IMG/VR virus record: IMGVR_UViG_3300042866_001856
Coordinates: 1-41,440 of that record
Length of the DNA: 41,440 bases
Direction: 5' to 3' (one strand)
DNA from: a virus
Shown: in pieces, positions 1 to 41,440 of the stretch
Position numbering within the stretch: position 1 is the stretch's first letter
Layout of the letters: the number at the start of each line of letters is the position of its first letter
Translations under genes and position numbers: made by a program
The notes under the pieces: generated by a model
Seen by the model: the letters and a program-made list of their open reading frames with translations, nothing else
Database searches by the model: none
What the model was told of the DNA's origin: nothing

Positions 1-72
1 GGGATGACCGGACGAGTTTTGAAGTGTGTTAGTGCGTTAGGGGTGATTTCCACGGGGTAGGGGGCGGTTTGG

Positions 73-381
73 TTGGAGATCAAGACAGCGAAGGATTTAG
101 GCTTGGTCAATCGAGCGATCAAAGAGCGGTGGAACGTCGACCGCGAAGCGGTTAAGGCGGCTCTAATGGTTTGCTTGCAAGATCCGGACCTAGCTCCCAA
201 GGCGGCGAAGATCCTACTGGATGCCGATGCACTCGACGAAAAGCGAGACGCGGCAGACGAAAGGAGGCTACTGAAAGAAAATGAACAACGTCTACGACTG
301 CTTGAACTCGCTAAGTCTATCCCAGTTGCAGAGCTTACTAAGCTCGCATCCGATCACGGCGTCATCAGCCGACCCGATTAA
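73..381 (+). CDS. Putative small terminase subunit (102 aa)
   Basis: This protein would bind viral DNA and help the large subunit start packaging. It is a short, charged, helical protein with a helix-turn-helix-like N-terminal half (residues 5-45, AKDLGLVNRAIKERW) and a Lys/Glu/Arg-rich C-terminal helix of the kind that oligomerises in small terminases. The start is a TTG at 73 behind a G-rich, Shine-Dalgarno-like stretch (AGGGGG); I see no upstream ATG in frame. It lies directly before TerL, separated by 13 bp. The function rests mainly on position, size and composition; no signature motif settles it. Confidence 0.65.
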   Translation: MEIKTAKDLGLVNRAIKERWNVDREAVKAALMVCLQDPDLAPKAAKILLDADALDEKRDAADERRLLKENEQRLRLLELAKSIPVAELTKLASDHGVISRPD

Positions 382-394
382 GGGCGATGAGCGG

Positions 395-2473
395 ATGAAG
401 CAGCGGGAGCTTATGGCTTCCAAGCGGGCGGCAGAGCGGGACTTGAAAATCCCTGCCCCTAAAAATGCAAAGCACAGGGAAAGGGCTTTGTTGGACGCCG
501 AGTTTTTCCTAGGCCACTACTTTGGAAACGTGTTCTACGAGCCGTTGACTAGCGACCGTCTGGACATGCTCGAATCCATCGAGAATGCAGCGTTGTACGG
601 CGGCGATCAAGCTATTGCTGGTCCTCGGGGCGAAGGTAAAACGCGAATAGTTCTTTATCAAAGCATCAGGCTTTTGCTCAAGGGGATAAGTCGATTCCCT
701 ATCGTAATCGGAAAGTCTCAAACTAAGGCGGAAAAAGACCTAAAAACCATTCGGGAAAAGTTCCAGCAAAACAAGCAGTTTCTTGATGATTTTCCAGAAA
801 TTGGCTACCCGTTCAAGGCACTTGGGGGATGGGCCAGCCGTGCCAACATGCAGACCGTTGCAGGCGAATACACTCAAATAGAAATGGCAAAGGATCACTT
901 GATATTCCCGACGATCCGACCGGACCAGCTTGACTGGAGCAAGGATTTTGAACTGGTAAGCAAAGGGCAGATTTTTGCTTGCATGGGGATCGATGGACCG
1001 ATTCGAGGGACCACCTACCGGGATGAAAGGCCGACGCTAGCAATCATTGACGACGTTGAGGATAAGCAAGCGGCTAGGTCCGAAACCTTGATAGCGCAGA
1101 TTGAGGCCATTATCGAAGAGGATATTGGAGGGCTAGGCTCTAGCTCCGAACCGATCGCGCGGGTGTTTCTTTGCACGATCCAAAACCGAAAATGCAATGC
1201 CTACAAGTACACTGACGTTAAGCAGAAACCCAGCTGGCGCGGCCGTCGCTATCGCAAGATGATAAAGCCCCCGGACCGTATGGATTTGGTGGAGCGGTTC
1301 ATCGAGTTATGGCAAGATCGCAAAGCCGACGACCCGGACGCTAGAGAAGCATTCCGTTTTTGGCGTGACAATCGAGCCGAGATTGAAGCCGGTTGCATTG
1401 TCAGCAATAAATACAGCTACAGCAAAAAGCCACACAGCGACGGCGAACCGATGGAGGTTTCGGCGATTCATAGTTACTACATTCGCGTCGCTAGGTATGG
1501 TGCTAAAGCGGTGGCTACTGAAATCGACAACGACCCCCCGGAGGATGCGGGGCCAGTCGGCCAGGGTTTGACCCCTGAGATAGTGGCGTCAAGGATTAGC
1601 GGGCTAGATCGGTATCGCGTTCCAGCTAGCACTGTAGCCCTGACAGCGGCGATCGACCTAGGCAAGTATCGTTGCCATTGGGTAGTAGCAGCATGGCAGC
1701 AAGGCGGTACGGGCTTTATCGTTGACTACGGCGAAGAGGCAGTATTCGGGACCGATAAAAGCATGGATACCGAAGCTACCGAAGCGGTTCTTTATCAGTG
1801 CTTGCTAGACTTTCGGACTAGCCTACTCGAAAAGCAATTCCTAGATCCGTCCGGGGCGCGTAAGCCGGTTGATTTTTGCCTAGTCGATTCCGGCAACTTC
1901 ACTCAGGCGGCGTACCAGTTCTGCAAAGGCATGGGCGGGATTTTCCATCCATCGAAAGGCTATAGCCCATATCGGCATCGCGACAAGAACGAAGAGAATA
2001 CGATTGTTGGCTACAACCTGCACGCAAAGAAACTACCGGCGCATAATGTTTGGCTCTATGAGCTTGATACGGACTACTGGAAGCAATTCGTTCACGAAGG
2101 TTTTTTGACGCCGACATTTAACGACAACAACGAATTTAGGCGAAAATCTCTCTCGATTTTTAATCCTGAGGGAAGCCGAAAGCACGTCTATTACGGCAAG
2201 CATATCACAGCGGAAGATTTAGTAACCGATGGCGGCAAAACCTACTGGAAGCCTTCCGGTCTAGACAATCACTGGCTCGATGCAACTTACATGGCAGCGG
2301 CAGGGTCCGAGGCTTGCGGCGTCAAACTAATCGCCCCAAGCGAAATCGAGGTTGCTCCAAAGCATATCGGCGATGAGCCGAAACAAGCCAAGCCTGTTCA
2401 GCAAGCCTACAGGCATGGGCAGCAACGATTCAGACAGCGGCAAGGTGGATGGATTCCCAAACGGAGAGGATGA
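395..2473 (+). CDS. terL: Terminase large subunit (692 aa)
   Basis: This is the ATP-driven packaging motor and nuclease that cuts and loads phage DNA through the portal. Walker A is GPRGEGKT (residues 76-83) and Walker B is LAIIDD (215-220). The C-terminal RNase H-like nuclease shows acidic residues in AAIDLG (D421), LVDSGN (D498) and NHWLDATY (D629). The length suits a GpA-like terminase. An in-frame ATG exists at 281, inside the previous gene, but the ATG at 395 has a good AAGGGCG ribosome site 8 nt upstream and avoids a 100-bp overlap, so I chose it. It belongs to the head operon with the portal that follows. Confidence 0.95.
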   Translation: MKQRELMASKRAAERDLKIPAPKNAKHRERALLDAEFFLGHYFGNVFYEPLTSDRLDMLESIENAALYGGDQAIAGPRGEGKTRIVLYQSIRLLLKGISRFPIVIGKSQTKAEKDLKTIREKFQQNKQFLDDFPEIGYPFKALGGWASRANMQTVAGEYTQIEMAKDHLIFPTIRPDQLDWSKDFELVSKGQIFACMGIDGPIRGTTYRDERPTLAIIDDVEDKQAARSETLIAQIEAIIEEDIGGLGSSSEPIARVFLCTIQNRKCNAYKYTDVKQKPSWRGRRYRKMIKPPDRMDLVERFIELWQDRKADDPDAREAFRFWRDNRAEIEAGCIVSNKYSYSKKPHSDGEPMEVSAIHSYYIRVARYGAKAVATEIDNDPPEDAGPVGQGLTPEIVASRISGLDRYRVPASTVALTAAIDLGKYRCHWVVAAWQQGGTGFIVDYGEEAVFGTDKSMDTEATEAVLYQCLLDFRTSLLEKQFLDPSGARKPVDFCLVDSGNFTQAAYQFCKGMGGIFHPSKGYSPYRHRDKNEENTIVGYNLHAKKLPAHNVWLYELDTDYWKQFVHEGFLTPTFNDNNEFRRKSLSIFNPEGSRKHVYYGKHITAEDLVTDGGKTYWKPSGLDNHWLDATYMAAAGSEACGVKLIAPSEIEVAPKHIGDEPKQAKPVQQAYRHGQQRFRQRQGGWIPKRRG

Positions 2474-2474
2474 T

Positions 2475-2864
2475 ATGAGCAAGAGGCCAAAGCAACAAAC
2501 AAGCAAGCGGGAATGGGTAGATCCTCGGGTTGACATCCAGCCAATTCAACCGCAAGAGCCAGCGCAAACGCACCAGGAATTTAGCCAGGGTATCGTCAGC
2601 AAGATGGCCGAGTCGCTAGGGATTCCCTCCGACCTTCCAGACTACGAAAGCCCCAACTACTCATCCGCAAGAATCCACATGCAAGCGATGAAGGACGCTA
2701 GCGAAACCCCTATCCCCCGCGAAGATGAAGCAAGACCCTGCACCCTATGCGAATCGCGCCGACCGATCGGCAAGAGCTACTCGAGGGTCTATTGCACCAA
2801 GGCCAAGGTTCGCTATTGCCGATGCTCCTATTGCGGGCATACTTGGGCGCAAGAGCGTAAATAA
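2475..2864 (+). CDS. Zinc-ribbon protein of the packaging module (129 aa)
   Basis: I do not recognise a named family. The first 75 residues are polar, proline- and glutamine-rich and probably disordered. The last third carries cysteine pairs: CTLC, then CRCSYC near the C-terminus, ending CGHTW, which is typical of a zinc ribbon that could bind DNA or a partner protein. The start at 2475 lies 1 nt after the TerL stop with AGAGGA just upstream. The location between terminase and the head-tail joiner suggests a packaging or head-assembly accessory role, or a late transcription regulator; the sequence does not decide. Confidence 0.7.
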   Translation: MSKRPKQQTSKREWVDPRVDIQPIQPQEPAQTHQEFSQGIVSKMAESLGIPSDLPDYESPNYSSARIHMQAMKDASETPIPREDEARPCTLCESRRPIGKSYSRVYCTKAKVRYCRCSYCGHTWAQERK

Positions 2865-2875
2865 TTTGTAGCAGT

Positions 2876-2893
2876 GTACTAATGGAATAGTAC
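2876..2893. repeat. Small inverted repeat between genes
   Basis: GTACTA, a 6-nt spacer, then TAGTAC form a perfect inverted repeat in the 71-bp gap before the gpW-like gene. The stem is AT-rich with no U-tract, so it is a poor terminator. A protein-binding site or chance are both possible. Confidence 0.3.
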
Positions 2894-2935
2894 AGGCATC
2901 TACCAAAGGCCAGCAAGCCATGCAACGATTGACGC

Positions 2936-3151
2936 ATGGCATCAGCGGCATCTATGTTGGCACTAATCGACGCAGCTATTGAGGCCCTTCTAACCGGAGG
3001 GGCGTCTCAGTATTCCATTGGCTCTCGGACCGTCACTAAGCTCGACCTAGCGGCGTTGATGGCCGAGCGAAACAAGCTACTCCATCAAGTCCAGCGTGAA
3101 AGCGGATCGGGCGGCATCTCCCTTGGGCGAATCGTGGGGGGCCGTCGATGA
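2936..3151 (+). CDS. gpW-like head-tail joining protein (71 aa)
   Basis: The protein likely sits under the portal and helps close the filled head, as lambda gpW does. Size matches gpW (about 68 aa). The central stretch with YSIGSRTVTKLDLAAL followed by a charged helix resembles the gpW/gp6-like family found beside lambda-type portals. An alternative start is the ATG at 2954; neither has a strong ribosome site. It overlaps the portal start by 4 nt (ATGA), consistent with coupled translation. Confidence 0.72.
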   Translation: MASAASMLALIDAAIEALLTGGASQYSIGSRTVTKLDLAALMAERNKLLHQVQRESGSGGISLGRIVGGRR

Positions 3152-4929
3152 TCGAGCGATTTATCGATTCGGTAGTCTCGGCAGTTAGCCCCATCGCAGG
3201 ATTGCGACGGCAGCAAGCACGCAGGGCCCTTGCCAGATCCTACCAAGGTGCCGAACCATCGCGGGTATCGAGCAACAGACACCCCAAGAATCTACCAGCC
3301 GACCAAGAGCTAATGGGGCCATTCGGGGCCGACCGACTCAGGGCAGAGGCTAGGCGATTGGTTCGAGATAATTCCTACGCATGGGGAGTTGTAGACACTA
3401 TCGTCTCTTCCGTTGTCGGCGCGGGAATTCAAGCCCAATCGACCTTCGAGACTCCCGAAGGGGACGACATCGAGGACATCAACGACCTGCGCGATAAGGC
3501 TTGGTCCGAGTGGTCCGAAGTCGCGGATATCAACGGGCGTTTGACCCTCGAAGAAATCCAGATTATCGCCCTTCGCGAAATGGTCGAAGCGGGCGAGGTG
3601 CTTATCCGCATTGTCAATCTACCCTCGACCGAATACCGGGGAATCAGCCGACCGATTCCGATGGCTCTTGAGATCATCGAAGCCGACAGGCTAGCGACCG
3701 ATCGAGACACGTACACGATGGGAGTCGATCGCGGCGATGGTACGCGGGTGATTCGCGGCATTAAGGTTGACGAATACGGCAAGCCTATATCGTACATGAT
3801 CTACGAGGACCATCCGCTACAGCCTTACGCGGTAAGCCGAACGCCAAAGGAAATTCCGGCCCGGGAAATCATCCACCTGTTCCGCCAGGATCGAGTCGGC
3901 CAGACGCGGGGCGTTACTTGGTTTGCTCCAGCGTTGGCATCGATTCGCGACCTTGGAACGTACTTGGACAACGAGTTGCAGGCCTCGGCTATCGCATCCT
4001 GCTTCACGGCGGCAATTAAAACCGAAACGCCATTGGGCAGTCTGTCTGATCCGGACACCGGCAGCGGCATCGATAAGGCAGGCAATCGAGAGCGATACAT
4101 CGAGCCGGGCCTAATTTTCGACCTTAACCCAGGCGAGTCGGTTGACATTATCAACCCGACCCGACCGAACACGAGCGCGGGCGAATGGACCAAGGTTATT
4201 CTTCGCGGTATCGCGGTAGGGACCGGGCTATCCTACGAGGTTGTAGCCCGCGACTATTCGCAGACCAGCTACAGTTCGAGCCGAACCAGCCAACTCGAAG
4301 ACCGTCGGCGGTTTCGCATTATCCAGAAATACATCATTCGGCACTTGCTCCAGCCTGTTTGGGATCGCTTTTGTGATGCAGCAAGCCGAACCAACCTCGA
4401 CGGATTCCCAGGGCCTAGCGACCTATTGAGCGACCGCAGGCGGTTTACCCCCGTTGAATGGCAGACTCCTAAATGGGAATGGGTCGATCCGGGCGTTGAG
4501 CAAGCGACAAGCGAATCGGGCATCAATTCGTTTACCGCGACTTACGCGGATGTCCTTGGGGCTCAGGGCCAAAACTATCGCAAGGTCTTCTACCAGCGGG
4601 CCAAAGAAAACGAACTCCTTCAAAAGCTTGGTTTGCAGACCCCGGAACAGCAACAACTAGCAATTTCGGCGGCTCAGACCCAAGGGGCGGCAGAGACCCA
4701 ACCAGCGACCGGCAGCGGCGAAATGATGGGGCTCTCAACGCTTCAATTCAACCGAAACCGCAAAGCCATCGACAAGACCCTCAACGAGCTAGCTAGCGGG
4801 GCGATTAGCGAAGCGGCGGCAAAGGTGTTCCTATCGTCGGTCGGCATGAGCGAAGCGAGCGTACAGGCCCTAATTGACGACGCAAAAGACGGATCAGTGG
4901 ACGCGCTACCGGCTGAGGTGCAAGCATGA
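3148..4929 (+). CDS. Portal protein, lambda GpB family (593 aa)
   Basis: It forms the ring at the special capsid vertex through which DNA enters and leaves. The N-terminal part contains the typical lambda-portal run (RAEARRLVRDNSYAWGVVD, about residues 65-85) followed by the VSSVVGAGI segment. The middle shows the family's conserved GTGLSYEVVARDYS motif, and the C-terminal quarter is low-complexity and Gln/Ala-rich. Length fits the family. The start overlaps the stop of the gpW-like gene and the end overlaps the capsid gene start (ATGA), so translation is probably coupled. Confidence 0.95.
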   Translation: MIERFIDSVVSAVSPIAGLRRQQARRALARSYQGAEPSRVSSNRHPKNLPADQELMGPFGADRLRAEARRLVRDNSYAWGVVDTIVSSVVGAGIQAQSTFETPEGDDIEDINDLRDKAWSEWSEVADINGRLTLEEIQIIALREMVEAGEVLIRIVNLPSTEYRGISRPIPMALEIIEADRLATDRDTYTMGVDRGDGTRVIRGIKVDEYGKPISYMIYEDHPLQPYAVSRTPKEIPAREIIHLFRQDRVGQTRGVTWFAPALASIRDLGTYLDNELQASAIASCFTAAIKTETPLGSLSDPDTGSGIDKAGNRERYIEPGLIFDLNPGESVDIINPTRPNTSAGEWTKVILRGIAVGTGLSYEVVARDYSQTSYSSSRTSQLEDRRRFRIIQKYIIRHLLQPVWDRFCDAASRTNLDGFPGPSDLLSDRRRFTPVEWQTPKWEWVDPGVEQATSESGINSFTATYADVLGAQGQNYRKVFYQRAKENELLQKLGLQTPEQQQLAISAAQTQGAAETQPATGSGEMMGLSTLQFNRNRKAIDKTLNELASGAISEAAAKVFLSSVGMSEASVQALIDDAKDGSVDALPAEVQA

Positions 4930-7118
4930 ACAAGCAAGACCTAATCAAGCGACGCAAAGAACTCGACGCAAGACGCCAAACCAAGCCCATCGAGGGCGGC
5001 TCAATCGTTCGCCAATTCGGGACTGTGAAGGATGGCCGAGCGGTGATTGCAACCGAAACGCCGATTGACATCTACGATCAGGATCGCGGGTGGATCAAGC
5101 AAGTATTGCTCATGGATGGCGTCCGGTTTCGCAACGATAAAAAGCAATTGCCTATTGTCGACAGCCACAACGACAAGACAGTACGCAACGTCTTTGGCTC
5201 GATTCGCAATATCGTAATCGAGGGCGATGAGCTTCTAGGCTCTCCTGATTTCGCAAGCGATCCAGACTCGCAGACTGTCGCAACCAGATACACCGAAGGA
5301 CACCTAAATGACTTCTCGATTGATGCCCAGATTCTTGAGCGTCAATTCGTTCGAGAGGGCCAAACGTACACCACCCGACAAGGCAAGGTGATTGAGGGTC
5401 CAGCGGAAATTGTTACCGCATGGGAACCGCATAACGCTTCGATCTGTGCAACGGGCGCGGATCCGAATTCTACTGTTCGCAGGTCTTATGACCAGGAAAG
5501 GGTTGAACGTATGGACGAGTCGCTTTTGGCAACTCTCAAGGGGCTCGGGTTGCCAGAAGGCATGACCGATCCAATGCAGATCATTGTTTACCTCGCAGGC
5601 AAGGCGGCAGGCCAGGCCGGTTCTGACGCGGCTCCGATGGGCCAAGTCGAATCGATGGCAGGCATGGAAAAAGAACCCGAAGAGACCATGCGGGCTGAGC
5701 ATGTCGAGCCAGCCGAAGACACCGAAAAGAAAGTCGAAGCCGAAGTTGCAAGACAACTAAAGGCCGACGCCGACCGACGCAAAACTATCGTTGCCCATTG
5801 CATGGTTGCAAAGCTTGAGCGTAGCTTTGCAGACTCTTTGGTTGACGATCCAAATGTGACCGTTCAGGACGCTACAGAAAGGATTATCCGAAAGATGGCT
5901 TCTCAACCACTAGGCGGGGCCGTCGAGGGCTCCAGTTTTAGCGTTACCGAAAGCGAGCATGATAAGTTCATGGCTCAGGCTTCGGCGGGTCTTGTGCAGC
6001 GATGCTGGCAAGGCCAGATCAAAAAGCAAAAGGCCCCGGACGTTCAAGGCGCGGAACACTTCCGCAACCTTGGGCTCTATCGGCTTGCTGAGGCTTGCGT
6101 CCGGCGAATGGGCGTCAATCCAGAGCACCACAACAAAGGCGATATCGTTCGCATTGCGATGGGCCACCCGGGGATTGTTGGCCGACTGAATATCCGTCGA
6201 TCAAACGACGTTTACCACACCAGCGGATCGTTCTCCAGCCTGCTTTTGGATGCGGCCAGCAAGACCCTGACGGCGTCTTACGTCGAGGCCCCATACACTT
6301 GGGACCAATGGGTGCGACAAGCTCAGTCGGTTGACGACTTCAAGAACATCAACCGAATCAGCCTTGGCGAATCGCCAAACCTTGAAGTAGTTCCCGAAGG
6401 CAAGGACTACCCAGAGGGCAAGGTTGTCGACCAACGCAAGAGCTACAAAGTTGAGAAGTACGGAAAGGAATTTACCGTCACCTGGGAAACGGTTATCAAC
6501 GATGACCTCGACGCCTTGTCCCGCATCCCGGCGATGCATGGCTCGGCGGCTCGTAGGACGCAAGAAAAGGCGATCTATGACGTGTTCCTGTCGAACCCGA
6601 CCATGCCCGATGGCGTGGCTCTTTTCTCGGCATCGCACGCATCCGGAACTAACCTTTCGGGCGGTGCGGCGGCTCCAGGCAAGACGACCTTGGACAAAGC
6701 TTTCGAGGTGATGGGCAAGCAAAAGGGACTCAACAGCGATGTCTTCCTTGGGCTTACCCCGTCTATTCTCTTGGTGCCTTTGGCCTACGCCGGAACAGCC
6801 TTGGAGCTTGTCAATTCGACGGCATCGGTCGAGAGCGAGAAAAATAGCGGAGTCTCGAACCTTTACGGTCGTGGCGGTGCTCGGCAGTTGCGAGTTGTTG
6901 CAAGTCCATACCTGGATGCCAATAGCTCGACCAACTGGTACGCAGTGGCCGACAACAGCCTGATTGACACAGTTGAAATCAGCTTCCTGAGCGGCGAAGA
7001 ATCGCCAGTCTTGGAGTCTGATTACAACATCCGAAACGATTCGTACATCTACACGGTGCGTCAATCGTTCGCAGCAGCGGTAATCGAACATCGCGGCATC
7101 TTCGCTAATCGTGCGTAG
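4926..7118 (+). CDS. Prohead protease / major capsid protein fusion (730 aa)
   Basis: One polypeptide appears to carry a capsid maturation protease, a scaffold-like linker and the shell protein. The protease is at the N-terminus: His81 in LPIVDSHND and Ser131 in GHLNDFSIDA fit the HK97-type (S78) catalytic pair. Residues about 190-300 are rich in Glu, Gln, Ala and Met, as in scaffolding segments. From about residue 400 to the end it looks like a gpT/HK97-fold major capsid protein, including the conserved run around YDVFLSNPTMPDGVALFS. Fusions of this type are known in other phages. The mature shell would require self-cleavage; no cleavage site can be assigned by eye. Confidence 0.92.
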   Translation: MNKQDLIKRRKELDARRQTKPIEGGSIVRQFGTVKDGRAVIATETPIDIYDQDRGWIKQVLLMDGVRFRNDKKQLPIVDSHNDKTVRNVFGSIRNIVIEGDELLGSPDFASDPDSQTVATRYTEGHLNDFSIDAQILERQFVREGQTYTTRQGKVIEGPAEIVTAWEPHNASICATGADPNSTVRRSYDQERVERMDESLLATLKGLGLPEGMTDPMQIIVYLAGKAAGQAGSDAAPMGQVESMAGMEKEPEETMRAEHVEPAEDTEKKVEAEVARQLKADADRRKTIVAHCMVAKLERSFADSLVDDPNVTVQDATERIIRKMASQPLGGAVEGSSFSVTESEHDKFMAQASAGLVQRCWQGQIKKQKAPDVQGAEHFRNLGLYRLAEACVRRMGVNPEHHNKGDIVRIAMGHPGIVGRLNIRRSNDVYHTSGSFSSLLLDAASKTLTASYVEAPYTWDQWVRQAQSVDDFKNINRISLGESPNLEVVPEGKDYPEGKVVDQRKSYKVEKYGKEFTVTWETVINDDLDALSRIPAMHGSAARRTQEKAIYDVFLSNPTMPDGVALFSASHASGTNLSGGAAAPGKTTLDKAFEVMGKQKGLNSDVFLGLTPSILLVPLAYAGTALELVNSTASVESEKNSGVSNLYGRGGARQLRVVASPYLDANSSTNWYAVADNSLIDTVEISFLSGEESPVLESDYNIRNDSYIYTVRQSFAAAVIEHRGIFANRA

Positions 7119-7133
7119 TGTCGATTGAAATCT

Positions 7134-7163
7134 AGCCCCTGGGCGATTGCTTGGGGGCTTTTT
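7134..7163 (+). terminator. Intrinsic terminator after the capsid gene
   Basis: AGCCCC (7134-7139) pairs with GGGGCT (7154-7159), and the strand runs into TTTTT (7159-7163). It lies 16 nt after the capsid stop, so it may partly terminate or set the high capsid mRNA level relative to downstream genes. Confidence 0.65.
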
Positions 7164-7202
7164 GGGACGGCAACAAAATTCACAAAACAGGAACATAAGA
7201 AC

Positions 7203-7871
7203 ATGGGCGACATGCGCGACTTTCAGATTTTTTACGATGACTTCAACGGGGCGGTAGCAACCTTCCCAACTTCGGCAGACCCGGCTACGGCTTGGCTTGT
7301 TGATGATACATCATCCTCCGGCGCTCCGACCTATTCCAAAGGGACTAGCGAAGCGACCCTAACGCTTGCATCCACAAGCGAAGTCGAAAATGTTTGCTTG
7401 CACTTCAATGATGCACTGGACTTCGACATCGACTTGATTCAACGTCTTGAGATGCGGGTGAAGATCGGGGCAGCTACCTTCACAAGCGGTTCAATCCTTT
7501 GCTTCGGTCTTGGCTCGGCTCGAAACGACACCGCTAACGACGTAGCGGCCAATGCTTGGTTTCGCATGGAGGGCGCAAGCAGCACAACGCTTGTTTACCT
7601 GGAAACCGACGACGGGGTGCGCGACAACGACGACATCTCCAGCGGCGTAACCCTTGGGACCACGTACAAGGAATTTGTGATTGACTTCACGGGCGGCAAA
7701 AGCGATGTCAAGTTCTACATCGACGGCCAGCGAGTCGGCGCGACAACCACCTTCGATATGAGTGGCTACTCCTCGGGATTGCAACCGCTTGTTCAGTTGC
7801 AAAAATCGTCCAGTGCCAACGTCGATTCGGTTGTTGTCGACTACTTCAAGGTAACTTGCAAGCGAGCCTAA
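7203..7871 (+). CDS. Putative capsid decoration or minor head protein (222 aa)
   Basis: This is a beta-rich protein placed where lambda-like phages encode head decoration proteins. The pattern of alternating strands, with the segment YKEFVIDFTGGKSDVKFYID and the late VDSVVVDYFKV strand, suggests a concanavalin-like jelly roll (LamG-type), a fold also used by head fibres. I chose the ATG at 7203, preceded by AGGAACATAAG, rather than the in-frame start at 7125, because the latter would run through the terminator hairpin. Few Cys or Trp residues, Asp/Ser/Thr-rich, no membrane segment. The function is inferred from position and fold impression. Confidence 0.55.
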   Translation: MGDMRDFQIFYDDFNGAVATFPTSADPATAWLVDDTSSSGAPTYSKGTSEATLTLASTSEVENVCLHFNDALDFDIDLIQRLEMRVKIGAATFTSGSILCFGLGSARNDTANDVAANAWFRMEGASSTTLVYLETDDGVRDNDDISSGVTLGTTYKEFVIDFTGGKSDVKFYIDGQRVGATTTFDMSGYSSGLQPLVQLQKSSSANVDSVVVDYFKVTCKRA

Positions 7872-7874
7872 TCG

Positions 7875-8222
7875 ATGAGCTTGCGCGATACCATCATCGA
7901 GGATGCCAAGAACGTCTTCGCCAACCCGCAAGACTTCGCCGAATCGATCGTTTACTACAAAAGAAACGGTCGGTCGAGGAAAATAAACGCGGTAGTTGTG
8001 CGAGACGATTCCTTGCAGCTTCCAGAGGCGTCAGACCTAGTAACCCCACGGTTTATGGTTTACGTCTCGAATGATGGATCAGAAGGCATCGAGAGCAAAG
8101 AGCTAGACCTCGGCGGGGATCAAATTGGACTATCCCCCCGAGTTGGCGAGCCGGTTGAGCGGCGGTCTATTGTTCGACTTGTTGAGCATGACGAAGGGAT
8201 GTTAGTTTTAGAGTGTCGCTAG
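7875..8222 (+). CDS. Head-tail joining protein, gpFII-like position (115 aa)
   Basis: A small protein whose size and position match lambda FII-type joiners that connect the closed head to the tail. The fold looks mostly beta, with LTPRFMVYVS-like and SIVRLVEH strands, and a short N-terminal helix (SLRDTIIEDAKNVFANP) as in joiners of this kind. It starts 3 nt after the preceding stop and overlaps the next gene by 10 nt. The family call is by position and length, not a diagnostic motif. Confidence 0.6.
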   Translation: MSLRDTIIEDAKNVFANPQDFAESIVYYKRNGRSRKINAVVVRDDSLQLPEASDLVTPRFMVYVSNDGSEGIESKELDLGGDQIGLSPRVGEPVERRSIVRLVEHDEGMLVLECR

Positions 8223-8701
8223 CAATCATCGAACTCATCGCGGTTGAATTGGAATCCAGGCTATCGGCTATGGTGGGCGATTCGACTACGTACCCAACCG
8301 ATGTCCAGGAAGTAAAGCGACCTACTCGATTCGCAAACTACACGCCGATCGATCGCCAGATCATCGTTACCCAGGGAGCTCAAAACGAAGTCCCTGAGTT
8401 ATCTTGTCCGGGCAATCCTCCGGCGGTTGCGTTGGCTCAACAGTTCAATATCCGCCTGGTTTTGATGCCCTCAGAGCGAAGCCAAGACGCAATCGACACG
8501 CTACTAAATCAATTTGGGTCAGATGTTCGCAAGTGCATCTGTACCCCGGCTAGCTCCTGGCACACGTTCGACGGAAACGCTTTGTTTGCTACCTTCGGGA
8601 CCAAGATCAACTTTACGTCCGATGGCGGTATCGACGGGGCGAACATGCAGTTGATCGTAACCTATCGAGTCGATGAAGACGATCCGACAGTGAGGCGATG
8701 A
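8213..8701 (+). CDS. Putative tail terminator protein (162 aa)
   Basis: It probably caps the finished tail tube and joins it to the head, like lambda gpU. It has an N-terminal helix with IIELIAVELESRL, a middle portion predicting alternating strands and helices (FNIRLVLMPSE), and a C-terminal strand LIVTYRVDEDDP, a common ending in tail terminator and completion proteins. Start is GTG at 8213 inside the end of the previous gene. It sits between the joiner and the gpZ-like protein, as expected in this module. Moderate confidence. Confidence 0.55.
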   Translation: MSLAIIELIAVELESRLSAMVGDSTTYPTDVQEVKRPTRFANYTPIDRQIIVTQGAQNEVPELSCPGNPPAVALAQQFNIRLVLMPSERSQDAIDTLLNQFGSDVRKCICTPASSWHTFDGNALFATFGTKINFTSDGGIDGANMQLIVTYRVDEDDPTVRR

Positions 8702-8705
8702 CGCA

Positions 8706-9290
8706 ATGATAATCGACATCCAGGCACACGAAGAAAAAGCGAAGCTCGCTGCCGAGCGGGTAATCAACTACGCCGATGGGCTAGAGAAGGCTTTTAGTAA
8801 TCGCATTGACGAAGCGACAAGGGACGTAAGGCGGCGAACTCAGCGAGAAATCGTTACAGCGATGGCCGTTGAAAGGGTCGAGGAGCTTAGGTCTTTTTGC
8901 GTTGACGAAAAGATAATCGACAACGTACTAGCCAAGGAATCGATACTGAAAATCGACGACACGTTTACCGTACCGCTTAGGGCATTCAAAGCACGGCAAA
9001 CGGTCGAAGGGGTCGAGATTGAATTCGTTCGAGGTACCCCGGCGATGGTCTTCGATGGGGCTTTCGGGCCGAAGATTCCTAAGCTCGGCAAAAACATTTA
9101 CAAGCGGCTCGGACGGGCTCGATTCCCAATCCAGAAACTCAGAGACTTGCAAGCAACCAAGATCGAGGGCGTCAAGGATGCCTTCGATCGCGGCGCGGCT
9201 CAGGCTAAATCGATAATGACCCGCAAGCTCAAAGAAGCCAAACAGGACGCAAACGACATACTCGGGAGAGACAAATATGCTACTACGTAA
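8706..9290 (+). CDS. gpZ-like minor tail protein (194 aa)
   Basis: Lambda gpZ helps complete tail-to-head joining and DNA positioning; its length is close to this protein. The motif-like run RGTPAMVFDGAFGPKIPK followed by a helix-rich C-terminus (residues 150-190) resembles the gpZ/minor-tail-Z family. The N-terminus is a long charged helix. The gene precedes the tail tube gene and overlaps it by 14 nt. Confidence 0.65.
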   Translation: MIIDIQAHEEKAKLAAERVINYADGLEKAFSNRIDEATRDVRRRTQREIVTAMAVERVEELRSFCVDEKIIDNVLAKESILKIDDTFTVPLRAFKARQTVEGVEIEFVRGTPAMVFDGAFGPKIPKLGKNIYKRLGRARFPIQKLRDLQATKIEGVKDAFDRGAAQAKSIMTRKLKEAKQDANDILGRDKYATT

Positions 9291-10215
9291 AAAGACCGTT
9301 TTGGGTGCCAAGATCGAATCGACCGTAGGCACAGCCGAAACCATTGCGGCAGCGGATTGCACCGTCAATGCTTATGACCTAATGATTAACCCGGAGTTCC
9401 CTTTCGAGGAACGGCAAGGCCAAGGCGGTTTCGGTCGCTTAGCATCCATTCCAGGGGCCAGAATTGGCCGGGCTACCTTCTCGGTCGACCTTGCCTACGA
9501 TGGCTCGGCAGTTCCGGCATGGGCTAGCACTTTTCTTCCGGCTTGCGGTGTAGTTCTCTCGACGGCAACCTACTTCCCCAAAACCGAAGTTCCGGCATCG
9601 GGGAGCAGCGTAAAGACACTCACAATTGCGGGGTTCTTTGATGGGGTCCGGCGGCGAATTTACGGGGCGGTCGGTAATGCCCGGTTCGTCCTCCCTACCG
9701 GTAGAATGGGCCGGGTCGAATTCGACTTCCAAGGGGTCTACGATGACGAGGCAGACGCGGCAATTCCAAGTTCGATCAACTATGTCAATACGCTACCGCT
9801 TCGCGTTGCAGGCGGTGCTACGTCTTGGGCGTCGACGAATATCTGCCTTGAGTCGGCAACGATCGACCTGGGCAACGTGATTACCGCTAGGGAATGCTCA
9901 ACTTCGGCGGCTGGGGTCGATAACTTTGTTATCACTGATCGCAATCCGCGAATTACCGGCAATCCAGAATCCAAGTTGATTGCCACTCAAAACCGATACA
10001 GTCAATTCCGCGATATGACCGAAGGAAGCCTATCGTTTACGATCGCGGGCCCAACAACCTCAACGCTTGTCTTCGCAATGCCTAAGGCTCAGCTAGTAGC
10101 CAAGCCAATGGGCGAGCGAAACGGCATTATGACCGATCAACTTGAATGGCAAGCAAACAAAAACGTGGACGCTTCGGATCAAGAATTCTCAATCGCTTTT
10201 AACCATGCAGCCTAA
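9277..10215 (+). CDS. Major tail (tube) protein (312 aa)
   Basis: It probably stacks into the hollow tail tube. The protein is beta-rich with regular Gly/Thr/Ser-containing strands and an N-terminal KTVLGAKIESTVGT segment typical of tube subunits of lambda gpV type (GKIESTYGT-like in relatives). Residues about 70-85 (ASTFLPACGV) also recur in phage tail tube proteins. It sits immediately before the two-frame tail chaperone genes, the canonical place. No Ig-like C-terminal domain is obvious. Confidence 0.75.
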   Translation: MLLRKKTVLGAKIESTVGTAETIAAADCTVNAYDLMINPEFPFEERQGQGGFGRLASIPGARIGRATFSVDLAYDGSAVPAWASTFLPACGVVLSTATYFPKTEVPASGSSVKTLTIAGFFDGVRRRIYGAVGNARFVLPTGRMGRVEFDFQGVYDDEADAAIPSSINYVNTLPLRVAGGATSWASTNICLESATIDLGNVITARECSTSAAGVDNFVITDRNPRITGNPESKLIATQNRYSQFRDMTEGSLSFTIAGPTTSTLVFAMPKAQLVAKPMGERNGIMTDQLEWQANKNVDASDQEFSIAFNHAA

Positions 10216-10504
10216 TACATTCACAGACAAAATCGACGGGTGTGACATCGAGTTTACCTTGAACCGCTTGAAGTTCCGAAAGACTGAACAGGTCTTGGGG
10301 CTCATCAGCGATTTCAGGGAATCGACCGAACCAAAGAAGCAGATGGCAGCGATTCGCGAAGCCGTCTCGATTTGTTTGACCGGTTGGAGTCTCGACAAGC
10401 CTTTGAGCGATTGGGACGAAGAGATTGAAGTTGCCGACGCGGTAAAGCTTGTAAGTTGCTGTTTGCGAGGCAATTCGGCAAGCGAAGGTGATAAAAAAAA
10501 ATAA
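10205..10504 (+). CDS. Tail assembly chaperone, G-like short form (99 aa)
   Basis: This is the short product of the tail chaperone pair that keeps the tape measure soluble while the tube is built. The start at 10205 (ATGCAGCCT) overlaps the tail tube stop by 11 nt; an upstream in-frame ATG at 10142 would overlap far more. The protein is helical and ends Asp-Lys-Lys-Lys directly on a run of nine A residues followed by TAA, the frameshift site described separately. Position between tube and tape-measure genes is the classic one. Confidence 0.78.
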   Translation: MQPNTFTDKIDGCDIEFTLNRLKFRKTEQVLGLISDFRESTEPKKQMAAIREAVSICLTGWSLDKPLSDWDEEIEVADAVKLVSCCLRGNSASEGDKKK

Positions 10505-10530
10505 GGACAGCCGCATTTATCCGATGCGGC
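10493..10530 (+). promoter_or_regulatory. Programmed -1 frameshift signal: A9 slip site plus hairpin
   Basis: Nine A residues (10493-10501) are read as three AAA codons just before the TAA stop (10502-10504). After an 8-nt spacer comes a perfect 7-bp hairpin, GCCGCAT (10510-10516) with ATGCGGC (10524-10530) and a 7-nt loop. Slip site, spacing and stem-loop are those expected for -1 frameshifting. Slipping by -1 enters a frame that stays open to 10851. Confidence 0.82.
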
Positions 10531-10851
10531 GAATTATGCAAGTCTTGCACTCGAAATCAATGCAACAACAAGCCGAGCAGCGACCTCCCGTTGATGTTAG
10601 CTTGCCCAGGTTGCGACGAGTCTGGGTGCGATGCTTGCGAGGGTCGAGGGTATTTTGAAATCGTCGATTGCCCAAAGGATTACGTAGGGCATCGAGTCAG
10701 TACAGCAGCTAACCTTGCGGCTTGGGTCTCGAAAGGGGTCTTGCCAGAGGCGGGCGGGATTTACGATCAGGATGCTTGGTTTGTTTCGGTGCAAAATGCA
10801 CTTGAAGCAGACGTGAATCGAATCGAAGAACAAAGGCGTAAAAATGGCTGA
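10501..10851 (+). CDS. T-domain of the G-T tail chaperone, made by -1 frameshift (116 aa)
   Basis: Read after a -1 slip on the A9 run, this frame continues without a stop and would give a G-T fusion of about 215 aa starting at 10205. The domain begins with cysteine pairs (CGELCKSC, then CPGC, CDAC) and a CEGRG knuckle resembling the DnaJ-type CxxCxGxG zinc motif. It then has a helical tail (AANLAAWVSKGVLPEAGG). An ATG at 10591 exists but has no ribosome site, which supports frameshifting rather than independent initiation. The end overlaps the tape-measure start by 8 nt. The T-domain would bind the tape measure. Confidence 0.75.
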   Translation: MRTAAFIRCGELCKSCTRNQCNNKPSSDLPLMLACPGCDESGCDACEGRGYFEIVDCPKDYVGHRVSTAANLAAWVSKGVLPEAGGIYDQDAWFVSVQNALEADVNRIEEQRRKNG

Positions 10852-12274
10852 CGTGGAAGTCACACTTGGAGCAAAAAACGAAGCTTCGGCGGTGTTGCGT
10901 CAGTTCTCCAGCGAGGTGACGCAAACGGCTCAACAAGTCGAATTTTCGATTCGTGGCCTAGCTCAATTAGCAGGCGTGACGGCAGCGGTGATTGCAATCG
11001 TCGAAGCAGGCAGGGCGGTTGTTGGGTTTGCATCGGCATCGGTTGCGGCGTTTGACGATTTGAACCGTTCATCGATCAAGCTTGCCGAGACGGTCGCTCT
11101 AATCCCAGGGGCAGGCAAGGCAGCATCGGATGAAATGGTCAAAGTTGCCAATAGCCTTGAGCGAATGACCAACGTGGATTCGGGTCGCATCCAAGATCAG
11201 ATGGCTCAGGCATTGCGGCGCGGTGCTGGGGTGGGCGATATCGAGGACATGGCCGAAGCGGCTCTTGGGTTGTCGCGAGTGTTTGATCGAGATTTATCCT
11301 CAGCGATGCGGATGGTCGAGGATGCGGTAAAGGGCAACTTTGGGGCGTTCGAGGGATTGATTCCGAATATCAACGAACTAGCCACAGCGGAAGAACGGCT
11401 TGCGGCAGTCAGTGAATTGGCCACCAAGGGGCTATTGAATAAGGCTGAGTCGGCAAAGCACGCGACCGAAGCAAGTGACGCGCTAAAGGTGGCGGCGCAC
11501 AATCTTTACGAGGCTTTCGGGGCTTTGCTTGCCCCGGTTCGAGATGTTGTCTATCGAGGCTTTGCGGTTGCCTTTGAGTTTATTCAAAGCTCGATGATTC
11601 CGGCGATGGATGATTTTGCTCAGCATGGCAGAGACCTAGCAAACACGATGCAAGGCGTAAGCAAAACGATTGCCGAAGCTTTCGTTACTGGGTTTACAGC
11701 GGCAGAGATCGCGGTGTTCAGGTTCGAGGATGTGCTTGAAGTGATTTCGGCGTCTGTACTGCTTTCGGCTAACAAGATCTACAACGACGTAGTGTTTGTA
11801 TTCGACGGCTTGCTAGCTAGGGCCAATTGGTTCGTTGACGCATACGCAAAGCTTCTATCGGGGCGGTTTACCTTCGAGGATGTCTTGAAGGAAATGCCAG
11901 CCTTTGGCGAGCGTGCAGTAACCGAAACCGAAAAAAGCTTGCAAGCCATTCTTGATGAATCGGTCGGCGGGCTTACCGAAGATTTTGACTCGAAGATCCG
12001 GGAGCGGCTAGCGGCATTGCAGGACGCAATGAAGCTAGAAATAGGCATCGATCTAAAGCCAAGAGCCGGGGCGGCTAGTGCGTTGCAAGATCAGATCCGA
12101 TCGCTTACCGCCTTTGAGTCGCGGGTGCTTGTGCGAGGCCAAACGGATAGCCCAATCGATAAGCTAGTTAAGAACACGGCAGAGGCTAGCAAGTTGCTTT
12201 CGAGCATTGACGGGACGCTAAAGAGCCCGACGGAATCCCCGAAAGAACAGTTCCAGCTCCAGGAGATCCGCTAG
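10844..12274 (+). CDS. Tape measure protein (476 aa)
   Basis: It would set tail length and leave through the tail during infection. It is a long, mostly helical, Ala-rich protein with a hydrophobic segment near residues 38-62 (LAGVTAAVIAIVEAGRAVVGFASA) and others around 225-245. The beginning (VTLGAKNEASAVLRQFSSE) is typical of tape measures. At roughly 1.5 angstrom per residue, the length predicts a tail of about 70 nm, rather short for a siphovirus. It directly follows the G/T chaperone genes. Confidence 0.85.
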   Translation: MADVEVTLGAKNEASAVLRQFSSEVTQTAQQVEFSIRGLAQLAGVTAAVIAIVEAGRAVVGFASASVAAFDDLNRSSIKLAETVALIPGAGKAASDEMVKVANSLERMTNVDSGRIQDQMAQALRRGAGVGDIEDMAEAALGLSRVFDRDLSSAMRMVEDAVKGNFGAFEGLIPNINELATAEERLAAVSELATKGLLNKAESAKHATEASDALKVAAHNLYEAFGALLAPVRDVVYRGFAVAFEFIQSSMIPAMDDFAQHGRDLANTMQGVSKTIAEAFVTGFTAAEIAVFRFEDVLEVISASVLLSANKIYNDVVFVFDGLLARANWFVDAYAKLLSGRFTFEDVLKEMPAFGERAVTETEKSLQAILDESVGGLTEDFDSKIRERLAALQDAMKLEIGIDLKPRAGAASALQDQIRSLTAFESRVLVRGQTDSPIDKLVKNTAEASKLLSSIDGTLKSPTESPKEQFQLQEIR

Positions 12275-13234
12275 ATGCTCAACGATAAAATCTACAGCGT
12301 TGATCTTATGTGGAGCGGGCTCGGCGGCGATATCTCCATTACCGATAACTTCCGGCGGGCTGATGCGCGATTGCAAAAGGTATATCAAGTATTTACAACC
12401 CCCGACGCTTCCTTGAATGACGTTTTGCAGGCCCCTGGAATCCCGGCGGCTGGATCTTCATTCGGCAATGGCTTTGATTTTGTATTCGCAGTTCAGGCAA
12501 GCCCGAAGAGACAAAGTCCGGTTTACTGGATCGTTACGGTACCCTATGAGGGCGAAGTATCGTTCGGCTCGGGCGGTCCACAGGGCAATCAAAACAACGG
12601 CGTACAAAGCCCATTGCTAGCCCCCGCGATTATCGATTTTGACGACGTTGAAGAGGAGCTAGAAATCGATGAGGATTTCGACGGCAATCCTTTGGTGACA
12701 GCCAACGGCGAACCCGTCAACGGAATCCGGCGTAAGTTTGCCGATCAGACCGTTACGATCCAAAAAAACATGCTGACGTTCTCAAGCTACGTTCAAGGGC
12801 GTTATCGTCATTCGGTCAACTCGGATAATTTCATGCAATGGCCAGCGGGCACGGCTAAGATGCAAAAGTTGCGAGCCAAAGCGGTTGCGTCTCCCGAAAC
12901 CCCCTTCGGCGGCTACTATCAAGTTACGGCCGTAATCCAATTCCGCTACCCTTACCGAACCACACCGGAAAAGGCGTGGTATTCGCGATCGCGGCATGAA
13001 GGGTACTATAAGCGGGTAATCATCCCGGGTGCTCCACCATTGCCGAACGGCGATCCGAAAACGGAAGTAGTCCGGGCCACCAGGGCAGGCGAACCAACAG
13101 CCAAGCCGGTGCTACTTGACGAACAAGGATTCCAGCTACCAGACGTCGATCCTCCGGCGCAGCAAACCGCGTTTTGGCAGGAAAAAAAGCTTTACGAGCC
13201 ACTCAGTTACAACGCACTAGGACTATTACCATAA
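12275..13234 (+). CDS. Tail-tip / distal tail protein candidate (319 aa)
   Basis: I do not recognise a named family. Its place right after the tape measure is where distal tail or minor tail proteins of siphoviruses are encoded, and it starts at the base after the tape-measure stop. The protein is mixed beta with an acidic stretch (DFDDVEEELEIDEDFDGN, about residues 123-140). It also has a conserved-looking run, YRHSVNSDNFMQWPAGT, followed by a Tyr/Arg-rich segment (QFRYPYRTTPEKAWYSR). The C-terminus is Pro-rich and reads like a domain that docks on other tail components. Confidence 0.5.
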   Translation: MLNDKIYSVDLMWSGLGGDISITDNFRRADARLQKVYQVFTTPDASLNDVLQAPGIPAAGSSFGNGFDFVFAVQASPKRQSPVYWIVTVPYEGEVSFGSGGPQGNQNNGVQSPLLAPAIIDFDDVEEELEIDEDFDGNPLVTANGEPVNGIRRKFADQTVTIQKNMLTFSSYVQGRYRHSVNSDNFMQWPAGTAKMQKLRAKAVASPETPFGGYYQVTAVIQFRYPYRTTPEKAWYSRSRHEGYYKRVIIPGAPPLPNGDPKTEVVRATRAGEPTAKPVLLDEQGFQLPDVDPPAQQTAFWQEKKLYEPLSYNALGLLP

Positions 13235-13243
13235 GGCCAAAAA

Positions 13244-13873
13244 ATGAGCACTATTCAAAACGTCATTCTACAGATTCCCGATCGATCACTGACGAATAAC
13301 GACATCGCAGGCAACGCGAATATCGAGCCGTCGAAGCTAGGGCAAAAAGTCCTGGCTGAATACGTGGTCCCTGTTGAGGCGTTTAAGACATGGGATGCAG
13401 TCGCAAGCAATCTGCCCGCATCGGCAGCAAGCGACGATCTAGGGCTAGTTACAGGCACCTGGTTGACCAATCCGGTCAGGATCACGGCAGGGGATTGCAA
13501 AAACCTAGGGGCCACAACCCGAAGAGCCTATTTTTCGATTCCAATTCCCCCGAATTACGACGACGGCGAAACAATTCAAGTCCGCATCCGGGCAGCGATG
13601 GAGACTACCCTAGCCTCGACGGCTTGCACGGTCGATTTAGAGGCCGTGGTAGGGTCAAGCGGAACGCCAACAGCGGATTTGGTGACTACGGCGGCTCAAT
13701 CGATGAACAGCCTCACAGCGGCCAATTTCGACTTTACGATTAACGCGGCCAGCGTGGACCCGGGGCAGTTGCTAGAGTGTCGCTTGTCGATTTCATGCAA
13801 CGACACAGCAACGGCTACGGCCGTGACGCCAGCGGTCTACAAAGTATCCCTACTCGCAGACACTAGGGGCTAG
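13244..13873 (+). CDS. Tail-associated structural protein (209 aa)
   Basis: No family recognised. The first 45 residues (ending about ANIEPSKLGQKVLAEYVVP) resemble the N-terminal attachment part of phage fibre-like proteins. The rest is Thr/Ala/Ser-rich beta structure (for example EAVVGSSGTPTADLVTTAAQS), suggesting a jelly-roll or trimeric fibre domain. It sits 9 nt after the tail-tip gene with a short spacer. A role in the tail tip or as a side fibre is inferred from position. Confidence 0.5.
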   Translation: MSTIQNVILQIPDRSLTNNDIAGNANIEPSKLGQKVLAEYVVPVEAFKTWDAVASNLPASAASDDLGLVTGTWLTNPVRITAGDCKNLGATTRRAYFSIPIPPNYDDGETIQVRIRAAMETTLASTACTVDLEAVVGSSGTPTADLVTTAAQSMNSLTAANFDFTINAASVDPGQLLECRLSISCNDTATATAVTPAVYKVSLLADTRG

Positions 13874-13875
13874 AC

Positions 13876-14559
13876 GTGGCTCAAAAGGATATCGGGTACT
13901 ACAGTCCATCCCTTGCAAAACGGATTCGCGATAATTCGTTCGCTTGGGAGCGCGAAAGGGCGGCAAAGCCGATCGAGATCCGGCAATCGACCCCTGACCC
14001 GATCTACTTTTACAACGCATCGACCGAAACGATACCGGCTTATGGTTGCATCCAAAAGGTCGGCATGGAAACCATCGACGGGCAGTCGATTATCAAAGTC
14101 GATCGGCCAATCGATTACACCGCTTCGGTAATGGGTCCATTTTTGCTCAATGGGCCAGCGGAGGTAGCGGCAAACGGGCTCGGTACGGCTCAATGGGGGC
14201 CGATCTTCCGAGCGAAAAAAGATTCGGCAACCTACACGACCGGAACGCGAATGGGGCCGGTTGAATCATCGTTCAGCCTCTCAAAAGGATGCCTCTTTAC
14301 CTTCATCGGTGACGACGAGCAAGAGGACGACCTTATTAAGGTGATTGCTTGCGAAACGCCATTGCTGGCGGTGGCGGGATCCGGCATCGGTGCGAATAGC
14401 AGCGGGACCGTGACAGCCAAGCAACCCGCGAGCGGCAATTGGACAGCGGGGACGATAACCTATACGGCATGGAACCCAACGGGCGTGGCGATTGCTTCGG
14501 CGGCTAGCGTCTTGCTGTTTCCAGTTGATGCCAAGTGGCTTGCAGTGGAGTTGTGCTAA
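13876..14559 (+). CDS. Tail-associated structural protein (227 aa)
   Basis: No named family. Start is GTG at 13876, 2 nt after the previous stop. The N-terminal half is basic and helical (SLAKRIRDNSFAWERERAAK). The second half is beta-rich with a Gly/Ser/Thr linker (AGSGIGANSSGTVTAKQ) before the last strands, a layout common in adaptor or tail-spike-attachment proteins. It is followed without a gap by the cysteine-rich gene, so the two products may work together. Confidence 0.5.
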   Translation: MAQKDIGYYSPSLAKRIRDNSFAWERERAAKPIEIRQSTPDPIYFYNASTETIPAYGCIQKVGMETIDGQSIIKVDRPIDYTASVMGPFLLNGPAEVAANGLGTAQWGPIFRAKKDSATYTTGTRMGPVESSFSLSKGCLFTFIGDDEQEDDLIKVIACETPLLAVAGSGIGANSSGTVTAKQPASGNWTAGTITYTAWNPTGVAIASAASVLLFPVDAKWLAVELC

Positions 14560-16017
14560 ATGGGCGGAATGGGTCGATGCTGTTGCGATTGCGAATGCTT
14601 GGCGGTCGAGGATTTGCCGACCGTCACGATCAGCGGCTACACCGGCGGCGGTTGGAGCGGCACTTGTTGCTATGAACAGACTTTTACGCCGAACACTACG
14701 CCGAGTTGGTCGAAAAGTTGCAGCGGTTTGCTTTACGACTCAACCTCGACTTCAAATTGCGTAACACAGCACTACGCGGTATTGACGCCGAACTATAGAG
14801 GGTACGAAATCAGCCCAGGCGGTTGCGATACGCTGCCGGAGGACTTCTGCTGCCCGGAGAGTGTGGAGCACATCGCTACAACCACGACCGACTTTGAAAG
14901 AAAGGCTAGTGCGTTTTTCGCACTTTGGCGCAGGCCAAAACACATCATCGTCCGCATAAGCCAAGAGGAAGTGAATTGCCAGGGCGTCGAAGGGCAAACG
15001 GGCGGATGCAAGATTGTTATCCGGTCTCGATTTGTCTACGAGGCGGTTTCGATGATTTTTCAGCACAGAAGCACAAAGATAGATCAGTTGGTCGAAATGA
15101 TTAACACGACATGCTTTGAGGTAGACGATCGGTATATTGTCGATGTCAATCCGGATCCTGCGCCAACATGCGATGATATCCCAAACGATCCAGACAATGT
15201 TTCGACTGTTAATTGCAAGCAAACAGCTACGTTTTATTTCGACAGAGTCCAATATTTTGCAGAAATGCCCGCTGGGGATGTTGATTTTGAAAACGAAAAT
15301 ATTCCAGGGTGCGAGGCGTCGAGCTGCGACTATGAGCCGTACAACTACGCGAGTTCGGTTTGCGTATTTGGGCCAACTCAAGAAATCAGAGATTACTCAT
15401 CGTCTGTTTATCAAGGGCCTTGCGAGCTTACGCCTCCTTGCCACTGCTTTGAGTCGGTTGTCGAGTTGCCGTTTTCAACCAGCTTTCCTGATTTGCAATG
15501 CAGCCTCGATTTTGCAAACATCCGAACGGGGTGTTTCGACAACCCTTGCAGCGTTCCAGCTTGCGCAGCACTAACGGGCGAGATTTGCGGGAACCCTGGC
15601 GACCCGACTCCGGTTTTTGAATGCCCTGAATTGTTGGAACCTAACGGATTTGACTACGTTTGCCCGACGCCATCTAGGGAGGTCGATGGACTTGGTTCAG
15701 GGTGCAATGAAATTACTAACGACGAAAGCGGCCAGCTTAGATATAGCGGGTGTGGATGCAGTGGCTATCAAAGCCCAAACCAGCTTGAAAACATTAGGCC
15801 GTTTTTCGATATATCCGATTGCTTCGAGGGCAATTGCAGTGGCGATTGCTGCCGAGAGTTTGACGACTGCCCTTGCTGCCCCCCAGAGTGTAAGCCCAAG
15901 TATTACTCCGAAGGCCCGTCCGTTATCACCAGCCACAGCCTTACGCAGACTTGCAGCGGCATAACCTCACAATCAATTTGCACAGGTGCTCCATCGTGGA
16001 CAATCAATCTAGCCTAA
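14560..16017 (+). CDS. Cysteine-rich putative tail protein (485 aa, about 43 Cys)
   Basis: This is the most unusual protein of the structural module. I count about 43 cysteines in 485 residues (about 9 percent), spread along the whole chain and often in CC, CxC or CxCC groups, such as RCCCDCEC near the N-terminus and DCCREFDDCPCCPPEC near the C-terminus. There is no clear zinc-finger periodicity; Asp, Asn, Ser, Pro, Gly and Tyr are abundant, more like a secreted disulfide-stabilised protein than a nucleic-acid-binding one. It begins on the base after the previous stop (TAAATG). The next gene, overlapping its end, encodes a thiol-oxidase-like protein. A surface-exposed tail component is likely; a direct function is unknown. 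Confidence 0.6.
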   Translation: MGGMGRCCCDCECLAVEDLPTVTISGYTGGGWSGTCCYEQTFTPNTTPSWSKSCSGLLYDSTSTSNCVTQHYAVLTPNYRGYEISPGGCDTLPEDFCCPESVEHIATTTTDFERKASAFFALWRRPKHIIVRISQEEVNCQGVEGQTGGCKIVIRSRFVYEAVSMIFQHRSTKIDQLVEMINTTCFEVDDRYIVDVNPDPAPTCDDIPNDPDNVSTVNCKQTATFYFDRVQYFAEMPAGDVDFENENIPGCEASSCDYEPYNYASSVCVFGPTQEIRDYSSSVYQGPCELTPPCHCFESVVELPFSTSFPDLQCSLDFANIRTGCFDNPCSVPACAALTGEICGNPGDPTPVFECPELLEPNGFDYVCPTPSREVDGLGSGCNEITNDESGQLRYSGCGCSGYQSPNQLENIRPFFDISDCFEGNCSGDCCREFDDCPCCPPECKPKYYSEGPSVITSHSLTQTCSGITSQSICTGAPSWTINLA

Positions 16018-16457
16018 ATATAAACATGGATGGAACACCGTTCACCCCCGGGGCTGCGCCACAACCCAGGACGTTTACGATCACGATGCAGGGCGATCCA
16101 CCGCCGACGATGAGCCAAGAGCAAGTCAACGCAAAGCGGATTGAGCGAACGATCAAACAAGGCCAATTCGCTTGGGCCAAGCTCCATTCCTATCGCGGGT
16201 TTGACCCTCAATGGCTCGATATCTGGCAATACCTAATCCCTCAGCGGTGCGACTGCAAAGACGGCTACCAGCGAATCCTAGCCGAGATGCCCCCCGACTT
16301 CACCTCCCCCGAAGCGTTCTTTGCCTGGGGCGTTGCACTTCACAATGCAGTCAACGCGAAGCTAGGGAGGCCTGAAATCACGATCGACGAAGCCTATAAA
16401 ATCTGGAGGAAATCAGATGGGGTCACCACCGAAAACAGCGGGACGATTGTACCTTGA
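15996..16457 (+). CDS. Small Erv1/ALR thiol-oxidase-like protein (153 aa)
   Basis: Family resemblance is read by eye. Residues 55-71 contain GQFAWAKLH.....P, matching the GxxxWxxLHxxxxxxP signature of Erv/ALR flavin sulfhydryl oxidases. Residues 105-125 contain FFAWGVALHNAVNAKLGRP, matching WxxxxHNxVNxxLGKP. The distance from the last active-site-like cysteine to the HN pair is 29 residues, as in human ALR. The cysteine pair itself is CxC (C85, C87) instead of CxxC, and a helix between the two blocks is shorter. The N-terminus (1-45) is Pro-rich and may be flexible. Start: GTG 15996 with AGGTG 7 nt upstream, overlapping the Cys-rich gene by 22 nt; an ATG at 16026 is the alternative. Confidence 0.55.
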   Translation: MDNQSSLNINMDGTPFTPGAAPQPRTFTITMQGDPPPTMSQEQVNAKRIERTIKQGQFAWAKLHSYRGFDPQWLDIWQYLIPQRCDCKDGYQRILAEMPPDFTSPEAFFAWGVALHNAVNAKLGRPEITIDEAYKIWRKSDGVTTENSGTIVP

Positions 16458-17418
16458 GGAACTTTGCAAAAAGTTTCCTGATGCGCCAAACATTGGGCTA
16501 GCTAGGCGAGCCAAGCAGGAAAGGCCCGAGACGTTTGCGACGGTCGATACCGCAAGGAGCATGATTCGCAATATTCGCGGGGCTCTCGGAAAAAAGAATC
16601 GCAATCAAGCGACCCAGCCAAGGCCCAAAGGTAAAGCGGGGCAAGTCCCGAAGATGCCACCGTCGCTAGCAGAACCGTGGGTTCCGATTGAACTAGATTG
16701 CAAGCGATGCGGGATAATCTCAGACGTCCACATTCCGTATCACAGCGAAGTGGCTTTTGAGGCGGCGGTTAAGTCCCTAAAGCAATCTAAAATCGACACG
16801 CTACTAATCAATGGGGACTTCGCGGATTTTTACCAAGTCTCCAGGCACCAGCGAGACCCAAACCATAGAAAGCTATCGGTTGAGTTGAAGCTGGTAATTG
16901 AGGGGCTTGAGTGGTTGCGATCGGAATTCCCAAAGCAAAAAATCATCTACAAGCAGGGCAATCACGAGGAGCGATGGGACCATTTTATCTGGAATCGAGC
17001 TCCTGAGATTTACGACCTTGCAGCGGTACGGCTCGATGAGCTATTGCAACTCAAGCGGCTCAAAATCGAAATGGTCGGAGACAATCCGATTATGCTCGGC
17101 AAATTGCCGGTTCTTCACGGGCACGAATTAGGCAAGTCGATTTTCAGTCCGGTCAATCCAGCTAGAGGGGCGTTTCTTCGGACCCACCATACCGTCTTGG
17201 TTGGCCACTCGCACCAAACAAGCTCCCATGCGGACACGGATATGTTTCATACGGAAACCTTTATTTGGTCTACTGGTTGCCTCTGTGATTTAACTCCAGC
17301 GTATGCTAAAATAAACCGGTGGAATCACGGGTTTGCTTTTGTCGAAGTAAGCCAAGACAAAACATTCAATGTGACAAACATGAGAATTGCAAAAAATGGC
17401 GAAATCAGAAGTGCGTAG
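16417..17418 (+). CDS. Calcineurin-like metallophosphoesterase (333 aa)
   Basis: It should hydrolyse phosphate esters with a two-metal centre. Motifs occur in order: ISDVHIPYH (D103, H105), NGDFAD (G133-D134), GNHEE (181-185), LHGHE (234-237) and VGHSHQ (263-266). About 60 residues at the N-terminus (LARRAKQERPETF) look like a small helix-turn-helix module, seen in other phage phosphoesterases. The start ATG at 16417 has AGGAAATC upstream and overlaps the previous gene by 41 nt. Substrate is unknown; DNA, RNA or nucleotide phosphoesters are possible. It lies beyond the structural genes, so it may act in the cell or be carried in the virion. Confidence 0.87.
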   Translation: MGSPPKTAGRLYLEELCKKFPDAPNIGLARRAKQERPETFATVDTARSMIRNIRGALGKKNRNQATQPRPKGKAGQVPKMPPSLAEPWVPIELDCKRCGIISDVHIPYHSEVAFEAAVKSLKQSKIDTLLINGDFADFYQVSRHQRDPNHRKLSVELKLVIEGLEWLRSEFPKQKIIYKQGNHEERWDHFIWNRAPEIYDLAAVRLDELLQLKRLKIEMVGDNPIMLGKLPVLHGHELGKSIFSPVNPARGAFLRTHHTVLVGHSHQTSSHADTDMFHTETFIWSTGCLCDLTPAYAKINRWNHGFAFVEVSQDKTFNVTNMRIAKNGEIRSA

Positions 17419-17974
17419 CAAGTCAAAACCAACCCCGGACAGTTCCGTTTTAGGGCATAGGTTTGGTAGGCTTACGGCGATTGAAAAGGTTCGAGTTGGG
17501 GATTCTTGGCGGTGGCTCTGCAAGTGCGATTGCGGAGGGGCCACCAAGACAACAGCGCACAAGCTCATTACCGGATGGACGGCTAGCTGCGGTTGTTTCG
17601 CTGCAGAGCAAGCTAGCAATCGACGGGGAGAAAGGCGGTACAACTGGAAGGGCGGCAAGTCGATCGACAATGGTTACATTCGATTGCTTCAACCAAGTCA
17701 CGCAAGGGCTAATTGCAGAGGCTACGTCTACGAGCATTTAGTGGTGATGGAAAACCACTTGAACAGGCCATTGACCCCAAATGAAAACGTCCACCATTTG
17801 AACGGGGATCGCGGGGACAACCGCATCGAAAATCTAGAGCTATGGTCAACTAGGCAACCAAAGGGGCAACGGATTCCCGACAAGGTTCAGTTTGCTATTG
17901 AAATCTTAGCTCAATACGGGTCTGCAAATGAAATCGAAAAGCTGCTGGAGTTTGTCAGAGCAAGGGGCGCGTAG
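17396..17974 (+). CDS. HNH endonuclease (192 aa)
   Basis: A cysteine-containing N-terminal region (WLCKCDCGG, then SCGC at about residues 43-70) probably binds zinc or DNA. The HNH nuclease core is in the second half, with EHLVVMENHL, VHHLNGDRGDNRIENLEL and the terminal helix. Such proteins are either homing-type nucleases or phage DNA-processing nucleases. The ATG at 17396 was chosen over the TTG at 17387; both overlap the previous gene's end. It overlaps the next gene by 1 nt. As a free-standing gene at a module boundary, it could be a homing endonuclease; no intron or inserted gene is visible beside it. Confidence 0.85.
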   Translation: MAKSEVRSKSKPTPDSSVLGHRFGRLTAIEKVRVGDSWRWLCKCDCGGATKTTAHKLITGWTASCGCFAAEQASNRRGERRYNWKGGKSIDNGYIRLLQPSHARANCRGYVYEHLVVMENHLNRPLTPNENVHHLNGDRGDNRIENLELWSTRQPKGQRIPDKVQFAIEILAQYGSANEIEKLLEFVRARGA

Positions 17975-18237
17975 TGAAAATCATAATCCGCAAGCAAACT
18001 TGGACAATCCGCGACGACACAAGGCCCGATGAGTTTGGCTATTGCGACCTAGAAGGCGATCGAGGCCAGCCTAGGACGATCGGCATTCGCTCGGGGCTCG
18101 ATGAGGGGCAAGACCTCGATACAACGCTTCACGAATGCTTGCACGCAGCATTGCCCGATTTGTCCGAGGAAGCGGTGACGGAGATCGCAAGCGACCTAGC
18201 TAGGGTGCTTTTGGCTCGTGGTTTTGGGCGATCCTAG
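17974..18237 (+). CDS. Small HExxH zinc-protease-like protein (87 aa)
   Basis: The chain is short with a conserved-looking core: DTTLHECLHAALPDLSEEAV, where HECLH (residues 53-57) fits the zincin metal-binding motif, followed by a helix. Size is close to small phage zincin-like proteins but too short for a full peptidase. Start GTG at 17974 overlaps the HNH stop by 1 nt. It is the last gene before the 18.3-kb control region and so probably the end of the late operon. Whether it is an active protease is unknown. Confidence 0.6.
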   Translation: MKIIIRKQTWTIRDDTRPDEFGYCDLEGDRGQPRTIGIRSGLDEGQDLDTTLHECLHAALPDLSEEAVTEIASDLARVLLARGFGRS

Positions 18238-18272
18238 CCACCCAGGCCAAAAAACCACAATCTTTTTTCCCT

Positions 18273-18300
18273 GCGTTTTCGTTGGCGAAACGCATGTTTT
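18273..18300 (+). terminator. Possible terminator at the end of the late operon
   Basis: GCGTTTTCG (18273-18281) can pair with CGAAACGC (18286-18293) with one bulged T and a TTGG loop; ATGTTTT follows. The stem is good but the U-tract is short, so termination strength is uncertain. It lies 36 nt after the last late gene. Confidence 0.4.
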
Positions 18301-18309
18301 CGGGAAAAC
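18296..18309. promoter_or_regulatory. Operator-like dyad upstream of promoter P1
   Basis: GTTTTCGGGAAAAC is an inverted repeat (GTTTTC, GG, GAAAAC), 24 bp upstream of the P1 -35 box. A 13-nt match on the opposite strand (TTTTCCCGAAAAC) occurs at 18747-18759, 3 bp before the P2 -35 box. A repressor or activator binding site is plausible. Confidence 0.4.
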
Positions 18310-18333
18310 TTCGATATCTTTTCAATAAAGGTG

Positions 18334-18362
18334 TTGATCTTTCTTTGGGGTGGCGATAATAT
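18334..18362 (+). promoter_or_regulatory. Promoter P1 (sigma70 type)
   Basis: TTGATC (18334-18339), a 17-bp spacer, and TAATAT (18357-18362), followed by ACACACGTC. The same arrangement with the same spacing recurs at P2, and the two share the block GATAATATACACACGTC. It would drive the 71-aa micro-ORF and its structured RNA. Confidence 0.75.
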
Positions 18363-18417
18363 ACACACGTCGGAAGCAAATGAGGCGACCGACGGAAACT
18401 TAACCAGGGCAGTAACG

Positions 18418-18633
18418 ATGAACGCAACAACCGCAAGCAAAATCGAAGTGACCAGCAAGATTGTAAGCCGCGACCCGTACAAGTACGGCGCAACCGCAAG
18501 CGTGACGATTAACGGCCAGACCATCGAAGCAAGCTATATCGGAACGGCAGACGAATCCCGCAAGGAAGTCAAGGCCGGCGCGATTGTCGAACTGCGAGCC
18601 AAAGCAAGCCGACTTGGGACCAGGATCAGCTAG
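18418..18633 (+). CDS. Micro-protein after promoter P1 (71 aa)
   Basis: This is the only ORF in the P1 transcript. It is basic and Ala/Thr/Lys-rich with a beta-like middle (ATASVTINGQTIEASYIG) that resembles a small barrel or nucleic-acid-binding fold. The start at 18418 follows TTAACCAGGGCAGTAACG, with weak SD. The first 15 nt at the start, ACGATGAACGCAACA, are repeated at 19191-19205, at the start of another micro-ORF. No family recognised; as the first gene of the presumed early region it may be an early host-acting protein. Confidence 0.55.
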   Translation: MNATTASKIEVTSKIVSRDPYKYGATASVTINGQTIEASYIGTADESRKEVKAGAIVELRAKASRLGTRIS

Positions 18634-18685
18634 ATACTCGGCTAGCTCAAGGCTAGTCGCGGTAGTAACGGCAGGATAGAACTTG

Positions 18686-18723
18686 CCGCTCCTGGACCTG
18701 CCCATCGGCCAGAGCGGTTTTTT
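18686..18723 (+). terminator. Intrinsic terminator ending the P1 unit
   Basis: CCGCT-C-CTGG (18686-18695) pairs with CCAG-AGCGG (18709-18717) with one bulged C, followed by T6 (18718-18723). Upstream hairpins also exist at 18641-18655 (CTAGC/GCTAG) and 18670-18687 (GGCAGG/CTTGCC). Transcripts from P1 would end here, about 355 nt long. Confidence 0.75.
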
Positions 18724-18746
18724 AATCTCGGAAAAACTTCCACATC

Positions 18747-18759
18747 TTTTCCCGAAAAC
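18747..18759. promoter_or_regulatory. Operator-like element at promoter P2
   Basis: TTTTCCCGAAAAC ends 3 bp before the -35 box, overlapping where an activator or repressor would touch RNA polymerase. It is the reverse complement of the dyad upstream of P1. Confidence 0.4.
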
Positions 18760-18762
18760 CTG

Positions 18763-18791
18763 TTGACCTTTAATTTACCGCCCGATAATAT
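18763..18791 (+). promoter_or_regulatory. Promoter P2 (sigma70 type)
   Basis: TTGACC (18763-18768), 17 bp, TAATAT (18786-18791). The upstream sequence (GGAAAAACTTC...ATCTTTTC) matches P1 closely, as does the downstream block to GTC. P2 lies just after the P1-unit terminator, so it drives a separate transcript. Confidence 0.75.
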
Positions 18792-18844
18792 ACACACGTC
18801 AGCAACAACGCTGACGCGAAACCACTAACCGGAGACGATGAACG

Positions 18845-19021
18845 ATGTTTTACGCAATCAGAAGAAACCCAAACAACACAAGCCTGTTTTTTGATTACGA
18901 CACGGAAACCGGAAAAGAATTCCAAACGCGCGAAGAAATTGAAAAAGCAATCGCAGTTTGGAAGTCGCGAGTTACGCCGAGAATGGCTGAGGGCGTAGTT
19001 TTCGAGATTTTTCAACGCTAA
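18845..19021 (+). CDS. Micro-protein after promoter P2 (58 aa)
   Basis: The reading frame MFYAIRRNPNN... ends at 19021. It is short, charged, and contains a likely helix (EEIEKAIAVWKSRV). The start region contains GGAGACGATGAACGATG (18831-18847), repeated exactly at 19180-19196; the second ATG of the repeat is used here, 10 nt after GGAG. Another ATG at 18838 opens only an 18-codon frame. No family recognised; its start and promoter mirror the P1 unit. Confidence 0.5.
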   Translation: MFYAIRRNPNNTSLFFDYDTETGKEFQTREEIEKAIAVWKSRVTPRMAEGVVFEIFQR

Positions 19022-19027
19022 CTCACT

Positions 19028-19130
19028 CGGGGGCTTGGCAACTTGGAGTTGCGGACTGGATCAGGCTGGATACCTGATGGGCGAAAGCCTCTCCAAACCA
19101 GTTCAATCTGTTCGAATCGGGAGCCCCTGC
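19028..19130 (+). ncRNA. Cloverleaf-like structured RNA with a tRNA-type T-loop
   Basis: Pairings seen by eye: closing stem CGGGGGC (19028-34) with GCCCCTG (19123-29); hairpin GCAAC/GTTGC (19038-42, 19048-52); 7-bp helix GGACTGG/CCAGTTC (19053-59, 19098-104). That helix encloses two hairpins, ATCAGG/CCTGAT (19060-65, 19073-78, loop CTGGATA) and GGGC/GCCT with a GAAA loop (19079-90). A final arm has the T-loop TTCGAAT (19111-117). Closing stem, D-like arm and T-like arm suggest a tRNA-like fold, but the anticodon region does not fit a normal tRNA: 103 nt, an enlarged third arm and no CCA. It follows promoter P2 and precedes a terminator, so it is probably transcribed. It could be a degenerate tRNA-Ser (GGA in the loop), a tRNA mimic or a novel RNA. 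Confidence 0.4.
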
Positions 19131-19147
19131 TAGCCACCAACGGCGAA

Positions 19148-19165
19148 ACCCTTCGGGGTCTTTTT
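19148..19165 (+). terminator. Intrinsic terminator ending the P2 unit
   Basis: ACCC and GGGT (19148-51, 19156-59) enclose the stable tetraloop TTCG, followed by CTTTTT. The stem is short but the UUCG loop and U-tract are typical. Transcripts from P2 would be about 370 nt. Confidence 0.55.
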
Positions 19166-19193
19166 ACTCACACTTTTTTGGAGACGATGAACG

Positions 19194-19361
19194 ATGAACG
19201 CAACAGCAATGACAGCAACACGTGAACGAGTCCAGGTCGATGCGGCAATCATGGCGATGATCGGGCCGATTCTGCTTTACACTCAAGCGTCTGACGGCGT
19301 TTGGGTGCCTAAGTGCGACCTCGCACAGTACGAGGCAGGGCGCAGGCCTTGGGCTAGCTAG
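19194..19361 (+). CDS. Micro-protein at the start of the early gene run (55 aa)
   Basis: A 55-aa protein (MNATAMTATRERVQV...) follows the second copy of the GGAGACGATGAACGATG start element (19180-19196). Its opening codons match those of the 71-aa micro-ORF, so this initiation block has been copied. It has a hydrophobic middle (AAIMAMIGPILLYTQ) and a Trp-containing end. No family recognised. No separate promoter is visible between it and the terminator at 19165, so it may need readthrough or antitermination. Confidence 0.45.
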   Translation: MNATAMTATRERVQVDAAIMAMIGPILLYTQASDGVWVPKCDLAQYEAGRRPWAS

Positions 19362-19365
19362 CCCC

Positions 19366-19575
19366 ATGAAACCTTGCACCAAATGCCGAACCACCAAGCC
19401 CCTCTGCGAGTTCCGTAAATCCAACCGGACTCGCGACGGGCTCGACACTCAATGCCGATCCTGCCGACAGGCGAAAGCCAAGACGGCAGAGGCACGAAAC
19501 AACCCATCGACGCTAGCCAACTGGGCTCGCGGGACGATGGCAGCACTACACCTAACTGAGAGGGATTATTCGTGA
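19366..19575 (+). CDS. Small zinc-finger protein (69 aa)
   Basis: CTKCRTTKP (CxxC, residues 4-7) and CRSC (30-33) form a zinc-ribbon-like four-cysteine module around FRKSNRTRDGLDTQ, a pattern common in phage HNH/endonuclease VII N-termini and in small DNA-binding proteins. The C-terminal 30 residues are helical. It overlaps the next gene by 4 nt. No nuclease core follows, so a DNA- or RNA-binding role is more likely than cleavage. Confidence 0.6.
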   Translation: MKPCTKCRTTKPLCEFRKSNRTRDGLDTQCRSCRQAKAKTAEARNNPSTLANWARGTMAALHLTERDYS

Positions 19576-19805
19576 AGAAAACTAACATGGAATTGGTCGA
19601 CGATATCCGGCGATCCGGGAATTTGATTGATGAGCACTGGGACCGGGCTTTTTCGATCGTCGGAAACGTCGACCTTGAAGGCTTGATTATGATCGAAAGC
19701 CATGCCAACGCACTGGCGATCTACTGCAAGCTACTGCGGCAGCGGCTTGAGGCACAAGACCCGGCAATCCAACACTTACGCAAAACACTAACGGAGGGCG
19801 AATAA
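19572..19805 (+). CDS. Hypothetical helical protein (77 aa)
   Basis: GTG start overlapping the previous stop. The protein is mostly helical and acidic (NMELVDDIRRSGNLIDEHWDR...). No Cys pairs or membrane segment, no family recognised. The stop overlaps the next start by 1 nt (TAATG), so it belongs to the same early operon. Confidence 0.5.
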   Translation: MKKTNMELVDDIRRSGNLIDEHWDRAFSIVGNVDLEGLIMIESHANALAIYCKLLRQRLEAQDPAIQHLRKTLTEGE

Positions 19806-20017
19806 TGGCGCTGCATTCAGCGAACGAACTTAGGGCAGTCGCGGAGCTTTTGGACGCGATCGAGAAGTTCCAATGCGATCACTCGCACGACTTAACTTTA
19901 ATTGGCAGTCTCGACGTCTCTGACGGGCTAGAGAGCCCAAGGATTGGACAGATGCAAATCAGCGGCGACAACTGGCACTACGTACCGACAACACAGGAGA
20001 CCAAGGAAAATGAGTAG
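19805..20017 (+). CDS. Hypothetical protein (70 aa)
   Basis: No family recognised. An amphipathic helix at the N-terminus (ANELRAVAELLDAIEKF) is followed by a polar region. The end overlaps the next gene's start by 8 nt. It is small and acidic, like many early phage proteins. Confidence 0.45.
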   Translation: MALHSANELRAVAELLDAIEKFQCDHSHDLTLIGSLDVSDGLESPRIGQMQISGDNWHYVPTTQETKENE

Positions 20018-20396
20018 CGACAAAATACCGGGCGTACCGGAGGGGTGGGAAGTCGATCACGTGAACAGGATCGGCGAAGTCGGGGAGCATTGCATCGACG
20101 GCCTTGGGTTTCCGTGCTTGCTGAAAACCAGGACGCTCTACCGCGTTTGCATCATCCGCAAGATCGAAAAGCCCGCACGCTATCGACATTTTGCGAATGC
20201 GGAAGAATACCTGCCTCACTGGGGAAAGCCGGTTCGCTTGAGGGACGGGACGGGCTTCGATAGCGTGGTTAGCACTAGCGATCTGGGCGTATACGTTGCG
20301 AGCGGCACCAAGACCGTCTGGTACTCGATGGGAGAGGCTTTTGCGAAGCTTACCTTTGCCGACGGAACCCCCTTTGGAGTGCGGATCGATGAATAA
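20010..20396 (+). CDS. Hypothetical protein (128 aa)
   Basis: I chose the ATG at 20010, preceded by CCAAGGAAA, over the longer in-frame start at 19944 that lies inside the previous gene. The protein has a Gly/Val/His-containing front (GWEVDHVNRIGEVGEHC) and a strand-rich C-terminus (SVVSTSDLGVYVASGTKTVW). No motif known to me. It overlaps the next gene by 8 nt. Confidence 0.5.
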   Translation: MSSDKIPGVPEGWEVDHVNRIGEVGEHCIDGLGFPCLLKTRTLYRVCIIRKIEKPARYRHFANAEEYLPHWGKPVRLRDGTGFDSVVSTSDLGVYVASGTKTVWYSMGEAFAKLTFADGTPFGVRIDE

Positions 20397-20649
20397 CCCA
20401 ACAGTCAGCGTCAACACAACCCAGCCTGCCGATTGGGCCGAGTTCATCCGAAATGCGGCATTAGCCGAGGGCATTGAGCTTTCGGCGTTCTATGGTTTCG
20501 CGGCAGTCGATCGGGCTATTCGGGTGCTAGGAATGGACCCGGACGACACATGGGCAATACTCAGCGAGCGAAAGCGAGGGCGGCCAGCCCGGTATGACCC
20601 TGCGAAAGCTCCAGCAGTGAAACGAAAGCGAGGGCGGGCCAATGGATGA
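20389..20649 (+). CDS. Small protein with a basic AT-hook-like tail (86 aa)
   Basis: The N-terminal 60 residues are helical. The end carries RKRGRPARYDP and a second RKRGRAN, repeats reminiscent of AT-hooks that touch the DNA minor groove. The start at 20389 is inside the previous gene, preceded by GGAGTGCGG. The gene could encode a DNA-binding early regulator; the DNA-binding part is inference from composition. Confidence 0.5.
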   Translation: MNNPTVSVNTTQPADWAEFIRNAALAEGIELSAFYGFAAVDRAIRVLGMDPDDTWAILSERKRGRPARYDPAKAPAVKRKRGRANG

Positions 20650-20989
20650 GTTTTATTTGATCGTCTTGGCTCGCAAGGTCAACGACAAGGGCAGCAAGCT
20701 ATCGAGGGTTGCGAAATGCAGATTCGACAAAGACGCGATTTATGATGGCGTCAAGACGGGCCGATGGTACAAGATCGAGATTTACGACAGTCCGTTCCTG
20801 GGGATGCCTACACTCGACGATGTTTTCGTCGGTTTGTCTTCCGACCCTGGCGTAAGGGCAGCGGAAGCATTGGCCGAGCGGATGGTATCGGGCTTGAGTC
20901 TTGCAAGCCCCGTGAAATGGGAGGCCAATTGCGGCCCTATCGACGCCGATGATGCAGCGTTACTTAGGATTGAATTGGAAGTTACTTAA
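20642..20989 (+). CDS. Hypothetical protein (115 aa)
   Basis: No family recognised. Strands alternate early (FYLIVLARKV, RWYKIEIYDS), then a helix (AAEALAERMVSGL) and a final strand (LLRIELEVT). It overlaps the preceding gene by 8 nt. Confidence 0.45.
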   Translation: MDEFYLIVLARKVNDKGSKLSRVAKCRFDKDAIYDGVKTGRWYKIEIYDSPFLGMPTLDDVFVGLSSDPGVRAAEALAERMVSGLSLASPVKWEANCGPIDADDAALLRIELEVT

Positions 20990-21010
20990 CATTTTTTGGA
21001 GATTGAAACG

Positions 21011-21229
21011 ATGGAAGTCGATGTTAATTTTTTGAGGCGTCGGGCGTATAGCCTTGGGCGAGCGGTTGAAAATTTAGAAAGCAACCGAAATGCGTTCAAG
21101 AACTGCGAAGAGCTTGCTGGGGAGTTCAGAGGCATTTTCGATCGCATCGAGGAAGCTTTGAGCGAGGTCAAGGCAATCCGAACAGCGATTGAAGACAAGA
21201 TGAGCGAATTGGAGGTGCGTTGTGAATAA
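21011..21229 (+). CDS. Coiled-coil hypothetical protein (72 aa)
   Basis: The start at 21011 has GGAG 9 nt upstream, within the local block TTTTTTGGAGATTGAAACG that resembles the earlier micro-ORF starts. A TTG at 20996 is an in-frame alternative. The protein is almost one long helix (EELAGEFRGIFDRIEEAL, IRTAIEDKMSELEV) with heptad-like hydrophobics, so it probably oligomerises. It overlaps the next gene by 8 nt. Confidence 0.5.
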   Translation: MEVDVNFLRRRAYSLGRAVENLESNRNAFKNCEELAGEFRGIFDRIEEALSEVKAIRTAIEDKMSELEVRCE

Positions 21230-21683
21230 ATTCGACGCGTTAAAAATGTTCCAATCCTGGCCCCCTGAGTGGCAGCGGTTGTGCGCGGAATACTGGATCG
21301 AGACAGGGGAGGATCGGCCAGCGGTATCGGCTACCGCTAGCAATCTTTCGCAAGTCTGGTGTCATGCCGATCAAGTCGAATTGGCCAAAAAGCTACTTGA
21401 GCCGGTCGCTACATTGGCACATGAAAGCGTATCAGCGCGGTTGGCGCAAGACAAGGCGGCGAAGGTGGCAGCGATTAGCAACCGAAGGCGAAAGCAGAGC
21501 ATTAGCCTGCCTTGGTCGATCACGGAGTCGGAGTACTTGCTAAAGCTAGCTAGCGAGCAATGGGAGCAATGCCACGTTGTTCAAATGTTCCTAGAGAAAT
21601 ATCCAGGGCGGTCGCCGGATGCTGTTAGGCGTCGCGTTTGGGGGATCAGGAGCGGCAAGGAATCAGGGGAGGTAAAATACTAA
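21222..21683 (+). CDS. Putative DNA-binding protein, Myb/SANT-like C-terminus (153 aa)
   Basis: GTG start. The C-terminal third has tryptophan-spaced helices: LPWSITESEYLLKLASEQWE, then VVQMFLEKYPGRSPDAVRRR, where GRSPDAVRRRVWGIR looks like the recognition helix of a Myb/SANT-type domain. A basic stretch (SNRRRKQS) precedes it. A regulatory or DNA-organising role is likely by inference. The stop overlaps the start of the next gene by 1 nt. Confidence 0.5.
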   Translation: MNKFDALKMFQSWPPEWQRLCAEYWIETGEDRPAVSATASNLSQVWCHADQVELAKKLLEPVATLAHESVSARLAQDKAAKVAAISNRRRKQSISLPWSITESEYLLKLASEQWEQCHVVQMFLEKYPGRSPDAVRRRVWGIRSGKESGEVKY

Positions 21684-21838
21684 TGGAAACCCTTTTACTC
21701 TGCTTTTTTGTCGGCGGCTTTGTCCTCGGCTCCTCCTTCGGTTGCGGCGTCACCCTATGGGCGGCGATGGACCGGGAAAACAAAGCCCGAAAGGCCTCCC
21801 CTGAGTCGATGGCGATGCAAGGGGCGTACCGTGATTGA
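21683..21838 (+). CDS. Small membrane protein (51 aa)
   Basis: The first 30 residues form one hydrophobic segment (LLLCFFVGGFVLGSSFGCGV) followed by a charged tail. The start overlaps the previous stop (TAATG). It is probably a single-pass inner-membrane protein. No family recognised; early position argues against a holin role. Confidence 0.5.
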   Translation: METLLLCFFVGGFVLGSSFGCGVTLWAAMDRENKARKASPESMAMQGAYRD

Positions 21839-21929
21839 TACCATCGAAATCTGCCGAGCATTGTTTGCCGGTGGAGTTGTTGCGATTCTTTTGGCTATTT
21901 TTTCAGAGGTGATTTATGAACGGGAATGA
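21831..21929 (+). CDS. Tiny membrane protein (32 aa)
   Basis: GTG start at 21831. The product is 32 aa with one transmembrane stretch (ALFAGGVVAILLAIFSEVI) between charged ends. It overlaps the previous gene by 8 nt and the next by 14 nt. This dense nesting suggests it is a translated gene, but it is short and unproven. Confidence 0.35.
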   Translation: MIDTIEICRALFAGGVVAILLAIFSEVIYERE

Positions 21930-22188
21930 CAATGCCTTTCCGAGCAGTCCCGAGAGGTATGAGCCTGAGTTCGGACTTACCAAACGCGAACTGATCGCGG
22001 CGATGGCGATGCAGGGGCTAGCGGCTAATTCCGGGCTGGCCGATGCTAACGTGGTCCTGATTGCTGGCTGGGCGGTTCAGCACGCCGATGCACTCATCGA
22101 GCGACTTAACGCCGATCCGGTGGCCGAGGGCGTCAATCTGTTGCCAATGTATTCCAGCGAATTGGATGAGGGGCTGAGCCATGAGTGA
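21916..22188 (+). CDS. Hypothetical protein common in phages (90 aa)
   Basis: The segment FGLTKRELIAAMAMQGLAAN followed by a helix (AVQHADALIERL) looks like a small uncharacterised protein frequently found beside recombination genes in phages. No catalytic motif. The start lies 16 nt inside the tiny membrane ORF and its end overlaps the exonuclease gene by 8 nt. Confidence 0.55.
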   Translation: MNGNDNAFPSSPERYEPEFGLTKRELIAAMAMQGLAANSGLADANVVLIAGWAVQHADALIERLNADPVAEGVNLLPMYSSELDEGLSHE

Positions 22189-22993
22189 CTATTACGCGAT
22201 CAAAGCCCTTTCGCATTCGATGCTATCCTGCCTGGCCCAAAACCCGATGGAATGCCGGATGCGGTATGTTGACGATCCGCCAAGCCTACCCAAGAAAGAC
22301 TCGGCAGCGTTTGCTATGGGCCATGCGGTGCATTGCTTGGCGTTGGAGCCGAATGAGTTCAGCAATCGGTTTGCGATCGCTCCAAAATGCGACAGGCGAA
22401 CTAATCAGGGCAAAGCGGATTGGGCTCAGTTCTTGGTAGATTGCGAAGGAAAGGAACTGCTTGACGATCAAGAATACGAGGACGCTTTGGATTGCGTCCA
22501 GGCACTCAACAATCACCCTGAGTTTGCAGCGATCATGGCGCAACCTCGGCGGGTCGAAGCGGAGTATCATTTTGATTTGTTCGGGCATCGCTTCAAAGCC
22601 AAGCCCGATTGCATTATCGACTCGATGCGGCTGATTGTGGACATCAAGACGACCGACGACGCAAGCCCGCATCGATGGCAATGGTCGGCGGTTGATTATG
22701 GATACCATCGGCAGCAGATCATTTACCAAGAGGCGTTGCGGCAGGCTACGGGCAAAAAATACCGGTTCTATTTTGCCGTGGTCGAAAAGCCCAAGCCGTC
22801 AACTAGAGGCATACCGCCGACCGTGGCTCTGTACGAACTCAAGGAAGAATCGGTTTTGATGGGGGTGGAAGACACGCAAGACCTTGTTTGGCAGTACGAG
22901 CGACGAACAAAAGAAAACGATTGGCAGCAACCTTACAGCAGCGGGATTGTCCCGTTGCGGTTGCCAAAGCGAAGGGTTTACGAGGGAGAATGA
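22181..22993 (+). CDS. RecE-like PD-(D/E)XK exonuclease (270 aa)
   Basis: A 5'-3' exonuclease that would process double-strand ends so the annealing protein can pair strands. The motif region is KAKPDCI then LIVDIKTTDDA (D, then DxK), followed by a QxxxY-type pattern (HRQQIIYQEAL), as in RecE C-terminal nuclease folds. An early conserved segment AFAMGHAVHCLALEP also occurs in RecE-family proteins. The following gene encodes the RecT-like partner, so these form a RecE/RecT-type recombination pair. Confidence 0.85.
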   Translation: MSDYYAIKALSHSMLSCLAQNPMECRMRYVDDPPSLPKKDSAAFAMGHAVHCLALEPNEFSNRFAIAPKCDRRTNQGKADWAQFLVDCEGKELLDDQEYEDALDCVQALNNHPEFAAIMAQPRRVEAEYHFDLFGHRFKAKPDCIIDSMRLIVDIKTTDDASPHRWQWSAVDYGYHRQQIIYQEALRQATGKKYRFYFAVVEKPKPSTRGIPPTVALYELKEESVLMGVEDTQDLVWQYERRTKENDWQQPYSSGIVPLRLPKRRVYEGE

Positions 22994-22995
22994 AG

Positions 22996-23694
22996 ATGAC
23001 GAAAACGACAACAGATCAACCAGCGGCGGCGGTAGTTCAACCGCCAAGCGAACAGGCCAACACAGGGCTGATTGCGGCTCAACAGCAAGTGATTGAAGTG
23101 GGCTTTGGGAATTCCGAGTCCTACGCACTAGCCAAGCGGGTCGGAACGATGTACTCGGAGAGTACGATTGTTCCGGAGACCTACCGAAAGAATATCGCCA
23201 ATTGCATGATTGCGGTGGAGATCGCAAGCCGGGTCGGAATGCCTGTCATTATGGTGATGCAGAATCTCCATATCGTGATGGGCCGACCGAGTTGGTCGAG
23301 TCCATTCCTGATTGCGATGACAAACAACTCCAGGCGGTTTACACCGCTTCGCTTTGAGTGGATCGGAGAGGAAGGCAAAGATTCTTTTGGCTGTCAATGC
23401 TACGCCAAAGACAAGGAAAGCGGCGAGGTGCTGACAGGATCCCCGGTTACGATCGCGATGGCAAAGGCCGAAGGCTGGTTTGGCAAGAATGGCTCGAAGT
23501 GGCCGACGATGCCAAAGCAAATGTTGATGTACCGGTCAGCGGCGTTCTTTGTTCGGATTTATGCTCCGGACCTGTCGGTGGGCTTGCATACCGTCGAGGA
23601 GCAAGGTGATATCATCGACGTTGAATCAAGGCCCTTGGATCGCGTCAAGCTTACGCGCAACGAGCTACCAGCGATCGAGGGGCCAGCGGAATAG
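22996..23694 (+). CDS. RecT-family single-strand annealing protein (232 aa)
   Basis: It would anneal complementary single strands made by the neighbouring exonuclease. Signature-like segments: ESYALAKRVGTMYSES near residue 45, then NCMIAVEIASRVGMPV, QNLHIVMGRPSW and KWPTMPKQMLMYRSAAFF. ATG at 22996 has GAGGGAGA 6 nt upstream; an ATG at 22990 overlaps the previous stop. The C-terminal tail is acidic and short. The gene ends at a 382-nt non-coding stretch. Confidence 0.82.
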   Translation: MTKTTTDQPAAAVVQPPSEQANTGLIAAQQQVIEVGFGNSESYALAKRVGTMYSESTIVPETYRKNIANCMIAVEIASRVGMPVIMVMQNLHIVMGRPSWSSPFLIAMTNNSRRFTPLRFEWIGEEGKDSFGCQCYAKDKESGEVLTGSPVTIAMAKAEGWFGKNGSKWPTMPKQMLMYRSAAFFVRIYAPDLSVGLHTVEEQGDIIDVESRPLDRVKLTRNELPAIEGPAE

Positions 23695-24076
23695 CGAAAC
23701 AGGATCGGCGGCGTGGGGAAAACATCGTGTATCCCACGCCGTCGAAACTGCGAGGGTCGGCGGCGTGGCGATAACCACGATTTGAAATAAGCGGCATCGG
23801 CAAGAGAAGCGGAAACGTAGAGACTCGGCAGAGAATTGGGGCAAACGAACGCATCCCAGGCGCCGTAAGCAGGTAGCCAATCCTGCCCGATCCTTTTGCT
23901 GGTGCCGTCCAGCGGCCAAAGCGGAAACGTAGAGGCACAAAAAGCGGAGACAGCGGGAAAGACTGCAAGGATCGTCCAGGGGGTCAGCCAATGATCGCTA
24001 CAGGCGGCGTGCTGAGCAACTGTCCGAGGTTGCCGATCCTTTTGCCAACCCATTTCGGGGCGGCGTATGGAGGTGA
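23695..24076. other. Repeat-rich 382-nt non-coding region
   Basis: I see no gene with a sensible start here; minus-strand frames are open but look spurious. Direct repeats: AGCGGAAACGTAGAG at 23808-23822 and 23920-23934; CCGATCCTTTTGC at 23887-23899 and 24033-24045; TCGGCGGCGTGG at 23705-23716 and 23757-23768, with GGCGGCGT again at 24003-24010 and 24059-24066. A 13-bp inverted repeat is listed separately, and CGTGG/CCACG forms a second small hairpin. This could be a second origin or protein-binding region, a structured RNA or a decayed gene. It follows the recombination genes. Confidence 0.55.
23705..23745. repeat. Long inverted repeat in the non-coding region
   Basis: TCGGCGGCGTGGG (23705-23717) pairs with CCCACGCCGTCGA (23733-23745), 12 Watson-Crick pairs plus one G-T, with a 15-nt loop. 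No U-tract follows, so it is not a simple terminator. It could be a protein-binding palindrome, an RNA hairpin or an origin element. Confidence 0.55.
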
Positions 24077-24082
24077 ATGATA

Positions 24083-24349
24083 ATGATGTGGGTTACAGTA
24101 CGAATCGGGCTTTGCGGCAACAAGGTATCTACGGCACTCAAAAAGGATGTCGAGCTGTCTTGCTTGCCGGTTGTAGGCAGTTGGGTTTTGGTTGACGCGG
24201 ATACGGAAAACCTTTCATTCAAGGTCGGCTTTGTCGATGTCTACGTCGACGAAAACCGAGCGTTTGCTGGGTGCGAGCCAATGACATGCGACGTTGACGG
24301 GGCTTTTGAGAGCTATCTTGCTAGCCTACGGGCGAAAGGATGGAGGTAA
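24083..24349 (+). CDS. Hypothetical protein (88 aa)
   Basis: The start is one of several close ATGs (24077, 24083, 24086); the ribosome site GGAGG at 24069-24073 favours 24083. The product is mostly beta (VTVRIGLCG, SWVLVDADTENLSFKVGFVDV), then a helical end. No family recognised. It shares one nucleotide with the next ORF. Confidence 0.45.
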   Translation: MMWVTVRIGLCGNKVSTALKKDVELSCLPVVGSWVLVDADTENLSFKVGFVDVYVDENRAFAGCEPMTCDVDGAFESYLASLRAKGWR

Positions 24350-24519
24350 TGCGAATCCTATTCCTTTGCGTATTTTTCCTAGGGTGCAGATCGCAACCCG
24401 CAACGTATGAAATGATCGAGGTGAAGAATGCGAAAAAATTACGATTTTCTGAAACTCCAATCCAGCCATCAAATCGATTGCTTGATGAGGAAAATAGGCG
24501 ACCTCGAAAGATCCCTTAG
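24349..24519 (+). CDS. Possible small lipoprotein (56 aa)
   Basis: The N-terminus MRILFLCVFFLGCRSQ reads as a short signal peptide ending FLGC, close to a lipobox. The mature part is polar. GGAGG is only 2 nt from the start, closer than ideal. The last 92 nt lie in a different frame inside the next gene. If made, it could be a membrane-anchored phage lipoprotein; translation is not certain. Confidence 0.3.
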   Translation: MRILFLCVFFLGCRSQPATYEMIEVKNAKKLRFSETPIQPSNRLLDEENRRPRKIP

Positions 24520-24670
24520 AGCGATCATTTCGGCTTGCGAAACAGGCGACAGCGGGAGCGAATCGGACAGAGAAACGATAGAAAACATCTGCTCGGATGC
24601 CCTGTCGGAAAAATTCCCGTATGACGAAGGGTCGCTCGCATACGAAGCGATTTTTAAGGCGGGGGAATAA
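24428..24670 (+). CDS. Hypothetical helical protein (80 aa)
   Basis: A strong ribosome site (GAGGTGAAG) precedes the ATG at 24428. The protein is helical and acidic (IGDLERSLRAIISACETGDS...). No family recognised. It lies partly inside the possible lipoprotein frame, and this frame is the better supported of the two. Confidence 0.5.
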   Translation: MRKNYDFLKLQSSHQIDCLMRKIGDLERSLRAIISACETGDSGSESDRETIENICSDALSEKFPYDEGSLAYEAIFKAGE

Positions 24671-24671
24671 C

Positions 24672-25316
24672 ATGGCGAAAAGATGCTCGATATGCACAGA
24701 TGGAATCGAGGCTTCGGGGGTCGACAAGTGCCCGAAGTGCCAAGACTTGACAGACTTGAATGTCGACCGGATTTCAATCCTGCTTCGGCACGCCAAGAAA
24801 ATCCCGCGACGGGCCGAGCGGTACTTGGCCAGGGTCGAGCACTTCCAGGAGATCGACGCTAAAGAGAAGCAACCGCCGAAGGTTGTCGTCGAGGTGATGC
24901 CTGAGCCGGTTATCGAAAAGCGTTGCAAGATTTGCGGAACGCCACCACGGCTCAAGGATCGCAACTGTTGCCGGGAGTGCTTTGGCATCAAAAAAACGAT
25001 CAGCGACCCTTACGAGATTTGCCAATTCTTGATGCAAAAGAGACCTGAAAAGGCGGCTCAATATCAGGCGATGGCAGATCAGCATAGACAGCGGATGATT
25101 GAATCGTCGGCTGACGCAGAAAGGGAGATCCGAACCAACAGACGGCTAGCGGATTTGGCGGCATCGACCAAGCCTTGCAAGCCGAGGATCACAACGACCA
25201 ACGGCTACGAGTCTAACGACAAATACTATAGGTGCGGGCGTTGTCGGCAAGTGCTGACGCGCCCTAGTTGTTTGAAGTGCGAACAGATTATCAAGGGAGA
25301 AATTCAAGATGAGTAA
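24672..25316 (+). CDS. Triple zinc-ribbon hypothetical protein (214 aa)
   Basis: Three cysteine groups are spaced along the chain: CSIC...CPKC (residues about 5-25), CKICGTPP...CCREC (82-102), and CGRC...CLKC (184-203). Each fits a CxxC...CxxC zinc ribbon. Between them are charged helices (ISILLRHAKKIPRRAERYLARV). The start at 24672 lies 1 nt after the previous stop; the longer in-frame start at 24597 is inside that gene. Probably nucleic-acid-binding, possibly regulatory. It overlaps the next gene by 8 nt. Confidence 0.6.
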   Translation: MAKRCSICTDGIEASGVDKCPKCQDLTDLNVDRISILLRHAKKIPRRAERYLARVEHFQEIDAKEKQPPKVVVEVMPEPVIEKRCKICGTPPRLKDRNCCRECFGIKKTISDPYEICQFLMQKRPEKAAQYQAMADQHRQRMIESSADAEREIRTNRRLADLAASTKPCKPRITTTNGYESNDKYYRCGRCRQVLTRPSCLKCEQIIKGEIQDE

Positions 25317-26040
25317 GATTGAACAGTTTTGGCAAGACGCAACGGCTGACGATGTTGCGCGGGTAATGGCAGGGGAGACGGTGGAGGCTAGGTTTCGGGA
25401 TTCGGAAACAGGCCATTGGAAAATAGCGGTGCTTGCTGGATGGAGCAGGTTTAATGAGCGAGATAGGCTGCCGTGGGCCTCGCGCGGAGGGCTTTGCCAT
25501 AAGTTCTGCCAAGTCTACCGCGAGCCCTCTTGGTACGCCAACAAGCCCGATCCAGGGCCGGGGTGGAGGTTGCTGGAGAAGTTTCCACCGGAGGAACTGC
25601 AACCAGAGGATGATTGGTGGGGAGTTGAGAGCAAAGACTGGTTGCCTTCTCGTAGGGCGTGCAGAGGCGAACAGCAAGACGAGGACGTTTGGTATCGCCG
25701 ACGCATCGAGCCGGTTGCGAAGTTTTCCGTTGGGCAGACGGTCAAGGTGGTTGGGCCAAAGGAAAGGCCGGCGATGCACTGGGGCAAGGAAATGGAGCCT
25801 CATATTGGCTTTGCTGGTGTCATCCGAAACATCCCGATCATAGAGGCTGAAGGCACGTTTTACAATCTTGAGGGTATTGGAATTTGGTGTTTCCGGGAGG
25901 ACTACCTTGAGCCGGTGGAGACTGTCGAGAGCAAGCCGGTTTTAATTCGCCGAAGAGTGATCGAGATCGGCGATGAAATTAAGCTACCAAACGGGCGCGT
26001 ACTGGTGTTTAACGGCGAAGGCTTTGAGGTGACGCAGTGA
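25309..26040 (+). CDS. Hypothetical protein with a KOW-like middle (243 aa)
   Basis: The N-terminal domain (DATADDVARVMAGETVEARFRD... about residues 10-60) is followed by Trp-rich segments and a part reading FSVGQTVKVVGP (about 138-149). That part resembles a KOW/SH3-like strand, as in other proteins of this genome (33.4-34.3 kb). The end has GDEIKLPNGRVLVFNGEGF. I know no name for it; it is probably an early or accessory protein. The start has AGGGAGA nearby and overlaps the previous gene. Confidence 0.5.
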   Translation: MSKIEQFWQDATADDVARVMAGETVEARFRDSETGHWKIAVLAGWSRFNERDRLPWASRGGLCHKFCQVYREPSWYANKPDPGPGWRLLEKFPPEELQPEDDWWGVESKDWLPSRRACRGEQQDEDVWYRRRIEPVAKFSVGQTVKVVGPKERPAMHWGKEMEPHIGFAGVIRNIPIIEAEGTFYNLEGIGIWCFREDYLEPVETVESKPVLIRRRVIEIGDEIKLPNGRVLVFNGEGFEVTQ

Positions 26041-26297
26041 GCGAAACTAAAGAAGACTGGGTTTTCGTCTACAAGTGCCGTCTTTGCGGCGAAACGGAAC
26101 GCAATCCCTTTTTGTTTGCCGATAGATTCGAGGTTATTGAAATTATGGTTGATATTAGAATCAGCGGGTCACATCAGACACCAGGCTGCGGCGCAATACG
26201 CAGAACGTGTTTGCATGCGTGCAAGAACGGCGGCGTAGGTGTTTCGGATATACAGGGGGTGATTCAGGCGTCAATTGGCGCAGAGGTGACGCAGTGA
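26037..26297 (+). CDS. Small zinc-ribbon-like protein (86 aa)
   Basis: GTG start overlapping the previous stop. It contains YKCRLCGE (CxxC) early and CGAIRRTCLHAC later, which could form a zinc site with His residues (SGSHQTPGC). No other motif. It shares 4 nt with the next ORF. Confidence 0.45.
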   Translation: MSETKEDWVFVYKCRLCGETERNPFLFADRFEVIEIMVDIRISGSHQTPGCGAIRRTCLHACKNGGVGVSDIQGVIQASIGAEVTQ

Positions 26298-26554
26298 AAC
26301 GCAAAGCAATTGACTACATCGGGGCGTCTGTACTCTTTATTATCATAGCGGCAGGGATCGGCTCGACTTCGCTGAAGCTTGCAGAGTCTTACTACGCCGA
26401 ACCCAGCGACCCCCAACGCTACACAGTCCATTTCGACGGCATCGACTACCAAGACTTGACGCGAATTGGTAGTTTCAGTCACAGCATGAGCTACAAAACC
26501 AAAGCGGGCAAACGTATTGAGTTTCATGGATCTTTTTATGAGGTTGAGCAATGA
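26294..26554 (+). CDS. Single-pass membrane protein (86 aa)
   Basis: GTG start at 26294 in a tight overlap; longer in-frame frames have no good start. One membrane segment, YIGASVLFIIIAAGIGSTSL, follows a short basic N-terminus, then a soluble, beta-looking domain (YTVHFDGIDYQDLTRIGSF). It could be an exported or inner-membrane protein. No family recognised. Confidence 0.5.
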   Translation: MKRKAIDYIGASVLFIIIAAGIGSTSLKLAESYYAEPSDPQRYTVHFDGIDYQDLTRIGSFSHSMSYKTKAGKRIEFHGSFYEVEQ

Positions 26555-26976
26555 CACAATGGAAAGCAAACACCAGGGGCGGGCTTCAATATCGGATCAC
26601 GACCAGAGACCCCGATTCGGATTTCCCGATACGCGGCGAGGTTGAGGACTCAGGATTCGTGATTTACGTGCAGTGGACCGAAGACGGCAGGGTTTACCTG
26701 GACTCCGAAAGCTTATACGACCTACTCCCCATCGAGCCAGAGGCCCCTAGCCCCGCGAAGGTGCGAGTTGATTTGGCTCTGGCGGCTCATTCGTTGCGGG
26801 CGGCAGTCCTTGAGTTTCAGCGAGCAGAGGACGCAAAAGACAAGCTAGGGAAAGCCATGTTTGAAGCTTTCGCGGCGGCTCAAAAAACCGACGTGGTAGT
26901 TAAGATCGACGGCGATTACTACCATTTTTTCGCCAGCGAATTGACGACCCGTTTTCGCAAAATCGAGGTGCTGTAA
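26551..26976 (+). CDS. Hypothetical protein, paralogue of its neighbour (141 aa)
   Basis: The first 65 residues (TRGGLQYRI...VQWTEDGRVYLDSESLYDLLPI) repeat the layout of the next protein, TRGGYWVRG...ETWRSDGRYLVGKESIFDLMEV, so these are related domains. The extra C-terminal half is a long Ala-rich helix (VRVDLALAAHSLRAAVLEF) plus a short basic end. Function unknown. It overlaps both neighbours by 4 and 1 nt. Confidence 0.5.
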   Translation: MTQWKANTRGGLQYRITTRDPDSDFPIRGEVEDSGFVIYVQWTEDGRVYLDSESLYDLLPIEPEAPSPAKVRVDLALAAHSLRAAVLEFQRAEDAKDKLGKAMFEAFAAAQKTDVVVKIDGDYYHFFASELTTRFRKIEVL

Positions 26977-27203
26977 TGATGCGACAATGGCAACCAACGA
27001 CACGCGGCGGCTACTGGGTGCGCGGCATCGAAGAGATCGACAGAGAAGCCGAGTTCCACGATTTACGCGGGCAGGTCGGCAATTACAGCAACGAGCCGCC
27101 AAGCGAAGATTTGGCAGACTGGGCTTGGGAAACTTGGCGGAGCGATGGGCGGTATTTGGTCGGGAAGGAAAGCATTTTTGATTTAATGGAGGTGCAAGAA
27201 TGA
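26976..27203 (+). CDS. Hypothetical protein, short paralogue (75 aa)
   Basis: Related to the N-terminal domain of the preceding gene (same TRGG start and the W...DGRY...GKESIFDL ending). It has no C-terminal helix. Overlap with the preceding gene is 1 nt and with the next 4 nt, so translation is probably coupled. Function unknown. Confidence 0.5.
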   Translation: MMRQWQPTTRGGYWVRGIEEIDREAEFHDLRGQVGNYSNEPPSEDLADWAWETWRSDGRYLVGKESIFDLMEVQE

Positions 27204-27592
27204 ATAAATGGGAAAAAGGGCCGGTTAAACTGGCCAATGGCGACGAGGCTTTCGTTGACGCGATCAACGAGGGGCAAGAGGACTGGCGATACGTCGGCAG
27301 AATTCTTTATCTTCCAGGTCTGTGGATTGCTGCGGGATGGCACGCTAGCGGACGGCTCATGCACGCTAGCGCCTCGAACCCAACAATGTACGCCGAGCCC
27401 GACCACAAATGCAACCTAGCCCCACCGCCGAAGAAAACGGTGCGGGTGCGAGGGTGGCTGGTTGTTTTCGCTAACGGCAAAACTCTTTACTTTGGATACA
27501 GCGACAAGGACACTGCGGTTACGGAAGCTAACGTCCGAGGTTTCGCACTCATCCCAATCGATCGCGAAGTCACGGAAGGGGAGGGGCTATGA
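27200..27592 (+). CDS. Hypothetical protein, tandem paralogue A (130 aa)
   Basis: It begins MNKWEKGPVKLANGDEAFVDA and has NLAPPPKKTVRVRGW in the middle and VTEGEGL at the end. The following gene repeats this plan at high similarity. The WRYVGRI and GWLVVFANGKTLYFG segments suggest a beta domain. No family named. It may be an early host-interaction protein, judging only from its place. Confidence 0.5.
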   Translation: MNKWEKGPVKLANGDEAFVDAINEGQEDWRYVGRILYLPGLWIAAGWHASGRLMHASASNPTMYAEPDHKCNLAPPPKKTVRVRGWLVVFANGKTLYFGYSDKDTAVTEANVRGFALIPIDREVTEGEGL

Positions 27593-27969
27593 GTAACAAA
27601 TGGCAAAAAGGGCCGGTCACACTGGCCAACGGGGAAGAGGCGTTTATCGATGCGATCAATGAGGGGCAGGAGGAATGTCGCTATACGGGTCGAATTCGCA
27701 ATCCCTCAAACGTGGGGCCATATTGGGTTGCTGCGGCATGGCACCTCAACGGGCGATATGCGGGCGATTTATTTCTAGGGGTAAACAACACACGCAACCT
27801 AGCCCCACCGCCAAAGAAAACGATTCTGGTGCAAAGGTGGATTGCGGTTTACCCAAGCGGATCAACCGAAACATTTCTCTGCAAAGCTGAGGCGATCAAG
27901 GAAGTTAAAAAGTTTGGTTTCGCCCTCATCGAAATCGATCTCGAAGTCGAGGAAGGGGAGGGGCTATAA
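27589..27969 (+). CDS. Hypothetical protein, tandem paralogue B (126 aa)
   Basis: A close copy of the preceding gene: NKWQKGPVTLANGEEAFIDAINEGQEE, then NLAPPPKKTILVQRW and VEEGEGL. This is a recent-looking tandem duplication with divergence in the middle. It overlaps the next ORF by 1 nt. Confidence 0.5.
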   Translation: MSNKWQKGPVTLANGEEAFIDAINEGQEECRYTGRIRNPSNVGPYWVAAAWHLNGRYAGDLFLGVNNTRNLAPPPKKTILVQRWIAVYPSGSTETFLCKAEAIKEVKKFGFALIEIDLEVEEGEGL

Positions 27970-28139
27970 TGACCGACCAAGAAATCCTAAACCGGATTGA
28001 TGCGGAGATCGCTAGGGTGCATGCTATCGACGGAAAGAACGACAGCCAAAAAACGAAATTGGCTCGCGTGGCTTATACTCACGGTCTTATTTTCGCCAGG
28101 GCGTTGATTGCGAAACGAAAGGAAGAGGTGGCATTTTGA
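27969..28139 (+). CDS. Hypothetical protein (56 aa)
   Basis: MTDQEILNRIDAEIARV begins the chain; the end is AKRKEEVAF. It is helical and charged, with no family. The TAATG start overlaps the previous stop and its last bases overlap the nuclease start. Confidence 0.45.
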   Translation: MTDQEILNRIDAEIARVHAIDGKNDSQKTKLARVAYTHGLIFARALIAKRKEEVAF

Positions 28140-28513
28140 TCTACATCTACAAAGCCAAATTAATCCGTGAAGTCGATGGCGATACCGTGGAGCTTATGAT
28201 CGACCTGGGATTCGACACATCGCGCAAAGAGCGATTTAGGCTCTACGGCATCGATGCACCGGAGATGAACACTTCAGAGGGCAAAGAGGCGAAGGCGTGG
28301 CTACGGGAGGTACTGCAGCCCCTTGAGGCGATCTACATTGAGACGCTACAGCACAAGACAAAGGCCAAGCGCGATAAGTACGGTCGGTTTCTGGCGGTGT
28401 TGTACAGCGACCTCGGCGACCTTCGAGCAAACCTACCGCCGAAAACACTTGCCCCATCGTCGATCAATGCTCGAATGATTGTCAGAGGTCACGCAAAGGA
28501 AAGGTATTGGTAA
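28136..28513 (+). CDS. Staphylococcal-nuclease-like endonuclease (125 aa)
   Basis: It would cut DNA or RNA with calcium. DGDTVEL (residues 14-20), RFRLYGIDAPE (33-43, with Arg35 and Glu43 at the classic catalytic positions) and DKYGRFLA (80-87, with Arg84) are the thermonuclease signature. There is no signal peptide, so it acts in the cytoplasm. The start is a TTG at 28136, with GGAAGAGGTGG upstream and a 4-nt overlap with the previous gene. Possible roles are host DNA breakdown or DNA repair. Confidence 0.8.
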   Translation: MIYIYKAKLIREVDGDTVELMIDLGFDTSRKERFRLYGIDAPEMNTSEGKEAKAWLREVLQPLEAIYIETLQHKTKAKRDKYGRFLAVLYSDLGDLRANLPPKTLAPSSINARMIVRGHAKERYW

Positions 28514-28732
28514 ATGAACCACATCAAGCAAGTAGTCGAAATACACGATGTCGGATCGCGTCAACTTGAGATTGAGACGACAATATCCGTCGACGATTTT
28601 TGGAAGCTCGCTAACGAGACGAATCGGATTTTTTTGCTTCGCATCAATACTTGGGACTCCAAGACCGGCAAAGCGACGATCAGCCTTATTCCTGGTCGAG
28701 GTGTTGCTTATGTCGAGAAGGAAAGCCCATGA
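28514..28732 (+). CDS. Hypothetical protein (72 aa)
   Basis: ATG starts at the base after the nuclease stop. The chain is strand-rich (LEIETTISVDDFWKLANETNRIF) with no recognisable motif. It overlaps the next ORF by 4 nt. Confidence 0.45.
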   Translation: MNHIKQVVEIHDVGSRQLEIETTISVDDFWKLANETNRIFLLRINTWDSKTGKATISLIPGRGVAYVEKESP

Positions 28733-28890
28733 ACCCCTACCAACCCCCTGACGACGAAAGCCAACTCGACCGGATCGAGCGGAAAATCGACCGGCTCAAC
28801 GGATGGTACTTGCTGACGCTCATCATCGGCGGGGAGCTTACGGCGTTGGGTTTTTTGCTGGTTGAGATTTTGGGCAGATGGAAGTTCTAG
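28729..28890 (+). CDS. Small coiled-coil membrane protein (53 aa)
   Basis: A charged helix (SQLDRIERKIDRLNG) leads into one membrane segment (YLLTLIIGGELTALGFLLVEIL). Such small proteins are sometimes holins or membrane anchors, but this one sits away from the lysis genes. Function unknown. Confidence 0.45.
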   Translation: MNPYQPPDDESQLDRIERKIDRLNGWYLLTLIIGGELTALGFLLVEILGRWKF

Positions 28891-28902
28891 AAAGGCTACT
28901 CG

Positions 28903-30201
28903 ATGAAATTTGAACTACACCAGGGCGATTGCCTCGACGTACTCAAGACCCTTGCGGATTGCTCGGTCGATGCGATTGTGACGGATCCTCCTGCGGGAAT
29001 CGCGTTCATGAACCGCGAGTGGGACCGGGACAAGGGCGGCAAAGCCGACTGGATTCAATGGATGCAATCAGTTGCCGATCAATGCCTGCGGGTAATCAAG
29101 CCCGGAGGCCATGCGTTGGTATGGGCGATTCCTCGGACTAGCCACTGGACCGGGACGGCGTGGGAGGACGCGGGATGGCAGCCAAGGGATAAAATCTACC
29201 ACGTTTTTGGCTCGGGGTTTCCTAAAAGCCTCGACGTATCGAAAGCGATCGACAAGGCGGCAGGGGCAGAACGTGAGGTTGGCCCACTCAAACGAGGGGG
29301 TGATCGACTGCTACGCCTCGAAAACGGTAAGCGAGACGGTGGTGGTACTTGGGGGGATGAATCAGGTCGGAATGCCTACACTTCGATTCCATCTACCGAA
29401 GCGGCTAAGCAATGGGGAGGATGGGGGACAGCATTAAAACCGGCTGCTGAAGAATGGTGGCTGTTTCGCAAGCCCCCTATCAGGACCGTTGCAGCCAACG
29501 TACTCGAACACGGAACGGGCGGGCTGAATATTGATGGGTGCAGGGTGGAGGCGAACGGGGAAACGCCATGCGGCAGCGGTAACCGCCTGGGGACGGGAAA
29601 TACTTACCAGATGAAAGACTACGTTTCGACAAACGGAGGCAACGTCACGCCACCCGAGGGCCGTTTCCCGGCTAATTTTACGCACGATGGCAGCGAGGAG
29701 GTGCTGGCGTTGTTTCCTGACGCCGACGGCGCAAAGAGCAACGGGCGCAAAGGCGAAAACGGATACAGCGGTGGATGGGGATCGGTAGAACAGGCTCCAA
29801 GCTACGGCGACACCGGCAGCGCAGCACGATTTTTCTATTGTGCTAAAGCAAGCCGCGACGACCGGGACGAAGGGTGTGGGGCGTTGGAGCCGACTGAGGC
29901 GGGAATCAAAAACGACAGCGGGCGAGGGTTTAGCGAATCCGACCCTATGGCGGCAGTTATGCGTCACAATCCTCATCCAACAGTCAAACCTACCGACCTA
30001 ATGCGCTACCTATGCCGACTTATCACACCGCCAAACGGCATCATTCTAGACCCCTTCACGGGCTCAGGATCGACCGGAAAGGCGGCGATGGCAGAGGGCT
30101 TTCGGTTCATCGGCATTGAACGCGAGGCTGAATACATCGAGATCGCTAGAGCTAGAATTTCCGCTGAGGCTGAGAAGCCAAGGCAGTTGAGTTTGTTTTG
30201 A
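28903..30201 (+). CDS. DNA methyltransferase (beta-class, N6/N4 type; 432 aa)
   Basis: It would methylate phage DNA, perhaps against host restriction. The catalytic motif DPPA (residues 28-31, in VTDPPAGIAFM) comes first, and the SAM-binding motif I, LDPFTGSGSTGKAA, comes near the C-terminus, the beta-class order. The catalytic motif has Ala where Tyr, Phe or Trp is usual; DPPA is seen in a known group of phage enzymes. No restriction endonuclease is next to it, so it is probably an orphan methylase. A 77-codon frame overlapping its end is not supported as a gene. Confidence 0.88.
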   Translation: MKFELHQGDCLDVLKTLADCSVDAIVTDPPAGIAFMNREWDRDKGGKADWIQWMQSVADQCLRVIKPGGHALVWAIPRTSHWTGTAWEDAGWQPRDKIYHVFGSGFPKSLDVSKAIDKAAGAEREVGPLKRGGDRLLRLENGKRDGGGTWGDESGRNAYTSIPSTEAAKQWGGWGTALKPAAEEWWLFRKPPIRTVAANVLEHGTGGLNIDGCRVEANGETPCGSGNRLGTGNTYQMKDYVSTNGGNVTPPEGRFPANFTHDGSEEVLALFPDADGAKSNGRKGENGYSGGWGSVEQAPSYGDTGSAARFFYCAKASRDDRDEGCGALEPTEAGIKNDSGRGFSESDPMAAVMRHNPHPTVKPTDLMRYLCRLITPPNGIILDPFTGSGSTGKAAMAEGFRFIGIEREAEYIEIARARISAEAEKPRQLSLF

Positions 30202-30442
30202 CCCCAATGAGGCTGGTCCACCTCGGCAAAGGTGCTTGCTGTCTACTGGCAAGAATCCCGCGAAGAGGAATTTCCTCACGGACTGGTGCGCGGTACGTGC
30301 CGGGTTTAATCGGCCCAAACGACCGTTGGCAAGTGGCGTTGAAACTTCCGCTACTTGCCCCAGGGTCGCTCGTTCGAGAGGGCGGGCGGCTCTTTTACGC
30401 TCCGTGTGGGGCGGTTGTTCGGTGGTTTTAATTGAGGGTGAA
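30202..30442. other. About 240 nt without a supported gene, with hairpins
   Basis: An ORF from 30198 (or ATG 30207) to 30431 is possible, but its composition is unlike the neighbours and it lacks a good ribosome site. Within the stretch are an 11-bp hairpin (30328-30338 with 30349-30359) and a short palindrome, GAGGAATTTCCTC (30265-30277). I see no promoter. Confidence 0.4.
30328..30359 (+). repeat. Strong hairpin in the gene-free stretch
   Basis: GGCAAGTGGCG (30328-30338) pairs with CGCTACTTGCC (30349-30359), 11 pairs including one G-U, with a 10-nt loop. No U-tract follows. Could be mRNA structure or a protein site. Confidence 0.5.
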
Positions 30443-30445
30443 ATG

Positions 30446-30697
30446 ATGAGCACAGAAAAAACAGGCAGCGATGAGATTAGGCTGATTCCGGTAGGTGATT
30501 TACCTAGATGGGGCGATGCTGCCGAGGCATCGGAACGCAGCTACCGAAGGGGTTTTATGCACGGCTTTTCGATGGCGATTGACGCAGCGGAAAAAGGCAT
30601 GACCATCGCCGATATGCTTGATTACTTGAACAACGACCTTACTGAGTGGAGAGAGTCGAGCGCGGACAGCGAGAAGATGCCCCCTAATCTTCCTTAA
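30446..30697 (+). CDS. Hypothetical protein (83 aa)
   Basis: ATG 30446 has AGGG 7 nt upstream; an ATG at 30443 is next to it. The sequence is polar with SYRRGFMHGFSMAIDAAEKGM and a short acidic end. No family recognised. It precedes the region with the attenuator-like helices. Confidence 0.5.
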   Translation: MSTEKTGSDEIRLIPVGDLPRWGDAAEASERSYRRGFMHGFSMAIDAAEKGMTIADMLDYLNNDLTEWRESSADSEKMPPNLP

Positions 30698-30722
30698 GCA
30701 GCATATTCCCAAGGATTCAACA

Positions 30723-30860
30723 ATGGTTAAAATGATTGCGTCAGTGTGGCAGCTAGACAAGAAACACAAACCCCCTCGGTGCATCTTTGCGCGATCTAGC
30801 GCACTGGCTGCCACGCTTTTTGCATCGAGGGGGATTTTTTGGACAGGGACGCCAAAATGA
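30723..30860 (+). CDS. Possible leader peptide ahead of the replication gene (45 aa)
   Basis: Ribosome-site-like AAGGA lies 7 nt upstream of the ATG. The frame runs through the long hairpin and its stop TGA overlaps the next gene's ATG (ATGA at 30857-30860), as many pairs in this genome do. It could be a translated leader whose movement affects the helices. A short ORF by chance cannot be excluded. Confidence 0.3.
   Translation: MVKMIASVWQLDKKHKPPRCIFARSSALAATLFASRGIFWTGTPK
30743..30840 (+). promoter_or_regulatory. Attenuator-like region with mutually exclusive helices
   Basis: Helix B: CCCCCTCGGTGCA (30771-30783) pairs with TGCATCGAGGGGG (30821-30833), 13 pairs, followed by ATTTTTT, an intrinsic terminator shape. 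Helix A: AGTGTGGCAGCTAG (30743-30756) pairs with CTGGCTGCCACGCT (30804-30817), 14 pairs with two G-U. A and B cross, so they exclude each other unless they form a pseudoknot. A small GCGC/GCGC hairpin (30789-30802) lies between. This sits right before the replication initiator. Confidence 0.6.
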
Positions 30861-31753
30861 GCGGCAGCGACGACGGCAGCGGAAAGCGAAAAAGCCCTGG
30901 GGCAAAATCACCTGGGTTCTGGTTTTTTACGGGCGATTGGCTTAAAGATCCTGAGTTGCGGTTTTGTTCCATTTTTGCTCGGGGTTTGTTAGTCGATTTG
31001 CTTTGCTTCATGTTCGAGTCCAAAGAGCGGGGCTATCTGATTTGGCCGGACGGATCGCCAAGGTCAAACGAAGATATCGCCGACGCGGTTTCAGGCGGGG
31101 ACCGTTCCGAGAAGGTAAAAGCGATTGAGGAGCTCGAAAGAAAAGGCGTTTTATCCAGGGATTCAAGGGGCGTTTTGTATTCTCGACGGATGGCTAGGCT
31201 CGGGGAGATATCGCAAATGCGCAGCGAAGCCGGAAGCAAACCGAAAGCAAAAACGGAACAAACGGCGAACAAACCTCGAACAAACGGCGAACAAAAACCG
31301 GGGGTTACGGTTTCGGATTCTGTTTCGGATTCTGATTCGTTATTTTTAAAACCCCCCTTACCCCCCTCAGGGGGAACGGTCGAGCCACCAAAAGAAGATC
31401 CGAAACCAGACCCAGCGGCAACTACGCCGTCAGCTAAGCCACCAAAGGAACCTCGAAAGCCAAAAGAGACAATCGGCCAATTCGACATCCCCCCAAGGCT
31501 AGACTCTCCCGAGGTGCGCGAAGCCCTCGAAGCCTGGGAGCGAATGCGGAGAAACATCGGGCATCCAATCCGCGACAGAGGCAACGTCTGCCGTGGCTGG
31601 GACCAAGCCTACCGCGATCGGGATCACTTGCTGGCATGTATCAACCTCACAACGGCGAACGAATGGCAGGGTATCAAGCCGAGCCACGTAGACCCAAGGG
31701 CCAAGCCGGATAAACCGAAGGTCGACCCCTACGCGAACCTGAGGAAATACTAA
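30857..31753 (+). CDS. Replication initiator / replisome organiser-like protein (298 aa)
   Basis: The N-terminal 100 residues (GFWFFTGDWLKDPELRFCS..., SNEDIADAV, then EELERKGVLSRDSRGVLYS) read like the winged-helix N-terminus of phage replisome organisers that bind the origin. A long disordered, Lys/Pro/Ser/Asp-rich middle (residues 120-210) contains the iteron DNA listed separately, and a C-terminal domain follows with HPIRDRGNVCRGWDQAYRD. The next gene is the helicase it probably loads. An in-frame TTG at 30839 is an alternative start. Confidence 0.72.
   Translation: MSGSDDGSGKRKSPGAKSPGFWFFTGDWLKDPELRFCSIFARGLLVDLLCFMFESKERGYLIWPDGSPRSNEDIADAVSGGDRSEKVKAIEELERKGVLSRDSRGVLYSRRMARLGEISQMRSEAGSKPKAKTEQTANKPRTNGEQKPGVTVSDSVSDSDSLFLKPPLPPSGGTVEPPKEDPKPDPAATTPSAKPPKEPRKPKETIGQFDIPPRLDSPEVREALEAWERMRRNIGHPIRDRGNVCRGWDQAYRDRDHLLACINLTTANEWQGIKPSHVDPRAKPDKPKVDPYANLRKY
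31256..31352. repeat. Iterons and AT-rich stretch inside the initiator gene: likely replication origin
   Basis: GAACAAAC repeats start at 31256, 31267, 31278 and (GAACAAAA) 31289, exactly 11 bp apart, about one helical turn; two weaker copies lie upstream around 31233-31252. They are followed by a 12-bp tandem repeat, TTTCGGATTCTG (31311-31322 and 31323-31334), then the AT-rich ATTCGTTATTTTTAAAAC (31335-31352). Iterons plus an AT-rich unwinding region inside the initiator gene is the lambda O arrangement. This is inferred from layout. Confidence 0.6.
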
Positions 31754-33069
31754 TGACCGAAAAAACCGCTCGATGCATCAAGGACGAAGAAAACCTAATC
31801 GGGGCTCTGATTGTCAAGCCTGAGGCGATTTATATCGCCCAAGAGTACGTGACGGCTACCGACTTTGTTTCGATCGGTTTTTCGCAAGTGTTCTTCGCGA
31901 TTCAGGCCTTGCTAAAAAAAGCAGTACCGCTCAACGCTACGAACATCGCAGCGGAACTAGACCGAATCAAGGTGTTAGACCTCGTAGGGGGCGTTTCTAG
32001 GCTCGTCGAGCTTATGGCCGAAGGGATGCCTCACCACGTTCAGTACTATGCCGAGCAAGTCGCTAAGGCGTCTCAGAGGCGAAAGCTTCGGCGCGTTATT
32101 GACGATCTAGCGAAGCAATGCGAGGGCGATGAATTCGACCCGGTTGAGTTTGCAGGCGAAATGTCGGCGGCGTCTACGATTATCGACGGGGCAGGCGTCG
32201 AGCAAAAGCGGCTAGGCTTGGTGCTTGATGAATTCTTGGAGCAATGCGAAGAGAATCGGCAGTCTAAAGCAACTTCGGTTTTTGCAACTGGGATTGAAAG
32301 GCTCGATGAATCGCTATTTGGTGGATTGCCAGCGGGGTACATTACCATCGGGGCGCGGCCGTCGATCGGTAAATCGGCAGTAGGAGCAGAAATTGCATTG
32401 AGGCCAGCAAGGGACCGAAACGAGCCGACGCTATTCGTCAGTCTTGAAATGAGCTTTCGGCAGTTCGCATTGCGTTTCATGCTCAGGGGTACAAGCCTCA
32501 AGGCTAGCGACATCAACCAATCGACCTACACGGATGCCCAGCTAAACGAAATGCTTGAGGTTGCAGCGGACCACCATTTATGTCCGATGGAGTTTTGGCA
32601 TAAACCAGGGGCTACCATCGCGGCTATTGAATCCAGGATTAGAACTGACATTGCTCGAAGAGGATGCAAGCTAGTTGTGATTGATTATATTCAGCTAATC
32701 AAAGCCCCAAGGGAAATCAGCGACCGGCGGCTACAGGTCTCGCATGTGTCCAATGAGATTTGCAGAATGAGCAAGCAGTTAAATATACCGATTGTTGTAT
32801 TGGCTCAGGTCGGCAGGGCGGCAGAGGGTGAAGCCCCAACGCTATCGCACTTAAAGGAATCCGGTTCGATCGAAGAGGATTCGGATATCGTAATGCTTTT
32901 GCATCGGGAGGATCGAGCGGCGGAAAAAATGGATGTTTACATAGCCAAGTTTCGCGATGGCGAAATGAGCAAGACGGAATTAAGTATGCGGCGCGGTGCT
33001 GTGTACTCGACCGGGGACCGGGAATTTAAGGTTGGATCGGAGTTGACTAATTACAATGGAGGATTCTAG
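31753..33069 (+). CDS. DnaB-like replicative helicase (438 aa)
   Basis: A ring helicase that unwinds DNA at the phage fork. The N-terminal DnaB domain (residues 10-110) starts with DEENLIGALIVKPEAI. Walker A is GARPSIGKS (200-208), the H1a-like SLEMS follows (230-234), and Walker B is LVVIDYIQLI (307-316). The C-terminus has the helicase arginine-finger region HREDRAAEKMDVYIAKFRDG. Length matches DnaB. The TAATG overlap with the previous gene indicates one operon. Confidence 0.93.
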   Translation: MTEKTARCIKDEENLIGALIVKPEAIYIAQEYVTATDFVSIGFSQVFFAIQALLKKAVPLNATNIAAELDRIKVLDLVGGVSRLVELMAEGMPHHVQYYAEQVAKASQRRKLRRVIDDLAKQCEGDEFDPVEFAGEMSAASTIIDGAGVEQKRLGLVLDEFLEQCEENRQSKATSVFATGIERLDESLFGGLPAGYITIGARPSIGKSAVGAEIALRPARDRNEPTLFVSLEMSFRQFALRFMLRGTSLKASDINQSTYTDAQLNEMLEVAADHHLCPMEFWHKPGATIAAIESRIRTDIARRGCKLVVIDYIQLIKAPREISDRRLQVSHVSNEICRMSKQLNIPIVVLAQVGRAAEGEAPTLSHLKESGSIEEDSDIVMLLHREDRAAEKMDVYIAKFRDGEMSKTELSMRRGAVYSTGDREFKVGSELTNYNGGF

Positions 33070-33070
33070 C

Positions 33071-33277
33071 GTGAATTACTTAGTGCTTGATTTGGATACA
33101 GGGCGAATGGATGGGTGGTACGGATCGCAAAAGTCAGCGGAATGGTGCTGCGAAACAAGAAAGAAACGTGTTGGCGGCAGGTGGATTGTTGTCCAGCTAG
33201 CAAGCGACCAAGGCGAACAGATCAGGCTTACGCCAGAGCTTACTAGGCTCGATGATATGGAACTGGATTTACGATGA
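33071..33277 (+). CDS. Hypothetical protein (68 aa)
   Basis: GTG at 33071 has a good GGAGGA site 6 nt upstream; the ATG at 33056 is the weaker option. The product is short, with DTGRMDGWYGSQKSAEWC early and a helical end. It overlaps the next gene's start by 4 nt. No family recognised. Confidence 0.45.
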   Translation: MNYLVLDLDTGRMDGWYGSQKSAEWCCETRKKRVGGRWIVVQLASDQGEQIRLTPELTRLDDMELDLR

Positions 33278-33426
33278 CCGACGACGAAAAGACCCGCAAC
33301 CTCCGGGACAAAGTGTACCGGTTGGAAATGCGGGTGAAGTTACTACAAGCAAGAAACAAGGAGCTTAGGAAATGGATCACGAAATTGACAAACAAGACCC
33401 ACGAAGCAAGGAGGGCGGGCAAGTGA
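33274..33426 (+). CDS. Small coiled-coil protein (50 aa)
   Basis: A 50-aa, almost fully helical, Lys/Arg-rich protein (KVYRLEMRVKLLQARNKELR...) likely to form a coiled coil. ATG 33274 overlaps the previous stop and its end overlaps the next start. Confidence 0.45.
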   Translation: MTDDEKTRNLRDKVYRLEMRVKLLQARNKELRKWITKLTNKTHEARRAGK

Positions 33427-33623
33427 GCTACGCAAAAGGCGATGTCGTTTGGGTGCGGGCTACGGTGGTACACAATAGCCCATCGAGCCTATACATGGAG
33501 CTAGACTGCAATTGCCAAGAGGTCATTGCGATTAAGTCGGACTGCCGACCCGAAGCGGAGATGATCGACGGAACCGAATTGGTTGCGAAGTACAGCAAAG
33601 GAATTGAGGTGCAAGGTGAGTAG
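33423..33623 (+). CDS. Small beta-rich protein (66 aa)
   Basis: It opens with YAKGDVVWVRATVV, a KOW/SH3-like strand pair also found at the start of the next gene. GTG 33423 is inside the preceding gene. It and its neighbour are probably duplicated domains. Function unknown. Confidence 0.45.
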   Translation: MSYAKGDVVWVRATVVHNSPSSLYMELDCNCQEVIAIKSDCRPEAEMIDGTELVAKYSKGIEVQGE

Positions 33624-34275
33624 CTACAAAGTAGGCGATAAGGTTTGGGTTCGGGCCACAGTCGGAAACGCCGACGCAGATAGACCTGGGTGGTTCAATT
33701 TTTGGTTCACTGGCAGCAATGGGTTATATCTTCCGTCAAGCGACTGCCGACCTGCCAATCAAGACCATGATGATCATCCCGTCGAATTCAAGGTTGGAGA
33801 CAGGGTTGTTTCGTGGTCTGGGCGTCAAGGCGTTGTCGAGGCGATCAACGAAATCGAAGGATTTCCGATAACTGTAAGGCATTCGGTGCGCGAACAGGTT
33901 TCGTACAAGCTCGGCGGCGTCAAGCATGATGATCATCCCGTCGAGCCTGAATCCAACTGTCCGGAAATCCCGGATAGTTCGAGCGAGCCCCTAGCCCCTA
34001 GCCCTTGCATGGATGGCGTGAATGTCGATCAGTTTGTCGAGGGCATCATGGAGGCAAGGGGGCGAACTAGCGACCCCATCAACCCTAGCCACTACAAGCA
34101 AGGCGGCATTGAGTGTATCGAGGCTATCAAGGCGGCAACGGGCGATGGCTTTATCGGCTACGTTTGGGGCAACGTCATAAAGTACCTTTGGCGATGGCCA
34201 AAAAAGGGCGGCGTCGATGATTTGAAAAAGGCTCGATGGTATTTGGATCGATTGATTCAGGAGGTGGGCGAATGA
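33616..34275 (+). CDS. DUF3310 protein with KOW-like N-terminus (219 aa)
   Basis: N-terminal part: two SH3-like repeats (YKVGDKVWVRATV; then FKVGDRVVSWSGRQGV), followed by a linker. C-terminal part: INPSHYKQGGIECIEAIKA...GYVWGNVIKYLWRWPKKGGVDDLKKARWYLDRLI, the DUF3310 signature found in many phage proteins of unknown biochemistry. A 20-bp direct repeat codes for a His-Asp-Asp-His-Pro motif in the two halves. GTG 33616 is the start and it lies inside the previous gene. Confidence 0.72.
   Translation: MSSYKVGDKVWVRATVGNADADRPGWFNFWFTGSNGLYLPSSDCRPANQDHDDHPVEFKVGDRVVSWSGRQGVVEAINEIEGFPITVRHSVREQVSYKLGGVKHDDHPVEPESNCPEIPDSSSEPLAPSPCMDGVNVDQFVEGIMEARGRTSDPINPSHYKQGGIECIEAIKAATGDGFIGYVWGNVIKYLWRWPKKGGVDDLKKARWYLDRLIQEVGE
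33766..33944. repeat. 20-bp direct repeat inside the DUF3310 gene
   Basis: CATGATGATCATCCCGTCGA occurs exactly at 33766-33785 and 33925-33944 in the same frame, 159 bp apart. It contains the palindrome ATGATCAT. Could mark an internal duplication or a DNA site. Confidence 0.7.
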
Positions 34276-34454
34276 AACGCAAAGAATTTATTGAGTACCT
34301 TGAGGAGCTTCGGCTTGAGGCAATAACCCGAATGAATAAGATAATACCAACTGGTGACGCAGATTCAGCTAACTACCAGCTAGGTAAATCCGTTGCCTAT
34401 CGTACCGCGATTGAAAAACTTAAAGAAAAAAAGGAAAGTGAAGTGGGCGAATGA
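34272..34454 (+). CDS. Hypothetical protein (60 aa)
   Basis: The start at 34272 follows GGAGGTGGGCG. It is helical and charged (EFIEYLEELRLEAITRM..., ending KEKKESEVGE). It overlaps its neighbours by 4 nt each. No family recognised. Confidence 0.45.
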   Translation: MKRKEFIEYLEELRLEAITRMNKIIPTGDADSANYQLGKSVAYRTAIEKLKEKKESEVGE

Positions 34455-34627
34455 AACTCAGGCAAGCAAGGAAAATCTGTCGGCGTGCAATATTTGGCCG
34501 GAAGGCGGATGATTATCGCAACCGCATTAAACAAACGACATACGCCAAGGCCCTTGATCGCAACTATCAAATTGTTCGGGCGGTTATTAGAGCCGACCGC
34601 AAGCGACGAAAGGAGCTTGGCGAATGA
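34451..34627 (+). CDS. Small basic protein (58 aa)
   Basis: Strongly basic (LRQARKICRRAIFGRKADDYR, ending RADRKRRKELGE), so it may bind nucleic acid. The start and end overlap neighbours (ATGA). No family. Confidence 0.45.
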   Translation: MKLRQARKICRRAIFGRKADDYRNRIKQTTYAKALDRNYQIVRAVIRADRKRRKELGE

Positions 34628-35130
34628 TCTATTTAGGCATTGACCCCGGGCCGTTCGAAAGTGCGTTTGTTTGGTGGGATGCGGGCACCGAAAAGGTTAT
34701 CCGGCTCGAATCCATACCAGCGTTTCGGATCACTACATACGGGCTCAAAGGCTTGCTTCGCGAAGTTGACCACGTTTCCATCGAATGGATAGAATGCTTC
34801 GGCATGGCGGTAGGTCAAGAAACATTTCGCACCGTGGCAGGTATCGGCTGGTTTGCATCGTTGCTTTCAGACTTCGAAAGACCCTTGCGACTTGTCCCGC
34901 GCCGAGCGGTTAAGCTACACCTATGCAATTCGATGCGGGCCAAAGATGCCAACGTAAGGCAGGCCCTTATCGATCGGTTTGGGCCGGTTGGGACCAAGAA
35001 ACAACCCGGCAAGCTCTACGGCGTCGCTACCCACTACTGGGCGGCTCTTGGCGTGGCGGTGTACTCGGCGGATGTTTTTGACCCGGGGCAGTTTTGGATC
35101 GAGGACTTGAGAAACAAGGCAGGCCAATGA
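34624..35130 (+). CDS. RuvC-like Holliday junction resolvase candidate (168 aa)
   Basis: It would cut branched DNA before packaging. The RNase H-like core shows GIDPGPFESAF (Asp7), a Glu-rich strand SIEWIECFGM (Glu54/Glu57), and the C-terminal DANVRQALIDRFG with THYWAALGVAV. The fourth acidic position appears to be occupied by Trp in HYWAA, so catalytic competence is not sure. It is close to the replication genes, which fits. Confidence 0.65.
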   Translation: MIYLGIDPGPFESAFVWWDAGTEKVIRLESIPAFRITTYGLKGLLREVDHVSIEWIECFGMAVGQETFRTVAGIGWFASLLSDFERPLRLVPRRAVKLHLCNSMRAKDANVRQALIDRFGPVGTKKQPGKLYGVATHYWAALGVAVYSADVFDPGQFWIEDLRNKAGQ

Positions 35131-35336
35131 TGAAACGCAAGAACATTTCGCAGCCCGAGGAGGCCTGGGCGGCATGGAACAAGCAAGCGGCAGCGATGGA
35201 TATGACCCTAAGCGGGCTGATTTTCGAGGCTATGAACGAGCATTTAGGGCTATTCCTGCCTCGCAAAGCCAAAAGGCGGCCAAAGTCCAAGCCGGTGGCT
35301 CCGAAGCGGCAAAAGCGAAATTCGGGGCGTCGGTGA
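35127..35336 (+). CDS. Small basic, possible ribbon-helix-helix protein (69 aa)
   Basis: A helix with EEAWAAWNKQAAAMDM followed by TLSGLIFEAMNEHLG looks like the second half of a ribbon-helix-helix fold, and the last 20 residues are Lys/Arg-rich (KAKRRPKSKP...). The start at 35127 overlaps the resolvase stop (ATGA); an in-frame ATG at 35130 is next. Likely DNA-binding. Confidence 0.5.
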   Translation: MMKRKNISQPEEAWAAWNKQAAAMDMTLSGLIFEAMNEHLGLFLPRKAKRRPKSKPVAPKRQKRNSGRR

Positions 35337-35385
35337 TTGTCAAGCCCCCTAACGGTGGATAAGATGTTGACAAAGGAGAAAAACC

Positions 35386-35574
35386 ATGAACTTAGGCGAA
35401 CTTGTCAAAAGCAAGCGATTTTGGGCGGCGGCGGCTACGATTGCCGTTGTGATTCTCAAGGACAAAGTACCGTTGTCCGAAGATCAGATCCAGCAACTTG
35501 TTTGGGTTATCGGAGCTTGGATCGTTGGCGATTCAGTCCGACCGTTGCCTAAGCCCGATGAGGTGGCATCTTGA
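35386..35574 (+). CDS. Holin-like membrane protein (62 aa)
   Basis: Two hydrophobic stretches (FWAAAATIAVVIL; then IQQLVWVIGAWIVG) separated by a short polar turn. This is a shape common in small phage holins, and it opens the cluster of membrane proteins next to the peptidase. AAAGGAG lies 9 nt upstream of the ATG. Holin function is inference. Confidence 0.55.
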   Translation: MNLGELVKSKRFWAAAATIAVVILKDKVPLSEDQIQQLVWVIGAWIVGDSVRPLPKPDEVAS

Positions 35575-35870
35575 GCCGAATCAAACTATCAGACCGATTC
35601 GCAGCACGCAGAGCGGCTAGGGAAATCTGGATCGCTTCCAAGACCGACGCCGAAGTTGCCAAGCTCGTAAAGCAGGCGGTTGACGGCGATGAGGATGCTC
35701 AAAAGCTTCTCTTTGCGACCCATCCCGAAATGCCGGTCGGCATCGATCCGGCTACGTTGTTTTTGCTTATCCAGATCGCTTTGAAACTCTGGATTTGGTG
35801 GCAGCAAAACAAGGTTGAAAGCCCTTCGGAATCAGTTGATTTGAGCGAACCTTTTGACGACGACGAATAA
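35571..35870 (+). CDS. Small membrane-associated protein (99 aa)
   Basis: TTG start overlapping the previous stop. Basic and helical first half; hydrophobic segment ATLFLLIQIALKLWIWW near residues 61-77; acidic C-terminus. It could be a lysis or membrane-anchored protein. No family recognised. Confidence 0.5.
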   Translation: MSRIKLSDRFAARRAAREIWIASKTDAEVAKLVKQAVDGDEDAQKLLFATHPEMPVGIDPATLFLLIQIALKLWIWWQQNKVESPSESVDLSEPFDDDE

Positions 35871-35926
35871 CCCCTAGCCAACCCGAACTTTACCAAGCAA
35901 ATAGGGGCTCGGTGAGTTGGCAGGGG
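35871..35926 (+). repeat. Long hairpin between lysis genes
   Basis: CCCCT-A-GCCAAC (35871-35882) pairs with GTTGGC-AGGGG (35916-35926), 11 pairs with one bulged A, and an inner CCGA/TCGG pairing continues it. No U-tract. It lies in the only gap of this cluster, so it may affect mRNA processing or expression of the next gene. Confidence 0.5.
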
Positions 35927-35941
35927 CGAAATGGAGTGACG

Positions 35942-36319
35942 ATGGCAGCGAAAAAAGACAATTGGATTCCTTGGGTTATCATTGGGGGCTTGGTCCTCTA
36001 CGTGATGAACCAACAGCCAAAGGAGGGGGGTGATTCATCTAAGCCTGCCGGGGTTACTGCGGTTGTCCGGTCAACGATCCCATCGATCAGGGCGGCGTAC
36101 AAGCAAGCCTTCCTCGATGCGGCAGCGAAGATCGAAGCGGGCGAAATCGCCAATCAAGAGCAATGGACGAAATTTATTGCCGACAATGCAGGCGGCAAGA
36201 ATCGCGAAGCACTAGACAGGGTTTACTCGGCAATCGACAAGCTGGATTTGCCCGTGACGTTTGCGGGCAAGGAAAAAGAGTTGGCGGAAATCAATCGAGA
36301 AATAGCGGGGGCGTGGTAA
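35942..36319 (+). CDS. Membrane-anchored hypothetical protein (125 aa)
   Basis: One membrane segment near the N-terminus (WIPWVIIGGLVLYVM) then a soluble, mostly helical part (SIRAAYKQAFLDAAAKIEAGE...). The ATG at 35942 was chosen; a GTG at 35912 lies upstream in frame. It is probably part of the lysis or membrane module. Function unknown. Confidence 0.5.
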   Translation: MAAKKDNWIPWVIIGGLVLYVMNQQPKEGGDSSKPAGVTAVVRSTIPSIRAAYKQAFLDAAAKIEAGEIANQEQWTKFIADNAGGKNREALDRVYSAIDKLDLPVTFAGKEKELAEINREIAGAW

Positions 36320-36320
36320 C

Positions 36321-36434
36321 ATGGATTGCAAAGAACTAGACCAAAGAAACAGGGAAAGGCTCAACGAAATTGTTTACCCGCTTATTTTCATTTCTATTGT
36401 GATAGGGGTTGCATCCTTTGCTGCTGGCGCTTAA
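36321..36434 (+). CDS. Small membrane protein, possibly cut short by an internal stop (37 aa)
   Basis: Polar first 19 residues (ELDQRNRERLNEIV) followed by one membrane segment (YPLIFISIVIGVASFAAGA), then a TAA at 36432-36434. The frame continues with 25 more hydrophilic codons (SAGEQNQRLQRLERINGIDE...) to a second TAA that overlaps the next ATG at 36512, the usual pattern here. This suggests either a nonsense change in a 62-codon gene or a real short product. Confidence 0.45.
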   Translation: MDCKELDQRNRERLNEIVYPLIFISIVIGVASFAAGA

Positions 36435-36511
36435 TCTGCGGGCGAACAAAATCAGCGACTTCAAAGACTTGAGCGAATCAACGGCATCGACGAAATCGGG
36501 AGGCGGAAGTA

Positions 36512-36760
36512 ATGGCAGAAGCCAGGGCCCCAATCACCAGACCGGCACAGGCCGAAAGCATCGTTTGCGCGGAATCCTCAGAGGTCCATAGCGCGCTGGC
36601 CGTAAGGGCTTTTGAGTCAATCGTGATGGTTGTTGTTGTTTTGTCCGTAGCGATTTGCGGCTTGGCTGGGATTGTGGCGTTGACATCGCAGGAAAACGGG
36701 CGGCTCCAAGGGGAGTTAAGCCGAGCGGATTCAGAACTCAGGAAGATGAGAAGCAATTAA
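36512..36760 (+). CDS. Single-pass membrane protein with C-terminal coiled coil (82 aa)
   Basis: Membrane segment SIVMVVVVLSVAICGLAGIVAL (about residues 36-57), then ENGRLQGELSRADSELRKM, a coiled-coil tail. This shape suits an inner-membrane spanin or holin-like partner. No signal or lipobox seen. Confidence 0.5.
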   Translation: MAEARAPITRPAQAESIVCAESSEVHSALAVRAFESIVMVVVVLSVAICGLAGIVALTSQENGRLQGELSRADSELRKMRSN

Positions 36761-36761
36761 T

Positions 36762-37001
36762 ATGACTGAAATCGGACTAATCACTTGGTATTTGGTTCAG
36801 TTGGTCCTGTGGGCAGGGCCTTTTGGCGTGGGGGTATTCTTGGCGGCGATTGCGGGGGCTGCGTTCTATGCGGGTTACTCGATGCGACCCAAAGCCGATA
36901 AGCCGATGGGGGCCCAAAAGCTCGACCATATCAAATATGATATACAGCCCGATGGCACACTAGGCCCGGGTGATAATCGAGGGCTGGAGGGGCCGGAATA
37001 A
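36762..37001 (+). CDS. Small membrane protein (79 aa)
   Basis: Hydrophobic N-terminal half (LITWYLVQLVLWAGPFGVGVFLAAIAGAAFYAG) with probably two membrane passes, then a polar tail. The start is 1 nt after the previous stop and its end overlaps the next gene. Holin-like, but not proven. Confidence 0.5.
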   Translation: MTEIGLITWYLVQLVLWAGPFGVGVFLAAIAGAAFYAGYSMRPKADKPMGAQKLDHIKYDIQPDGTLGPGDNRGLEGPE

Positions 37002-37195
37002 TGGCATCGAACGGACCTCCCCCAAAACCCGATATGCGATTTGCCATATCGCCTCCGCCCCCAATCAAGAGGGCGGTTGTGATGGCCGTCAGAGAGCGTA
37101 TTTCCGTGCGAATGGATGCAGGAAGCGTTGTTGCAACGGGATTGCTTGGTATCGCTCTCGCGTCGGATGGCTCAAGCGTGGAGGATGGCGAATGA
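37001..37195 (+). CDS. Hypothetical protein (64 aa)
   Basis: Pro-rich N-terminus (SNGPPPKPDMRFAISPPPP) and a hydrophobic C-terminal stretch (GSVVATGLLGIALA). Possibly membrane associated. TAATG overlap with the previous gene. Confidence 0.45.
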   Translation: MASNGPPPKPDMRFAISPPPPIKRAVVMAVRERISVRMDAGSVVATGLLGIALASDGSSVEDGE

Positions 37196-37350
37196 AGCGG
37201 ACAAGGCGGTATGCGGCTAGGACAATTTTGTTTGTGTTGCTTGTCGTAGCGTCTCCGTTTGCGATAACCAAAATCCTTGCCGACGCGCTGTTTGATTTTG
37301 CCGTTTGCCCGATGCTTGAAAGCCTGGAGGTAATCGCCAATGACGACTGA
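37192..37350 (+). CDS. Small membrane protein (52 aa)
   Basis: Basic N-terminus (MKRTRRYAAR) then one membrane segment (TILFVLLVVASPFAITKIL), then a short tail ending ANDD. ATG 37192 overlaps the previous stop. It overlaps the peptidase gene start by 11 nt. Confidence 0.5.
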   Translation: MKRTRRYAARTILFVLLVVASPFAITKILADALFDFAVCPMLESLEVIANDD

Positions 37351-38158
37351 ATTCACAGGCTACAACCCCGCAATCGAGAACCGCGACGAGATCCGAGCAA
37401 CTTCGATCGAGCTTGGGTTTACGGTTGCAGACTATCAGGCTCCGGAGGAAATCGACTTCCGAAAGCTAATTAGGCATGATATGCAAGGCAATATGGGCTC
37501 TTGTGGCGGGTTCGGTAACACGAATTGCGGCGAGGGCCTTTGGGCTTTAAGTCACGGAGAAATGAGCAACGAGCGGCAATTTTCCCCCACGTTTAGTTAC
37601 CTTGAGGCTCAGGGACGCGATGGCTTGCTAGGCTCGGATCGAGGATCGACCATCAACAGCGGTTTGAAGATCAGCAAGGAAATAGGCTACCTTCCATTGA
37701 AACATCTGCCTTACTCGACGCCATACCCCCGCAACGCTCGCACGCTCATAACCGATGAAATGCGGCGGCTTGCTAGCCCATTCAAGGTGCGTTCCAGCAC
37801 TTGGCTCGAATCGTACGACGCGATCAAAAACTACATGGCGGCAGGCGTCGGAGTTTGTTTTGTTGGCTCGATTTGGAACCAGTCGCTATACGCTCGGAAC
37901 GGTGTGCTGGAATCGATTTCAATGGCGAATGGCGGCGGCCATGCGTATTGTTTTGCGGGCTACTCGAAACGCAAAGACACCAAGGGCCGGAACTACCTCT
38001 GGCGATTGAATTCGCACAACGATTCTTGGACCGAAATTTCCCCCGAGGTAATCGATCAGCTTTGTCGACACGAATACACATCCATCGTCGGCGTATCGGA
38101 TCTTTCGACGCCAGGACCAAGGGCGGTATCTTGGATGCAATCGAGGCCACTAGGATGA
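37340..38158 (+). CDS. Papain-like (C1 family) cysteine peptidase, candidate lysin (272 aa)
   Basis: Catalytic layout matches papain: Gln49 and Cys55 in MQGNMGSCGGF (Q to C spacing of 6), His201 in GGGHAYCFAGYS, and Asn224 in WRLNSHNDSW. No signal peptide, so it would reach the wall through a holin. It is flanked by small membrane proteins, which is how lysis enzymes are usually placed. It could be a peptidase cutting peptidoglycan cross-links or a host protein, or a tail-associated protease. No other endolysin candidate is visible in the window. Confidence 0.7.
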   Translation: MTTEFTGYNPAIENRDEIRATSIELGFTVADYQAPEEIDFRKLIRHDMQGNMGSCGGFGNTNCGEGLWALSHGEMSNERQFSPTFSYLEAQGRDGLLGSDRGSTINSGLKISKEIGYLPLKHLPYSTPYPRNARTLITDEMRRLASPFKVRSSTWLESYDAIKNYMAAGVGVCFVGSIWNQSLYARNGVLESISMANGGGHAYCFAGYSKRKDTKGRNYLWRLNSHNDSWTEISPEVIDQLCRHEYTSIVGVSDLSTPGPRAVSWMQSRPLG

Positions 38159-38592
38159 ACGAAAAAGGGAGTCCAATCTTGTTGATACTTATACTTGGTT
38201 TGCTTTATTGGGCGTCGATTCCTACAGCGCCAGACCCTACGCAATGCGACTTACTGGACACGGCGCCGTTGATCGAAGAGGTCGCAAAGGTTGAGTTTGT
38301 CGCTCCCCCAAAGGAACCGGACCCTATGCCAAGCCCCTCGGACAAGCCACACGAGGCAGTGAAGCGCGAAATCCTGGTTTTCCTAGCCCCCAAAGATCAA
38401 AAGTGCGAACCTTGCGACCGATGGAAGCGGTGCGAAATGCAGCGTTTCATGGATGCTAAATGGGAGGTTGCTATTTTCGATGAGCCTCACAGCTACGGGC
38501 GAACGCCGACATTCGAGCTAAAATCAGGCGATAAAAAAGCGACCTTGACAGGCTACACGACCCTAGAGCAAGCAGCGGAGGCGTTGAGATGA
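38155..38592 (+). CDS. Membrane-anchored thioredoxin-like protein (145 aa)
   Basis: N-terminal hydrophobic segment PILLILILGLLYWA (about residues 7-20), a Pro-rich linker (about 48-64), then a thioredoxin-like part: ILVFLAPKDQ, CEPC at 84-87 and RTPTFEL (cis-Pro-type, 116-122). It probably faces the periplasm and handles disulfides. It overlaps the peptidase gene by 4 nt. What it acts on is unknown; the Cys-rich tail protein and the peptidase are candidates. Confidence 0.62.
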   Translation: MNEKGSPILLILILGLLYWASIPTAPDPTQCDLLDTAPLIEEVAKVEFVAPPKEPDPMPSPSDKPHEAVKREILVFLAPKDQKCEPCDRWKRCEMQRFMDAKWEVAIFDEPHSYGRTPTFELKSGDKKATLTGYTTLEQAAEALR

Positions 38593-38807
38593 GTTGGTTT
38601 TTCTTGGCTCAATTGACGAGCAACGACACTTCGATCATCGCCATCGGAACAGCAATTGCCGGGGCTTTGACCTCGGCGAACGTGTACCAGTACTTGCTGA
38701 GTCGCAAAGACTACGAAGAATGCCGATCGGACAGGCAGAGACTCGGCGAAAAGATTGAATCACTACAGGCTGAAATGGTCAAGCTAGCTAGAGGGGGCGA
38801 ACAATGA
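38589..38807 (+). CDS. Membrane protein with coiled-coil tail (72 aa)
   Basis: One hydrophobic stretch near the N-terminus (IIAIGTAIAGALTSANVYQYLL) followed by a coiled-coil-like tail (RQRLGEKIESLQAEMVKL). Shape suggests a holin or spanin component. It overlaps the previous and next genes by 4 nt each. Confidence 0.5.
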   Translation: MSWFFLAQLTSNDTSIIAIGTAIAGALTSANVYQYLLSRKDYEECRSDRQRLGEKIESLQAEMVKLARGGEQ

Positions 38808-39313
38808 CATACAGAAAAGCAATCGAATCTATCAGCGATTGGCAAGAAATGACCGATGCGGGCGTCATTGCGGCGGTCAAGGCGAAATCCTTCCTCTATG
38901 TTGACTCCGATCGATGGACCCTGCTTGGTATTGCCCAAATCATCGGGCCGACCGAAGTGACGGCATTCATCGCCTTTTGCGAGGCTATCGGTTTTGGCTG
39001 GATTGCTACCCAAGCGGCGGGCTCAGGTCTGCCCATTGGAGATCCGGTTTTCAATTCTCAACTGTTGGCGATTCATGACCCTCGATGCCAAGCTATCGCA
39101 GCGGCAGGGCGGCGGTATATTTCAGCTTGCGAGCGGTTTGGCGTTGCTGAAAACGACACGGCGATACAGGCGGCAATCAGCCTTTTGAGGCTTGAAATCG
39201 ATCGAAAGGCAATCCGAAAAGAGGGCTCGGACACCTACAACGAATTCTGCCAAGTAGTCGACCAATGGGACGGGACCGGCGAAAGGCCGAGCTTGTGCGC
39301 TAATGGCAATTAG
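38804..39313 (+). CDS. Hypothetical protein (169 aa)
   Basis: Helix-rich protein (ISDWQEMTDAGVIAAV, GPTEVTAFIAFCEAIG). No motif recognised. It lies between the lysis cluster and the fibre genes, with overlaps at both ends, and may be structural. Confidence 0.45.
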   Translation: MTYRKAIESISDWQEMTDAGVIAAVKAKSFLYVDSDRWTLLGIAQIIGPTEVTAFIAFCEAIGFGWIATQAAGSGLPIGDPVFNSQLLAIHDPRCQAIAAAGRRYISACERFGVAENDTAIQAAISLLRLEIDRKAIRKEGSDTYNEFCQVVDQWDGTGERPSLCANGN

Positions 39314-39974
39314 TCGAATTAGCTCGGCTACCAATAACGGAACAGGCGTTACCCTTGGCACTCACGCCAAGGGCAACACAATTTTGTATTTGGCGTACAA
39401 CCAGGGCTCGGGCGTCATTCCTACACTGCCCACAAACGTGCTAGGGCTGTACAATCGCTCGAGTAGTTCTGGTTCGCAGCGGATCGGTTATTACATCGCG
39501 GACTCGGCATCCGAAACAGTCGGTACAACTGGGTGGACGAATGCGGACAACGTGACTGCCTTGGTGTACGGCGGCGGTTCAAGCTCAATCGTTGTGCCTT
39601 CTTTTTTGTCGGTTGGTTCAGGTACTTCGACAACTATTACCTATACTGCGCAAGTTGCCGGTACGCTAAAAGAAAATGCCGCCGACCTTTGGCTGGTGGG
39701 ATTCGGCATGAACAACAGCGTCTTGAACAACCTCTCTTCGCTGGCTCCGTCTGGAATGTCGAGCGTCAACAATTCGGTCGGGGCTAATTTTGAGGTTGCG
39801 ACCTACGACACAAACGCAACTCGAACCACTGCATGGCCATCAACGAACGTGACAGCAGCCAACTCCGCGACGTACTTCACCATCGTCATTGAACTGCTTG
39901 AGCTTGACCACAAAACAACCAGCGGCGGCGGCTTAATTTTGGCCAGGGCAATGGATGGAGGCTATTCAGGGTGA
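39303..39974 (+). CDS. Tail fibre-like structural protein (223 aa)
   Basis: Ser/Gly/Asn/Thr-rich beta structure throughout (SSATNNGTGVTLGTH, YNRSSSSGSQRIGYY, then NNSVLNNLSSLAPSG), typical of a fibre or tail-spike piece. It starts inside the end of the previous gene. No catalytic motif. Confidence 0.55.
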   Translation: MAISRISSATNNGTGVTLGTHAKGNTILYLAYNQGSGVIPTLPTNVLGLYNRSSSSGSQRIGYYIADSASETVGTTGWTNADNVTALVYGGGSSSIVVPSFLSVGSGTSTTITYTAQVAGTLKENAADLWLVGFGMNNSVLNNLSSLAPSGMSSVNNSVGANFEVATYDTNATRTTAWPSTNVTAANSATYFTIVIELLELDHKTTSGGGLILARAMDGGYSG

Positions 39975-41380
39975 GCAAGCAAAAAACAACCAGGGCAAAA
40001 ACCAGTCGATCACTCCCGATCTTCATCGCCGACACAAGCAGCACAACGGGCGGCGGGCTTAGCGGGGTGACGCACTTATCTAGCGGGCTTGTGCTTGAGT
40101 ACAGGCGGCAAAACCAATCGACATGGACGAGCGTTACTGCAGTTTCCAAAACTCTTGGAACTTACGTCTCAGGCGGCATCGTCGCAAGTGGAGCGCTAGC
40201 AGGGCGTTATGAGGTAGATTTTCCCGATGCGGCTTTTGCGTCGGCAGCGGGCGTGGAATGGGTTGAACTTTGCGTTCGGGGTGTTGCCAACATGCTCCCG
40301 GTACTTATTGAAATCGAGCTTGACGCGGTTGATTACCAGGATGCGGCGGCGTTTGGGTTAAGTCGGATCGATGCGACGATCGGAAGCCGAGCAACGCAAA
40401 CCAGCGTTGATACGATCGATGATTTTATCGATACCGAGGTGATAGCGATCAAAAACAAGACGGATTTGATTGTGGCGTTCCCTGCCAACTTCGGAAGTCT
40501 TGGTATCACGGCTGGCGGGGCGATCGCGGAACTTGGGGCTAACGCACTTCAGGCCAACGACCTGTACACGCCGATCAGTCAGGCCGTTTGGAACGCATTG
40601 ACGACGACGACCTGGGTTGCCGATAGCTTCGGTAAGTACATCTTGATTTCAAACAACAACAACCGATCAGTGCAGGTGACTGGCGCGGGATCCGGGCATG
40701 TTGCAGCGGACATTCACGCACTACAGGCAGGCGTGATAACTTCGGCGGCATTTGCGGCTAATTGGCTTACGGCAGCTGGATTGGCAGCGGATGCGGTTGG
40801 CGAAATTGCCGATGGCGTTTGGGATGAGGCAACGAGCGGACACACAACGGCAGGCACAACGGGCAAGGCTCTTATCGACTCAGGGGCAGCGGGTAATCCG
40901 TGGTCTACGGATCTTGCTACAGGCTACAGCGGAACGCAGGCGGGGAACATCCTGAATCAAGTCAAGGGCCAAACCGACTTGATTACGGCAGGCGGGACGG
41001 TCAATGTTACCAGTCCAGTGACGGCAACAGGCCAATTGGCAAGCCCGTTGATAATAGGTGACGATTACCTAGCAGCCAATGGAAGGCGGTTCAGATGGAC
41101 CGTGGCGTTGCCTAGCGGGTATGTTATTGCGACATCGACGGCTCGTTTCGGCATGCGGTATGAGGACGATGAGGGCGTCAATTCCTTCATCGCTACTGGG
41201 ACCGTGACAGATGCAACGGGCGGAAATGTTCACCTCGATTTTGACGTTGCTAAGACTGTCACAGGAACGCTCCGACCTGGTTGGTACGAATGGTCGGTCG
41301 AGATTGTCAGCGGTACAGGCGTTGAAGTTACGCGGGTTAAGAGCGGGAAGAACGTAGAGTGGCAGGAGAAGCAAACGTGA
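39971..41380 (+). CDS. Receptor-binding / upper-baseplate-like protein (469 aa)
   Basis: GTG start. The first 115 residues (FIADTSSTTGGGLSGVTHL..., ending NMLPVLIEIEL) resemble a widespread phage tail-baseplate N-terminal domain. The middle contains a repeated helical element ending in VWDEATSGHTTAGT, seen in many receptor-binding proteins. The C-terminal 100 residues (ANGRRFRWTVALPSGY..., SVEIVSGTGVEV) form a beta domain, probably the binding head. It is the last gene of the window; 60 nt follow without a supported gene. Confidence 0.7.
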   Translation: MSKQKTTRAKTSRSLPIFIADTSSTTGGGLSGVTHLSSGLVLEYRRQNQSTWTSVTAVSKTLGTYVSGGIVASGALAGRYEVDFPDAAFASAAGVEWVELCVRGVANMLPVLIEIELDAVDYQDAAAFGLSRIDATIGSRATQTSVDTIDDFIDTEVIAIKNKTDLIVAFPANFGSLGITAGGAIAELGANALQANDLYTPISQAVWNALTTTTWVADSFGKYILISNNNNRSVQVTGAGSGHVAADIHALQAGVITSAAFAANWLTAAGLAADAVGEIADGVWDEATSGHTTAGTTGKALIDSGAAGNPWSTDLATGYSGTQAGNILNQVKGQTDLITAGGTVNVTSPVTATGQLASPLIIGDDYLAANGRRFRWTVALPSGYVIATSTARFGMRYEDDEGVNSFIATGTVTDATGGNVHLDFDVAKTVTGTLRPGWYEWSVEIVSGTGVEVTRVKSGKNVEWQEKQT

Positions 41381-41440
41381 TAGGCCCCCATAAGCTTAGG
41401 TACTTCCACTCAATTAGCCCTTTTAGAATGCGGGGATGAC

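Follow-up and report, generated by a model that had tools for sequence, protein, structure and literature searches.

Two tandem units of a probable exchangeable-cassette family in an uncultured phage, the second carrying a predicted tRNA-like RNA

In T4-type phages, promoter-early stem-loop (PeSL) cassettes are repeated units of an early promoter and a stem-loop that surround small accessory ORFs and mediate the shuffling of genes among related phages (Arbiol et al. 2010; Comeau et al. 2014; cited here via PMC4503421). We describe a comparable locus in the virus record IMGVR_UViG_3300042866_001856, whose whole analyzed stretch of 41,440 nucleotides is referred to here as the window. Like PeSL units, the two units in the window link a repeated host-type promoter (as judged by sequence) to a stem-loop terminator, and related phages exchange nonhomologous small ORFs at the unit they have in common. 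Unlike the T4-type myoviruses, the window phage has a lambda-family portal and a GpA-like terminase in a 41.4-kb record, and the units are confined to one fixed island of one to three units. The locus also differs from PeSL in its conserved 5' hairpin and in a near-invariant box running from the -10 into the leader, and its 3' modules are exchanged too, one of them being a tRNA-like RNA that we call TLS-A. Because the genome is not that of a T4-type myovirus, the cassettes seem to work like PeSL units without being members of the PeSL family. They would extend promoter-linked gene shuffling, known from T4-type phages, to an uncultured group of lambda-portal phages. The cassettes thus resemble T4-type PeSL units, and the novel part is TLS-A.

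TLS-A can itself be compared with two known RNAs. It shares with tRNA (Rfam RF00005) a 7-bp acceptor, a D-arm with GG, a T-arm with GUUCGAAUC (consensus GTTCRANYC), and a four-way junction. Unlike tRNA, it has no free 7-nt codon-reading anticodon loop; two hairpins are inserted there, conserved by covariation in four records. It also has a 3-nt variable region and one T-stem mismatch. With tmRNA, it has in common a tRNA-like half and the replacement of the anticodon arm by another structure, but it has no tag-coding part, and identity with tmRNA was rejected after a negative ARAGORN tmRNA search.

Both window units follow one pattern, TTGAYC-N17-TAATAT with an identical GATAATATACACACGTC box. 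The transcript predicted for each begins with a 5' hairpin, which is followed by a ribosome-binding site, a single small ORF, and a terminator (Table 1). The twin promoter units of the preliminary description are borne out in their hexamers, their spacing, and the box and upstream block common to P1 and P2, as are its single micro-ORF per unit and its intrinsic terminator at each unit end, strong in unit 1 and weaker in unit 2. Exact copies of the 17-mer occur at these two sites and nowhere else in the window, and none of 100 shuffles gave two box matches with up to three mismatches. The upstream blocks are alike at 45 of 77 positions over -60 to +17. The promoter hexamers are imperfect, and a simple promoter scan accepted P2 only (P1 scored 8 of 12, below the threshold), so the case for the promoters rests on conservation. 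A variant with an 18-bp spacer, N18-TAAGAT-ACACACGTC, was seen by eye in L026 and is also present in several more loci; it supports TAATAT/TAAGAT as the -10. It also shows that the ACACACGTC segment, the expected transcript start, is itself conserved.

Table 1. Positions of the cassette features in the window and of related tRNA-like RNAs in other records (L numbers).
Feature	Position	Strand	Remarks
P1 conserved upstream block	18295-18354	+	-35 TTGATC at 18334-18339; aligned with the block in about 39 distinct sister-phage units
P1 box GATAATATACACACGTC	18355-18371	+	-10 TAATAT at 18357-18362, 17 bp from -35
Unit 1 leader hairpin CGTCGG...CCGACG	18368-18394	+	z -3.95; sister units with alternative pairs GG/CC, AG/CT, GC/GC
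Micro-ORF 1, 71 aa	18418-18633	+	Predicted beta-beta-beta-alpha fold, pLDDT 82; no family match
3' module E1 of unit 1	18634-18723	+	Three hairpins, the last a strong intrinsic terminator (18686-18717 + T6)
P2 conserved upstream block	18724-18783	+	-35 TTGACC at 18763-18768; from sister-phage alignment
P2 box GATAATATACACACGTC	18784-18800	+	-10 TAATAT at 18786-18791, 17 bp from -35
Unit 2 leader hairpin CGTCAGC-AACAAC-GCTGACG	18797-18816	+	z -4.42; kept in sister units with G-U or other pairs
Micro-ORF 2, 58 aa	18845-19021	+	Predicted fold, pLDDT 91; no family match; same ORF in position 1 of L004
TLS-A	19028-19130	+	Acceptor, D-arm, anticodon stem with two-hairpin insert, T-arm; between ORF 2 and terminator
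Unit 2 terminator-like ACCC-UUCG-GGGU + T5	19148-19165	+	Hairpin at 19148-19159; weaker than that of unit 1
Third small ORF, 55 aa	19194-19361	+	Same ribosome-binding/start sequence; lacks its own promoter; present in L009 and L027 too
Second tRNA-like family	L038:1501-1569; L039:1500-1572; L026:12669-12760; L044:1030-1119; L063:16854-16941; L075:7415-7502; L079; L082; L083; L086	Minus in L039 and L044	
Third tRNA-like type	L026:12514-12580; L045:1432-1497; L051:6417-6541; L073:19702-19781; L083:1450-1535; L090:1605-1745; L091:1471-1609		

By eye, the upstream block and -35 region (window 18300-18345 and sister promoters in the alignment) resemble a direct repeat, TTGATCTTT, with copies about 22 bp apart. 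A repeat search found none in the window copy; the repeat is possibly an operator or activator site.

The hairpin foot at the expected 5' end is CGTC, the final four bases of the box. For both window leaders, 0 of 500 shuffles were equally stable. In single-sequence folds, used in place of counts on a MAFFT alignment because that alignment is not structure-aware, z is -2 or lower for 23 of 35 distinct leaders, and the hairpin is missing in 6 of the 35. Hairpins of this kind at a 5' end usually protect it.

The preliminary description proposed a search for the shared block in related phages, and this search found the box in about 30 other records, with units that differ in content. Exact copies of the 17-mer lie in 30 stretches of other viral records (uncultured phages), and a looser box query returned nearly the same set. 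The family was collected by exact box match, which hides variants such as the 18-bp spacer form in L026, and L017 was excluded as an independent case, being a second record of the window's virus. Sister-phage DNA totaling 903 kb, in which loci that overlap were counted repeatedly, holds 68 exact copies of the box with a proper -35 and one copy with a single mismatch. The units of a phage, one to three in tandem, lie at a single fixed place and differ in their small ORF, and in the window and 13 other records this island is flanked by metallophosphoesterase and 87-aa genes before it and a 69-aa zinc-ribbon-like gene after it. DNA searches gave no relatives among named phages or plasmids. The box including its -35 had no match among 84,980 species genomes, and the idea that the box promoter copies a host promoter was rejected on this result.

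A 75-nt conserved block precedes each copy of the box. Among 37 distinct units, the 80-nt promoter block is 73% shared, and the 100-nt segments downstream average 27% identity. Pairs of phages are 90 to 100% identical up to the box and leader and are unrelated thereafter. L021 and L022, for example, match at 100% over 400 bp or more as far as P2 but are unrelated from about +40, the window and L008 have unit 1 in common and diverge at the unit 2 leader, and the pairs L018/L027 and L013/L016 show the same succession of identity and break. The same ORF recurs in different positions with different neighbors and 3' modules: the 58-aa ORF takes second place in the window but first place in L004, and an MSQEQ ORF that comes first in L003 is the second one in L008 and L018. 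The 3' modules also move, as E1 follows the same ORF in L008 and a different one in L024, and the tRNA-like element stands behind a different ORF in L005. Because phage pairs are near-identical up to the box or leader and then unrelated, the units appear to be exchangeable expression cassettes, swapped among related phages at shared blocks. This exchange is the main feature of the locus and was absent from the proposals of the preliminary description.

We therefore regard it as highly probable that the window holds two tandem members of a family of exchangeable expression cassettes, in a fixed island at the head of the early/replication region, with unit 2 being bifunctional. By sequence, each cassette consists of a sigma-70-like promoter with its conserved upstream block, the near-invariant box from the -10 into the 5' end, and the 5' hairpin; after these come a ribosome-binding site and a single small orphan ORF, and a 3' RNA/terminator module closes the cassette. 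The position of the units makes the early expression and the action on the host suggested in the preliminary description plausible. The host RNA polymerase would transcribe the cassettes soon after infection, the leader hairpin would protect the mini-mRNA, and the small proteins may serve as accessory host-interaction factors. The shared blocks would provide homology for swapping, perhaps aided by the phage's RecE-type exonuclease. The genes downstream include an exonuclease VIII-like protein and matches to a replication initiator and a DnaB-like helicase.

It is unlikely that P1 and P2 are instead the tandem main early promoters of the downstream operon, with the small ORFs as leader genes, partial terminators setting expression levels, and the shared sequence left by a recent duplication without selection for exchange. 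Different ORFs stand behind near-identical promoters across phages, with breakpoints at the box and leader, and duplication alone cannot create unrelated ORFs. In the window, however, the box does occur only here, directly before early-type genes, and the last unit mostly has a weaker terminator with more genes behind it; in the sister phages, most last units end in the linker that also closes unit 2. Since the unit 2 terminator is weak, P2 may chiefly drive the operon behind unit 2. Cassette exchange and a role as tandem early promoters can both hold.

In the sister phages, what varies between units is an ORF that codes for protein; it follows a ribosome-binding site and shows an excess of synonymous and third-position changes. 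Third-position changes dominate in the ORF families with enough differences (e.g., 95/139 and 84/128, summed over pairs). In the window ORFs, divergence is too small to judge alone, with three synonymous changes and one nonsynonymous change for the 58-aa ORF and one nonsynonymous change for the 71-aa ORF. Given the third-position excess and the confident fold predictions for both window proteins (each predicted as a single sequence), the ORFs of the cassette family are most readily read as coding and the units as mini-mRNAs. The family of small RNAs suggested in the preliminary description was thus mostly wrong. Its alternative of an RNA/peptide pair suits unit 2, where a coding ORF and a conserved tRNA-like RNA lie in one predicted transcript, but the units are not primarily small RNAs. 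We consider it very unlikely that the two transcripts form an early small-RNA pair that acts mainly as RNA, with the micro-ORFs incidental. The structure expected of such RNAs is there in part, as the leaders, the tRNA-like region of unit 2, and the 3' module of unit 1 (z = -2.37) fold partly above chance, but folding of the whole units is ordinary (z = -0.85 and -1.36). The ORFs, moreover, vary by unit, yet each begins after a ribosome-binding site and most of their changes fall on third positions; those of the window give confident folds.

Neither window ORF has a match in Pfam, PHROGs, or PADLOC, including the PADLOC anti-phage defense models, and fold searches with the ORF models gave nothing below E 0.001. 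For the 71-aa model, the best PDB matches have E values of 0.06 or worse; they are double-stranded-RNA-binding and ribosome-hibernation folds, which we treat only as a lead. One sister cassette family (54 aa; L012, L020, L025, and L026) is a member of DUF1391 (PF07151), a group of small accessory ORFs of cryptic lambdoid prophages; the two window ORFs match no family. The 17-nt box could serve as a searchable tag for collecting the accessory genes of this phage group, nearly all of which, among those tested, have no family match. In L006, the product of the unit with its box at 9238 (on the reverse strand) is 99 aa long and has a DGYHRLAG motif that by eye resembles ParB-type domains; this protein has no match in Pfam or PHROGs. 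At the RNA level, units 1 and 2 have no Rfam family match above the gathering score. An Atu_Ti3 match in unit 1 was rejected at 23.5 bits, below the cutoff of 50, as was a hammerhead-like ribozyme spotted by eye (CUGAUG...GAAA), which had no Rfam match at E<=5.

TLS-A was not mentioned in the preliminary description. Its sequence folds as a four-way junction (z = -2.75 for the tRNA-like region). A covariance model built from two copies identified homologues in G003, in G031 (a 169-kb record; 92 bits), and in G037 (a 35-kb record; 98 bits). TLS-A is not a standard part of the cassette, since only two genomes of the island family have it, that of the window and L017 and that of L005. When 33 stem pairs were checked in four copies, several were found to change on both sides. 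The acceptor has a G-C to A-U change, hairpin 1 is rebuilt across copies (AUCAGG/CCUGAU, GCGG/CCGC, and GCUGG/CCAGC), and hairpin 2 has altered stems under an unaltered GAAA loop. Only one pair is ever broken, the outer one of hairpin 2, which both distant copies have lost. The body (D-arm, stem, T-arm, and UCCAAACCAGUUCAAUC) is nearly invariant. UGGA in hairpin 1, at 19067-19070 in the window, and UCCA on the 3' side of hairpin 2, at 19092-19095, are kept in all copies, without covariation, and could pair as a pseudoknot. Because its stems covary and the anticodon loop is replaced, TLS-A appears to be a conserved structured RNA that by its anatomy is not a decoding tRNA. No Rfam family matches it, and the Rfam tRNA model had no match at the gathering score, at E<=5 in the region, or in the window record. 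A search on phage cloverleaf RNAs without an anticodon found nothing relevant in the literature collection that it covered.

Tentatively, we place TLS-A in an undescribed group of phage tRNA mimics with a cloverleaf body, covarying hairpins for the anticodon loop, and a possible UGGA/UCCA pseudoknot. Such RNAs would be shared by small and large phages whose hosts are perhaps the same, and would be produced either by themselves or as the 3' half of a protein/RNA cassette that can be swapped. As decoys or inhibitors, they may target host translation, the enzymes that process tRNA, or defenses that cut tRNA. Less firmly still, we suggest that TLS-A may be cut from the unit 2 transcript by tRNA-processing enzymes (RNase P) and act as a tRNA mimic rather than as a decoding tRNA. 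Of the two parts of the locus, TLS-A is the more surprising. It is a conserved and apparently nondecoding cloverleaf RNA that Rfam lacks and that occurs in phage records of 35, 41, and 169 kb, and it makes phage use of tRNA mimicry directly testable.

We find it doubtful that TLS-A is only an mRNA 3'-end stabilizer or a processing/terminator element that does nothing in trans. Its place between stop codon and terminator would suit such a role, as would the other tRNA-like elements of the group, which run straight into T-tracts. The homologue in the 169-kb record, however, lies behind a consensus promoter (TTGACA-N16-TATAAT) without an ORF and is followed directly by a second tRNA-like RNA and a T-run, an arrangement that points to free-standing tRNA-like RNAs. 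A real tRNA-Trp(CCA) with a small intron, by which unit 2 would deliver a translating tRNA, is scarcely credible: ARAGORN with short introns does read TLS-A in this way with a 31-nt insert (0 calls in 2.49 Mb of shuffled window), and its 3' loop, CUCCAAA, equals a tRNA-Trp anticodon loop, that of Escherichia coli, but the G031 and G037 homologues have AUCCAAA and different inserts with compensating stems, so that the insert is seen as a folded part rather than a removable intron, while a bulge-helix-bulge was not seen, UGGA and UCCA could pair together, and the window record has no Rfam tRNA match; a decoding or intron tRNA was rejected on the covariation in the insert.

The Rfam tRNA model did find further cloverleaf RNAs in the sister records, and this phage circle has two tRNA-like types besides TLS-A. 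The commonest, with the core GGAAGTTATTGCGGCGGAAC, is present in 15 stretches; its arms in place of the anticodon are GNRA-capped or longer, and its T-stem shows double changes. It supports the view that tRNA mimicry is a habit of the circle. In this second tRNA-like family (GCCCCGGAAGTTATTGCGGCGGAAC ... GAGGGTTCRAATCCCTCTCGGGGC), a GNRA-capped or long variable arm stands for the anticodon loop, a T-run follows, and the T-stem covaries. This family is also present in 111-kb and 169-kb phage records. Its core had a single match in genomes, on a MAG contig and without the fold, and the contig was rejected as a pointer to the host. A third type begins with GGATCGGCGG, varies greatly in its middle parts, and has at its end a (C)CCGATCC-type acceptor plus TTTT. 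It mostly forms a tandem with the second family, lying just upstream of it, or adjoins TLS-A. Inside the cassette island of a sister phage (L003:9313-9395), we also observed a cloverleaf-like RNA whose acceptor stem runs into TTTTTT and which could double as a terminator.

Two neighboring genes deserve mention. The conserved 87-aa protein just upstream of P1 (17974-18237) has a HECLH zinc-protease-like motif and no family match. Between its gene and the metallophosphoesterase gene lies an HNH endonuclease gene (17387-17974) that is present at this place only in the window, L017, and L030 and is therefore possibly a homing-type insertion.
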